This document shows, piece after piece, positions 1-40,043 of a stretch of DNA of 40,043 nt. Location: the IMG/VR virus record IMGVR_UViG_3300036766_000208, positions 1-40,043 of that record. One strand, 5' to 3'. The notes beneath the pieces are model-generated. The model was not told the DNA's origin and did not search any database. It saw nothing but the letters and a program-made list of their open reading frames with translations. The first letter of the stretch is position 1. The number at the start of each line of letters is the position of its first letter. The translations under genes were made by a program, and so were the position numbers. The stretch is from a virus.

Positions 1-30
1 GGTCAGCGTGGGGCTGACGACATCCTATGA
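1..30 (+). CDS. 3' end of an upstream gene (partial)
   Basis: Frame 1 is open from the window edge to TGA at 28-30 and encodes the C-terminal residues GQRGADDIL. The stop overlaps the ATG at 27 as ATGA, the same coupling seen at many gene junctions in this window, which supports it as a real gene end. Nothing can be said about function. The same bases can fold into a small GTCAGC/GCTGAC hairpin. Confidence 0.5.
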   Translation, partial: GQRGADDIL

Positions 31-212
31 AATCAATTCTTAAATCTCGTACATTTTGGCTTGCCGTTATACAAGGTGTTGTAGGCGTGCTCGTCGTTAT
101 TCAATCATCCGCTCCTGAATTGGATTCGTTCGGATATCTTGCCGTGTTGAAATCGGTACTTGATGTACTCCTTCGCATGGACACTGATACACCTGTCGGC
201 ATTACCGGCTAG
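27..212 (+). CDS. Small membrane protein, possible holin
   Basis: A 61-aa protein with one clear hydrophobic segment at about residues 10-28 (FWLAVIQGVVGVLVVIQSS) and a second, more amphipathic helix at about 36-50. The N-terminus is basic (KSILKSR). Small membrane proteins of this kind commonly sit beside phage endolysins, where holins form the inner-membrane lesion that ends infection. Here it directly precedes the secreted endolysin gene and is coupled to the upstream gene by an ATGA overlap. The assignment rests on topology and neighbourhood; there is no motif that proves holin function, and it could be another virion or membrane accessory protein. Confidence 0.5.
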   Translation: MKSILKSRTFWLAVIQGVVGVLVVIQSSAPELDSFGYLAVLKSVLDVLLRMDTDTPVGITG

Positions 213-242
213 GAAATCTTTATCAAAAAAATCTTATACTGG

Positions 243-668
243 TTGCTGTGGATAGCATTATTCACCGCACCATTCCTTGTCTCTCACTCTTGGGCGTATA
301 ACGCCCCACCAGACGCGTTAAACGCCGTTTCTAGCGACTTTGTTATTCAAAGCATAGAAGTGTCGAGTTCTAGTGTTCCGTCGCTCCTACGATACTACGG
401 CAAGAAAAACGGCCTATCTGATACCGAAGTCAGTCAAGTTTTAGAGGTTGTACGGTGTGAATCACAGTTCAACCCCTCTGCTGTGAATATTCACGACTCC
501 GAAAAGGGTTCGTGGGGACTAGCACAGATAAATCTTTCCGCACATCCAAATATCACAAAGGAGCAAGCACTGAACAAATACTACGCGTCGTGGTTCATCA
601 CTTCAGAGTTTGCAAACAACAACGAATGGAAGTGGACTTGTTTTAGAAATATCTACGGTGTAGAATAG
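243..668 (+). CDS. Secreted lysozyme-like (SLT-type) endolysin
   Basis: A predicted peptidoglycan-cleaving transglycosylase. After a hydrophobic leader ending in SWA (likely signal peptidase site near residue 18), residues 58-125 carry a lysozyme-like fold: VLEVVRCESQFNP with catalytic glutamate E73, then SWGLAQIN (the GLxQ motif of SLT domains) and AHPNITKEQA. The start is unusual. TTG at 243 is the first standard start, but the reading frame is open back to 213, and an AGGAAA lies 5 nt before an ATC at 222. That start would add IKKILYW, giving the basic residues a signal peptide needs. A signal peptide suggests Sec-dependent export, with the holin-like neighbour acting at the membrane. A terminator follows at 723. 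Confidence 0.75.
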   Translation: MLWIALFTAPFLVSHSWAYNAPPDALNAVSSDFVIQSIEVSSSSVPSLLRYYGKKNGLSDTEVSQVLEVVRCESQFNPSAVNIHDSEKGSWGLAQINLSAHPNITKEQALNKYYASWFITSEFANNNEWKWTCFRNIYGVE

Positions 669-722
669 AGGCGCGTGTCGTCGTTTACTAGACGGCCTAT
701 TGAGACCCGTGAGACCCGCAGA

Positions 723-751
723 AAACCCGCCTAATTTGGGCGGGTTTCTGT
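723..751 (+). terminator. Intrinsic terminator after lysis genes
   Basis: A perfect 9-bp stem AAACCCGCC (723-731) / GGCGGGTTT (739-747) with a 7-nt loop, followed by CTGTTT. It closes the lysis unit. The symmetrical A and T flanks mean it could act on either strand, but no minus-strand gene is supported nearby. Confidence 0.75.
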
Positions 752-870
752 TTACAAATATATTCGACGTGCAGTCGAGGCGTAATTCCTCACTGACGAT
801 TACTTTAATACTATCACGCGTATCTTCTGTGTCAATGTCAATACTAACAAGACACAACACTCGCTAAATG

Positions 871-925
871 TCAATTATAATTGATTGTAATAGGTATTGT
901 CAACAATTCTGAAACAGATTGTCAA
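871..925. repeat. AT-rich palindrome and ATTGTCAA repeats (operator or origin candidate)
   Basis: A perfect 14-bp palindrome TCAATTATAATTGA at 871-884 is followed by three same-direction copies of ATTGT(C)AA at 884, 896 and 918, spaced 12 and 22 bp. It lies upstream of a promoter and a replication-initiator-like gene in a 794-bp gene-free region. Such clusters are typical of repressor operators or replication iterons; which one cannot be decided from sequence alone. The rest of 752-870 shows no gene or clear structure. Confidence 0.4.
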
Positions 926-937
926 GTTGATAACCCG

Positions 938-965
938 TTGCACGTGAAACAGTGTGTGGTAGGAT
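938..965 (+). promoter_or_regulatory. Promoter upstream of structured RNA
   Basis: TTGCAC (938-943), a 16-bp spacer, then TAGGAT (960-965) preceded by TGG, an extended -10. Transcription would begin near 972, just before the strongly paired segment at 1012-1257. It is immediately downstream of the ATTGTCAA repeats, which could control it. Confidence 0.45.
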
Positions 966-971
966 ATTGTG

Positions 972-1257
972 ACTACTGGTCTCCTTAAAGGCGACTTGCA
1001 GTCTCAACAAGGAACTCTCGCTGTAATCACTAATATGGTAAGCGATGTTAACTGTGCTATACCATGCTATGTTTGGCTCTAACTGGTCGGTTGTTAGAGC
1101 GAGGGTTCTTTAAGTAGAGAGCCGTGGGCGCAAGCCCCTTGTGAGACAAAGAAGCGTCCTGCTACGCTCACAGACGGTATGGGAAGTGGAATAGCCCTTG
1201 TAACTGAAAGTATCGGAACGGACGTAAGCCGAGGCGGTCACTTCCCCTCTCTACTTA
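972..1257 (+). ncRNA. Candidate structured noncoding RNA (no family recognised)
   Basis: No convincing reading frame, but dense complementary pairing. Domain 1: 1012-1019 pairs with 1101-1108 (one wobble) and encloses hairpins 1035-1043/1056-1065 (ATGGTA..TACCAT, one bulge) and 1076-1083/1093-1100 (GCTCTAAC/GTTAGAGC). Domain 2: a perfect 11-bp helix TAAGTAGAGAG (1111-1121) / CTCTCTACTTA (1247-1257) stacks on a perfect 8-bp helix GGGAAGTG (1181-1188) / CACTTCCC (1239-1246). Its other branch is CCGT (1122-1125)/ACGG (1174-1177) enclosing a GGGC-GCAA-GCCC hairpin (1126-1137) and GTGAG/CTCAC (1141-1145/1167-1171). TCGG (1213-1216) pairs with CCGA (1229-1232). CTTAAAG (984-990) could alternatively pair with CTTTAAG (1108-1114), suggesting a switch. 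It does not match tRNA, tmRNA, RNase P or 6S as I know them. It may control replication or be a structured origin. Confidence 0.6.
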
Positions 1258-1325
1258 GAGCATTCTTGACAAACCACCAGAATAAACTTCCAACCGTTTT
1301 TCTTGTAATTTATCCACAGTAATAC

Positions 1326-1355
1326 TTCTGTATCTCATACGGCTTGTGGTACTAT
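1326..1355 (+). promoter_or_regulatory. Candidate promoter for the replication gene
   Basis: An extended -10 TGG-TACTAT (1347-1355) with a weak -35 TTCTGT (1326-1331) at 18 bp. Transcription would start near 1362 and give a leader of about 100 nt before the ATG at 1463. Confidence 0.4.
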
Positions 1356-1357
1356 TT

Positions 1358-1382
1358 GGGCTACCTAGTAATTAGGTGTCCC
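1358..1382 (+). promoter_or_regulatory. Leader hairpin upstream of the terminator
   Basis: GGG (1358-1360) pairs with CCC (1380-1382), and ACCTA (1363-1367) with TAGGT (1373-1377), forming one hairpin with a small internal loop. It is the first structure in the leader that ends in the terminator at 1401-1462. Confidence 0.4.
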
Positions 1383-1400
1383 ACATCGAGAGCATGAGAA

Positions 1401-1462
1401 TCTTCAGTCCTCGGTGGGGAGGTGGCGCAAGCCGTTTCCTCCCAGGGACTGAGGATTTTTTT
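1401..1462 (+). terminator. Intrinsic terminator/attenuator ending at the start codon
   Basis: An 11-bp outer stem (1401-1411 with 1445-1455, two wobbles), an inner GGGAGG/CCTCCC stem (1417-1422/1438-1443) and a GGC-GCAA-GCC tip are followed by seven T at 1456-1462. ATG of the next gene is at 1463. This is a textbook terminator in an odd place: transcripts must read through it to express the downstream gene. The frame through the hairpin is open and in phase from GTG 1376 and ATG 1394, so leader translation could unfold it. Confidence 0.7.
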
Positions 1463-2197
1463 ATGAAAGGTTTCTACATTGAAATCACAAACAACCTCCT
1501 TGAACCGAAACACCGTGAAGCAATGGGTGAGAGCGTCTGGTTTTATATGTGGCTTTTGGACAAGATGACAAGCGTTGATGAGAACGGAATCGGTAAGGTT
1601 CTCGGAGGCAGACCGATAAAGTTGGAGGAGGTTATAGAAGATTTAGGTGTCTCACAGCGAACGTACTCACGGTACTGCTCACGACTTAAAAGAGGTGGGT
1701 ACATCAAAACAAGACGTACTCCCTATGGAATGGTTATTTTTGTAAATAAGGCAAAGAAGCGTTTTGGTCAAAAGAGTGATACGCCACATATGGCACATCC
1801 AGATACGCCACATTTGACAAGAGATACGCCAAAAGTGGCGGGTAAGATATGCCAAAATAGTCTAAACAAAGAAGACAAGACAAAGAGACAAGACAATAGA
1901 CAAGATATCTCTAGCGAGCAAAGCTCGCATACCAATGAAATAATCACCCTTTTCAAGGATGTGAATCCTACCTTTGAGAGGTTGTATAAGCACAAGACTC
2001 AGCGTTCCGCGGTAGAGCGTCTGGTTAAGAAGTTTGGCGTGGAAAAAATAACGAATACCGTGAAAGCCCTAGCCGAGGTTACGGGTCGGAAGTACGCCCC
2101 ACGAATCACCACCCCACTGGAACTAGAGCGAGACCTCGGAAAACTAATCACATTTTACAAACAAGAAAAAACCACTAAAGGCAAACAAATTATATGA
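1463..2197 (+). CDS. Putative replication initiator / replisome organiser
   Basis: A 244-aa protein. The N-terminus (about 1-100) looks like the winged helix-turn-helix of phage replication initiators: a helical opening, EEVIEDLGVSQRTYSRYCSR as recognition helix and GGYIKTRRTPYGMVIFVNK as the wing. A polar low-complexity linker follows (about 105-155, with repeated DTPH and many K/D/Q). The C-terminal helical part (about 165-235) ends in AEVTGRKYAPRITTPLELER, as in phage replication O/DnaD-like helicase-loading proteins. ATG 1463 is chosen because upstream in-frame starts lie in the terminator stem. There is no Shine-Dalgarno; the start follows a T-run. It overlaps the next gene by 4 nt. It could instead be a transcriptional regulator, though position beside a putative origin favours replication. 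Confidence 0.65.
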   Translation: MKGFYIEITNNLLEPKHREAMGESVWFYMWLLDKMTSVDENGIGKVLGGRPIKLEEVIEDLGVSQRTYSRYCSRLKRGGYIKTRRTPYGMVIFVNKAKKRFGQKSDTPHMAHPDTPHLTRDTPKVAGKICQNSLNKEDKTKRQDNRQDISSEQSSHTNEIITLFKDVNPTFERLYKHKTQRSAVERLVKKFGVEKITNTVKALAEVTGRKYAPRITTPLELERDLGKLITFYKQEKTTKGKQII

Positions 2198-2478
2198 ACT
2201 ACAAACTCATCACCAGCAACAACCATTCCATTCTTCTTGACGAAGCGGACTACCAGAAGTTTGTTGACGTGTCCCCTACGGGCAACCTTGTGAAGATGAA
2301 GCGCGGAATTGTGAATCCCTCGTTTGTGGTTGCAATTCTTCCCGCAGAAGAAATCACGCAAAAGAAAGTAGACGGTTACATAGATGAAAAGACTGGCAAC
2401 TTCGTTCTTACAAAGGAAACCTACGAAGGACTGCCAGACGCATTTTCTAAACAGACACTTCTTGACATACCACGCTAG
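2194..2478 (+). CDS. Hypothetical protein, 94 aa
   Basis: Not recognised. The sequence is soluble and mixed in composition (begins MNYKLITSNN, contains DYQKFVDVSPTGNLVKMKRG and KVDGYIDEKTGNFVLTKETY), with no membrane segment or cysteine pairs. The start overlaps the stop of the replication gene as ATGA. It is the last gene before the promoter at 2523, so it probably shares the replication transcript. Confidence 0.7.
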   Translation: MNYKLITSNNHSILLDEADYQKFVDVSPTGNLVKMKRGIVNPSFVVAILPAEEITQKKVDGYIDEKTGNFVLTKETYEGLPDAFSKQTLLDIPR

Positions 2479-2522
2479 GTGTGTTTTGTTGTAGAAAGGG
2501 GGCTAGTTTATCCACTTTTCAC

Positions 2523-2551
2523 TTGACTACAATATCACAGTAATATAGAGT
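2523..2551 (+). promoter_or_regulatory. Promoter giving a leaderless transcript
   Basis: TTGACT (2523-2528), a 17-bp spacer and TAGAGT (2546-2551). Transcription at the usual 7 bp downstream falls on the ATG at 2558, and there is no ribosome binding site, so the mRNA is probably leaderless. Confidence 0.6.
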
Positions 2552-2557
2552 GTACTT

Positions 2558-2716
2558 ATGAAAAAGAAACCAATCGTCTATAAGTCAGTAATGCTTCCAG
2601 CGGGCTTTCACAAGGAACTAAAAAAACTTGCCGCAAACTCGGGGCAAACAATGGTAGATATTATTACTGAGTCGTTAAGAGCACTTTACCCAAAACTCCG
2701 ACTTCCCCGTTCGTAA
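2558..2716 (+). CDS. Small ribbon-helix-helix DNA-binding protein
   Basis: A 52-aa protein beginning MKKKPIVYKSVMLPAGFHKE. The pattern is a basic N-terminal strand (KSVMLP), a first helix (AGFHKELKKLAANSG) and a second helix (MVDIITESLRALYPKL), matching the CopG/Arc ribbon-helix-helix fold that dimerises and inserts its strand in the major groove. It has its own promoter with the predicted transcript start at its ATG, and probably regulates phage promoters. Which operator it binds is unknown; the palindrome and repeats at 871-925 are candidates. Confidence 0.7.
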   Translation: MKKKPIVYKSVMLPAGFHKELKKLAANSGQTMVDIITESLRALYPKLRLPRS

Positions 2717-2789
2717 GGACTAGAGATGGTCGCCAGACCTAACACTCTATCACCGACGGCGGGTGAGGTCAAATTAAAATCAAAACATT

Positions 2790-2927
2790 ATGGACACAGA
2801 TAAACAACAAGAACCCTTGAACGACGCACAAGAGGAAGGTTCATCAAACTGTTGTGGCGCGAAAGTCTACGGAGATATTTGCGCCGACTGCAAAGAGCAT
2901 TGTGACATCGTAACCGAAGAAGAATAA
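2790..2927 (+). CDS. 45-aa cysteine-rich zinc-ribbon-like protein
   Basis: A short acidic protein beginning MDTDKQQEPLND. It has a compact cysteine cluster, SNCCGAKVYGDICADCKEHC, which provides a CC and two further cysteine pairs suited to binding one zinc ion. The C-terminus is acidic (VTEEE). The stop is followed one base later by the next ATG (TAATATG), the usual junction in this operon. It is too short for confident family assignment, and its function is unknown. Confidence 0.6.
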   Translation: MDTDKQQEPLNDAQEEGSSNCCGAKVYGDICADCKEHCDIVTEEE

Positions 2928-2928
2928 T

Positions 2929-3126
2929 ATGAAAGAAATACTAGCAGTTGCCTCCATGTTCGTAATAATTTTTGTGGTCTTGTTTGGTAGTGTTTACCTT
3001 CTTGAAAGAAAAACGTGCTTGGACTCTTATGCAGAATTTCAGCCATCGTGGGGATTCTTCACAAATTGCCGCATTGTTGTTGACGGCAAAATTACTCCTG
3101 TAGACATTGTAAGAGAATTAAACTAA
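2929..3126 (+). CDS. Small single-pass membrane protein
   Basis: A 65-aa protein with one N-terminal transmembrane helix (about residues 4-24, ILAVASMFVIIFVVLFGSVY) and a short soluble tail containing two cysteines (KTCLDSY and TNCRIVV). The role is not recognised; such proteins in phage early regions often act on the host membrane or exclude superinfection, but nothing here proves that. It sits between small genes joined by TAATATG-type junctions. Confidence 0.65.
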   Translation: MKEILAVASMFVIIFVVLFGSVYLLERKTCLDSYAEFQPSWGFFTNCRIVVDGKITPVDIVRELN

Positions 3127-3131
3127 CCAAT

Positions 3132-3320
3132 ATGAGTGACTTACTTGGACGCGACCCAGAGGACATCAACATGGACTTGCCTGAAGATTACACAGAGGCA
3201 GAAGAAGAACTGAAAGAGATGATTGAGGACTTGGCAGATGAGGATAAGAATGTGCCGACACTGAATGACACACTTATTGACGTAGAACCCGTAGACGCTA
3301 ACGCACACGACGATGAATGA
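3132..3320 (+). CDS. Highly acidic small protein
   Basis: A 62-aa protein rich in D and E almost throughout (for example EDYTEAEEELKEMIEDLADE), with a helical centre and no basic patch. Strongly acidic small phage proteins are sometimes DNA mimics that block nucleases or host DNA-binding proteins, but no motif supports a specific target here. Its last 8 bases overlap the next gene. Confidence 0.6.
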   Translation: MSDLLGRDPEDINMDLPEDYTEAEEELKEMIEDLADEDKNVPTLNDTLIDVEPVDANAHDDE

Positions 3321-3468
3321 TAGAACAATAACCGCGCAGGACTTTCTCTTGCACGATGAAGCAGGACTCGCACTGTGTGGCATAGACGAAGACGGCTACG
3401 AGTGGATTGGCAACGATGCACAATGGAGAGCATACAAACAATTATCAGCAAGCCTAGACCTTATATGA
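3313..3468 (+). CDS. Hypothetical protein, 51 aa
   Basis: Begins MNDRTITAQDFLLHDEAG and contains GIDEDGYEWIGNDAQWRAYK, then ends ASLDLI. It is not recognised. Support for it being real is that it overlaps the preceding stop and its own stop overlaps the ATG of the ERF gene at 3465 as ATGA, filling what would otherwise be a gap in a gapless operon. Confidence 0.6.
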   Translation: MNDRTITAQDFLLHDEAGLALCGIDEDGYEWIGNDAQWRAYKQLSASLDLI

Positions 3469-3851
3469 TTGAAACAACCATGTACCAAAAACTTCTCGCC
3501 GTACAAGAGGAACTCGGCGCAGTAACAAAGGACAAGGAAAACCCCTTCTTTAAGTCATCTTACGCGGACATAAACTCCTACATTGACGCAATCAAGCCAA
3601 TTCTATCGAAGCACGGACTGATAATCTTGCAACCACTTACCACAGAAGGACTCTCAACCATGCTTATTGACGCAGAAAACAAAATGGAGATGAAGTGGAC
3701 GACACCGCTTCCACAGAACACCGACCCACAGAAGATGGGAGCAATCGTCACCTACTTCCGAAGGTACGCATTACAGAGTTTATTCGTTATGAAGGCGGAG
3801 GACGATGACGCAAACAGCGCGTCGGGAAAATCCGATAAAGCACCATTCTAA
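3465..3851 (+). CDS. ERF-family single-strand annealing protein
   Basis: A 128-aa phage recombination protein. It has the ERF hallmarks: an opening helix (MYQKLLAVQEELGAVTKD), then NPFFKSSYADINSYIDAIKP and HGLIILQPL, a mid region around MEMKWTTPL, and the signature QKMGAIVTYFRRYALQSLF. ERF proteins anneal complementary single strands for genome recombination or circularisation. ATG 3465 is chosen over upstream in-frame codons because it overlaps the previous stop and begins where family similarity starts. It is shorter than typical ERF proteins (about 200 aa), lacking a C-terminal extension. The genes that follow may be its single-strand DNA partners. Confidence 0.85.
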   Translation: MIETTMYQKLLAVQEELGAVTKDKENPFFKSSYADINSYIDAIKPILSKHGLIILQPLTTEGLSTMLIDAENKMEMKWTTPLPQNTDPQKMGAIVTYFRRYALQSLFVMKAEDDDANSASGKSDKAPF

Positions 3852-3852
3852 T

Positions 3853-4101
3853 ATGTCAGACGCAATCTTCGTAGAAGGATTATTCTACAACCCACCACGA
3901 GAAAACGCACCGGACTTCGTAAAGGGACAACTCTCGATTGACCCAAAACGCTTCGTAGAGTTTCTTAGAACACAGACCGCACACATCAACGAGAAGGGAT
4001 ATATCAAACTTGATATTTTACTTTCAAAGGACGGGGCGAAGCACTACGCAGTTGTGAATACGTGGAAGCCCGAAGATAAGAGTTCTGTAATTCCTTTTTG
4101 A
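3853..4101 (+). CDS. Hypothetical protein next to ERF, possible ssDNA-associated
   Basis: An 82-aa protein beginning MSDAIFVEGLFYNPPREN. It resembles a small beta-rich phage family with the pattern VKGQLSIDPKRFVEFLR, GYIKLDILLSKDG and HYAVVNTWKPE that I recall beside recombination genes. An OB-like ssDNA-binding role is possible but is inference from position. ATG 3853 follows the ERF stop by one base, and the stop overlaps the next start. Confidence 0.6.
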   Translation: MSDAIFVEGLFYNPPRENAPDFVKGQLSIDPKRFVEFLRTQTAHINEKGYIKLDILLSKDGAKHYAVVNTWKPEDKSSVIPF

Positions 4102-4442
4102 TGATTACCGTTGACTCCATTCTCACTGAACTATCAGAATCCGCCAAAGAAGGGCAGATATTCTCACCGCACCTCTATCTTGAAAAAGCAGGACTCCTGA
4201 ACGCCCTCATAGGAGAAGAAAGCGACAAGTACTACCTTTTGAGGCAAGAAGTATCAAAACTCATTGCAGTGAACGTAGAGAACGGAGATTCCGTAGCAAA
4301 AGCCAAAATGAAATCCGAAGCATCAGACCTCTACCGCCTTATGAAACAGCAAGAATCAAAACTCGAACAGGTACAAGAGGCAATCAGAATCGCCAAGAAA
4401 TTCTCCACATTAAAGTCCGAAGAAATGAGAAATAACCTCTAA
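4101..4442 (+). CDS. Hypothetical helical protein, 113 aa
   Basis: Begins MITVDSILTELSESAKEG and is largely helical and charged. Residues 60-105 could form a coiled coil (YRLMKQQESKLEQVQEAIRI). The start at 4101 shares bases with the preceding TGA. It lies in the recombination cluster behind the ERF gene; no family is recognised. Confidence 0.65.
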   Translation: MITVDSILTELSESAKEGQIFSPHLYLEKAGLLNALIGEESDKYYLLRQEVSKLIAVNVENGDSVAKAKMKSEASDLYRLMKQQESKLEQVQEAIRIAKKFSTLKSEEMRNNL

Positions 4443-4452
4443 ATCATCTAAC

Positions 4453-4653
4453 ATGATTTTCATAACTAAAAGTAAGAACGTGGCCGTCTTGGCTGACTTC
4501 ACCAAATACTGCAAGAAAAACCCCGAACTACGTTTCTGGCAGGCACTCCGTAACTGGAGCGAAAACGAGGCAATCCTGACGCAAAATAAAGACGAAGAAA
4601 ACGGTGAGTTCATATTACAAGATACTTTCTATTGGGAACATAAAGACCGCTAA
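4453..4653 (+). CDS. Hypothetical protein, 66 aa
   Basis: Begins MIFITKSKNVAVLADFTKY and contains PELRFWQALRNWS and FILQDTFYWEHKDR. The ELRFWQALRNW segment recurs, in my memory, in small uncharacterised phage and Patescibacteria-like proteins, but I cannot name a family. It is soluble and small, and followed by a TAATATG junction. Confidence 0.6.
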   Translation: MIFITKSKNVAVLADFTKYCKKNPELRFWQALRNWSENEAILTQNKDEENGEFILQDTFYWEHKDR

Positions 4654-4654
4654 T

Positions 4655-5134
4655 ATGACTATCTCCAATAGAACCAAAAAGATACCCGCCCTCGCAACAC
4701 TCATAAGGCGTGGGAAGTTTGACTATGTAAATAGAGACATAACCGTTGACAACTTTCCTCCACAAGATGTACGAGGGGGCTATAAACTTTTCCACTTCAA
4801 TAAGTATTTTACAACCGAAAACGCTATTGCAGAAATGGCACAGGAAGGATACACACCAGCAAATATCTATGAACTCTTGTCGTGGAAAGAATGGAATGGT
4901 AGGGATTTTGTGATTGCTCTCGGCTCCGTCTCGGAGGTTTTTGGCGACCGCCGTGTCCCGTGTCTCGTCAGGGACGACGCGGAGCGGGGTCTCGACCTCT
5001 ACTGGGACGACTGCGACTGGGACGACGTCTGTCGCTTCCTCGCCGTTCGCTCTCTGGAACTTAAACCCTCGGAAAACCTTAACTCTTTGCCCTTAGAACT
5101 TACCGTTAATGGAATCACCTATGTCAGAAAGTAA
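4655..5134 (+). CDS. Hypothetical protein, 159 aa, with GC-rich insert-like segment
   Basis: Not recognised as a named family. The N-terminal half contains NRTKKIPALATLIRRGKF and NYKLFHF-like segments (GGYKLFHFNKYFTTENAI); the C-terminal half runs through ALGSVSEVFGDRRVPCL and LDLYWDDCDWDDVCRFLAVR. Residues about 89-132 are encoded by bases 4921-5050 at about 66% GC, against about 42% just upstream. The sharp step within one open frame is unusual and suggests different ancestry or selection for that segment. Starts at ATG 4655 after a TAAT junction. Confidence 0.6.
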   Translation: MTISNRTKKIPALATLIRRGKFDYVNRDITVDNFPPQDVRGGYKLFHFNKYFTTENAIAEMAQEGYTPANIYELLSWKEWNGRDFVIALGSVSEVFGDRRVPCLVRDDAERGLDLYWDDCDWDDVCRFLAVRSLELKPSENLNSLPLELTVNGITYVRK

Positions 5135-5771
5135 ACCCACACAAGATTGGCGCAAAGAGTTTGATGAAAGGTTTAATAAGCCGATTTCAGATGAAGCTCA
5201 CCGACATCTTCAATCTCCAACAAGTAAAAACGTGTACTACGACAACACAGAACTTATCTCCTTCATAGAAAAAGTAGAATCCTCTGCTGTAGAGAGGACG
5301 GTGGCTGAAATGAAACTAAAACCTATCGTGGGGACTAAGGTCTGTTGTAAATGTAAAAAGGAAAGACCCTTAACCGACTTTGTTATAGATGCATCAAAAA
5401 AACACACACCCAAGTACGCTTGTAAGTTCTGTGACAATGCAAGGGCAAGAGAGTATCAGAGAAAAAACCTAAAGAAAATCAGGGAAAGGAAGGCGAAATA
5501 CGATAAGGAAAACTACCTAAAGAGACAGGAGACGACGCGTCTTTTACATAAAAATGACCCTGTTAAAGCGTTGGCACGCAAAATATACCGCAGAGCACTT
5601 GTAGCGGGTGAGATTGTAAGGGGGGTCTGCGAAGTTTGTGGGAGCAAAAAGGTACATGGGCACCACGAAGACTACACCAAACCATTGGCGGTTCACTGGT
5701 TATGTTCCGTTCATCACGGAGAGAGACATCGCCTCCTCCCAGACCAAGCTAACAAGGACATTACAAAATAA
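5121..5771 (+). CDS. HNH-type endonuclease with N-terminal zinc finger
   Basis: A 216-aa protein. It has a treble-clef-like zinc finger at about 75-115 (CCKCKKERPLTDF, then YACKFCDNAR), a very basic linker (RKNLKKIRERKAKYDKEN) and a C-terminal HNH-like domain: VCEVCGSKKVHGHHEDYTKP followed by HWLCSVHHGERH. These provide a CxxC/CxxH zinc site and a metal-binding HH. HNH enzymes nick or cut DNA; in phages they serve in replication, packaging or as homing endonucleases. The gene overlaps its upstream neighbour by 14 nt (start ATG 5121; ATG 5109 is also possible). Which process it serves is not known. Confidence 0.7.
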   Translation: MSESKPTQDWRKEFDERFNKPISDEAHRHLQSPTSKNVYYDNTELISFIEKVESSAVERTVAEMKLKPIVGTKVCCKCKKERPLTDFVIDASKKHTPKYACKFCDNARAREYQRKNLKKIRERKAKYDKENYLKRQETTRLLHKNDPVKALARKIYRRALVAGEIVRGVCEVCGSKKVHGHHEDYTKPLAVHWLCSVHHGERHRLLPDQANKDITK

Positions 5772-5781
5772 TTAAAAATAT

Positions 5782-6147
5782 ATGGTTAAAGTAATCAGCA
5801 TTGACGGAGTAAATTATGTAAAGGAAAGCGACATTAAAAAGGTTGCGGAAACACTGGACGGAATGAAGTACGTTATGGTGCGTACTCAAAACGCGGGTGT
5901 TTTTGCGGGGTATCTCAAAGAAAAGAACGGTGAGTCGGTTATCCTTAAAAACGCACGCCGAATGTGGTACTGGTCAGGAGCTTGTTCCCTTTCACAGCTC
6001 GCGATGGAAGGAACAAAGAGCGTGAGTGAGTGTAAATTTCCGTGTGAAGTAGACACGATTGAGCTAACGCAGGTCATTGAGGTGATTGATTGCACACAGG
6101 AGGCGAAAGACAGTATTGCGTCTGTTCCAGTGTGGGAACAAAAGTAA
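5782..6147 (+). CDS. DUF6948-like protein
   Basis: A 121-aa protein. The centre (KYVMVRTQNAGVFAGYLKEK, NARRMWYWSGACSLSQLAME) closely fits the family I remember as DUF6948, a widespread uncharacterised phage domain. It has no catalytic motif I can identify. The DUF number is from memory and the biochemical role is unknown. Starts at ATG 5782 after a short AT-rich gap and ends one base before the next ATG. Confidence 0.65.
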   Translation: MVKVISIDGVNYVKESDIKKVAETLDGMKYVMVRTQNAGVFAGYLKEKNGESVILKNARRMWYWSGACSLSQLAMEGTKSVSECKFPCEVDTIELTQVIEVIDCTQEAKDSIASVPVWEQK

Positions 6148-6148
6148 T

Positions 6149-6460
<312 letters not shown>

Positions 6461-6462
6461 TT

Positions 6463-6726
6463 TTTACCACCCCAACCACCAAAGGAATGAAGAAGAAACA
6501 AAACAACAAAGACGTAGTGACGCGCCAGTCCGACATTCATGGAAAACTGACCGAGTGGATTTGCCCACACGGAGTTGGACACCATCGGGGTATTCACGGC
6601 TGTGACGGATGTTGCGCAAATGAGTCAAAAATGGAGCAAACAACCTACGAAGAAACCACAGCACACAACGACCATGTAGGTAAAGCCGACGACATGGTTC
6701 CCCCACAGTCCCACATAGAGGAGATA
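6463..6726 (+). repeat. 264-bp direct duplication, copy 1
   Basis: Base-for-base identical by eye to 7415-7678 (offset 952). It begins 24 bp before the ATG of the gene at 6487 and covers about its first 80 codons. Its first 25 bases match the 3' end of the methyltransferase gene present only at copy 2, so copy 1 is probably the derived copy. Confidence 0.9.
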
Positions 6727-7020
6727 TGGAATCTTGAAAGCGACGGCGACTACTGGAAAATCCGCAAAGAACAATTACCAGCGTATATTAAATATCTTCA
6801 ATCTCACGCATACAGACGGGCGGTAGAAGTAATAAAAGAAACGCAAAAAGAGTTCCAAAATATGCCCGTGACCTACGACAGAGGTGTTGATATAACCGAA
6901 ATGCCCGAAGGATTGGGAATTGAAATGACGGGAATGCTAAAAGGATTAGATGTTGGATTTTCGCAAGCAATTGTAGCAGTTGAATCCCTCTCCCCAGACC
7001 AATCTAATAAGGAAGTATGA
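6487..7020 (+). CDS. Zinc-site protein, paralogue A (177 aa)
   Basis: The first 80 residues are identical to those of the gene at 7439. They hold a compact metal-site motif, CPHGVGHHRGIHGCDGCC, with spaced C/H ligands, then an acidic linker ending in SHIEEI. The C-terminal part differs from its paralogue except for a shared QSHAYRRAV; it is helical and ends NKEV. Function is not recognised. The pair frames a Dam-type methyltransferase. Codon and start context match the neighbours, and its stop overlaps the methyltransferase ATG as ATGA. Confidence 0.65.
   Translation: MKKKQNNKDVVTRQSDIHGKLTEWICPHGVGHHRGIHGCDGCCANESKMEQTTYEETTAHNDHVGKADDMVPPQSHIEEIWNLESDGDYWKIRKEQLPAYIKYLQSHAYRRAVEVIKETQKEFQNMPVTYDRGVDITEMPEGLGIEMTGMLKGLDVGFSQAIVAVESLSPDQSNKEV
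6799..6824 (+). repeat. 26-bp short repeat, copy 1
   Basis: Identical to 7784-7809 and encodes QSHAYRRAV in both paralogues. It is separated from the 264-bp repeat by unrelated sequence of different length in the two genes. Confidence 0.8.
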
Positions 7021-7442
7021 GCGTTCACTTCATGAGCACAACACCTGAATGGGCTACCCCACAGTCAACCTTTGACGAATTGAACGAGGAGTTTCACTTT
7101 ACGCTTGATCCGTGTGCTACGAAGGAAAACGCCAAGTGTAAGAAGTTCTTTACCGCAGAAGATGACGGGCTTTCAAAATCGTGGGGCGGTGAGCGAGTGT
7201 TTATGAACCCGCCATATGGGCGAGAGATCGGCAGGTGGGTACAGAAAGCGTCGCAAACGGGGGGGGTAGTATGCCTCTTACCCGCACGAACCGATACGCG
7301 ATGGTTTCACGACTATATTTATGGCAAGGCAGAAGTCAGATTTATTCGCGGACGATTGAAGTTCAACGACGGCAAAAACTCCGCACCATTTCCTAGTATG
7401 ATTGTTGTATTCTCTTTACCACCCCAACCACCAAAGGAATGA
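7017..7442 (+). CDS. DNA N6-adenine methyltransferase (phage Dam type)
   Basis: A 141-aa protein matching the phage Dam family (PF05869 as I recall). It has EWATPQSTFDELNEEFHFTLDPCAT (D31-P32-C33-A34 region) for cofactor binding, the catalytic NPPY at 64-67 followed by GREIGRWV, and a conserved tail RFIRGRLKFNDG and APFPSMIVVF. It transfers methyl from S-adenosylmethionine to adenine, protecting phage DNA from restriction or marking replication. Its 3' end lies inside repeat copy 2. ATG 7017 is chosen for its ATGA coupling; ATG 7032 is an alternative. At 141 aa it is compact but complete for this family. Confidence 0.88.
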   Translation: MSVHFMSTTPEWATPQSTFDELNEEFHFTLDPCATKENAKCKKFFTAEDDGLSKSWGGERVFMNPPYGREIGRWVQKASQTGGVVCLLPARTDTRWFHDYIYGKAEVRFIRGRLKFNDGKNSAPFPSMIVVFSLPPQPPKE

Positions 7443-7678
7443 AGAAGAAACAAAACAACAAAGACGTAGTGACGCGCCAGTCCGACATTCATGGAAAACT
7501 GACCGAGTGGATTTGCCCACACGGAGTTGGACACCATCGGGGTATTCACGGCTGTGACGGATGTTGCGCAAATGAGTCAAAAATGGAGCAAACAACCTAC
7601 GAAGAAACCACAGCACACAACGACCATGTAGGTAAAGCCGACGACATGGTTCCCCCACAGTCCCACATAGAGGAGATA
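7415..7678 (+). repeat. 264-bp direct duplication, copy 2 (probable parent)
   Basis: Identical to 6463-6726. Here the first bases are coding for the methyltransferase C-terminus (PPQPPKE and stop), whereas in copy 1 the same bases are noncoding, which argues that copy 2 is the original location. Confidence 0.9.
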
Positions 7679-7939
7679 CTGAAAGAGTTTGATGATGAGT
7701 TTGCGTCAATTTTTGATGACATGGGTGCTTACGGAGTACAGAAAGGTATAAAAGACTTCATCAAAGAAAAACTATTTCTAGAACAATCTCACGCATACAG
7801 ACGGGCGGTGGGTGAGGTTGAAAAATATTGCGCAGAAATGCAAGGAGTAATGAACCTACCTGACCCGCTTGAAATGCAAGAAGAATTACGCAAAAGAATT
7901 ATCTCCTTCTCCCCAGAACAAGGTGAGACACAAAAATGA
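7439..7939 (+). CDS. Zinc-site protein, paralogue B (166 aa)
   Basis: Shares its first 80 residues (with the CPHGVGH and HGCDGCC metal-site motif) with the gene at 6487. It then diverges into an acidic helical stretch (EFDDEFASIFDDMGAYG), the common QSHAYRRAV, and an unrelated end. ATG 7439 overlaps the methyltransferase stop by ATGA. The modular pattern, identical heads with different tails, suggests recombinational swapping of effector parts; the biochemical role is unknown. Confidence 0.65.
   Translation: MKKKQNNKDVVTRQSDIHGKLTEWICPHGVGHHRGIHGCDGCCANESKMEQTTYEETTAHNDHVGKADDMVPPQSHIEEILKEFDDEFASIFDDMGAYGVQKGIKDFIKEKLFLEQSHAYRRAVGEVEKYCAEMQGVMNLPDPLEMQEELRKRIISFSPEQGETQK
7784..7809 (+). repeat. 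26-bp short repeat, copy 2
   Basis: Identical to 6799-6824; encodes QSHAYRRAV in paralogue B. Confidence 0.8.
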
Positions 7940-8319
7940 TTTGTCCGTACTGTAAAAAAGAAGCTGTTTGGACATCAAACGATGTTGTGTACGGAAAACG
8001 ATACGGTAAATCTTTTATGTGTTACTTTTGTTCCGATTGTGACGCATATGTTGGGTGCCACAACAACACAACGCAACCACTTGGAACAATGGCAAACAGT
8101 AAGTTGCGGAAATTACGCATGCTAGCACACGCTTCTATTGACCCGATATGGAAAAGCAAGAAGATGAGCCGTAGGGCGGTCTATACGTACCTTTCTGACG
8201 TACTCGGTTACGACGTTCACATAGGAAACTCGGATGAAAATATGTGCGAAGAAATTATAAAAATCGCCAAAGAAAGCCCTCTTTTACAAGGTGAGAGTGA
8301 AGGTGTTTTAATAAAGTAG
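7936..8319 (+). CDS. Zinc-finger-containing protein (DUF3268-like)
   Basis: A 127-aa protein with CPYCKKEA at residues 3-10 and CYFCSDCDAYVGCHNNT at about 29-45 as zinc ligands, followed by PLGTMANSKLRKLRMLAHAS, DPIWKSKKMSRRAVYTYLS and a C-terminal HIGN. The order matches the phage and bacterial family I know as DUF3268 (zinc-finger-containing). Its biochemical role is not established. ATGA coupling links it to the preceding gene. Confidence 0.75.
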   Translation: MICPYCKKEAVWTSNDVVYGKRYGKSFMCYFCSDCDAYVGCHNNTTQPLGTMANSKLRKLRMLAHASIDPIWKSKKMSRRAVYTYLSDVLGYDVHIGNSDENMCEEIIKIAKESPLLQGESEGVLIK

Positions 8320-8320
8320 T

Positions 8321-8533
8321 ATGGAAACCTGCCAACACTGTGGGATGTATATGAAACCCTTCATTACACATAAAAAAGTTTTTGAAGGTTTTGTGTCCGA
8401 GGCTTCATGTGAGTTTTGCGGGGTAACTATTTCTGTGACCGAAAGACGTGAAAATGGCACGACGGTGTGGATAAAACAACCAAAAATACATACCCTCTAC
8501 CCCATTTATCAACATAAGAGTACAGAACAATGA
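8321..8533 (+). CDS. Small zinc-ribbon protein, 70 aa
   Basis: CQHCG near the N-terminus and CEFCG at about residues 31-35 form a two-knuckle zinc ribbon within a beta-rich sequence (SEASCEFCGVTISVTERREN). It starts two bases after the preceding stop and overlaps the next gene by 4 nt. There is no enzymatic signature; a DNA-, RNA- or protein-binding role is possible. Confidence 0.65.
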   Translation: METCQHCGMYMKPFITHKKVFEGFVSEASCEFCGVTISVTERRENGTTVWIKQPKIHTLYPIYQHKSTEQ

Positions 8534-8817
8534 ACGCAGAAGATAGAAAACAAAGACCGCTATTCCGAGGACTTTTTAAGTACTTCCCCAACGCCTTAAC
8601 GGAGGTAGCACATGTTTCTTTTGTGGGCAATTCTCAACACCACAAGGACAAACCCCTCCACTGGGATATGAACAAGTCCACAGACGAAGCAGACGCGCTC
8701 CTCCGCCATCTCCTAGAATCAGGTACAATGGACACTGATGGGCTACGGCACACAGCAAAAGTTGCGTGGCGGGCACTGGCATTACTCGAACGCGAAATCC
8801 TATCAGAGAAGAAATGA
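8530..8817 (+). CDS. dATP/dGTP diphosphohydrolase-like protein (N-terminal domain family)
   Basis: A 95-aa protein fitting the phage family I recall as dGTP_diPhyd_N (PF18909): RPLFRGLFKYFPNALTEVAH, then KPLHWDMNKSTDEADALLRH and HTAKVAWRALALLERE. This all-alpha MazG-like family includes enzymes that cut dATP or dGTP to the monophosphate, and in some phages supports alternative purine synthesis. No PurZ-like partner is visible in this window, so base replacement is not supported here. It is followed by a DUF4406-type gene. Confidence 0.7.
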   Translation: MNAEDRKQRPLFRGLFKYFPNALTEVAHVSFVGNSQHHKDKPLHWDMNKSTDEADALLRHLLESGTMDTDGLRHTAKVAWRALALLEREILSEKK

Positions 8818-9137
8818 AAATATATCTCTCCGGCTCAATCACCTCTTTTGAAAAAGACCCAGCCAAAAAGGCGCACGAGGAGTTACAGAACAAACATCGC
8901 TTCTACCTAAAGACCGAGGAACTAGAAGCACTCGGTCACGATGTCTACAATCCTTGTAAGGTAGAATCTGGACGCGAAAACTACGAAGAAGTCCTCATAA
9001 AAGACGTGGATTGGATGTACAACAACCGATGGGACATTTTATATGTTATGCGCGGTTCAGAGCACTCACACGGCAGAAACCTTGAAATTGAAATCGCTAA
9101 AAAGCAAGGTAAGAATGTCGTGTATGAGGTGGCCTAA
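8814..9137 (+). CDS. DUF4406-like nucleoside 2-deoxyribosyltransferase-fold protein
   Basis: A 107-aa protein beginning MKIYLSGSIT. It contains EALGHDVYNPCKVESG, LIKDVDWMYNNRWDILYVMRG and SHGRNLEIEIAKKQGKNVVYE. This is the compact Rossmann-like pattern of DUF4406, related to nucleoside 2-deoxyribosyltransferases that exchange bases on deoxynucleosides; the substrate is unknown. ATG 8814 is chosen for the overlap with the preceding TGA and for the family-typical start. Adjacent to the dNTP diphosphohydrolase-like gene, it suggests nucleotide pool management. Confidence 0.75.
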   Translation: MKIYLSGSITSFEKDPAKKAHEELQNKHRFYLKTEELEALGHDVYNPCKVESGRENYEEVLIKDVDWMYNNRWDILYVMRGSEHSHGRNLEIEIAKKQGKNVVYEVA

Positions 9138-9294
9138 ACACAAAGTAGTATTCCGTCCCATTTGGCACATCGTTCTGTTAAAGAACGGGCATCCAGCCCG
9201 CACCTATCTTCACGAGTTGCTTCACTGCAAGTACCCTGAAAAACCCGAAAAAGAAATCTACGCACTAGAAAGAAAGTTATGGAACGCCCATTGA
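9124..9294 (+). CDS. Short HExxH-motif protein
   Basis: A 56-aa protein beginning MRWPKHKVVFRPIWHIVLLK. It contains HELLHCKYP (residues about 34-42), an HExxH zinc-protease-type motif, followed by a glutamate-rich helix (EKEIYALERKLW). Similar very short HELLH proteins occur in phages; their catalytic status is unknown because most of the protease fold is absent. Start at ATG 9124 or 9115. It is the last gene before a promoter. Confidence 0.55.
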   Translation: MRWPKHKVVFRPIWHIVLLKNGHPARTYLHELLHCKYPEKPEKEIYALERKLWNAH

Positions 9295-9312
9295 GTTGCT
9301 AAAGGACATTTT

Positions 9313-9321
9313 TGCTGTAAT
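9313..9321 (+). promoter_or_regulatory. Extended -10 promoter before the 9333 gene
   Basis: TGC-TGTAAT (9313-9321), an extended -10; TTGAGT at 9291 gives a poor 19-bp spacing. Transcription near 9328 leaves at most about 5 nt before the ATG at 9333. AAGGA at 9325-9329 is too close to serve as a normal ribosome binding site. Confidence 0.4.
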
Positions 9322-9332
9322 ATCAAGGACAA

Positions 9333-9707
9333 ATGAAACGTCTTCCTAAGATTTCTACCGTACGAAACAAGTGTGATGCTCTCCTCACTCCAATAGTAAA
9401 GAAGTTCTATCCGACATGTCTTTTATGCGGTTCTGAGACACAGGTGGCCCACCATTTCGTCAAGAAGAGTCAAAGCAATAGATTGCGGTATGAACTTGAC
9501 AACCTCATTCCGCTATGTCATAGAGACCATCAAGCACTCCACTCACGCGAGAGTGCTTATTCGTTACGTATCGCTGTAATCAAGGGTTCAAAGTGGGCAA
9601 AACGCATAGATACCCTAAGCAGGGAGTTGGTAAAAACCGATGTCCATTGGTATCTAGCCCAACTTGACAAGCTGAAATCCATTTACGAGCAAGAAACTTT
9701 AGACTAG
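9333..9707 (+). CDS. NinG/HNH-like nuclease
   Basis: A 124-aa protein with CLLCGSETQVAHHFVKKSQS (about residues 30-49), then RYELDNLIPLCHRDHQALH. The paired cysteines, HH and CxxDH form an HNH/zinc fold like lambda NinG (Rap), a Holliday-junction nuclease, though general HNH endonuclease function is equally possible. The C-terminal half is helical and basic. It is transcribed from its own promoter at 9313 and followed by the moron-like cassette. Confidence 0.65.
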   Translation: MKRLPKISTVRNKCDALLTPIVKKFYPTCLLCGSETQVAHHFVKKSQSNRLRYELDNLIPLCHRDHQALHSRESAYSLRIAVIKGSKWAKRIDTLSRELVKTDVHWYLAQLDKLKSIYEQETLD

Positions 9708-9710
9708 GAG

Positions 9711-9716
9711 TATAAT
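9711..9716 (+). promoter_or_regulatory. Consensus -10 of the metallophosphoesterase cassette
   Basis: A perfect TATAAT at 9711-9716 starting three bases after the previous stop. No good -35 is visible. Transcription near 9723 would give a leader of about 35 nt carrying the AAAGGAG ribosome binding site at 9742-9748. Confidence 0.45.
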
Positions 9717-9756
9717 GCAAACTAGACGGTCACTGACAACCAGAAAGGAGAAAGAG

Positions 9757-10893
9757 ATGAAACTCAAAACGACTGGGTTCCCGTCAAAGCTCCTGAAGGA
9801 GTTGTCGGAGACCCACGAACACTCGTTCAAGACGAAGTATCCAACGTACCAACGGGACTATCTGCGACGCATCAAGGCGGAGTACGCCGAGAAGCAGAAG
9901 CCCGCACGAGAGACGGTCTTCAAAGACTTCCTCTCCAAAGGACGCACGTTGCGCGAACTCACCGACAAGTTCGGCGACAACACGCAAGAGCTTCTTCACG
10001 CGAAGTACGAGGGATTCTCGTTGTTCGAGCAAGTGGACGAGTTCAGTCGAACGCTGTACATCCTCTTGCCCGTCACCGACCTCGCACAAGTGAAGGTGAA
10101 GCCCAAGCTGTGGTCGTTCGTCATCGGCAAGCAACCCGACGGCGAGATTGACCCGTACATCTGCGTGCAACTGCCCGCTTTCGAGGGCAAGATTCAAATC
10201 GCGCTCTTGTACGACCTGCACTACGGTCACGCTAAGCACCGACGCGACAAGCTTCAGAGCTACGTCGACTGGATTCAACGCTCTCCCAACGTCTACGCCA
10301 TCCTCGGCGGAGACCTGATGGAGAACGCCATCGACAGGGGCATGACCTTCGACCAAGACGTTCAACCGCACTCGCAGTTGGACGAACTGGCGATGATTCT
10401 CGCCCCCATCGCTCACAAGTGCCTGTTCAGCGTCCCCGGCAACCATGAGGAACGCACTAAGAAAGCCACAGGCATCGACGTGGCGAAGGTGCTCGCTGAC
10501 AAGTTGGAAGTTCCGTACTTCACAGGGCCGGTGTTCTGCTCGATTCTCGCCAATGGTCACAAGTGGACTGTCTTCGCCCAGCACGGACGAGGCAACTCCC
10601 AGACCAAGGGCGGGAAGATGAACATGGCATCGCGCCCCGCGTCGTTCGTGAACAACGTCGACTTCATCGTCTGCGGTCACGTCCATGACCGAGTGTCTGA
10701 AGCCCAGACCATCATCGTGGAAGACCCCGTGAACTGCCGACTGATTTACAAGAATCAGTGGGTCGTCATCGCCCCCTCCTTTCTTGGCTGGATGGATACC
10801 TACGCTTACCGCGCGGGCTACCGTCCGCCGTCGCTTGGAGGTGTCGCAATCTACCTGTATGCCGACGGCACGAGCAAGGCAGACCAGACCTGA
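9757..10893 (+). CDS. Calcineurin-like metallophosphoesterase
   Basis: A 378-aa protein. The C-terminal two thirds have all metallophosphoesterase motifs: D153-L-H155, GGD186, GN229-H230-E, H276 (AQHG) and GH308-V-H310. These bind two metal ions to cleave phosphoesters, possibly in DNA, RNA or nucleotides. The N-terminus (about 1-120) is helical, with a helix-turn-helix-like stretch (GRTLRELTDKFGDNTQELL), so nucleic acid is a likely substrate. ATG 9757 is preferred over 9715: it follows AAAGGAG at ideal spacing, and 9715 lies in the -10 box. The gene is much more GC-rich (about 60%) than its neighbours and prefers GC-ending codons. With its own promoter and terminators it looks like a recently acquired moron. 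Confidence 0.85.
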   Translation: MKLKTTGFPSKLLKELSETHEHSFKTKYPTYQRDYLRRIKAEYAEKQKPARETVFKDFLSKGRTLRELTDKFGDNTQELLHAKYEGFSLFEQVDEFSRTLYILLPVTDLAQVKVKPKLWSFVIGKQPDGEIDPYICVQLPAFEGKIQIALLYDLHYGHAKHRRDKLQSYVDWIQRSPNVYAILGGDLMENAIDRGMTFDQDVQPHSQLDELAMILAPIAHKCLFSVPGNHEERTKKATGIDVAKVLADKLEVPYFTGPVFCSILANGHKWTVFAQHGRGNSQTKGGKMNMASRPASFVNNVDFIVCGHVHDRVSEAQTIIVEDPVNCRLIYKNQWVVIAPSFLGWMDTYAYRAGYRPPSLGGVAIYLYADGTSKADQT

Positions 10894-10903
10894 TGTTCTT
10901 TTC

Positions 10904-10963
10904 GGGGGAGCAATCCCCCATCTTTCAGAGTTTAGTTAACACATGTTAACCGAATTCTGAAAG
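10904..10963 (+). terminator. Tandem hairpins after the metallophosphoesterase
   Basis: GGGGGA-GCAA-TCCCCC (10904-10919) is a perfect hairpin followed by ATCTTTC. A second hairpin, CTTTCAGA (10922-10929)/TCTGAAAG (10956-10963), encloses GTTAAC-ACAT-GTTAAC, which could also be a DNA operator. The T-run is weak, so termination efficiency is uncertain. Confidence 0.55.
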
Positions 10964-10980
10964 GTGAATCCAACTGACTT

Positions 10981-11019
10981 TTAAGGGGAGACGACCAACC
11001 ACCGCCTCCCTTTAATTTT
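10981..11019 (+). terminator. Intrinsic terminator before the glycan island
   Basis: TTAAGGGGAG (10981-10990) pairs with CTCCCTTTAA (11006-11015) with one wobble, followed by TTTTG. It insulates the glycan operon from upstream transcription. Confidence 0.65.
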
Positions 11020-11034
11020 GTGGATAACAATAGT

Positions 11035-11062
11035 TTGCTTTTCAGTTTACCTTGTGTAAAAT
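11035..11062 (+). promoter_or_regulatory. Promoter of the glycan/late region, leaderless
   Basis: TTGCTT (11035-11040), 16-bp spacer, TAAAAT (11057-11062) with TGTG just before. Transcription starting near 11069 leaves two bases or fewer before ATG 11071. It follows directly after the terminator and likely drives the long co-directional gene series. Confidence 0.6.
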
Positions 11063-11070
11063 ACAAATAC

Positions 11071-12123
11071 ATGAACGGCGAAGATTTTGCACGAATCGCA
11101 AACAATTTCTATACAACGAGGGGTATTGTAGTTGACCCCACACGGTTAGCCGTTGACGGCGAGCTAGTCACCTACGTCAACACACACGCAAAGGACTTAG
11201 AAAATAAATACAAAATAGCACTTGTCTTTATCTGTCTCAATCCTTTGTACTGGCAATTTGCACCTGAAATGGTACAAGGTGCCAAGCAGTTTTTGTTGCC
11301 CGGACATAAAACAGATTTTTTCTTTTGGACAGACATTCCCGAGGACGGATTTGAAATATATAAGTCTATTTTTGCCTCATGGCAAAGTGTTCTGGCGGCA
11401 AAAGGTGAAACACAGCTTAATATCGGGGCAGTTCAAACTGTTACCGACTCCGTGATTGCCCTGCGCAAACGTGACGACATAACCATTATTCCCACAGTGC
11501 CTGTTGAGTGGCCTCTCCCTACACTGCTTCGCTACCATCTTTTCCTACAAGAGGAGCAGAGGTTAAAAGATTACGACTATATTTTTTACTGTGACGTGGA
11601 TATGAAGTTTGTGAACGTTGTCGGCGATGAGATTCTCGGTAAGGGGATAACTGCCGCGCAACATCCAATGTACGCACTCAAGAAAGAGTATTGGCCACCG
11701 TACGAGCCGAACAAAAACTCTGCATCATACATAGAACGCCCCGGCAAAATTATTCCTGCTAGCGATAGTAAAAGCGAAACAAAACAGCGCTTCATTCCCT
11801 TGTACTACGCGGGAGGTTTTCAAGGCGGTAAATCAGACGTATATATACAGGCAATGAAGGACACCAAGGCGCTTATTGATAGAGACCGCGCACAAGCATA
11901 TGTGCCCATTTGGAACGATGAGACCGCATGGAACAAGTACCTATCGTTGAATCCGCCGGAAACTGTACTTTCACCATCGTATATTTACCCCGACTCTCTG
12001 ATAAAGGAGATATACGAGCCGTTGTGGGGATGTTCGTATCAACCAAAACTGATGACACTGACAAAGTGGTTCTCTACATCCAAGGAGGACGGTCAGCACC
12101 TTCAACAAATGCTTCAAAAATGA
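11071..12123 (+). CDS. Family 6 (GT6) glycosyltransferase
   Basis: A 350-aa member of the family of ABO-type galactosyl/N-acetylgalactosaminyl transferases. Visible GT6 landmarks are KIALVFICLNPLYWQFAPEM, TDFFFWTDIPED, the metal-binding DVD in IFYCDVDMKFVN, a YYAGGFQGG donor-site loop, and WNDETAWNKYL. It uses a nucleotide sugar (family donors are UDP-Gal/GalNAc) and retains anomeric configuration. The start at 11071 is chosen from the leaderless promoter. It begins the glycan island and is joined to the next gene by ATGA. Phage GT6 proteins are known from cyanophages; donor and acceptor here are unknown. Confidence 0.8.
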   Translation: MNGEDFARIANNFYTTRGIVVDPTRLAVDGELVTYVNTHAKDLENKYKIALVFICLNPLYWQFAPEMVQGAKQFLLPGHKTDFFFWTDIPEDGFEIYKSIFASWQSVLAAKGETQLNIGAVQTVTDSVIALRKRDDITIIPTVPVEWPLPTLLRYHLFLQEEQRLKDYDYIFYCDVDMKFVNVVGDEILGKGITAAQHPMYALKKEYWPPYEPNKNSASYIERPGKIIPASDSKSETKQRFIPLYYAGGFQGGKSDVYIQAMKDTKALIDRDRAQAYVPIWNDETAWNKYLSLNPPETVLSPSYIYPDSLIKEIYEPLWGCSYQPKLMTLTKWFSTSKEDGQHLQQMLQK

Positions 12124-12791
12124 AAACGATAACCGTCGGCATACCCTCATATAATCAAGAAGCATACCTTGCGGAAGCTATTGAATCCGTTATTGCCCAA
12201 GGCGTAGCGCCCGATGAGTTTATTATTGTTGATGACGGGAGTACGGATAAATCTCTCGCGCTTGCCCGACATTATCCCACGAAGGTTGTCTCTCAAGTGA
12301 ACAAAGGACTTGCCTCTGCTCGGAATGCCATCATCATGAACGCAACAAGTGACTATGTTTTCTTTCTTGATGCGGATGACATTATGACCGAAGACTGTCT
12401 CAAGGTTATTAAATCCGCCATAGCAGAGTCTGACGCTGACATCATTGCCCCCTCCCTAAAATGTTTTGGAAAAGCAGAGGACACAATCATCATTTCACCG
12501 ACCGTTACACTCGACCTGTTTAAAAACTTTCAAAACTTCCTTCCTTACTGTTGCGCGGTCAAAAGAGAGAAGTTGCTCGAAGTTGGAGGGTATAGCCCTC
12601 GAATGGAGCAAGGGTGGGAGGATTTACACTTGTGGGTTACCCTGCTCTCTCGTGGTGCAACCGTTAAAACCATACAAAAACCGCTCGTACTGTATAGAAC
12701 CAAGGAAGAGTCAATGTATACGCGCAGTATTCTGTACGCGCTTGAACTTAAGACGCAATTGAAAAAGGATTTTCCCAGTGTTTTTATATGA
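12120..12791 (+). CDS. GT2 family glycosyltransferase
   Basis: A 223-aa GT-A enzyme. It starts ITVGIPSYNQEAYLAEAIES, has IIVDDGSTDKSLALARHY for nucleotide binding, NKGLASARNAI, the metal-binding FLDADD (DxD), and a family-typical later segment around GYSPRMEQGWEDLHLWV (ED motif as base). These invert configuration on sugar transfer. There is no membrane anchor. It overlaps both neighbours by 4 nt. Sugar and acceptor are unknown. Confidence 0.88.
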   Translation: MKTITVGIPSYNQEAYLAEAIESVIAQGVAPDEFIIVDDGSTDKSLALARHYPTKVVSQVNKGLASARNAIIMNATSDYVFFLDADDIMTEDCLKVIKSAIAESDADIIAPSLKCFGKAEDTIIISPTVTLDLFKNFQNFLPYCCAVKREKLLEVGGYSPRMEQGWEDLHLWVTLLSRGATVKTIQKPLVLYRTKEESMYTRSILYALELKTQLKKDFPSVFI

Positions 12792-13369
12792 AACACCCCG
12801 ACTTTTACACAGGAAGGTTGGGGAATCGTTTGTTTCAAATAGCGTATTTGTATTCCCAAGTGCGGGATGGGGTTATTTCTGACTGGTATCTACAAAGACC
12901 CCAATATTTTGAAAAGTATTTGTCTGAATTGAGGGACGTGCTCGGTGAGGGTATCGGTTCTCTTCCATACACCGCGATTCACTTACGGGCAGGACAGAAT
13001 CCCGTTAACCCCGAAGAACCCAGCTATGGAGACAACCCGTTTTATGTAAACTTACGAAACACGGACTACTACACAAGTGCTATGGCGATGTTCCCTGAAG
13101 CAAGATTTTTAGTTTTCTCAGACAACATAGAGATAGCGAAAGACTACTTTCAAGGTAGTAATTTTGAATTCGATCAAGACAACGAAGTGGAAGCATTCAA
13201 CAAAATGGCATCGTGTCAAAACATTATTATAGCCAACTCGTCGTTTTCTTACTGGGCGGCACTTTTGGGAAATCCACACAAAACAGTTGTTGCACCATCG
13301 GTAAGTAAGTGGTACGCTGATGGCAACAATGAACGAACCGTGTGTCCATCGCACTGGATTCGTATTTAA
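12788..13369 (+). CDS. Short GT11 (alpha-1,2-fucosyltransferase)-like protein
   Basis: A 193-aa protein with the GT11 order: GRLGNRLFQIAYLYS near the N-terminus, YTAIHLRAG (equivalent to the HIRRGDY donor site), ARFLVFSDNIEIAKDYF, and NIIIANSSFSYWAALLG. It is much shorter than usual family members (about 290 aa), missing much of the middle, but retains both signatures. The normal RRGD is LRAG, so GDP-fucose specificity is uncertain. A GDP-sugar donor would suit the GDP-mannose epimerase encoded next. Confidence 0.72.
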   Translation: MKHPDFYTGRLGNRLFQIAYLYSQVRDGVISDWYLQRPQYFEKYLSELRDVLGEGIGSLPYTAIHLRAGQNPVNPEEPSYGDNPFYVNLRNTDYYTSAMAMFPEARFLVFSDNIEIAKDYFQGSNFEFDQDNEVEAFNKMASCQNIIIANSSFSYWAALLGNPHKTVVAPSVSKWYADGNNERTVCPSHWIRI

Positions 13370-13372
13370 CTT

Positions 13373-14317
13373 ATGACAAAAACGGCGAGGAAAAGAGTTG
13401 TGGTGTGTGGGGCAGGGGGCTTCATCGGTAGCCACATGGTCAAGCGACTTAAAAGTCGCGGTCACTGGGTACAAGGAGTAGACCGCAAGTATCCCGAATA
13501 TGGCGAGACAAAGGCAGATGAGTTCACCATTGGGGACTTACGAGATTTTTACTTTGTTAAAGATTTATTTAGGCGCGTTGATGAGGTGTATAACTTTGCC
13601 GCAGAAATGGGTGGGGCGGGGTACGTGTTTACAGGGAAAAACGATGCCGATATTCTTCACAACTCTGCTCTTATAAACATAAATATTTGCGAGAGCTTGA
13701 GAGATTTTGAAGGTAAGGTATTCTACTCCTCATCTGTTTGTGTCTATCCCGATGGTGTAAGAGGGATAGAGTCAGATGCCTACCCAGCAAATCCTCCGTC
13801 AAACTACGGTTTTGAAAAGTTGTTTTCGGAGCGTTTGTACCTTTCTTACTATGAGAAATATGGACTCGACGTTCGTATTGCTCGTTTTCACAACACCTTC
13901 GGACCATACGGAACATACAAAGGGGGAAGAGAGAAGGTTCCAGCGGCTATCTGTCGAAAGGTAGCTGAATCAGGTGGAACGGTTGAGGTATGGGGAGACG
14001 GGGAGCAGGTGCGACCTTTTATCTATATTGAAGACTTGCTTGACGGCATTGAAGCACTAATGAATACGAAGGGATTTACTGGACCAGTTAATCTCGGTCC
14101 GTCCGATGAAGGTGCAGTGACTATTAACCGTTTAATAGAGATTGTTTCGGAGATTGCTGGAAGAGATTTAGTGTTGCAATATGTTAACGGTCCAACGGGT
14201 GAGCGGGTTCGTCATGCTAACAACGACTTGGCACGAAGTCGATTACAGTGGGCACCATCTAGAGACCTCAAAGAGTCACTCGCAGAAACATACTCGTGGG
14301 TAAGCAAGCAGGTATGA
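13373..14317 (+). CDS. GDP-mannose 3,5-epimerase-like extended SDR
   Basis: A 314-aa SDR with NAD-binding GAGGFIGSH near residue 13, the GME-type AAEMGGAGYVFTGK, SSSVCVYPDG, catalytic Y145-G-F-E-K149, and the family-typical ARFHNTFGPYGTYKGGREK followed by VPAAICRKV. GMEs convert GDP-D-mannose to GDP-L-galactose or L-gulose through a keto intermediate. The signature strongly favours this over a simple 4-epimerase, though substrate is inferred. It is followed by ATGA coupling to a GT2 gene. Confidence 0.8.
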   Translation: MTKTARKRVVVCGAGGFIGSHMVKRLKSRGHWVQGVDRKYPEYGETKADEFTIGDLRDFYFVKDLFRRVDEVYNFAAEMGGAGYVFTGKNDADILHNSALININICESLRDFEGKVFYSSSVCVYPDGVRGIESDAYPANPPSNYGFEKLFSERLYLSYYEKYGLDVRIARFHNTFGPYGTYKGGREKVPAAICRKVAESGGTVEVWGDGEQVRPFIYIEDLLDGIEALMNTKGFTGPVNLGPSDEGAVTINRLIEIVSEIAGRDLVLQYVNGPTGERVRHANNDLARSRLQWAPSRDLKESLAETYSWVSKQV

Positions 14318-14976
14318 GAATATCGGTAGCTATTCCTACACATGAGATGTACAACGCGGACTTTTTTCTCCGACGCTCTCTTGATGCACTCACCAGACAA
14401 ACATTTAAGGACTTTGAGGTGGTGATATCGGATAATTCTGAAAACAACGCCATTCTTGATGTTGTTCAGGAATACGGAAAGTTACTAGATATTGCATACA
14501 CAAGGAACCCTATTAAAGGGATGGCTCCAAATACCAACGAAGCGATACGGCAGTCGAACGGTGAGTTGGTTAAAATTCTGTATCTTGATGACTTTTTAAA
14601 TCACGACGATGCACTACGACATATTGACGAGGCGTTTACAATTCAATATCAGTGGCTTGTAACTTCTAGCCAAGATGAGCGCGGTCCAATACATCATCCG
14701 TATTACGACGACGAAATTCACTTGGGAAAAAATACCATCGGCTCTCCTTCTGTACTCACTATACGGAACAATGATGAGCGACTGTTGTTTGACGAGCAGA
14801 TGACGTGGTTACTTGACTGTGACTACTATAAGAGAGCGTTTGAGAAATTTGAGTTTCCGAGGTTTCTAAAAAGTGTTAATGTAACGATAGGAAAACATGA
14901 TGGACAGATGACCAACCTCATTCCTGACGATATCAAGGGGGCAGAATTTATTTACTCACAAAAAAAACATGGCTAA
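14314..14976 (+). CDS. GT2 family glycosyltransferase (second)
   Basis: A 220-aa protein: ISVAIPTHEMYNADFFLRRS, FKDFEVVISDNSENNAI, MAPNTNEAIRQSNGELVKIL, and LDDFLNHDD as the metal DxD equivalent. There is no hydrophobic anchor. It differs clearly from the GT2 at 12120, so this is not a recent duplication. ATG 14314 is chosen for overlap with the upstream stop. Donor and acceptor are unknown. Confidence 0.82.
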   Translation: MRISVAIPTHEMYNADFFLRRSLDALTRQTFKDFEVVISDNSENNAILDVVQEYGKLLDIAYTRNPIKGMAPNTNEAIRQSNGELVKILYLDDFLNHDDALRHIDEAFTIQYQWLVTSSQDERGPIHHPYYDDEIHLGKNTIGSPSVLTIRNNDERLLFDEQMTWLLDCDYYKRAFEKFEFPRFLKSVNVTIGKHDGQMTNLIPDDIKGAEFIYSQKKHG

Positions 14977-15982
14977 ACGAGTATTACTTACGGGAATAGG
15001 GGGAAGTATCGGTATCCACTTTTTTGCGCATTTTATGCACAACACGGATTGGCATGTTGTTGGCATAGACAGTTTCCGACACAAGGGTTGGTCTGACCGT
15101 ATTACAAAGATGCTCGAATATCACCCTGATTGGAATGACCGGCTCACGGTAATTACACACGACCTCACCGCCCCATTCTCTGAACTTACCAAGAAGAAAA
15201 TCGGACACATAGACATCATTATTTCAATGGCATCACTATCAGACGTGGAGGCAAGCAACCAAGAACCCGTTCCTTTTGTCAAGAACAACGTCTCTCTTGT
15301 CCTTAACCTTTTGGAGTATGCCCGCGAAGTTAAACCGGAAGTGTTCTTGCAGATTTCAACCGATGAGGTGTACGGTCCAACGACAGGAAAAAATGATGGT
15401 TACAAAGAATGGGATGCAAAAGTGCCAAGTAATCCATATGCCGCCTCAAAGTCATGTCAAGAGGAGCTCTGTATTGCATGGTGGCGAGCATTTGGCGTTC
15501 CTCTCATCATCACCAACACAATGAACAACTTTGGGGAGATGCAACAACACTCGAAGTATCCTGTGATGATTCAGCGAGCGCTTGCCAATGACCAAATGAT
15601 TACTATTCATGGAGACGAAGAAGGTATTGGCTCACGCTCGTATATCCACTCACGAAACTTCGCCGATGCCGTCTTGTTTATACTCAAAAACTTTCCACCA
15701 CACCTACACGAGCCGAGCAAGGTAGACAAACCTGACCGGTATCATATTGCCGGTGACCAGCAAGTAGACAACCTTGAATTGGTGAAAATGATTGCAGGAC
15801 TGATGGGTAAAGAGCCGAGATATGAGATTGTGGATTTCCACAAGACACGCCCCGGACATGACAAACATTACGGACTTGATGATACCAAACTTCGCTCACT
15901 TGGCTGGAAGTCGCCAGTACCATTTGAGGATTCATTAAAAAACACAATTCAGTGGCAAACTGAAAACCCAGAATGGATATGA
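14969..15982 (+). CDS. Nucleotide-sugar 4,6-dehydratase (RmlB-like)
   Basis: A 337-aa SDR with GIGGSIGIHFFAHF as NAD site, the dehydratase triad residues T131-D132-E133 in ISTDEVYGP, and Y157-AAS-K161 in NPYAASKS. GSRSYIHSRNFADAV is the sugar-binding loop. Presence of TDE identifies a 4,6-dehydratase making a 4-keto-6-deoxy sugar rather than a plain epimerase; dTDP-, CDP- or GDP-linkage is not decided. Its product is the expected substrate of the histidine-containing DegT-fold enzyme next to it. Confidence 0.85.
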   Translation: MAKRVLLTGIGGSIGIHFFAHFMHNTDWHVVGIDSFRHKGWSDRITKMLEYHPDWNDRLTVITHDLTAPFSELTKKKIGHIDIIISMASLSDVEASNQEPVPFVKNNVSLVLNLLEYAREVKPEVFLQISTDEVYGPTTGKNDGYKEWDAKVPSNPYAASKSCQEELCIAWWRAFGVPLIITNTMNNFGEMQQHSKYPVMIQRALANDQMITIHGDEEGIGSRSYIHSRNFADAVLFILKNFPPHLHEPSKVDKPDRYHIAGDQQVDNLELVKMIAGLMGKEPRYEIVDFHKTRPGHDKHYGLDDTKLRSLGWKSPVPFEDSLKNTIQWQTENPEWI

Positions 15983-17142
15983 AACACGACTTACGCTATG
16001 GAGGCACAACTGCGGGGTTTGCAGAGTTTTGGGCAATCCTAAAAACGGTTATTAAAAACATCCGCACCGGAAACTGGCAAGCAGGTAAGGAGTCCGAATT
16101 ACTAGAGAAGGAGTGTGCAGAGTTTCTTGGAGTAAAGCACGCAATACTTACAACGTCCGGCTCGTGCGCGGGATTGCTGGCACTTGAAGCGCTGGAGCTT
16201 CCAAAGGGGTCAGGGGTTATTATATCCGCAGTTACTTTTCCAACTATTTTCAACATCATTTTGCAATGTGGACTTGTTCCAGTTGTGGTTGATGCGAAAG
16301 TGGGAACGTATAATTTTGACATCAAAGAGGTTGAGAGAGCGATTACTAGTAAGACAAGGGCCATTATTGCTGTACATGCCGTCGGTAATCCTGCGGATAT
16401 GCCCGCGTTGATGAAGGTTGCCAAAAAGAGAAAGATATTTGTGATAGAAGACAACTGTGACGGGTGGGGTTCAACCATCAGAGGAAAAAAGGTTGGCTCA
16501 TTTGGCGACATCTCGATTACATCATTTCACGCGGCCCACATTGTCTCTACGGGCGTTGGTGGTGGGGTATTTACCAATAACAAAGCACTAGCAGGGCGGG
16601 TTCGCCAATACCGAGACTGGGGTCGCCAAGCAAATACGAACGACCCGCATACAGTGAAAGAATTGCCCAAGGATTACAACCCACGCTTCGTATACGACAA
16701 GATAGGGTATAACTTCCAAATTCTTGAACTTCAGGCGGCAATGGGGCGTGTGCAATTGCGAAAATCAGATGAGATTAAGCGTCTCAGAAAAACAAACTTC
16801 AACTTACTCTGCGAACAGCTACTCAAACACACAGATAAGGGACTAATACTGCCCGTATGGAATGCGGATGTATGTTGGTTTGCGCTACCGCTCTCTTATG
16901 ATGGAAACCGAGAAAATCTCGTAAAACACCTTGAATCACGTGGTATCGAAACGCGCTCGATGTTTAGCGGGAACATTACAAAGCATCCTGCATATAAAAA
17001 GTCAAAATATCGTATCGGTAAGGACGGGTTGAAAGAATCAGACTACATTCTTGAACATTCATTTTGGATTGGTGTGCACCCTCGCATGACACAATCTGAC
17101 CGAGACTACGTAATACAGGCATTCGATGACTTCTTTGCCTAA
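15979..17142 (+). CDS. DegT/AHBA-fold sugar 3-dehydratase-like enzyme (His in place of Lys)
   Basis: A 387-aa PLP-fold protein with TTSGSCAGLLALEAL, the PLP-contacting VIEDNCDGWG, and SFHAAHIVSTGVGGG. In DegT aminotransferases this last motif carries the PLP-binding lysine; here H187 occupies it. Known enzymes with histidine here (ColD, and RfbH/E1) are 3-dehydratases that remove the sugar 3-hydroxyl and use PMP or PLP without a Schiff-base lysine. The preceding RmlB-like gene would supply 4-keto-6-deoxy sugar, pointing to a 3,6-dideoxyhexose route. No RfbI-like reductase is seen, as for ColD. ATG 15979 gives ATGA coupling; ATG 15973 is possible. Confidence 0.78.
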   Translation: MKHDLRYGGTTAGFAEFWAILKTVIKNIRTGNWQAGKESELLEKECAEFLGVKHAILTTSGSCAGLLALEALELPKGSGVIISAVTFPTIFNIILQCGLVPVVVDAKVGTYNFDIKEVERAITSKTRAIIAVHAVGNPADMPALMKVAKKRKIFVIEDNCDGWGSTIRGKKVGSFGDISITSFHAAHIVSTGVGGGVFTNNKALAGRVRQYRDWGRQANTNDPHTVKELPKDYNPRFVYDKIGYNFQILELQAAMGRVQLRKSDEIKRLRKTNFNLLCEQLLKHTDKGLILPVWNADVCWFALPLSYDGNRENLVKHLESRGIETRSMFSGNITKHPAYKKSKYRIGKDGLKESDYILEHSFWIGVHPRMTQSDRDYVIQAFDDFFA

Positions 17143-17761
17143 CATCACGCTCATTGCTCTAGGTTCAACCGACGTGGTCGGAATGTTGTCTGCGCTCAAA
17201 CGTAGCTCAACACACATACAGTTTGGTGCAATAAAACTCGTCACAGATAAACGCACTTCAACTGTCCCACGGTTAGATAACATCGAGGTGTGCGAGATTC
17301 ATCCGATGCACAGCATTGACGAGTGGAACAAGGCAATCGTGTACGACTTGTGGAAGTACGTTGACACGGATTACTGCATTTTGGTTCATGGTGATGGATA
17401 CATAATCAACCCCGACCTGTGGAATGACGCGTGGCTACAGTACGACTACATCGGTGCTCCTTGGCCCTTACCGCAAGATGATTACTCGTACCGTGATGAA
17501 AATGGAAACATCGTACGTGTCGGTAACAGTGTTGGTTTACGAAGCCGAAAACTCCTTAAACTGCCTACTGATTTAGAGCTAGAGTGGCGCTCATACTTCG
17601 GAAACACAAACGAAGATGGGTTTTTTACATGTCACCACAGAACTCTTTTTAAATCACGTGGCATTAAGTACGCACCGTTAGATGTTGCGGTGCGTTTCTC
17701 AAAGGAACACGAAATACCAGAGAACGTGGGATTAGATACGTTTATGTTCCATGCGGTATGA
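17126..17761 (+). CDS. DUF5672-like putative glycosyltransferase
   Basis: A 211-aa protein. YVDTDYCILVHGDGYIINPDLW, YDYIGAPWPL, VGNSVGLRSRKLLKL, FFTCHHRTLFKSRGIKYAP and RFSKEHE follow the order of the DUF5672 family I know as GT-A-like proteins; HGDG may be the metal motif. It has no membrane segment. It overlaps its upstream neighbour by 17 nt and the next by 4. The product is probably a sugar transferase of unknown specificity. Confidence 0.75.
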   Translation: MTSLPNITLIALGSTDVVGMLSALKRSSTHIQFGAIKLVTDKRTSTVPRLDNIEVCEIHPMHSIDEWNKAIVYDLWKYVDTDYCILVHGDGYIINPDLWNDAWLQYDYIGAPWPLPQDDYSYRDENGNIVRVGNSVGLRSRKLLKLPTDLELEWRSYFGNTNEDGFFTCHHRTLFKSRGIKYAPLDVAVRFSKEHEIPENVGLDTFMFHAV

Positions 17762-18432
17762 TTTTAATAACTGGACATCGGGGGTTTATAGGTACACATT
17801 TACTTTCGTTAATACCCGATGCCATTGGTATCGATGTACGGGAAGGTAATAACCTACTCTCATGCTCACTACCCGAAGCCGACATCGTTTTCCATCTCGC
17901 CGCTCAATCTGACGTCGTGGCGTCATGGAACGACCCCGTACACGATATGGACAACCTTCGCATGACAGCAAGATTAGTGAAAGAGTATCCCGATGCAAGG
18001 ATTGTTTATGCAAACTCCTGTGCATCAATGGATAGAAGTTCGCCGTACGGGTTTTCTAAGTGGGCTTCGGCAGAATACTTAAAAAAGTTCCATAAGAATT
18101 ATGTGTCGTGCATATTTCCAAATATCTACGGTGCGGGAAGCAGGAGCGTTGTGGATATCTTCAAAGGAACAGATGATGTGACTGTCTATGGGGGTGGACT
18201 ACAAACCCGTGACTATGTACACGTTGACGACATCGTGCGGGGATTGGTGCTAGCGCAGAAATGGGAATGCGGTGAATACTACATGGGAAGCGGTACGAGC
18301 ACTACGGTTCTTGAATTGGCTAAGGGTAAAAACATCACCTTTGCCCCCGCGAGAAACGAAGCATTTGAGGTTGTTGTTCCTAATACAACACCGAACTGGA
18401 AACCACTGGTGTCCCTAAAGGATTACCTATGA
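17758..18432 (+). CDS. Short extended-SDR nucleotide-sugar epimerase/reductase
   Basis: A 224-aa protein: NAD-binding GHRGFIGTH at the N-terminus, VFHLAAQSDVVAS, NSCAS, catalytic Y97-GFS-K101, FPNIYGAGS and TRDYVHVDDIVRG. It has no TDE motif, so a dehydratase role is unlikely; it is more likely an epimerase or 4-keto reductase finishing the pathway begun by the dehydratases. It is shorter than typical (about 310 aa), mainly between the NAD domain and tail. Confidence 0.8.
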   Translation: MILITGHRGFIGTHLLSLIPDAIGIDVREGNNLLSCSLPEADIVFHLAAQSDVVASWNDPVHDMDNLRMTARLVKEYPDARIVYANSCASMDRSSPYGFSKWASAEYLKKFHKNYVSCIFPNIYGAGSRSVVDIFKGTDDVTVYGGGLQTRDYVHVDDIVRGLVLAQKWECGEYYMGSGTSTTVLELAKGKNITFAPARNEAFEVVVPNTTPNWKPLVSLKDYL

Positions 18433-19211
18433 TTGGAGGATACTTTCACAAAGGTTCAGGAATCGGAAACCAACTCCACCGATATGTTGCCACACGAGTG
18501 CGAGCAACGGATTTGGGCGTTCCATGGGGGATGATTGGTGTAAAGAACTTCAAAGCAGCTTCGTTCATGCCCATAGACACTGGAAAGGAGATGACACCGT
18601 CGGTTACTTATTTTAACCCCACGGAGGTTGTGTCTGATTTTCCCATGAGTGTATGGAATGAGAAAGTTGTCAGAGATGAGTTTAATAACGACATACGCGG
18701 ATATGACCCTGAGTTCAACTTTATTGAAGACAACACAATTATCGACGGGGAATTCCAAGATGAGCGGTACTTTGAACATAGAATTGATGATGTGCGCGAA
18801 TGGCTCGCGGTAGAGCCACGAGAGATAGCGGACGATGTGTGTGTCGTTGGATTTCGTGGTGGTGAATACACACTATTTCCCGACCTGTTTCTTCCGCAGG
18901 AATGGTGGGATACAGCGATGCAACGTATGCGAGAGAAATACCCCGCCATCAGATTTGAGGTACACACCGATGACCCACAGACCGCGCAACAATTCTTTCA
19001 TGAAATGCCTATTATACAAGATGCCGAGATAAACTGGCGCTCAGTCAGATACGCACGGCATCTCATTATCGCCAACTCCTCTTTCTATATTCTCCCATCA
19101 TTGCTCAACCAAAACGTCGCAGAGGTGATTGCCCCTCGGTATTGGGCACGTCACAACACAAGGGTGTGGGCACTACCGCAAAACTTTTACAAAAAATTTA
19201 CCTACATCTGA
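18429..19211 (+). CDS. GT11-like putative glycosyltransferase (second)
   Basis: A 260-aa protein with GSGIGNQLHRYVATRVRA near the start (a GNQLF-like motif), VCVVGFRGGEYTLFPDLFL in place of the HxRRGD site, RFEVHTDDPQTAQQFF, and LIIANSSFYILPSLLN. These match the layout of GT11/fucosyltransferase-like phage proteins. Identity is remote, so the donor is uncertain. It overlaps neighbours by 4 nt and 1 nt. Confidence 0.65.
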   Translation: MIGGYFHKGSGIGNQLHRYVATRVRATDLGVPWGMIGVKNFKAASFMPIDTGKEMTPSVTYFNPTEVVSDFPMSVWNEKVVRDEFNNDIRGYDPEFNFIEDNTIIDGEFQDERYFEHRIDDVREWLAVEPREIADDVCVVGFRGGEYTLFPDLFLPQEWWDTAMQRMREKYPAIRFEVHTDDPQTAQQFFHEMPIIQDAEINWRSVRYARHLIIANSSFYILPSLLNQNVAEVIAPRYWARHNTRVWALPQNFYKKFTYI

Positions 19212-19834
19212 TGCGAGTCATTGCCTCAAACTATAACCAGATACCCGAATGGCTCCTAGAGCATGACTACACGATGTATGACCGAAGCGATAACGGCGCT
19301 GACTTGTCTGCATTTACCTACACCACTGTGCCAAACATCGGCAGTGACTTGGCGGATAAGTTCACCTTCATTATAGATAACTATGAAAACTTGCCCGACG
19401 TTGCCCTGTACACCAAGAGCAACATCTTCAAGTACATAACGAAGGACGAGTTTGACAGGGTGAAAGACAACAAAACATTTACGCCAATTCTCACCAAAAA
19501 CCATAAGGTGTATGACGACGAAAATGGTCCCGTATGCTTTTACGACAATCAGGGGTTGTTTAATGAGGTGAACAACTATTGGTACCTTTATCCACACCCC
19601 GCAATGCACGCGCCAACAATTCTTGATATATTTAAGATGCGAGAACGGATGTATAATACATTCGCACCGGGCTCTAACTACATTTTGACCAAAGATGATA
19701 TACGGCGACACCCAAGGTCTTTTTACGAGAAACTACGCTCTTTCCTTTTGTGGGACAGATACCCCGGTGATGCGCAGTTGCTCGAACGCAACCTCTACTA
19801 TTTATGGGGCACTGATTTAGTACGGCATGAGTAA
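19211..19834 (+). CDS. DUF3431-like protein
   Basis: A 207-aa protein. VPNIGSDLADKFTFIIDNYE with NLPDVALYTKSN and a C-terminal PGSNYILTKDDIRRHPRSFY fit the DUF3431 family, often found with glycosyltransferases and proposed to act on glycans. No catalytic residues are known to me. ATG 19211 shares its A with the previous TGA. Placement in the island supports a role in sugar transfer, but that is inference. Confidence 0.65.
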   Translation: MRVIASNYNQIPEWLLEHDYTMYDRSDNGADLSAFTYTTVPNIGSDLADKFTFIIDNYENLPDVALYTKSNIFKYITKDEFDRVKDNKTFTPILTKNHKVYDDENGPVCFYDNQGLFNEVNNYWYLYPHPAMHAPTILDIFKMRERMYNTFAPGSNYILTKDDIRRHPRSFYEKLRSFLLWDRYPGDAQLLERNLYYLWGTDLVRHE

Positions 19835-20576
19835 AATCATTGACATTTGCACATTCAACAGTGAGCACGACCTCTGGGACATTCACTACAACGTTCTTAA
19901 GGACTATGTAGACGAGTTCATCGTTGTGGAGTTCGACAGAACCTTTAGCGGCAAAGCCAAACAGCAAACATTTAAGGGGATGTACGATAAGGTTACCTAC
20001 CATTTTTGTGAGAAGTGGCAGTGGGACAGATACCTTGCGCTTGCACATGCGTCGCCCAACACACAGGGAGCCGACCACTGGAAGACGGAGTTTGCTCAAA
20101 AGGAATCTCTAAAAGATTTTCTCATGCACCTTGATGGTGATGATATTGTCTTTGTGGGCGATGTTGATGAGGTATGGAAGCCCTATCCTGTCGAGAGTCC
20201 GATTAAGCTTCGCCTTCTTGTGTATACCTACCACCTGAACCTTCGTTCGAGCGAGACATTTCATGGTACTCTTGCTGGGTATTGGAAGGACATCAAGAAC
20301 GAATGTCTGAATCATCTACGAACGAACACCACACGAACCTACGAGCCCTACGGATGGCACTTTACTTCTATGGGCGGAGCGAATGAACTGAAAGACAAGC
20401 TCACCGATTCGTACACAAATGAAAGTTACGCCACTGACGAGGTGCTTGCGGGAATAGACATACGGTACGGAAATGCTGACTTTTTAGGTAGGGACTTCGC
20501 CTATGCTGTTGACGAAAGTGATTGGCCACAATGGTTAAAAGACAATAGACAAAATTACAAGCATTTGTTAAAATAA
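19827..20576 (+). CDS. GT17-like glycosyltransferase
   Basis: A 249-aa protein with the GT17 (MGAT3-like) order: IIDICTFNSEHDLWDIHYNV, FIVVEFDRTFSGKAK, IVFVGDVDEVWKP (DVD metal motif), LRLLVYTYHLNLRS, and GWHFTSMGGAN. Eukaryotic GT17 adds bisecting GlcNAc; bacterial and phage members are uncharacterised. It overlaps the previous gene by 8 nt and closes the glycan island five bases before the chaperonin pair. Confidence 0.82.
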   Translation: MSKIIDICTFNSEHDLWDIHYNVLKDYVDEFIVVEFDRTFSGKAKQQTFKGMYDKVTYHFCEKWQWDRYLALAHASPNTQGADHWKTEFAQKESLKDFLMHLDGDDIVFVGDVDEVWKPYPVESPIKLRLLVYTYHLNLRSSETFHGTLAGYWKDIKNECLNHLRTNTTRTYEPYGWHFTSMGGANELKDKLTDSYTNESYATDEVLAGIDIRYGNADFLGRDFAYAVDESDWPQWLKDNRQNYKHLLK

Positions 20577-20580
20577 ACGT

Positions 20581-20823
20581 ATGCGATTATTCAACAATCG
20601 CCTCTTACTAACGGCGAAAGAAAAAAAACAAGCGTGGGACGGTCTCAAGGACGAGAGCGTCAAGCTCGGCACAGTTGCGTTTCCGTTTGACGGCAAGGTG
20701 GAAGAGGAAACAGTGTCACTTGCCAAGGGTGATGAGGTCTATTATCAGTATGGGACAAACATTCGTTTAGACGACGAAGAGTATGTCCTTGTGCGTATAA
20801 GTGATTTGGTATGTCAAAAATAG
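20581..20823 (+). CDS. groS: Divergent GroES-like co-chaperonin
   Basis: An 80-aa protein. The C-terminal half (LAKGDEVYYQYGTNIRLDDE, EYVLVRISDLV) aligns with GroES segments around VKVGDRVLF, GTEVK and EEYLILREDDIL. The N-terminus retains FNNRLLL for DRVLV. The mobile-loop region (TAKEKKQAWDGLKDESVKL) lacks the usual GGIVI/GIVLP hydrophobic tripeptide that docks on GroEL, and it is shorter than normal GroES (about 95 aa). It sits directly before and overlaps groL by 13 nt, the classical gene order, which supports the assignment. A partnership with the phage GroEL is inferred. Confidence 0.75.
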   Translation: MRLFNNRLLLTAKEKKQAWDGLKDESVKLGTVAFPFDGKVEEETVSLAKGDEVYYQYGTNIRLDDEEYVLVRISDLVCQK

Positions 20824-22352
20824 TTTCACGTGACACCGCGCGTATCAAGCGAGGAATTGACGCAGTTGCAGATGCGGTAAGGGTTACCATCGGCCCTCGT
20901 GGCAAGAATGTCGTTATAGCCAACGGACTACATCCGATTATTGCAAATGACGGGGGCAGAATCTCGAAAGAAATCTCGCTCAAAGACCCCATTGAAGACG
21001 TGGGTGCGTCTTTAATCAAGGAGGTCATACAGAAGACATCCGATGACGTTGGTGGAGGGCGCACTGCATCAGCTATCATTACACAATCAGCCATCACGGA
21101 AGGTCTCAATCTAACCCAAAAAGGTTTTAACGCCAATGCGCTTAAACGGGGCATGGAGCTCGCGGTGCAAGATATCGTGAAGGAGATTGAACAACACTCA
21201 AAACCAGTTAAAGATAAGGACCTTGAACACATCGCCACAATCTCTACTGAGAGTGAAGCGCTCGGGCAAGAAATTGCACAAGTAGTGAATAATCTGGGGA
21301 AAGACAGTGTGGTTACGGTGGAGCAGAGCAATACGTTTGGACTCTCTACTGAATACGCTGACGGACTTCGATTTGATAGGGGGTACATCTCACCGTACAT
21401 GGCTACCAACGAGCGATTGGAGGCAGAATACGAGGACATCCCCGTGCTCATTGTTGATAAGAAGGTCTCTCTGTTTAAGGAAATCCAACCAACAATCGAA
21501 AAACTCGTTCAGGAGGGCAAGAAGAATCTACTTATTATCGCTGAAGATTTTGAAGGTGAAGCACTCAACGTGTGTGTGCTTGCTAAATTGCAAGGACGCT
21601 TCAACACCTTGGTTATCAAGACTCCGGGCGTAGGGGACATGAAGAAGTTTTGTCTTGAAGACCTTGAGGCACTCACTGAGGCAAAGCGTGTGGACGAACA
21701 CGACAAGGATGGCAAGCTCGGTCGCGCCAAAAAGGTTATATCACACAAAGACCACACGGTTATTCAAGGGACGGGCGACGTGCACTCATGGATAATTACA
21801 CTTCAAACACGCCAAGCTCTGTCAGAAAACAAATGGGAAAAAGACCAATACCAAGAACGAATCGCTAAGCTGTCTAACGGAATTGCGGTTATTAAGGTTG
21901 GTGCAAGCTCAGAAACCGAGGTAAAATACCTTAAATTAAAAATTGAAGACGGCGTGAATGAGGCAAAACGAGCATTGGAGAGTGGTATTGTTGTTGGTGG
22001 TAACGCCGTATTTATCAACGCACTGAAAAACCTCAAGCCACGCGAACTATCACCTGACGAGTCTTTGGGGTATGAACTAGTGAAACGCGCAGCAGAAGCC
22101 CCACTACGTCAGATTGTAGAAAATGGCAACAGCAAACCTGATATTGTCATCGACACACTACTTCGCAGTAAGTCTGGTACAATAGGGTACAACTCACTGA
22201 CAGACGAAGTAGTTGCAGACATGTTTGTGGCGGGTATTGTAGATGCCACCAAGGTTGCGGTGACGGTGCTACAAAACGCCATTAGTGCCGCCGCAATGTT
22301 TCTATCAGTCGATACTATTATTGCGAACGAACCAGAAAAGGATAACGACTAG
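20811..22352 (+). CDS. groL: Phage GroEL-like chaperonin with altered ATP motif
   Basis: A 513-aa group I chaperonin similar along its whole length: VTIGPRGKNVV, ANDGGRISKEI, RFDRGYISPYM, LLIIAEDFEGEAL, AVIKVGASSE, APLRQIV and a C-terminal DATKV. It is shorter than E. coli GroEL (548 aa) and has no GGM-rich tail. The nucleotide loop GDGTTT (E. coli 86-91) is GGGRTA at 81-86: the Mg-binding catalytic D87 is Gly, T89 is Arg, T91 is Ala. Other pocket aspartates (equivalents of D52, D398, D495) remain. ATP hydrolysis may be lost or slow, or it may act in mixed rings with host GroEL. It probably folds capsid or glycan proteins. Confidence 0.92.
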   Translation: MSKIVSRDTARIKRGIDAVADAVRVTIGPRGKNVVIANGLHPIIANDGGRISKEISLKDPIEDVGASLIKEVIQKTSDDVGGGRTASAIITQSAITEGLNLTQKGFNANALKRGMELAVQDIVKEIEQHSKPVKDKDLEHIATISTESEALGQEIAQVVNNLGKDSVVTVEQSNTFGLSTEYADGLRFDRGYISPYMATNERLEAEYEDIPVLIVDKKVSLFKEIQPTIEKLVQEGKKNLLIIAEDFEGEALNVCVLAKLQGRFNTLVIKTPGVGDMKKFCLEDLEALTEAKRVDEHDKDGKLGRAKKVISHKDHTVIQGTGDVHSWIITLQTRQALSENKWEKDQYQERIAKLSNGIAVIKVGASSETEVKYLKLKIEDGVNEAKRALESGIVVGGNAVFINALKNLKPRELSPDESLGYELVKRAAEAPLRQIVENGNSKPDIVIDTLLRSKSGTIGYNSLTDEVVADMFVAGIVDATKVAVTVLQNAISAAAMFLSVDTIIANEPEKDND

Positions 22353-22360
22353 GTGTCAAT

Positions 22361-22648
22361 ATGGACGAGGTGCAAGAACAACAAGAAAACAGCAAAGTAC
22401 CGAAACAGCTCCAAGCATACCAGTTTCGTAAAGGACAGAGTGGTAACCCCAACGGACGACCCCCTGGTAAGTCGTTGAAAGAACGCGCTAAGGCAATGCT
22501 AAACGCAATGACCGAAGAAGAAGAACAAGATTTCTTAGAAGGAATAGACAAGAAGATTATCTGGGAGATGGCAGAGGGCAAAGCTAAGCAAGACGTAGAC
22601 ATTGAGGCGACAGTTACAGGACCGTCCGTAATCCGCCTTGATGAATAA
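22361..22648 (+). CDS. DUF5681-type protein, probable small terminase
   Basis: A 95-aa protein. YQFRKGQSGNPNGRPPG, then KSLKERAKAMLNAM, is the hallmark of DUF5681 proteins, which usually precede large-terminase genes and are thought to act as small terminases, recognising packaging DNA. The N-terminus is Q/E-rich and the C-terminus acidic. Only the FkbM gene separates it from the large terminase. Confidence 0.7.
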   Translation: MDEVQEQQENSKVPKQLQAYQFRKGQSGNPNGRPPGKSLKERAKAMLNAMTEEEEQDFLEGIDKKIIWEMAEGKAKQDVDIEATVTGPSVIRLDE

Positions 22649-23195
22649 GCCGTGGGATGAACCAATGCCGGTCAGTGAGCTAGAACGATTCGCTGAGCTG
22701 AAAGACATACGTGTCGTATTTGATGTTGGTGCACGAACTTCATTGGACTATTTGGCCATCAAACCAAAGGCGGAGTATCACTTATTTGAACCGTGGCCAC
22801 CATTCTATCAATGGCTACAAGAGGCAACCTCTGGCATGAAGAATGTCATTGTGAATCCCTATGGGCTAGGAGATACAGAGGGAGTGATACGATACGACGT
22901 GCGCCTGCAAAAGTTTGACCAACAGTACGCAGAAGGAGAGGAGCTACCTATTCACACGCTCGACTGGTACATCAAGAAGAATAAAATAAAGCGTATCGAC
23001 TTCTTGAAGATTGACACAGAGCAGTACGACTGCAAGGTGTTACAAGGTGGACGCACAGCAATCGGTCTGGCACGCTACATTCAACACGAGACGTGGAATG
23101 CACCAGAAAACGAAATCACGCACAACCTTTTAAAGAAACACTACGACTGCGTGGATATCGGTCTTCGTAATATGTTATGCACGCTGAAGAAGTAA
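22641..23195 (+). CDS. FkbM family methyltransferase
   Basis: A 184-aa protein. VVFDVGARTSLDYLAI is the SAM-binding glycine loop; YHLFEPWPPFYQWL, VNPYGLGDTEGV, and IDFLKIDTEQYDCKVLQGG are the FkbM signature. FkbM enzymes O-methylate sugars or hydroxyl groups, so it may methylate the glycan made by the island. It starts at ATG 22641, overlapping the small-terminase stop by 8 nt, and overlaps the large terminase by 19 nt, an unusual insertion between terminase subunits. Confidence 0.85.
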   Translation: MNKPWDEPMPVSELERFAELKDIRVVFDVGARTSLDYLAIKPKAEYHLFEPWPPFYQWLQEATSGMKNVIVNPYGLGDTEGVIRYDVRLQKFDQQYAEGEELPIHTLDWYIKKNKIKRIDFLKIDTEQYDCKVLQGGRTAIGLARYIQHETWNAPENEITHNLLKKHYDCVDIGLRNMLCTLKK

Positions 23196-24580
23196 AAGAT
23201 GCAAAGTTTAGTGAGATAGCCAAGTTCTTTCCAAAACAACTTGAGGCACTCAATGTTGCCAAACGACATAAGTACACGCTTTTTGGTGGCTCGGTGGGTT
23301 CGGGGAAAAGCTATTGGCTACGTTGGTCATCGGTATGGTTCTTGATGTATTACTACAGCAAGTACGGCATTGAGGGCATTCGTGCTGGTGTATTTTGTGA
23401 AGACTACCCGTCGCTCAACGACCGACATTTGACGAAGATTAAATTTGAGTTCCCACAATGGCTCGGGAAATTTAATGAACAAAAGCATGAGTTTACTTTG
23501 GCGAAGAGGTGGGGCTCGGGCATTGTTGCGTTCCGTAACTTAGATGAGCCAGAGAAGTACCTCTCCGTTGAATTTGCGGTTATCGCCATTGATGAGATTA
23601 ACCGTAATCCCAAGACAACATTTGACATGCTCCGCTCGCGCCATCGCTGGCCGGGCATTAAAGACGTGAAGTTTATAGCAGGATGTAACCCGCTTGGAGA
23701 GGCGTGGGTGAAGAATATGTGGGTTAAACGACTCTTTCCTGTCACCGAACAGGAGCAGTATGAATTTGTGTTTGTTCCTGCATTACCAACCGATAATCCG
23801 CACCTTCCAACGGAATACTACAAATCACTTGAGTCCCTACCAGAAAATCAACGTAAAGCGTACCTTGAGGGAAACTGGGATGCGTTTGATGAAGGCATGG
23901 ACGAGAAAGGTTACATACGTCTGGTACTTGACCGCGAACTACAGGCGGCACTGACAAACTATGGTGAACACTCGGGGTATAAGATTATCGGTGTTGACCC
24001 CGCAGCAGGAGGTGACCATTCAGCTATTGTGTTGAAGTCCGGCACGTTGCTTGAGGTATTGTTCGACCAGAGACTACAAAACACGATGGACTTAGTGAGC
24101 GCGGTGAGCGAGTTCTATCGCTCCAAGGGGGCAGATTACATCGTGATTGACCGCACGGGAGTTGGGCAGGGTGTATTTGATAGACTCAAGGAGATGAATT
24201 ACCCCGTACGAGGCGTGATGTTTTCAGAGAAGAGTGAGGAAGACATGTTTCAGAATATCAAAGCAGAGCTCCACTGGAAGTTACGCAAGTGGCTGGTATC
24301 AGGTGGCAAGCTCTTAAATAACACTGGGTGGAACGAGTTTGAGATAGTGAAATATAAGAACAAGGACGGTAAGATTATCATCCAGCCGAAAGAAGAGCTG
24401 TTTAAAGAGGGCATTGCTTCACCGAACTGTGTTGACGCTGCGGTGCTAACAATGGTTGTTGAAGATAAGCGTATCAAGGCGCAAAAGTTTATTGAACGCA
24501 ATCGTGGTATGGTTGGATATGATGCCACCGAAGCTATTTGGAGGGGTGAACCGCCGAGAACTATCGAGCGATTCATGTAA
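23177..24580 (+). CDS. terL: Terminase large subunit
   Basis: A 467-aa packaging motor. The ATPase has Walker A GGSVGSGKS (K44), Walker B FAVIAIDEI and coupling-like FIAGCNP. The nuclease domain has IIGVDPAAGGDHSAIV, DYIVIDRTGVGQGVFDR and SPNCVDAAVLTM, with three acidic metal ligands. It cuts concatemers and pumps DNA into the procapsid through the portal encoded two genes downstream. The length is normal. It ends 47 bp before the promoter-like site at 24595. Confidence 0.95.
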   Translation: MHAEEVKDAKFSEIAKFFPKQLEALNVAKRHKYTLFGGSVGSGKSYWLRWSSVWFLMYYYSKYGIEGIRAGVFCEDYPSLNDRHLTKIKFEFPQWLGKFNEQKHEFTLAKRWGSGIVAFRNLDEPEKYLSVEFAVIAIDEINRNPKTTFDMLRSRHRWPGIKDVKFIAGCNPLGEAWVKNMWVKRLFPVTEQEQYEFVFVPALPTDNPHLPTEYYKSLESLPENQRKAYLEGNWDAFDEGMDEKGYIRLVLDRELQAALTNYGEHSGYKIIGVDPAAGGDHSAIVLKSGTLLEVLFDQRLQNTMDLVSAVSEFYRSKGADYIVIDRTGVGQGVFDRLKEMNYPVRGVMFSEKSEEDMFQNIKAELHWKLRKWLVSGGKLLNNTGWNEFEIVKYKNKDGKIIIQPKEELFKEGIASPNCVDAAVLTMVVEDKRIKAQKFIERNRGMVGYDATEAIWRGEPPRTIERFM

Positions 24581-24594
24581 CGTTAGAGTCGCGC

Positions 24595-24620
24595 TTGACA
24601 TTTAAAAAGTAGTGTATAAT
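24595..24620 (+). promoter_or_regulatory. Strong promoter-like site, leaderless
   Basis: TTGACA (24595-24600) and TATAAT (24615-24620) are both perfect consensus boxes but separated by only 14 bp, shorter than the usual 16-18. Transcription would begin near 24627, one base before ATG 24628. Confidence 0.5.
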
Positions 24621-24627
24621 TTGCAAC

Positions 24628-24996
24628 ATGGCTAAAGATTTCGAGGCGATAGAAAAGAATGCGCCAGAGACTGGTGGTGATATTTCGTGGTACGGAAAGG
24701 AAGACGCAACAGAAGAGCACTCCATCCATGATGAGGGTAAGGGTGAGCCAGTAGTGGTGCGTTTGTTCGAGTTTAAGTTCCGCCCCGACCTCGAAAAGTT
24801 GCCGACGAAAAGCGAGCTATTGACTCCTTCGTATATCAAGTCAGTTGACGGCGAGCTATGGGGTGATGGATTACGGCGTGTTGCTGAACCTCGCATACAA
24901 ATTTCAAAGGAAGGGTGTAAAATATTCGTACCCTGTCAGGCGGCAACAGGACACTCTCATTTAGAGGAACCTAAGCTGCTACAAGAATGGCTTTAA
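24628..24996 (+). CDS. Hypothetical protein before portal, 122 aa
   Basis: Not recognised. Begins MAKDFEAIEKNAPETGG, with a central VVVRLFEFKFRPDLEKLPTK and GDGLRRVAEPRIQISKEGCK. It sits immediately before the portal gene (10-nt overlap) and is the first gene after a consensus promoter. It could be a packaging or portal-associated factor, but no motif shows this. Confidence 0.65.
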   Translation: MAKDFEAIEKNAPETGGDISWYGKEDATEEHSIHDEGKGEPVVVRLFEFKFRPDLEKLPTKSELLTPSYIKSVDGELWGDGLRRVAEPRIQISKEGCKIFVPCQAATGHSHLEEPKLLQEWL

Positions 24997-26858
24997 CTGA
25001 ACTAGGCGATATCGCAACTAAATACGAGGACTCGTTCCAGTTTCTGCAAGCACGCAAGATGCGTCAAGCGAACCAACTAAAACTGTTGGTCAACTTACAG
25101 CGTGGTGACCAAAACATCGCATCAACACTTCTTCTCACGCTTTTCAACCGCGTGATGGCGGCACTCTACGACGACAAGATACAAGTGAAGTTTCTTCCGT
25201 CACAAGGAATCACTCAAGACCAACTGAACTCATACAACGTGTTGGCGCAGTCGGATTACCTCGAAATGGGTAAGGCAAAACTCGACTACGATTGGATATG
25301 GGACACACTGTTCTTCGGCCGTGGTTATATGGAGACGCTCCGTTTCAATAAGAAGAAAAAGATTATGGAGCCCTGTGTGCTCAATCCATTGGCGTTTGGA
25401 TACGACCCCATTGTGAGTGAACCGCAACAATGGCGATACTATTGGAAATGGATTACTAAAACCAAGTACGAGCTGGACAAGTTGATTAAAGGGGGAAAAC
25501 TCAAGATTTCAAACACCGATGAAATTGCAAGTGGTGTGGAAGATAAGCTCTGGGAATACAAACAGATTGTTGACCAAGCTCGTGACGGTGTCATGCCCTC
25601 TTCAGAACCGTTTAGCAAAGACGTATTTCAAATCCTTGAGTTCTTCGGATACAACGACAAAGGAGAGCGCTGTGTGAAGTGGGTTGATAAGAACTTCGCT
25701 ACGCTCGTCATGGAAGAGGTACTAAAACTCGACGATGACGTGGATGAATTGGGCAACGTCGGGTCTAAATGGCCAATCGTTGTGAAGGAAGGATACCGCC
25801 AACCGCACTCATCCATTCCATTTTCTATTGCCGACTTACTCGACGACAAACACCGCGCGAAGTCCGTGCTGTTGAATCTTGCATTTATTGCAGCAAAAGA
25901 TGAGGCAAACCCAGTGTACTTATACAACACTGAAAAGGTTGATGACGTAACGCAGTTCCTCTCACGCCAAGTTAATCAGCACATTCCGGTATCTGACGTT
26001 GAGATGGCGGTTGCTCCACTACGCAAAGCGGCGGCAATGTCACCAGAGCTTTTAAACTTCATCACCACGCTCACACAAGAAGCCAACGAACCTATTGGTA
26101 CGGGTACTGCACTACAGCCCGACAAAGGTTCGGGCTCGGAAACCGCAACAGAGGTCGCTATCGAACAACAACTGAACGACCTCGCGCAGTCCCTCCTTTC
26201 AAAGGTTTTACAATTTGGAGAGTCTGAGTTTTGGAGTCACTGGTTTCATCGATATGCCAATAATGCAGAAGAGTTGGGTACGAAAATGGCAAATATTGTT
26301 GGCGTGAAGGGGGTTGATAGCACTGAAGTGCAACTAGCGGACTTTCAGACCGAATATCCGCCTGGAGTTATGGTATATTCTGCGAAGGAGGCGGAATATA
26401 AAGAATTGGTACTCCGTCGTGACCTTATGCAACTCTACCCCGTGTTGGCACAGACGGTTGAACCGGACTCCTTGAGAAACTTTAACAAGCACGTGCTCTT
26501 TCCTAAGTTACTTCAAGACCCATCACTCATTGAAGCTCTCTTCCCTAAGACGATGGATGAGATTAAGGCGGAGGCAGAGAACGGGCAACTACAGAAAGAA
26601 CAGATGCCTGATGTTGCGGACACCGACGACCACTTGTCGCACATCTACACGCACTTGACAGTGCAACCCAAAACAAAAGCGGTGTGGTATCATATCGCTT
26701 GGCATCAAGAAATGCTTGCTGAACAAAAAAAACAAGAGCAACAACAACAAGCACAACAGGCACAAGGTGCGCTCGGAGGCAAGGGCACTGTTGGCAAAGA
26801 AAAACAATCACCACTAGCAAGTGCTAGTCCATTAAAAACAGAAATTAAAAACGTATGA
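24987..26858 (+). CDS. Portal protein
   Basis: A 623-aa protein: N-terminal KMRQANQLKLLVNLQRGDQN, wing segments around RGYMETLRFNKKKKI and NPLAFGYDPIVS, then PFSIADLLDDKHRAKSVLLN and TATEVAIEQQLNDLAQSLL, typical for the helical stem and clip of phage portals. The end (about 575-600) is Q-rich. It forms the 12-mer DNA channel at one capsid vertex, and the position after terL is standard. It is ATGA-coupled to a 51-aa gene. Confidence 0.85.
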   Translation: MALTELGDIATKYEDSFQFLQARKMRQANQLKLLVNLQRGDQNIASTLLLTLFNRVMAALYDDKIQVKFLPSQGITQDQLNSYNVLAQSDYLEMGKAKLDYDWIWDTLFFGRGYMETLRFNKKKKIMEPCVLNPLAFGYDPIVSEPQQWRYYWKWITKTKYELDKLIKGGKLKISNTDEIASGVEDKLWEYKQIVDQARDGVMPSSEPFSKDVFQILEFFGYNDKGERCVKWVDKNFATLVMEEVLKLDDDVDELGNVGSKWPIVVKEGYRQPHSSIPFSIADLLDDKHRAKSVLLNLAFIAAKDEANPVYLYNTEKVDDVTQFLSRQVNQHIPVSDVEMAVAPLRKAAAMSPELLNFITTLTQEANEPIGTGTALQPDKGSGSETATEVAIEQQLNDLAQSLLSKVLQFGESEFWSHWFHRYANNAEELGTKMANIVGVKGVDSTEVQLADFQTEYPPGVMVYSAKEAEYKELVLRRDLMQLYPVLAQTVEPDSLRNFNKHVLFPKLLQDPSLIEALFPKTMDEIKAEAENGQLQKEQMPDVADTDDHLSHIYTHLTVQPKTKAVWYHIAWHQEMLAEQKKQEQQQQAQQAQGALGGKGTVGKEKQSPLASASPLKTEIKNV

Positions 26859-27010
26859 TTCGCAAGAAGAAAGAAGAGGAAGTCGCAGAAGCCCCACACA
26901 AGGTTGCTGTTCCTCGTTTATCAGCCCTTAATCTTGAGTTTGGACGCGAAGACTTAAACGCACTCCGAGACAAGATTAACGAATTAATCTCCCACTTCAA
27001 TGAGCGTTAA
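26855..27010 (+). CDS. Small basic-headed protein, 51 aa
   Basis: Begins MIRKKKEEEVAEAPHKVAVP and ends with a helix, FGREDLNALRDKINELISHF. It overlaps the portal stop and the next gene by 11 nt, so it fills the operon. The role is unknown; a capsid-assembly accessory role is possible from position only. Confidence 0.6.
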   Translation: MIRKKKEEEVAEAPHKVAVPRLSALNLEFGREDLNALRDKINELISHFNER

Positions 27011-27422
27011 TCCCTATCCACATCTCGCCCGTGACAAGGGGCAGACCGAGATGCAAGACTTCGCCATCCACGCCTCGGTAAAAGCGACGTATGCGAGCGA
27101 AAACGCTTCCGCATCGTCAGTTATCACACTTACCCCGGACACTACCGCGCTTGAGATTGTTGCGTTGGGCGCAGGTGTTACTGGAGGAGTTATGCGTTGG
27201 GTTCGCACCGCAGACACACAAGCATCAGTTATCTCTGCCGCAGGAACTGCCAACTTTGAACACGTCATTAGCAACAACGTAGTACGCAAGTTTGCTGTGC
27301 CAATTGAGACGGTCTACCAAGCACCGTCATCATTAGTGGGGGCAAATATCATCAACGGACTCTATCGTCGTGTGGCAATCAAGTCCATTGGTGTTGCAAG
27401 CGTACTCCTAACCGAATACTAG
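27000..27422 (+). CDS. Putative structural protein, 140 aa
   Basis: A Ser/Thr/Ala/Val-rich, beta-predicted protein: MQDFAIHASVKATYASENAS, ITLTPDTTALEIVALGAGVT, GGVMRWVRTAD and NNVVRKFAVPIETVYQAPSS. The composition is typical of small virion proteins such as capsid decoration or head-fibre components. It lies between portal and capsid genes. Not assigned to a named family. Confidence 0.6.
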   Translation: MSVNPYPHLARDKGQTEMQDFAIHASVKATYASENASASSVITLTPDTTALEIVALGAGVTGGVMRWVRTADTQASVISAAGTANFEHVISNNVVRKFAVPIETVYQAPSSLVGANIINGLYRRVAIKSIGVASVLLTEY

Positions 27423-27423
27423 T

Positions 27424-27636
27424 ATGGCAGCAGGACGAAAGGGCGGACGAGCCGCGTACATGAAGAAAATGCGACAGCAAACACCGAAGTCCGGATTGAC
27501 CAGCACCCCTGTCCGCATGGACTCAATGATGAAGGGTGTGGATTGGGCAAATCTTCTTGGGGCACCGTACGTTGCCAACCCAAAAAAGATTCACAAGTCA
27601 TCGGCGAAATCGGCAGCAAAGAGAAGGGGATTTTAG
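27424..27636 (+). CDS. Small basic protein, 70 aa
   Basis: Highly basic at both ends (MAAGRKGGRAAYMKKMRQQT; KKIHKSSAKSAAKRRGF) with a hydrophobic middle around GVDWANLLGAPYVANP. It starts one base after the previous stop. It may bind DNA or RNA in the head, but this is inferred only from charge. Confidence 0.55.
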   Translation: MAAGRKGGRAAYMKKMRQQTPKSGLTSTPVRMDSMMKGVDWANLLGAPYVANPKKIHKSSAKSAAKRRGF

Positions 27637-27647
27637 TTCTTTACATT

Positions 27648-27698
27648 ACGGCGACATCTGGGAGGGTGAGTTCGTCTCCCTATGAGTATCGTCGCCGT
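27648..27698 (+). promoter_or_regulatory. Two-part hairpin between virion genes
   Basis: ACGGCGAC (27648-27655) pairs perfectly with GTCGCCGT (27691-27698) and encloses GGGAG (27660-27664)/CTCCC (27676-27680). There is no T-run, so it is not a classical terminator; it may be an RNA processing or stability element upstream of the 27772 gene. The remaining 27699-27771 shows no gene. Confidence 0.5.
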
Positions 27699-27771
27699 TA
27701 CTTATGTGGGGGACGAACCGACTCTCTCAGGGGTCGAAAGTGAGTATTATCAGAAATAATCTTATATTCAT

Positions 27772-28272
27772 ATGGGTATCAGATTTCCACTTAAAACAGT
27801 TCTCGACGTTCAAAACAACGGCTTGATTGGAGCAGCATCAGCGGCGGGTGGTATTGCAAACACATTCGTTATTCCGCAAGACGCGGATGCTATTGTGGTC
27901 AAGTTGCAGTCCAGCACCGCAGGAGGAGGCGTGAGTGCCACTCTCCAAACGTCTGACGACGGAGGTACGACATGGTATGACGTGTCTCGAACAAGTGTTG
28001 TTTCTAACGTAAACGGAACGACGGCTGCTTGGTGTGCTGGGTTTGTGAATGCAGGAGGTATTGCAACGGCGCAAAACAACTTCCCAACCAATTCGATTAT
28101 GGCAATTGGTATTCGCAATACAGCAGCGTCGGTCTTGGCGCAAAACCAGATTTCTGGCCTGCCAATGCTCGGACCACTGGGACGCGTGTTTCACATCATT
28201 GACGCGGGTGTGACTGGTGTTGTATCAGTTCGCACACAAGTCAAGGTGAACAGCGAAGCAGCAGGACAATAA
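27772..28272 (+). CDS. Putative virion protein, 166 aa
   Basis: A beta-rich protein with AAGGIANTFVIPQDADAIVV, SATLQTSDDGGTTWYDVSRT, GTTAAWCAGFVNAGG and a C-terminal VSVRTQVKVN. TSDDGGTTWYD-type loops are frequent in phage capsid decoration and tail-associated proteins. Located between head genes; exact role unknown. Preceded by the hairpin at 27648-27698. Confidence 0.6.
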   Translation: MGIRFPLKTVLDVQNNGLIGAASAAGGIANTFVIPQDADAIVVKLQSSTAGGGVSATLQTSDDGGTTWYDVSRTSVVSNVNGTTAAWCAGFVNAGGIATAQNNFPTNSIMAIGIRNTAASVLAQNQISGLPMLGPLGRVFHIIDAGVTGVVSVRTQVKVNSEAAGQ

Positions 28273-28281
28273 TCGGCGATA

Positions 28282-28605
28282 ATGAATAACGCATTTGTTC
28301 TTAAGGAAGAGGTGTTGGTAGAGGAGGCGACCCCTGACATCGCGCCGATGCTCCGTAAACGAGCTGAAGACCTTGTAGACATCATTGAGGCGTTGCGACA
28401 TGTAGCTGGCTCTAGCTACTGGAAAGTTCTTCGACAACACGAATTCGACATCTCCCCCTTGCTCGTTGAGCTTGGTGAGGAGAAAGAACCTGTGAAAATC
28501 TACCGCTTGCAAGGAGAAATTCGTCGTGCTAAAAAGCTCGATTTAGAGAACCTTCTTGCGGTACGAGAACAGGAATTAGAAAGAATAAAACAAAAGTTAA
28601 CATGA
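28282..28605 (+). CDS. Helical/coiled-coil protein, 107 aa
   Basis: Charged and helical throughout, with MLRKRAEDLVDIIEALRHVA and a C-terminal coiled coil (ENLLAVREQELERIKQKL). It overlaps the next gene by 4 nt. Possibly an assembly or scaffold-related factor in the head cluster; no family is recognised. Confidence 0.65.
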   Translation: MNNAFVLKEEVLVEEATPDIAPMLRKRAEDLVDIIEALRHVAGSSYWKVLRQHEFDISPLLVELGEEKEPVKIYRLQGEIRRAKKLDLENLLAVREQELERIKQKLT

Positions 28606-28982
28606 GTGAACAAAACCCGGCCGCGGTGGGCCATATTGCTCCGATTCCACGAGAGACCGAACGAAAAGAGGGTAGAGTGACGTTGACGACAAGAGTGTAC
28701 CCACGTATCCACGGTGGGCTGTGTGAGAAGTGCGGGGTCATTGACCCGAATCGCCCTTCAACACATCAGTACCGTCTCTGTGAACATTACCGAGACATTA
28801 CATCGGGGATTTCGTGTAGTTACTGTGAACCAACAAAAGATACCGAAGAGGTAACTCGTATTTCACAACTCTACGTCTACGACCACCCATACAAGAAGGA
28901 CTCACAAGGCCGTCCCGTACTCGGTGCCGTCTGTGACTCATTCTCCTGCCAGAACGCCTTTAACACGGAGTTCGGTAGGTAA
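28602..28982 (+). CDS. Zinc-binding protein in the head gene cluster
   Basis: A 126-aa protein with CEKCG at about residues 41-45, LCEHYRDI, CSYC at about 72-75, and CDSFSCQ near the end. Paired cysteines suggest one or two zinc sites. The function is unknown; zinc-ribbon proteins with similar placement occur in other phage morphogenesis clusters. Confidence 0.6.
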   Translation: MSEQNPAAVGHIAPIPRETERKEGRVTLTTRVYPRIHGGLCEKCGVIDPNRPSTHQYRLCEHYRDITSGISCSYCEPTKDTEEVTRISQLYVYDHPYKKDSQGRPVLGAVCDSFSCQNAFNTEFGR

Positions 28983-28990
28983 TACCTCGC

Positions 28991-29019
28991 CCCTTAAGAG
29001 CGCATCTCGCTTGAGGGGA
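28991..29019 (+). promoter_or_regulatory. Leader hairpin upstream of scaffold gene
   Basis: CCCCTTAAG (28991-28999) pairs with CTTGAGGGG (29011-29019), one wobble, around an 11-nt loop. No T-run follows. It sits 70 bp before ATG 29089, in an untranslated 106-bp gap, suggesting mRNA stabilisation or processing. Confidence 0.5.
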
Positions 29020-29088
29020 ATGTGAGAGACCATTACAAACGATGTCCGCTCCTGTAATCCACAGGGAAGCCACCATAAAATAAATAAA

Positions 29089-29562
29089 ATGGAACAAGAC
29101 TTAGAACTCGACCTCGGCGAAGATAATACCGAGGAAATCATTAGTAGAAAAGACAAAAAAATTAACTCGTACGCTGAAAAGTTAAAACTCTCTGAACAGG
29201 AGAAAGCCGAGCTAGCACAGAAAGAGTCTGATGCTCGCACACACGCTGAATCTGCTGAAAAGGAAAGAGATTTCTTTAAAAATTTCAACTCACTCTCTAC
29301 GAAGTACCCCGGTGCAACCGACCACCAAGATGCAATCTGGGAGAAGGTTAAGTCAGGTTATGACGTAGAGGATGCCGCAATCTCTGTTTTGGCAAAAGAG
29401 GGTAAATATACCCCCGAACCGCCAACACAAGACCTTGTAGCAGGGGGAAGTGCATCAACTTCTATCATCGACTCGGTTGAAAAAACACCTGACCGCATGA
29501 CACAAGAAGAACGAAAAGCTATCCTGCAAGACTTGGAACGAAAAGGAGAATTTAAATTATAA
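29089..29562 (+). CDS. Scaffold-like protein
   Basis: A 157-aa, highly charged, helical protein: an acidic start (MEQDLELDLGEDNTEE), a coiled coil (about 20-65, KLKLSEQEKAELAQKESDA), a less ordered P/S-rich stretch, and a basic C-terminal helix (ERKAILQDLERKGEFKL). This composition and its location immediately before the capsid gene are typical of phage scaffolding proteins, which guide procapsid assembly through a basic C-terminus. Confidence 0.7.
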   Translation: MEQDLELDLGEDNTEEIISRKDKKINSYAEKLKLSEQEKAELAQKESDARTHAESAEKERDFFKNFNSLSTKYPGATDHQDAIWEKVKSGYDVEDAAISVLAKEGKYTPEPPTQDLVAGGSASTSIIDSVEKTPDRMTQEERKAILQDLERKGEFKL

Positions 29563-29563
29563 T
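29533..29563 (+). promoter_or_regulatory. Candidate capsid gene promoter
   Basis: A consensus TATAAT at 29558-29563 with TTGGAA (29533-29538) at a long 19-bp spacing, overlapping the end of the scaffold gene. Transcription near 29570 would leave an 11-nt leader to the capsid ATG at 29581. Confidence 0.4.
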
Positions 29564-29580
29564 CAGCGTACACATTACAC

Positions 29581-30666
29581 ATGGCAACAACACTGCGAGG
29601 CTCAGGATGGGGTGGTGCATCAACAAACACCTCAGAACTCCTCACGGCGTACATCAACGAACCACTTAAGGTTCTTGAGCCGGAATTGAAGTATGCGCAA
29701 CTCGGATTGCGTCGTGACGTACCAAAAGGAAACGACCGACTGCTCTTTCCGCAGACAAACCAACTTCCTGTCCGTATTAACACTTCAATGCAAACCGTCG
29801 GCGGTCCTGGTGGTTTTGCAGGAGGTGGTTCGGTCTGGGGAGCAGGTGCGTCAATTCAAGGAGGCGCGGCAGCAACATCTCCGGGCTTTCCCGTATCTTC
29901 AACAGAAGGTGTGGCGACTCTTACGGAAGGTACAAACCCAACGTCAATCACGTGGGGTGCAACTGCGTACGTTTCAGGTCCCGCACAATACGGTATTCTC
30001 GTGGCAGTTTCTGACCTCTTGGTTCGGAACTCAGCTATCGAGGTCGTTGATGACGCAACAGACAAGGTTCGCAATGCACTTGCGCGCCTCGTCGATACTG
30101 TCCTTCAGACAGTAGTAAACGGTGGCACCAACGGTGTCATCTACGCGGGAGGTAAATCTTCCCGTTCAACATTAGGCGCAGGAGACACGGCAGCACAATC
30201 AGACCTCGTTCGAGGCACGACATGGCTCCGTTCAAGCAACGCAGCAGGACTCACTCCGTTTGAGGGTTCCTACTACGTCGCAATGATTCTCCCGTCGGCT
30301 ATGGCTGACCTTATGAACAACACGGCAACAGGGTCGTGGGCAGATATGTCCCGCTACTCCTCTGTCGAGGATGTTCGCAAGGGTCAAATGGGCTCATTCC
30401 GAGGAGTTCGCTTCTTGGAATACCCATACCAGAACTACTACAACTCAACCGTACCGGTTACACCGATTACGCTCTTGGGTAACCGAAGTTTTGGTTGGGG
30501 ATACTTCCAACAGCCAGAGGCGATTCTCGTAACTACCGCAGACTCAAGCAACCCGCTCAATCTCTACAAGAGTATTTCGGGCAAAGTAACACTTGGTGCT
30601 ACTCGTTTTGAAGACGCTGTCGGCTACATCCGAATCGTTCGTGTCGAGACCGCATTTACTGCATAA
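29581..30666 (+). CDS. Major capsid protein (N4-gp56-like, HK97 fold)
   Basis: A 361-aa protein. The pattern GLRRDVPKGNDRLLFPQTNQ, a glycine-rich E-loop-like stretch (about 75-105), STEGVATLTEGTNPTSITWG, YGILVAVSDLLVRNSAIEVV, NALARLVDTVLQTVVNGGTN with YAGG, GSYYVAMILPSAMADLM, and GSFRGVRFLEYPYQNY matches the N4-gp56 family of capsid proteins as I know it. The scaffold-like gene lies before it, which is the normal order. It forms the icosahedral shell. Confidence 0.88.
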   Translation: MATTLRGSGWGGASTNTSELLTAYINEPLKVLEPELKYAQLGLRRDVPKGNDRLLFPQTNQLPVRINTSMQTVGGPGGFAGGGSVWGAGASIQGGAAATSPGFPVSSTEGVATLTEGTNPTSITWGATAYVSGPAQYGILVAVSDLLVRNSAIEVVDDATDKVRNALARLVDTVLQTVVNGGTNGVIYAGGKSSRSTLGAGDTAAQSDLVRGTTWLRSSNAAGLTPFEGSYYVAMILPSAMADLMNNTATGSWADMSRYSSVEDVRKGQMGSFRGVRFLEYPYQNYYNSTVPVTPITLLGNRSFGWGYFQQPEAILVTTADSSNPLNLYKSISGKVTLGATRFEDAVGYIRIVRVETAFTA

Positions 30667-30676
30667 GTATTTGTGC

Positions 30677-30711
30677 TCTATCTTGTCGCCTTTACGGGCG
30701 ACAGATATAGA
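30677..30711 (+). terminator. Hairpin after the capsid gene (weak terminator or processing site)
   Basis: TGTCGCC (30684-30690)/GGCGACA (30697-30703) with outer TCTAT/ATAGA pairing (30677-30681/30707-30711). It lacks a T-run, so partial termination or 3' mRNA stabilisation of the capsid message is more likely than full stop. Confidence 0.45.
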
Positions 30712-30722
30712 ACATAAACAAC

Positions 30723-31406
30723 ATGTCAACCGTAAATAACGTACTCACATTCGCCCGCGCACAATGTCAAACCGACCCTGTTGGTCTTACCGATACGAAC
30801 GGTATTGTCTTTGCCAACGAGGCACTACTTGATTTCCGAAGGAGATTACAATCCGCGTCGGTAGATGCCGCACAACTACAGGAGGCGTACGCAAACATGA
30901 CCGCCAACACGGGAACCTACCTCTATCCAGCAGATATGGCGTGGTTGAAAGCCATCGAGTTAAACTACGCAAACCAGACACCTGAAAGCTATCTCAACGC
31001 CACACAAGTCGACGTGGCCAACCTCCCCGACAACAAATCATTTGGGTGGTTGCGCAAGAATGCAAGTACGGCAAATCCGTTTTGGAATGATATGGGAGAC
31101 TGGTTTGAGGTCTTTCCAACTCCTGTGGTTGCAAATGCACAAGGTATCCGTATCTTCTACTACCTCGAACCAACGGAATTCACGGCAACGTCAGATACTA
31201 TTTCATATCCCGAATCACTCGATTACCGTATTTTGGGGTGGAGAATTGCGGGTAGTTATCTCAAGTCGTTGATGAAAATCGATGAGGGGAGTGCGTTTCT
31301 TATCGAATATGAAAATCGTGTGAAACAATTGATTGCAACATTGAGTCGAGGCAGTCAGCAACCGATACAAGCAACGCCGATACAAGATTCAGGATGGAAC
31401 TTCTAG
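30723..31406 (+). CDS. Head-tail connector-like protein
   Basis: A 227-aa helical/beta protein beginning [20 protein letters not shown]. The segment [38 protein letters not shown] and [20 protein letters not shown] resemble connector (gp6-like adaptor) proteins that bind beneath the portal. Position after the capsid gene supports this. Similarity is structural in style rather than a clear motif. Confidence 0.6.
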
Positions 31407-31407
31407 T

Positions 31408-31605
31408 ATGGCATGGACAAACGTAGCAAAACCAACAGGGGTAACGTATACCAACCTCAACCCGCAAGGCAGAGAGCAGTATGACCAAGCAGATATCTTT
31501 TACGACGATTCGACCGCATTTTATGACGGCGTTAATCAGTCTGCATATACCAACATTGCAAAGCCCGCATCTTCTTCTTGGACAAATGTAGTTAAACCAG
31601 TATGA
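31408..31605 (+). CDS. Small repetitive virion-like protein, 65 aa
   Basis: Contains imperfect repeats [16 protein letters not shown] and WTNVVKP around [15 protein letters not shown]. Small proteins with such TN(V/I)AKP repeats occur in phage structural clusters; the function is unknown. It starts one base after the connector-like gene and overlaps the next by 4 nt. Confidence 0.65.
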
Positions 31606-32576
31606 CGTATCCTTCAACCGTAACCGCGTTCACCAACCCCACCGCAACCAATCGGTTGAATGCCCCTTCGCACTCGTCAATTGAAGTTGCGCAAAACACC
31701 GGCTTAACTGAGATTCAAACATTTGTCGGTACGCTGTCGTCTACGCAAGGTACGCTGATGTACGACATACGTTCCTCAGGCTCAAATGGAGGTGGGCATG
31801 TGCAGACCGCTAACGTGGGTGGAACTGGGCAAACGTCTTTTAATAAGGGCGATGTTTTAGTCGCATCCTCGTCTTCAGTCTTAACTAAGTTGGCTGTTAC
31901 GACAACCGATGGATTTGCCCTTGTTGCTGACAGCGCTGCCGCCACAGGTGTGAAGTGGGGTGTTCCTCATTCAAGACCAACGATACGAGTCTATACGTCT
32001 TCCGTAGCAACCATATGGAACAAACCATCAACGCTCGCATACATCGTTATTGAGGCGGTTGGCGGTGGTGGCGCAAGTGCCGGACGCACTTCATCTGGCC
32101 CAGGCGGTACGGGTGGCGGAGGTGCAGGTGCGTATGCACTAAAGGTTGTTCCCGCGTCTTCTCTTCCGGTTGCAGCTTCCGTCGTTGCAGGAGCGGGAGG
32201 ACTTGGGAGTCGGGGAACTATTGGGAGTATTGGTGGAATTTCATACTTTGGTTCGATTCTTACCACGTACGGAGGACAGGGTGGAAACACTGCATCAGGT
32301 GGCGTTGGAGGTTCCGTCTTATCCGGTGACATCAACATAAACGGTGGCAGTGGTGCAAATGGGGCAGGAGTCACAGGTTTCAATCTTGGTGGCAAGGGAG
32401 GCGACAGTCCACTTGGCTTCGGCGGTTCACAAACAGTTTTGGATGGTGCAGGAGCAGTTCCCGGAAACTTGGGTCAACTATACGGAGGTGGAGCTTCTGG
32501 TGGGGCAACACAAGACACAACTGACGTTGATGGAAATCACGGTGCCGCAGGTGTAGTTATTGTTTACGAATACTAG
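31602..32576 (+). CDS. Tail fibre protein with glycine-rich domain
   Basis: A 324-aa protein. The N-terminal part has fibre-like segments ([20 protein letters not shown]). From about 145 it contains [16 protein letters not shown] and many GG/GGG runs, ending [10 protein letters not shown], the typical Gly-rich fibre domain that folds as packed polyglycine helices and displays variable loops for receptor recognition. Probably exposed on the virion and host-range determining. Confidence 0.8.
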
Positions 32577-32577
32577 C

Positions 32578-34167
32578 ATGGATACTCTAGCCATCAACAA
32601 CTTTCAAGGAAGGCTCACACGATACCTTGATGGAGACATCAATTCGGGTTATGCAAAGTACACCAGCACATTTGGCAATGACCCATTTACATCACCGGGC
32701 AATTTGACATGGTTTGAAAGCGCCACACAGATAGATTCTGCGGGTTCGGTTATTACTGACTTAATCATGGCGGCACGCCCCCGCCTTGAATCGGGTATCA
32801 CCTACGTCTATGCAATTGGACACACCGGACGGTTATACAAGATTCAGGTCAACGACCCGACGACGTACGACCCGAACTTTGACAATCCTATATTACTTGC
32901 CACGTTGTCAGCACAGTCGCCCACATTTAAATACGGTTCGTCCATTCAGTTTTACGGTTCAACCGAGAAAATATTCATTGGACACGACAAGGGTGTTACG
33001 AAGATTAACTTTGATGGGACAGGCGAGACATTTGTGGGCGTTGCGGGCTCGTACACCGCATCCGTTCCGCGCCCGTCGGTAAACTTTGTAGGAAAACTGT
33101 TTTTTGGAAACGGCATTAACTTGGTTGAGGTTGACTCTACTGAACTCGTGACAACGTATGCAAAACTATCTCCCGCGTTTCCTTCAGGAACACAGGTTAG
33201 AGACCTTGACGTTTCACCTGACGGTAACTACGTGCAAATAGTGGTATCTCGTGTCGCGCAGTCTGACATGACATCGGTGACACAAGACACATCGTCGCTC
33301 TCATCTGCGGACTCATATTTTCTTTTTTGGAATGGTATTGAGGCATCCTTCACGTCTTACAATCCTTACAGCTCGTACTCATTGAACGCCAACGCCGCAT
33401 TTGGTCCATACTCATATACGTTCGGGTACGACCTTGGTGGTGCAGCAATTTATTCTGGCGGACAGAAAGAAATATCTCTTCCGAACTCCCTGTCCCCTAA
33501 CTTTGCTGCAACTTTTTCAACAGGAAACCTTGTGGGATTTGGTGCACCTGAAAATGATGCCGGAGTTCTTAAGGGAACACTATTGGCATATGGGGCATAC
33601 GACAGAGAAATTCCTGAAGGACTATTCCGCTTTCTTCGAACGTCCGCAACGGGAACACAAACTGATGTCATCCAAATGCCAGTATGTTTGATTGTCTCTA
33701 ACCTCTTCTACGGCTCGTCGTCGGCGGGGTATACGAACAATCAAGTGGGTGCGGCAAAAATTTACTTTTCCACCCTTGAAACGTCGTCAGCACCGACAAC
33801 AAAGTACAAGCTCTACCAATTCACCACTGTCCCTACGGGTCTGGGAACGTCACTAGCGGGGGTGTATGAAACTCAAAATCAACAGTTCTCGAAAAAAGCC
33901 AAGGTAAGTGAGGTGCGACTCTACACCGAACCACTCGTTACCAACAACTCGTTTACGATTGACTTAATTGGGTCTGACGGAAATCCTATCTCTGGGTCAT
34001 CGACAACATTCACCGTTGGCTCAAACGTCACAGCTGGGCAAGATTATGTGTGGATGAACCCACAAATGACAAATAGCTACGCACTTGGACTACGGGTTAC
34101 TAACGTGGGTTCAACTAACTGGGTGATGTCTAAAGCAGAGATTAACTACACCTCTGGTGGAAAATGA
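32578..34167 (+). CDS. Large beta-rich virion protein, 529 aa
   Basis: Repeated strand-turn units such as YVYAIGHTGRLYKIQVNDP, EKIFIGHDKGVTKINFDG and VRDLDVSPDGNYVQIVVSRV resemble beta-propeller blades. The C-terminal part (about 430-525, VSEVRLYTEPLVTNNSFTID) looks like a jelly-roll. No signal peptide. Likely a tail or stopper/needle-type structural protein located between two fibre genes. The exact role is not recognised. ATG 32578 follows the prior stop by one base. Confidence 0.6.
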   Translation: MDTLAINNFQGRLTRYLDGDINSGYAKYTSTFGNDPFTSPGNLTWFESATQIDSAGSVITDLIMAARPRLESGITYVYAIGHTGRLYKIQVNDPTTYDPNFDNPILLATLSAQSPTFKYGSSIQFYGSTEKIFIGHDKGVTKINFDGTGETFVGVAGSYTASVPRPSVNFVGKLFFGNGINLVEVDSTELVTTYAKLSPAFPSGTQVRDLDVSPDGNYVQIVVSRVAQSDMTSVTQDTSSLSSADSYFLFWNGIEASFTSYNPYSSYSLNANAAFGPYSYTFGYDLGGAAIYSGGQKEISLPNSLSPNFAATFSTGNLVGFGAPENDAGVLKGTLLAYGAYDREIPEGLFRFLRTSATGTQTDVIQMPVCLIVSNLFYGSSSAGYTNNQVGAAKIYFSTLETSSAPTTKYKLYQFTTVPTGLGTSLAGVYETQNQQFSKKAKVSEVRLYTEPLVTNNSFTIDLIGSDGNPISGSSTTFTVGSNVTAGQDYVWMNPQMTNSYALGLRVTNVGSTNWVMSKAEINYTSGGK

Positions 34168-34439
34168 TGGACGCTAAACAAAAAAAAGAAATAGAGGACA
34201 TTGTGCGTGTTGAGATTCGTGACCAACTCAAAACAGAGTTGTTTACAGCACGCAAACTCACGGATACGCCAACGGATGCTCTTTCTGTAGTTAACCGAAA
34301 GTACGTTAACATGAACGGTGCCACCGCTTCGCGCCCAACAGGGTCAATACTGGGTCAACAATATTTTGACACATCGGTCGGCAAGCCCATCTATTGGAGC
34401 GGCTCGACGTGGGTAGACGCAACGGGCGGGGCGGTCTAA
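34164..34439 (+). CDS. Small fibre-associated protein, 91 aa
   Basis: A helical N-terminus (KQKKEIEDIVRVEIRDQLKT) is followed by RPTGSILGQQYFDTSVGKPI and YWSGSTWVDATG. The FDT-GKP-YW-G-W-DA pattern is common in phage tail-fibre tips and virion attachment proteins. It could trimerise through its helix. Start may be ATG 34164 or 34167. Confidence 0.65.
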   Translation: MMDAKQKKEIEDIVRVEIRDQLKTELFTARKLTDTPTDALSVVNRKYVNMNGATASRPTGSILGQQYFDTSVGKPIYWSGSTWVDATGGAV

Positions 34440-34443
34440 ATGG

Positions 34444-34449
34444 TACAAT
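34444..34449 (+). promoter_or_regulatory. Extended -10 before the 34456 gene, leaderless
   Basis: TGG-TACAAT (34441-34449) with no recognisable -35. The predicted transcript start coincides with ATG 34456, matching the leaderless arrangement at 2558, 11071 and 24628. Confidence 0.4.
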
Positions 34450-34455
34450 ACATAT

Positions 34456-36108
34456 ATGGCATACACCGGAACGGCACTAACAACGGCACAAAAACAATCA
34501 GGAACGCGCATTGTTCGTACAACGAATAGCGACGGTAGTAAATCGTACTCCGCACCCAAAACCGCACGAGAGGTAGCAACGGATGTAGACAAGGTGAGCG
34601 GTGCGCAACTTCAAAAAATGGACGCAAAAGGAGCGTTCAACGCACCTGTACCTACCGCACCAAAAGCGCCACAGCAACCAATGGCTGCGCCAAAAGCGCC
34701 GTTGGGTTCCGTACAAGCACCACAGCCAGAGGTTTCATTTGAGCAAGCAAAACAAAACCTTCAAGCGGGAGGTGCTGACCAAAGCACCATTGCGAGTGCG
34801 ACCAATATCCTAAAGGCAAAGTACAACCAAGGACTTCAAGCCGACATTTCTACTGGAACGGAGGCAGGACAAAACCTTCAAGACGGTCTAGGACAAGTTT
34901 CACAATTTGCACAAACACAGCAGGAGTCACCGTCTGTCTTAGGCGGTTTGATGGAGGTGGACAACAACTTCGACTCCATCTTTACGTCATTTGACGAACT
35001 GATGTCTCCTGAGAGTCAGCACACATCGCTCGTTGAGGAATATAGCAAATTATCTAAATCACTCGGAATCGAAGGGTTGAACGAGAAGTTGATTAACGCC
35101 CAGCGAATTATTGACGGCACTGAAGATGACATCCGTTCGGAGGTAACCGCTGCTGGGGGTTTTGCAACAGAAAGCCAAGTTTTGGCAATGTCCAACGCCA
35201 GAAATAAATCACTCATCAAAAACTACAACGCCCTTCTGGCAACGCGGGATAACGCAATGCAACAGCTCAATACCATGATGCAATTGTCTGTGCAAGATAG
35301 ACAATTTGCTGAGGCGGAGTTTGACCGAAAACTCAACTTTGCATTCAAGGTTCAGGAGTTTAAAGAGCGTGTCGTTGAAAGCGCTCGTGAGGGTTACAAC
35401 AATATAGTGAAGTCTGTTGGATACAGCGGACTCAGTGCAATGATGGGGGGAGATTCGTACAGCACACAGCTCGCGGAACGAGCGCTCGGACTCGGACAAG
35501 GAGGACTTGCTCGACTGGCTGCATTGCCGCCCGACGAAGATACGTTGCTCGACAGACAATACAAAAAGGCACAAATTGCAAACATCTACAGTGAAATCGG
35601 AGCACGCGGAGGAGGTGACAATCCGTTCGGCGTAAGTGAGAAGACTATGGGAAAAATACAGGCAAGCCCCGAGTATAAGACCATAAGTGCTGTGCTTCCA
35701 GCAATCAACGCGCTCAAGGCGTACAAGGACGCAATAACAAAATACGGAACTACCGAAACACTCAACGGAACGGGAAAGGGAACTTTGGCAGGAACGTACG
35801 GCAACGCGTTAGCTGCTTGGAAAACACTGGCAGGTCTCGGCGCACTATCTGGTGCAGACTTTGGGCTTGCTGAAAATGCGGTACCGGAAACTGGGTTCTT
35901 CCGACGAACATCCACGTCCCAAGCAAAGTTGGAGGCATCTTTACAAAACGCAATCACTCAAACAGAGGCAATGACAAAACGACTTGCCCAAAACTATCCC
36001 GATGCTTCAGAACTTTTAAATAGGCAGCTCGATGACACGCTGGTGACCGCATACCCCGACAAATACTTCGTGGGAGAGGATGGACAAGTATACGAACTCG
36101 CCGACTAA
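34456..36108 (+). CDS. Large helical virion protein, possible internal/ejection protein
   Basis: A 550-aa protein. Residues about 60-100 are P/A/Q-rich and disordered (PTAPKAPQQPMAAPKAPLG); about 190-310 are helical and coiled-coil-like; a glycine-rich centre (GLGQGGLARLAALPPDE) follows. The C-terminal segment about 450-545 is again helical. Podoviruses encode long Ala/Gln-rich internal proteins ejected with DNA; this matches in size, composition and position, but no motif confirms it. Confidence 0.6.
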   Translation: MAYTGTALTTAQKQSGTRIVRTTNSDGSKSYSAPKTAREVATDVDKVSGAQLQKMDAKGAFNAPVPTAPKAPQQPMAAPKAPLGSVQAPQPEVSFEQAKQNLQAGGADQSTIASATNILKAKYNQGLQADISTGTEAGQNLQDGLGQVSQFAQTQQESPSVLGGLMEVDNNFDSIFTSFDELMSPESQHTSLVEEYSKLSKSLGIEGLNEKLINAQRIIDGTEDDIRSEVTAAGGFATESQVLAMSNARNKSLIKNYNALLATRDNAMQQLNTMMQLSVQDRQFAEAEFDRKLNFAFKVQEFKERVVESAREGYNNIVKSVGYSGLSAMMGGDSYSTQLAERALGLGQGGLARLAALPPDEDTLLDRQYKKAQIANIYSEIGARGGGDNPFGVSEKTMGKIQASPEYKTISAVLPAINALKAYKDAITKYGTTETLNGTGKGTLAGTYGNALAAWKTLAGLGALSGADFGLAENAVPETGFFRRTSTSQAKLEASLQNAITQTEAMTKRLAQNYPDASELLNRQLDDTLVTAYPDKYFVGEDGQVYELAD

Positions 36109-36109
36109 T

Positions 36110-37591
36110 ATGGCAATAAAAATTACAACAGAAGCGTACAAACAGAAATTTGGGGTACCACCACCCATCAAGCAACCTGTTGCAAAGGTTGGTTTTGGAA
36201 CACGCGCCAAACAGGCCGTGAAGGACACGTTCAGTCCCTACATTTCTCAAACAAAAGACGCGTTCAAAAGCGGGCTTTCACAAACGGTATCAGGTTACAA
36301 GGATTCTTTTGGTGCAACCAAGGACTTCTCACCTGCCCGAATCGTCGAAGGTGCCAACAAGATGGTTGCTGGGGTTGCAAACACTGCCTTTTCTCCCGTC
36401 GCTCCAATATTTAAGCCAGTAGAAAAAGGCATCAACTCTTTCGCTGACTGGGTAGGTGAGTTTGAGGGAGTACAAAAATTTGCAGAGAGTCCTGCTGGAG
36501 AAGCCACATCTCGCGTTGTCGAAGACGTTGCAAACACCAACACGGTCGTCGGAGTAATTGCGGGCTTGCGGTCACCGTCGCCTAAAACACGAGGACCAAG
36601 AACTGCCAGACCAGCGACGGTGGAGGTTGAACCCGCCGGGCCTGCGAACACTGCATCACGAGGTCCTGGTGCTCTTGGGTATGCAAAAAGTGTTGTTCGT
36701 GACATCGTTCCTACAAAGCAGGGATTCATAAATGAACAAGTAACAAAAGCGCTAGACCTGTCGGCTGGTGACTTGGATAAGATTTCACGCTCAACAGGAA
36801 ATGAACTAGGACGATGGATGGCTGACAACAACCTTATTGACACAAACAAGGCACGGACACAGATAAACGTGGACAAATTCTTTTCTGAAAATTATGGCAA
36901 TGTCCGTGCGGAAATTGCTAGGGCCGACACAGTTAGACCGCCACGACTTGCCGTTGATGTAGATGGGTACCAGCAGGCATTAGGAGCATTACGAAAACAA
37001 CTTACAGAGGTTCCGGGACAAGAAAGCGCATTGGCAGAGGTTAATTCTCTGATTAAGAAAGAGAGCGTAACTATTGCAGATGTGCAAAGGGCAAAGGAGC
37101 TGGTTGACGGACATTTCAAACTTTATAGTGTGGTGGGCGATGTCGCACAAAGCGTTGAGAAACAGGGATTGGCGAATATTCGGAGCCAACTCCAAAAGTA
37201 CATTGAAACGGAAGTAAGGGAAGGCACCGGCGCAGACATCCGCGCAATGAACAACAACGTGGCCACCGCCAAAACAATTAGTGATGCTATTTCGCTACGA
37301 AGCCCAAAGGGATTAACGAGAAGCAATCTCCGAATCGGAGACTTAGGAATTTTTGGTATTGGCGCGGCAACAGGTGGCCCGCTTGTTGGTTTGGCGCTGT
37401 TGTTTGGTAAGAAGGTTCTTGAGAGCTCAACAGTTCGGTTGCGTCTTGCAAAATACATAGACCAGTTTTCAGACAGTCAAAAGGCCCGAATGATGCAAGA
37501 TATGGAGAGCGGTAATATACCCGCCGAATTAAAAAGGTTCGTTAAACCTCGTGGTTCGGAAAGTAAATCATCAGGAGAAAAACCAAAATAA
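36110..37591 (+). CDS. Virion protein with hydrophobic segment, possible ejection protein
   Basis: A 493-aa protein. Helical, basic N-terminal part; a predicted disordered Pro-rich region near 155-190 (SPSPKTRGPRTARPATVEVE); helical middle; and a hydrophobic Gly-rich segment at about 423-447 (LGIFGIGAATGGPLVGLALL) that could insert in a membrane. Such a segment fits a protein ejected to form a channel. It ends basic (SKSSGEKPK). ATG 36110 is chosen after a TAAT junction. Confidence 0.6.
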   Translation: MAIKITTEAYKQKFGVPPPIKQPVAKVGFGTRAKQAVKDTFSPYISQTKDAFKSGLSQTVSGYKDSFGATKDFSPARIVEGANKMVAGVANTAFSPVAPIFKPVEKGINSFADWVGEFEGVQKFAESPAGEATSRVVEDVANTNTVVGVIAGLRSPSPKTRGPRTARPATVEVEPAGPANTASRGPGALGYAKSVVRDIVPTKQGFINEQVTKALDLSAGDLDKISRSTGNELGRWMADNNLIDTNKARTQINVDKFFSENYGNVRAEIARADTVRPPRLAVDVDGYQQALGALRKQLTEVPGQESALAEVNSLIKKESVTIADVQRAKELVDGHFKLYSVVGDVAQSVEKQGLANIRSQLQKYIETEVREGTGADIRAMNNNVATAKTISDAISLRSPKGLTRSNLRIGDLGIFGIGAATGGPLVGLALLFGKKVLESSTVRLRLAKYIDQFSDSQKARMMQDMESGNIPAELKRFVKPRGSESKSSGEKPK

Positions 37592-37623
37592 GCGCCGTTA
37601 TTTCCATATTAACACATTATACT

Positions 37624-37968
37624 ATGAATCCACAGGAAAGCAACACAGACACGGGGATAAACCAAGAAACCGCACAGCAGAGCGACTTCACGCCAGAGGA
37701 CGCAAAAGCAGCTCTCGGCAACTCTTCGTATCTAGTTGAACAGATGCTCATGTCTCAAATGCCACAACAGGCACAAGAAATGCCCCCGCAAGAAATGCCC
37801 GCAGAGCAATCAGCACAACTAAGTGATGAAGAACAGAAAAGGGCGGAAAAAGAGGAAGAAAAAAGAATCGATGACAAGATTGAAGAAAAAGTCACCGCAG
37901 TTGTTCAGAAGGAGCTAACGTCTTTTAAAGAAGATTTAATGAAAGCACTCAATGACGAAGAAGAGTAG
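37624..37968 (+). CDS. Acidic, Q/E-rich helical protein, 114 aa
   Basis: A hydrophilic N-terminus (NPQESNTDTGINQETAQQSD), then QMLMSQMPQQAQEMPPQEMP and a charged coiled coil (EEQKRAEKEEEKRIDDKIEE). No family recognised. It overlaps the next fibre-like gene by 17 nt and may be a chaperone or a short virion component; evidence is compositional only. Confidence 0.6.
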   Translation: MNPQESNTDTGINQETAQQSDFTPEDAKAALGNSSYLVEQMLMSQMPQQAQEMPPQEMPAEQSAQLSDEEQKRAEKEEEKRIDDKIEEKVTAVVQKELTSFKEDLMKALNDEEE

Positions 37969-38998
37969 ACTACAAAGAGTTCTCTCAACAATTACCTCCT
38001 TTGACAGTGGTGCAAAGAGCATTTTCACTGAAGTTGACGGCGAACTTCAGAAAGCGTCGGATGCGGTGAGAAAGGCAGTGGATGCAAAAACCTTAAGTCT
38101 CGTACAGGGACAGTTCGCTGTTCTAAAAACGCAAATCAAAAACATCATTGCATCGTTCAAGGACGTTCGAGAAAGTATTGATTCATCACACGAACAGCTC
38201 CACGAGGAGTTTAGCCACGTTCTCACGTCCTCTCTCAACGGGGTTATTTCAAAAATTGAAGTCTTAGAAGCGCAATTACAAAGCAAGACATCTACCATCG
38301 AACGGTCGCTAGAGAAAACGCAAGCAACTGTTTCCGAAGTTGCGCAAAGAAAGGTTGTTTTCCCAGATATTCCTGACTACAAACCCGAATTGCGAGCACT
38401 TGCAGAGCGCGTTGATACGGAGTTTAAAAACCTCCCTAAAAGTGCCGACCCAAAGGAAGTTGCACACATTAAGAGCAGTGTCGAGGAAATTCAAGATGAC
38501 ATCAAGCGCTTACGAGAAAGATTTGTGTCGTTCGCATCGCGGGGAGGTGGGAATGCCAACCGAAATATTGCTATTGGCGGGAATACGTCGGTACTTTCTA
38601 AATACACCGACATCAATCTCAAGGCGGGTTCAAATGTCACGATTACCTATGTCAACAACAACGCCACTAAATACACCGACGTAACTATTGCGGCAACTGG
38701 TGGCAGCGGAAGCGTCGGCGGCACGGTTCGCTCAATCAACACAATCAGCACGAGTCAGACGGCAGGGGCTACGTCAGGAACGGATTACGTCTATATCTGT
38801 TCTGCTGGTGTACAATTAACATTGCCGACCGCAGCGTCCAACACAAATTTGTATACAGTTAAAAATACGGGCTCTAGCAGTGTGTTGGTTGCAACGACGG
38901 GAGGAGAAACGATAGACACCAGTTCAAATGCAGTTCTGCCCATACAGTACACGTCGCTAGACCTTATCAGTGACGGCACGAATTGGAATGTAACGTAA
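37952..38998 (+). CDS. Tail fibre-like protein with coiled-coil stalk
   Basis: A 348-aa protein. Residues about 20-195 form long alpha-helical/coiled-coil segments (SSLNGVISKIEVLEAQLQSK and KSSVEEIQDDIKRLRERFV), then GGGNANRNIAIGGNTS begins a beta-rich head with NLKAGSNVTITYVNNN and a C-terminal TSLDLISDGTNWNVT, a common ending of receptor-binding fibres. Likely a trimeric fibre attached to the tail. The next gene is a repetitive fibre protein. Confidence 0.75.
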   Translation: MTKKSRLQRVLSTITSFDSGAKSIFTEVDGELQKASDAVRKAVDAKTLSLVQGQFAVLKTQIKNIIASFKDVRESIDSSHEQLHEEFSHVLTSSLNGVISKIEVLEAQLQSKTSTIERSLEKTQATVSEVAQRKVVFPDIPDYKPELRALAERVDTEFKNLPKSADPKEVAHIKSSVEEIQDDIKRLRERFVSFASRGGGNANRNIAIGGNTSVLSKYTDINLKAGSNVTITYVNNNATKYTDVTIAATGGSGSVGGTVRSINTISTSQTAGATSGTDYVYICSAGVQLTLPTAASNTNLYTVKNTGSSSVLVATTGGETIDTSSNAVLPIQYTSLDLISDGTNWNVT

Positions 38999-39004
38999 CG
39001 TAAT

Positions 39005-40043
39005 ATGGCCTATATTCCAAACCCAAATCAGAGTGTTTCAGGAACAGTGGGGGCTTCCATTGTTGGATTGCCGCCATTTAAGCTGGGCGAAAGCACCAAC
39101 GCGTCGGTTATCACTGTGGGGACGGCTGCCCCGAACCAGTCGGTTTCGGGAACCGTAGGGGCATCGGTCATTGGTCACGCACCTGTTGTTATCGTCGGTG
39201 GCTCAATCCTCACTTCCTCAACAGCAAATCAGAGCGTGAGTGGGTCAGTGGGTATTGAGGGTACGCCTACATTCTTACAGCTCGCGGGTTCAATTTTAGC
39301 AACATCTGCAACCGTTACGCCTGCTGCAAATCAATCCGTGTCAGGTACGGTCGGCGCATCAATTATTGGGCTGACCCCCGTGAGCGTCACGTTTCCTACG
39401 AACCAAAACGTCTCTGGTTCCGTAGTTGCTTTTCAAGGAACACCTGAGTGGACAGTTAAAAGCTCATTGGCGGGGGGTATTTTCCCTGTCTCTGGTTCGG
39501 TTGCAGCGACTATCACCAACACAAACCTCAACGTGGGTGGTTCGGTTGTCGCGTTTCAAGGTGCTGGATGGTCGGGCTCAGTTGCCGCAGTTCAAGCAGG
39601 CACACGCACCACATCCATCGTAAGCACCGTTCCTTCATCAGTTATTGTCGGTACTTCCATGTTCGGACAACTCCCTGCCGGTACAGCCCCGCTTGGGTCT
39701 GTCGCTACATTGCAAGGAACGAATCCTTGGATAACACAACCAACGAGCGGTTCAATATTTGCTATGCAAGTTGCTGGTTCTGTTATGGCCACATCTGCAA
39801 CAGTAAACATGTCAAATTCATCGGTGATGCTTTTAAACGGTGGAAACATGATTGGTTCTGTTGCGGCTTATCAGGGTTCTATACCTTGGACTATTGGTTC
39901 GGTCTATGGAAATATCGCGGGTTCTGTCGCAGCATTTCAGGCAGGAACGAGAATAACCTCTCTCGTCAGCACGACACCCTCTAGTGTTCAGGTGGGTGCA
40001 TCTATTATGGGTATTGCTCCTGTAACGCTCACAGCAAACACCG
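39005..40043 (+). CDS. Repetitive fibre/adhesin-like protein (5' part; runs off window)
   Basis: Open from ATG 39005 to the window end (346 codons, no stop). Composed of degenerate Ser/Gly/Val/Thr repeats. The first four begin NQSVSG(T/S)VG near 39026, 39134, 39228 and 39329. Later units read GSVVAFQGT, GSVAAFQAGTR, TSIVSTVPSSVIVG and TNPWI-type motifs. The protein looks beta-rich and elongated. Similar proteins occur in metagenomic phages as large fibre components. It starts after a TAAT junction behind the stalk-type fibre. The missing C-terminus may carry the receptor-binding part. Confidence 0.75.
   Translation, partial: MAYIPNPNQSVSGTVGASIVGLPPFKLGESTNASVITVGTAAPNQSVSGTVGASVIGHAPVVIVGGSILTSSTANQSVSGSVGIEGTPTFLQLAGSILATSATVTPAANQSVSGTVGASIIGLTPVSVTFPTNQNVSGSVVAFQGTPEWTVKSSLAGGIFPVSGSVAATITNTNLNVGGSVVAFQGAGWSGSVAAVQAGTRTTSIVSTVPSSVIVGTSMFGQLPAGTAPLGSVATLQGTNPWITQPTSGSIFAMQVAGSVMATSATVNMSNSSVMLLNGGNMIGSVAAYQGSIPWTIGSVYGNIAGSVAAFQAGTRITSLVSTTPSSVQVGASIMGIAPVTLTANT

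Follow-up and report, generated by a model that had tools for sequence, protein, structure and literature searches.

In the Inc18 plasmids pIP501 and pAMbeta1, the promoter of repR is located about 300 bp upstream of this rate-limiting replication gene (PMC4981023). The repR transcript carries a long leader inside which transcription terminates prematurely (PMC4981023). In pIP501, it is RNAIII, an antisense RNA made from an opposing promoter, that sets off this attenuation. The locus described here belongs to a 40-kb record of an uncultivated phage (40,043 nt, the whole of which was analyzed and is referred to as the window). Like pIP501 and pAMbeta1, it shows a predicted leader of about 490 nt and a predicted attenuator hairpin followed by seven T (1396-1462), which abuts the ATG of a replication gene. 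Unlike in pIP501, no antisense promoter was found opposite the window leader (970-1462), and unlike in both plasmids, the gene is DnaD-like (phrog_7498) rather than of the RepR/RepE type and the element is a phage. The put RNA of phage HK022 and the EAR-type processive antitermination RNAs are structured 5′ RNAs followed by an intrinsic terminator. Similarly, the window has a structured RNA at the predicted 5′ end of a transcript and an intrinsic-terminator-like hairpin after it, but this RNA is much larger than put and matches no family. In phage lambda, transcription across or beside the origin (pR, pO/oop RNA) influences replication (PMC3985674, PMC12197685), and the short RNA near the replication genes is a further parallel to the window (PMC3985674, PMC12197685). 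However, oop RNA is transcribed convergently with pR and lies antisense to cII, while the window RNA points to the replication gene and is the larger of the two, and no partner gene antisense to it was found. Finally, GOLLD and ROOL RNAs are often carried by phages. Together with OLE, they are large ornate non-coding RNAs (PMC12286853); in contrast to them, the window RNA has no Rfam match, is smaller, and lies beside a replication gene rather than tRNA genes.

The folded region lies in a stretch that is non-coding, small ORFs aside, between a lysin-like gene (ending at 668) and the DnaD-like gene (starting at 1463). A first-pass annotation had placed a large structured RNA, equipped with a promoter-like site of its own, before the replication gene, and this holds up; its coordinates (972-1257) are right to within a few bases, and 967-1260 is used here. 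Its statement that the region lacks coding was borne out by an ORF check, in which no sense ORF of more than 47 codons overlaps 967-1260. The RNA is large, strongly folded and apparently untranslated.

The fold of 967-1260 consists of three abutting domains, namely one hairpin and two domains that are each closed by a 14-bp helix (G-U pairs counted). Hairpin 1 (967-1007, plus strand) has its base at the predicted transcript start and is built of the helices 967-969/1005-1007, 971-974/1000-1003, 978-981/993-996 and 983-985/989-991, with probabilities of 0.79-0.98. Domain 2 (1009-1111, plus strand) is closed by 1009-1022/1098-1111 and has in its interior a hairpin (1034-1066) and an alternative hairpin (1076-1100); the probability of its closing helix is ~0.98 for the domain alone and ~0.43 in the full 971-1462 transcript. 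Domain 3 (1108-1260, plus strand) is closed by 1108-1121/1247-1260 and contains the inner helices 1121-1125/1174-1178, 1139-1145/1167-1173 and 1181-1189/1238-1246, as well as a GGGC-GCAA-GCCC tetraloop hairpin (1126-1137, plus strand; probability 0.99). The loops of the fold include GCAA and GUAA, both of the GNRA type. The helices singled out earlier were recovered: a Watson-Crick helix of 11 bp at 1111-1121/1247-1257, one of 8 bp at 1181-1188/1239-1246 with a second of that length at 1076-1083/1093-1100, and the GCAA tetraloop at 1130-1133. The upstream domain is indeed multi-helix, and a three-way junction formed on helix 1076-1083/1093-1100 is a genuine, plausible alternative, ~4 kcal/mol worse in isolation and with a probability of ~0.45 in the long transcript. 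A helix between 984-990 and 1108-1114, suggested as a competitor of the main closing stem, was rejected, as it is predicted with a probability of 0 when the whole transcript is folded and of ~3% in a nascent one.

The structure is present in the sequence and is better than chance. Two helices of at least 13 bp were obtained in none of 400 shuffles of the 967-1260 region. The fold energy has a z of -3.55 (0/200 shuffles as good) and, in a second run, of -3.3 (0/300); with 40 shuffles the z was only -2.4. We estimate that 290 nt would contain, by chance, ~0.3 inverted repeats of 11 nt with one mismatch. In a scan of the whole window, 967-1260 is not the most strongly folded place and z values of about -3 are not unusual, so that the placement and the closing helices count for more than the energy. 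The strongest fold in the window (z ~-10) belongs to a gene of ~100 aa at 6150-6461 (plus strand; starting with METIITTEMMRGSGYGSG) and is due to a hexanucleotide repeat (GGCTCT/GGCTAT/GGCGAT) that makes up most of this gene and encodes G-S, G-Y and G-D dipeptides. A very stable long hairpin is also found in the virion region at 27652-27739 (plus strand), between the genes 27424-27636 and 27772-28272, with a z of -5.4 over 27620-27790 and no Rfam match.

The region 1356-1465 has a z of -6.13, with 0/200 shuffles as good. It comprises a hairpin found by folding at the predicted start of a second transcript (1357-1383, plus strand) and the terminator-like hairpin with its T run (1396-1462, plus strand), which has a GCAA loop and the stem 1396-1411/1445-1460. 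The seven T (1456-1462) end at the start codon of the DnaD-like gene. As read from the sequence, the Shine-Dalgarno motif GAGGA of this gene (1451-1455) lies within the 3′ arm, and termination and masking of the start would therefore be combined in one hairpin. No antiterminator helix was found in the predicted transcripts and the terminator-like stem has a probability of ~1 in both of them, so no switch is visible; a pairing of 1015-1020 with 1388-1393 competes with domain 2 and not with the terminator. At 1260, no terminator was found. The presumed target is the DnaD-like helicase loader gene (1463-2197, plus strand; phrog_7498, E 1.4e-23). Its protein shares the start M(K/Q)GFYIE with its relatives and its N-terminal region with Geobacillus phages, the closer matches being uncultivated phages.

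Two extended -10 promoter-like sites of the form TGTGGTAnnAT precede the gene on the plus strand: P1 (TGTGGTAGGAT, 955-965) and, 390 bp beyond it, P2 (TGTGGTACTAT, 1345-1355). The site earlier assigned to the RNA is P1, and its predicted start (~971-972) coincides with the base of hairpin 1. Three copies of the pattern TGTGGTANNAT are present in the window, where 0.27 would be expected, and the third of them lies within a portal-like gene. The -35 boxes of P1 and P2 are poor, and the evidence for P1 is at the level of consensus only. A DnaA box (TTATCCACA, 1310-1318, plus strand; exact match) is found 35 bp before P2, start to start; there are 4 exact boxes in the window, which makes this one weak evidence by itself. 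There is no cluster of boxes; in addition to this exact box, an 8/9 box (TTATCCACT) occurs near 2508. The latter stands directly before a TTGACT-17-TAGAGT promoter-like site (2508-2551, plus strand), in the same box-then-promoter order as at P2. Within the leader (970-1462), the minus strand shows neither a promoter scoring at least 9/12 nor the extended -10 pattern. To the left of P1, the minus strand carries a perfect TTGACA-18-TATAAT promoter-like site at 903-874 and weaker ones at 925-896 and 835-808, all pointing left to a terminator-like inverted repeat (723-747). They may produce a leftward RNA of ~150 nt, divergent from P1, with a fold z of -3.4. Antisense control by this RNA was considered and rejected, as the duplex energy is no better than that of shuffles (414/500 as good). 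Pairing between the P1 and P2 RNAs is likewise not significant (452/500 shuffles as good).

Homologues were searched for by blastn, by pattern and by covariance model, and phage, plasmid and fetched IMG/VR records yielded none. In agreement with the first-pass annotation, no known family was recognized: Rfam 15 has no family at the gathering threshold over the window, and the sub-threshold matches at 860-1480 (E 0.34 or worse) are far below the curated cut-offs. No homologue of 880-1480 was found in 50,697 phage records and none of 960-1265 in 72,556 plasmids. Neither the relatives fetched for the DnaD, Erf, lysin and phosphoesterase genes nor 23 virion relatives, which have structural genes but not the replication module in common with the window, contain a homologue of the RNA. 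Several of the virion relatives also encode the GroEL-type chaperonin found in the window at 20811-22352 (plus strand; phrog_5725, E 4.9e-109). Covariance models built from domains 2 and 3 as single sequences were run over 0.95 Mb and 45 kb, where nothing outside the window matched convincingly. Two candidates were dismissed: a 19-nt exact match at the DnaD start of one related phage (L125) is coding sequence, and the sole match of a gapped pattern scan of IMG/VR (L123) looks like coding sequence and is due to chance.

Independently of sequence similarity, we compared 12 phages with a close DnaD type (window included; 48-68% over the N-terminal 100 residues). Tiles of a fixed 160 nt were placed so as to end 0 and 100 nt upstream of the gene, and the best z was set against that for other genes of the same loci. 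Values of -3 or below precede DnaD in 9 of the 12 phages, compared with 7.5% of 120 control genes (Mann-Whitney p 1.4e-4, which is optimistic because members of the group are partly related, L080-L082 to each other). In Geobacillus-type phages, where the DnaD gene is inside an operon, there is no excess of fold before it (p 0.6). Elements picked individually by eye, a biased choice, have z values of -1.4 to -7.6. L126 and L134 share the order of a DnaA box, an extended -10 site (GTGGTAnnAT), a long-closed RNA, a terminator and then DnaD. The closing helix has 13 bp in L134 and is interrupted in L126; in L134, one small ORF precedes DnaD and the gene after DnaD reads, from its sequence, as a replicative helicase. 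The same layout is present away from DnaD in G004 and L098, the DnaA box of L098 being an 8/9 match. In L133, a hairpin, a Shine-Dalgarno motif and seven T abut the DnaD ATG as in the window; this locus lacks a DnaA box, and its overall z is weak (-1.4). Among 45 related records, the pair formed by a DnaA box in either orientation and, 15-45 bp on, GGTAnnAT was counted 10 times, and a reversed-pattern control once. The pairs in G004, L126 and L134, and that in L098 with its 8/9 box, continue into a strongly folded, terminated RNA, and about half of the 10 sites show ordinary folding, lie in coding DNA and look coincidental. While the sequence of the RNA is unique, a folded RNA or terminator often stands at the corresponding position in related phages, and this suggests a replication-control region. 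The comparative signal mainly concerns the gene-adjacent element (1356-1462), not 967-1260, which would be tied to it by the shared promoter type and layout.

Other structured elements were seen in the same phages. Upstream of the DnaD-like gene, L079 (2530-2590), L080 (1912-1955), L081 (2014-2065) and L082 (1888-1940) carry a short element GCTCTCG...CGAGAGC, interleaved with a second complementary pair in a pseudoknot-like order; its differences between phages look compensatory and it has no Rfam match. L098 (5237-5415, plus strand) has a DnaA box, a TTGACA-TATACT promoter-like site and a leader before early genes, in which two hairpin loops are complementary (GCTTATC/GATAAGC) and may form a kissing pair. 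On the phage contigs L080 (46-236) and L082 (61-255), two tRNA genes stand in tandem. Both are of one type, lysine-like with the anticodon loop CTTTTAA, and on each contig it is the first copy that scores weakly.

We tentatively favor the reading that 967-1260 forms the beginning of a leader in which attenuation controls how strongly the replication gene is expressed, a regulatory or copy-control role being also the likeliest of those first suggested. It builds on the observed fold and helices, the promoter-like and terminator-like sites, their placement and the fold excess before the DnaD-type gene; beyond these we infer transcription, the transcript ends, termination, control of DnaD and any role of DnaA. 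Transcription from P1 towards the DnaD-like gene would produce an untranslated leader of ~490 nt with 967-1260 at its 5′ end, and transcription from P2 a leader of ~100 nt with the same end point. Most transcription would stop at the terminator-like hairpin, which would also bury the Shine-Dalgarno motif, and expression of the gene would be set by the frequency of polymerase read-through. The elaborate upstream RNA may modulate read-through: it might bind a factor of the phage or host, antiterminate directly or pair over a long range. This leader reading is favored because the fold, with its two 14-bp closing helices, beats shuffles, because the P1 start meets the base of hairpin 1 in a region whose sense ORFs do not exceed 47 aa, because the hairpin with its seven T stands directly before the start codon, and because DnaD is preceded by excess fold in most of the 12 phages, with comparable elements in L133, L126 and L134. 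It is weakened by the lack of a homologue, of an antiterminator helix, of an antisense promoter in the leader and of a terminator at 1260, and by the comparative signal falling mainly on 1356-1462.

Alternatively, 967-1260 may be a free-standing, trans-acting phage RNA of at least ~290 nt, which would act on host or phage RNAs or proteins (polymerase, a nuclease or a defence system, for instance) and owe its location only to early expression. The exact tiling of 967-1260 by domains with clean ends, the promoter-like site of its own and the elaborate fold with GCAA and GUAA loops agree with this, and the minus-strand promoters (903-874) with the inverted repeat (723-747) suggest a neighbouring short RNA. 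We consider it rather unlikely, since the RNA would lack a terminator at 1260, does not pair significantly with either the P2 RNA or the predicted leftward RNA, and has no homologue, though trans-acting RNAs with conserved partners are often conserved. A structured origin, also proposed earlier, is possible but unlikely. Here, transcription from P1 and P2 across the DnaA-box region would open the DNA or leave a priming or regulating RNA. The idea rests on the box at 1310-1318 and on related phages that likewise pair a box with a promoter, with an excess over the control and some continuations into terminated RNAs; against it, the box before P2 is single, none is clear before P1, neither iterons nor an AT-rich element for unwinding were identified, and about half of the pair sites look like chance in coding DNA.

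The near-equal gain of both strands over shuffles (z -3.55 for plus, -3.45 for minus) would fit a feature of single-stranded DNA, such as a single-strand initiation or packaging signal. However, the plus strand is more stable, its fold has 10 G-U pairs, some of them in each closing helix, versus 6 on the minus strand, and the transcription signals are correctly placed, all of which makes this quite improbable. It is no more credible that the region is an ordinary spacer with a fortuitous fold. The z, not extreme for this genome, the result with 40 shuffles and the lack of a homologue speak for a spacer; two abutting 14-bp closing helices absent from all 400 shuffles, a promoter-like site at the exact start and the group-wide fold excess before DnaD speak against it. 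A size of ~290 nt, a multi-branched shape and GNRA loops might recall a ribozyme, or what is left of an intron or a mobile RNA; the earlier suggestion of a ribozyme finds no support, as no Rfam intron or ribozyme model matches 967-1260 even at E up to 10 and no reverse transcriptase or homing ORF adjoins, and we regard it as highly improbable.

It is conceivable, if on the unlikely side, that uncultivated phages share a recurrent replication-control cassette composed of a DnaA box, ~15-45 bp, an extended -10 promoter (GGTAnnAT), a promoter-proximal RNA closed over a long range, a terminator and a replication gene, in which the architecture is kept while the RNA sequence turns over and the DnaA level or RNA folding gates replication. 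The window would carry the largest version of the box-promoter-RNA-terminator layout among the loci examined. Plasmids are well known to control replication through leader RNAs, and few descriptions of such control exist for DnaD-type replication genes in uncultivated phages. If related phages keep the RNA folded and terminated at the DnaD gene but let its sequence change, RNA searches based on homology would overlook the class, and searches by position plus fold would find its members. The window, L126 and L134 provide concrete loci for testing this possibility.
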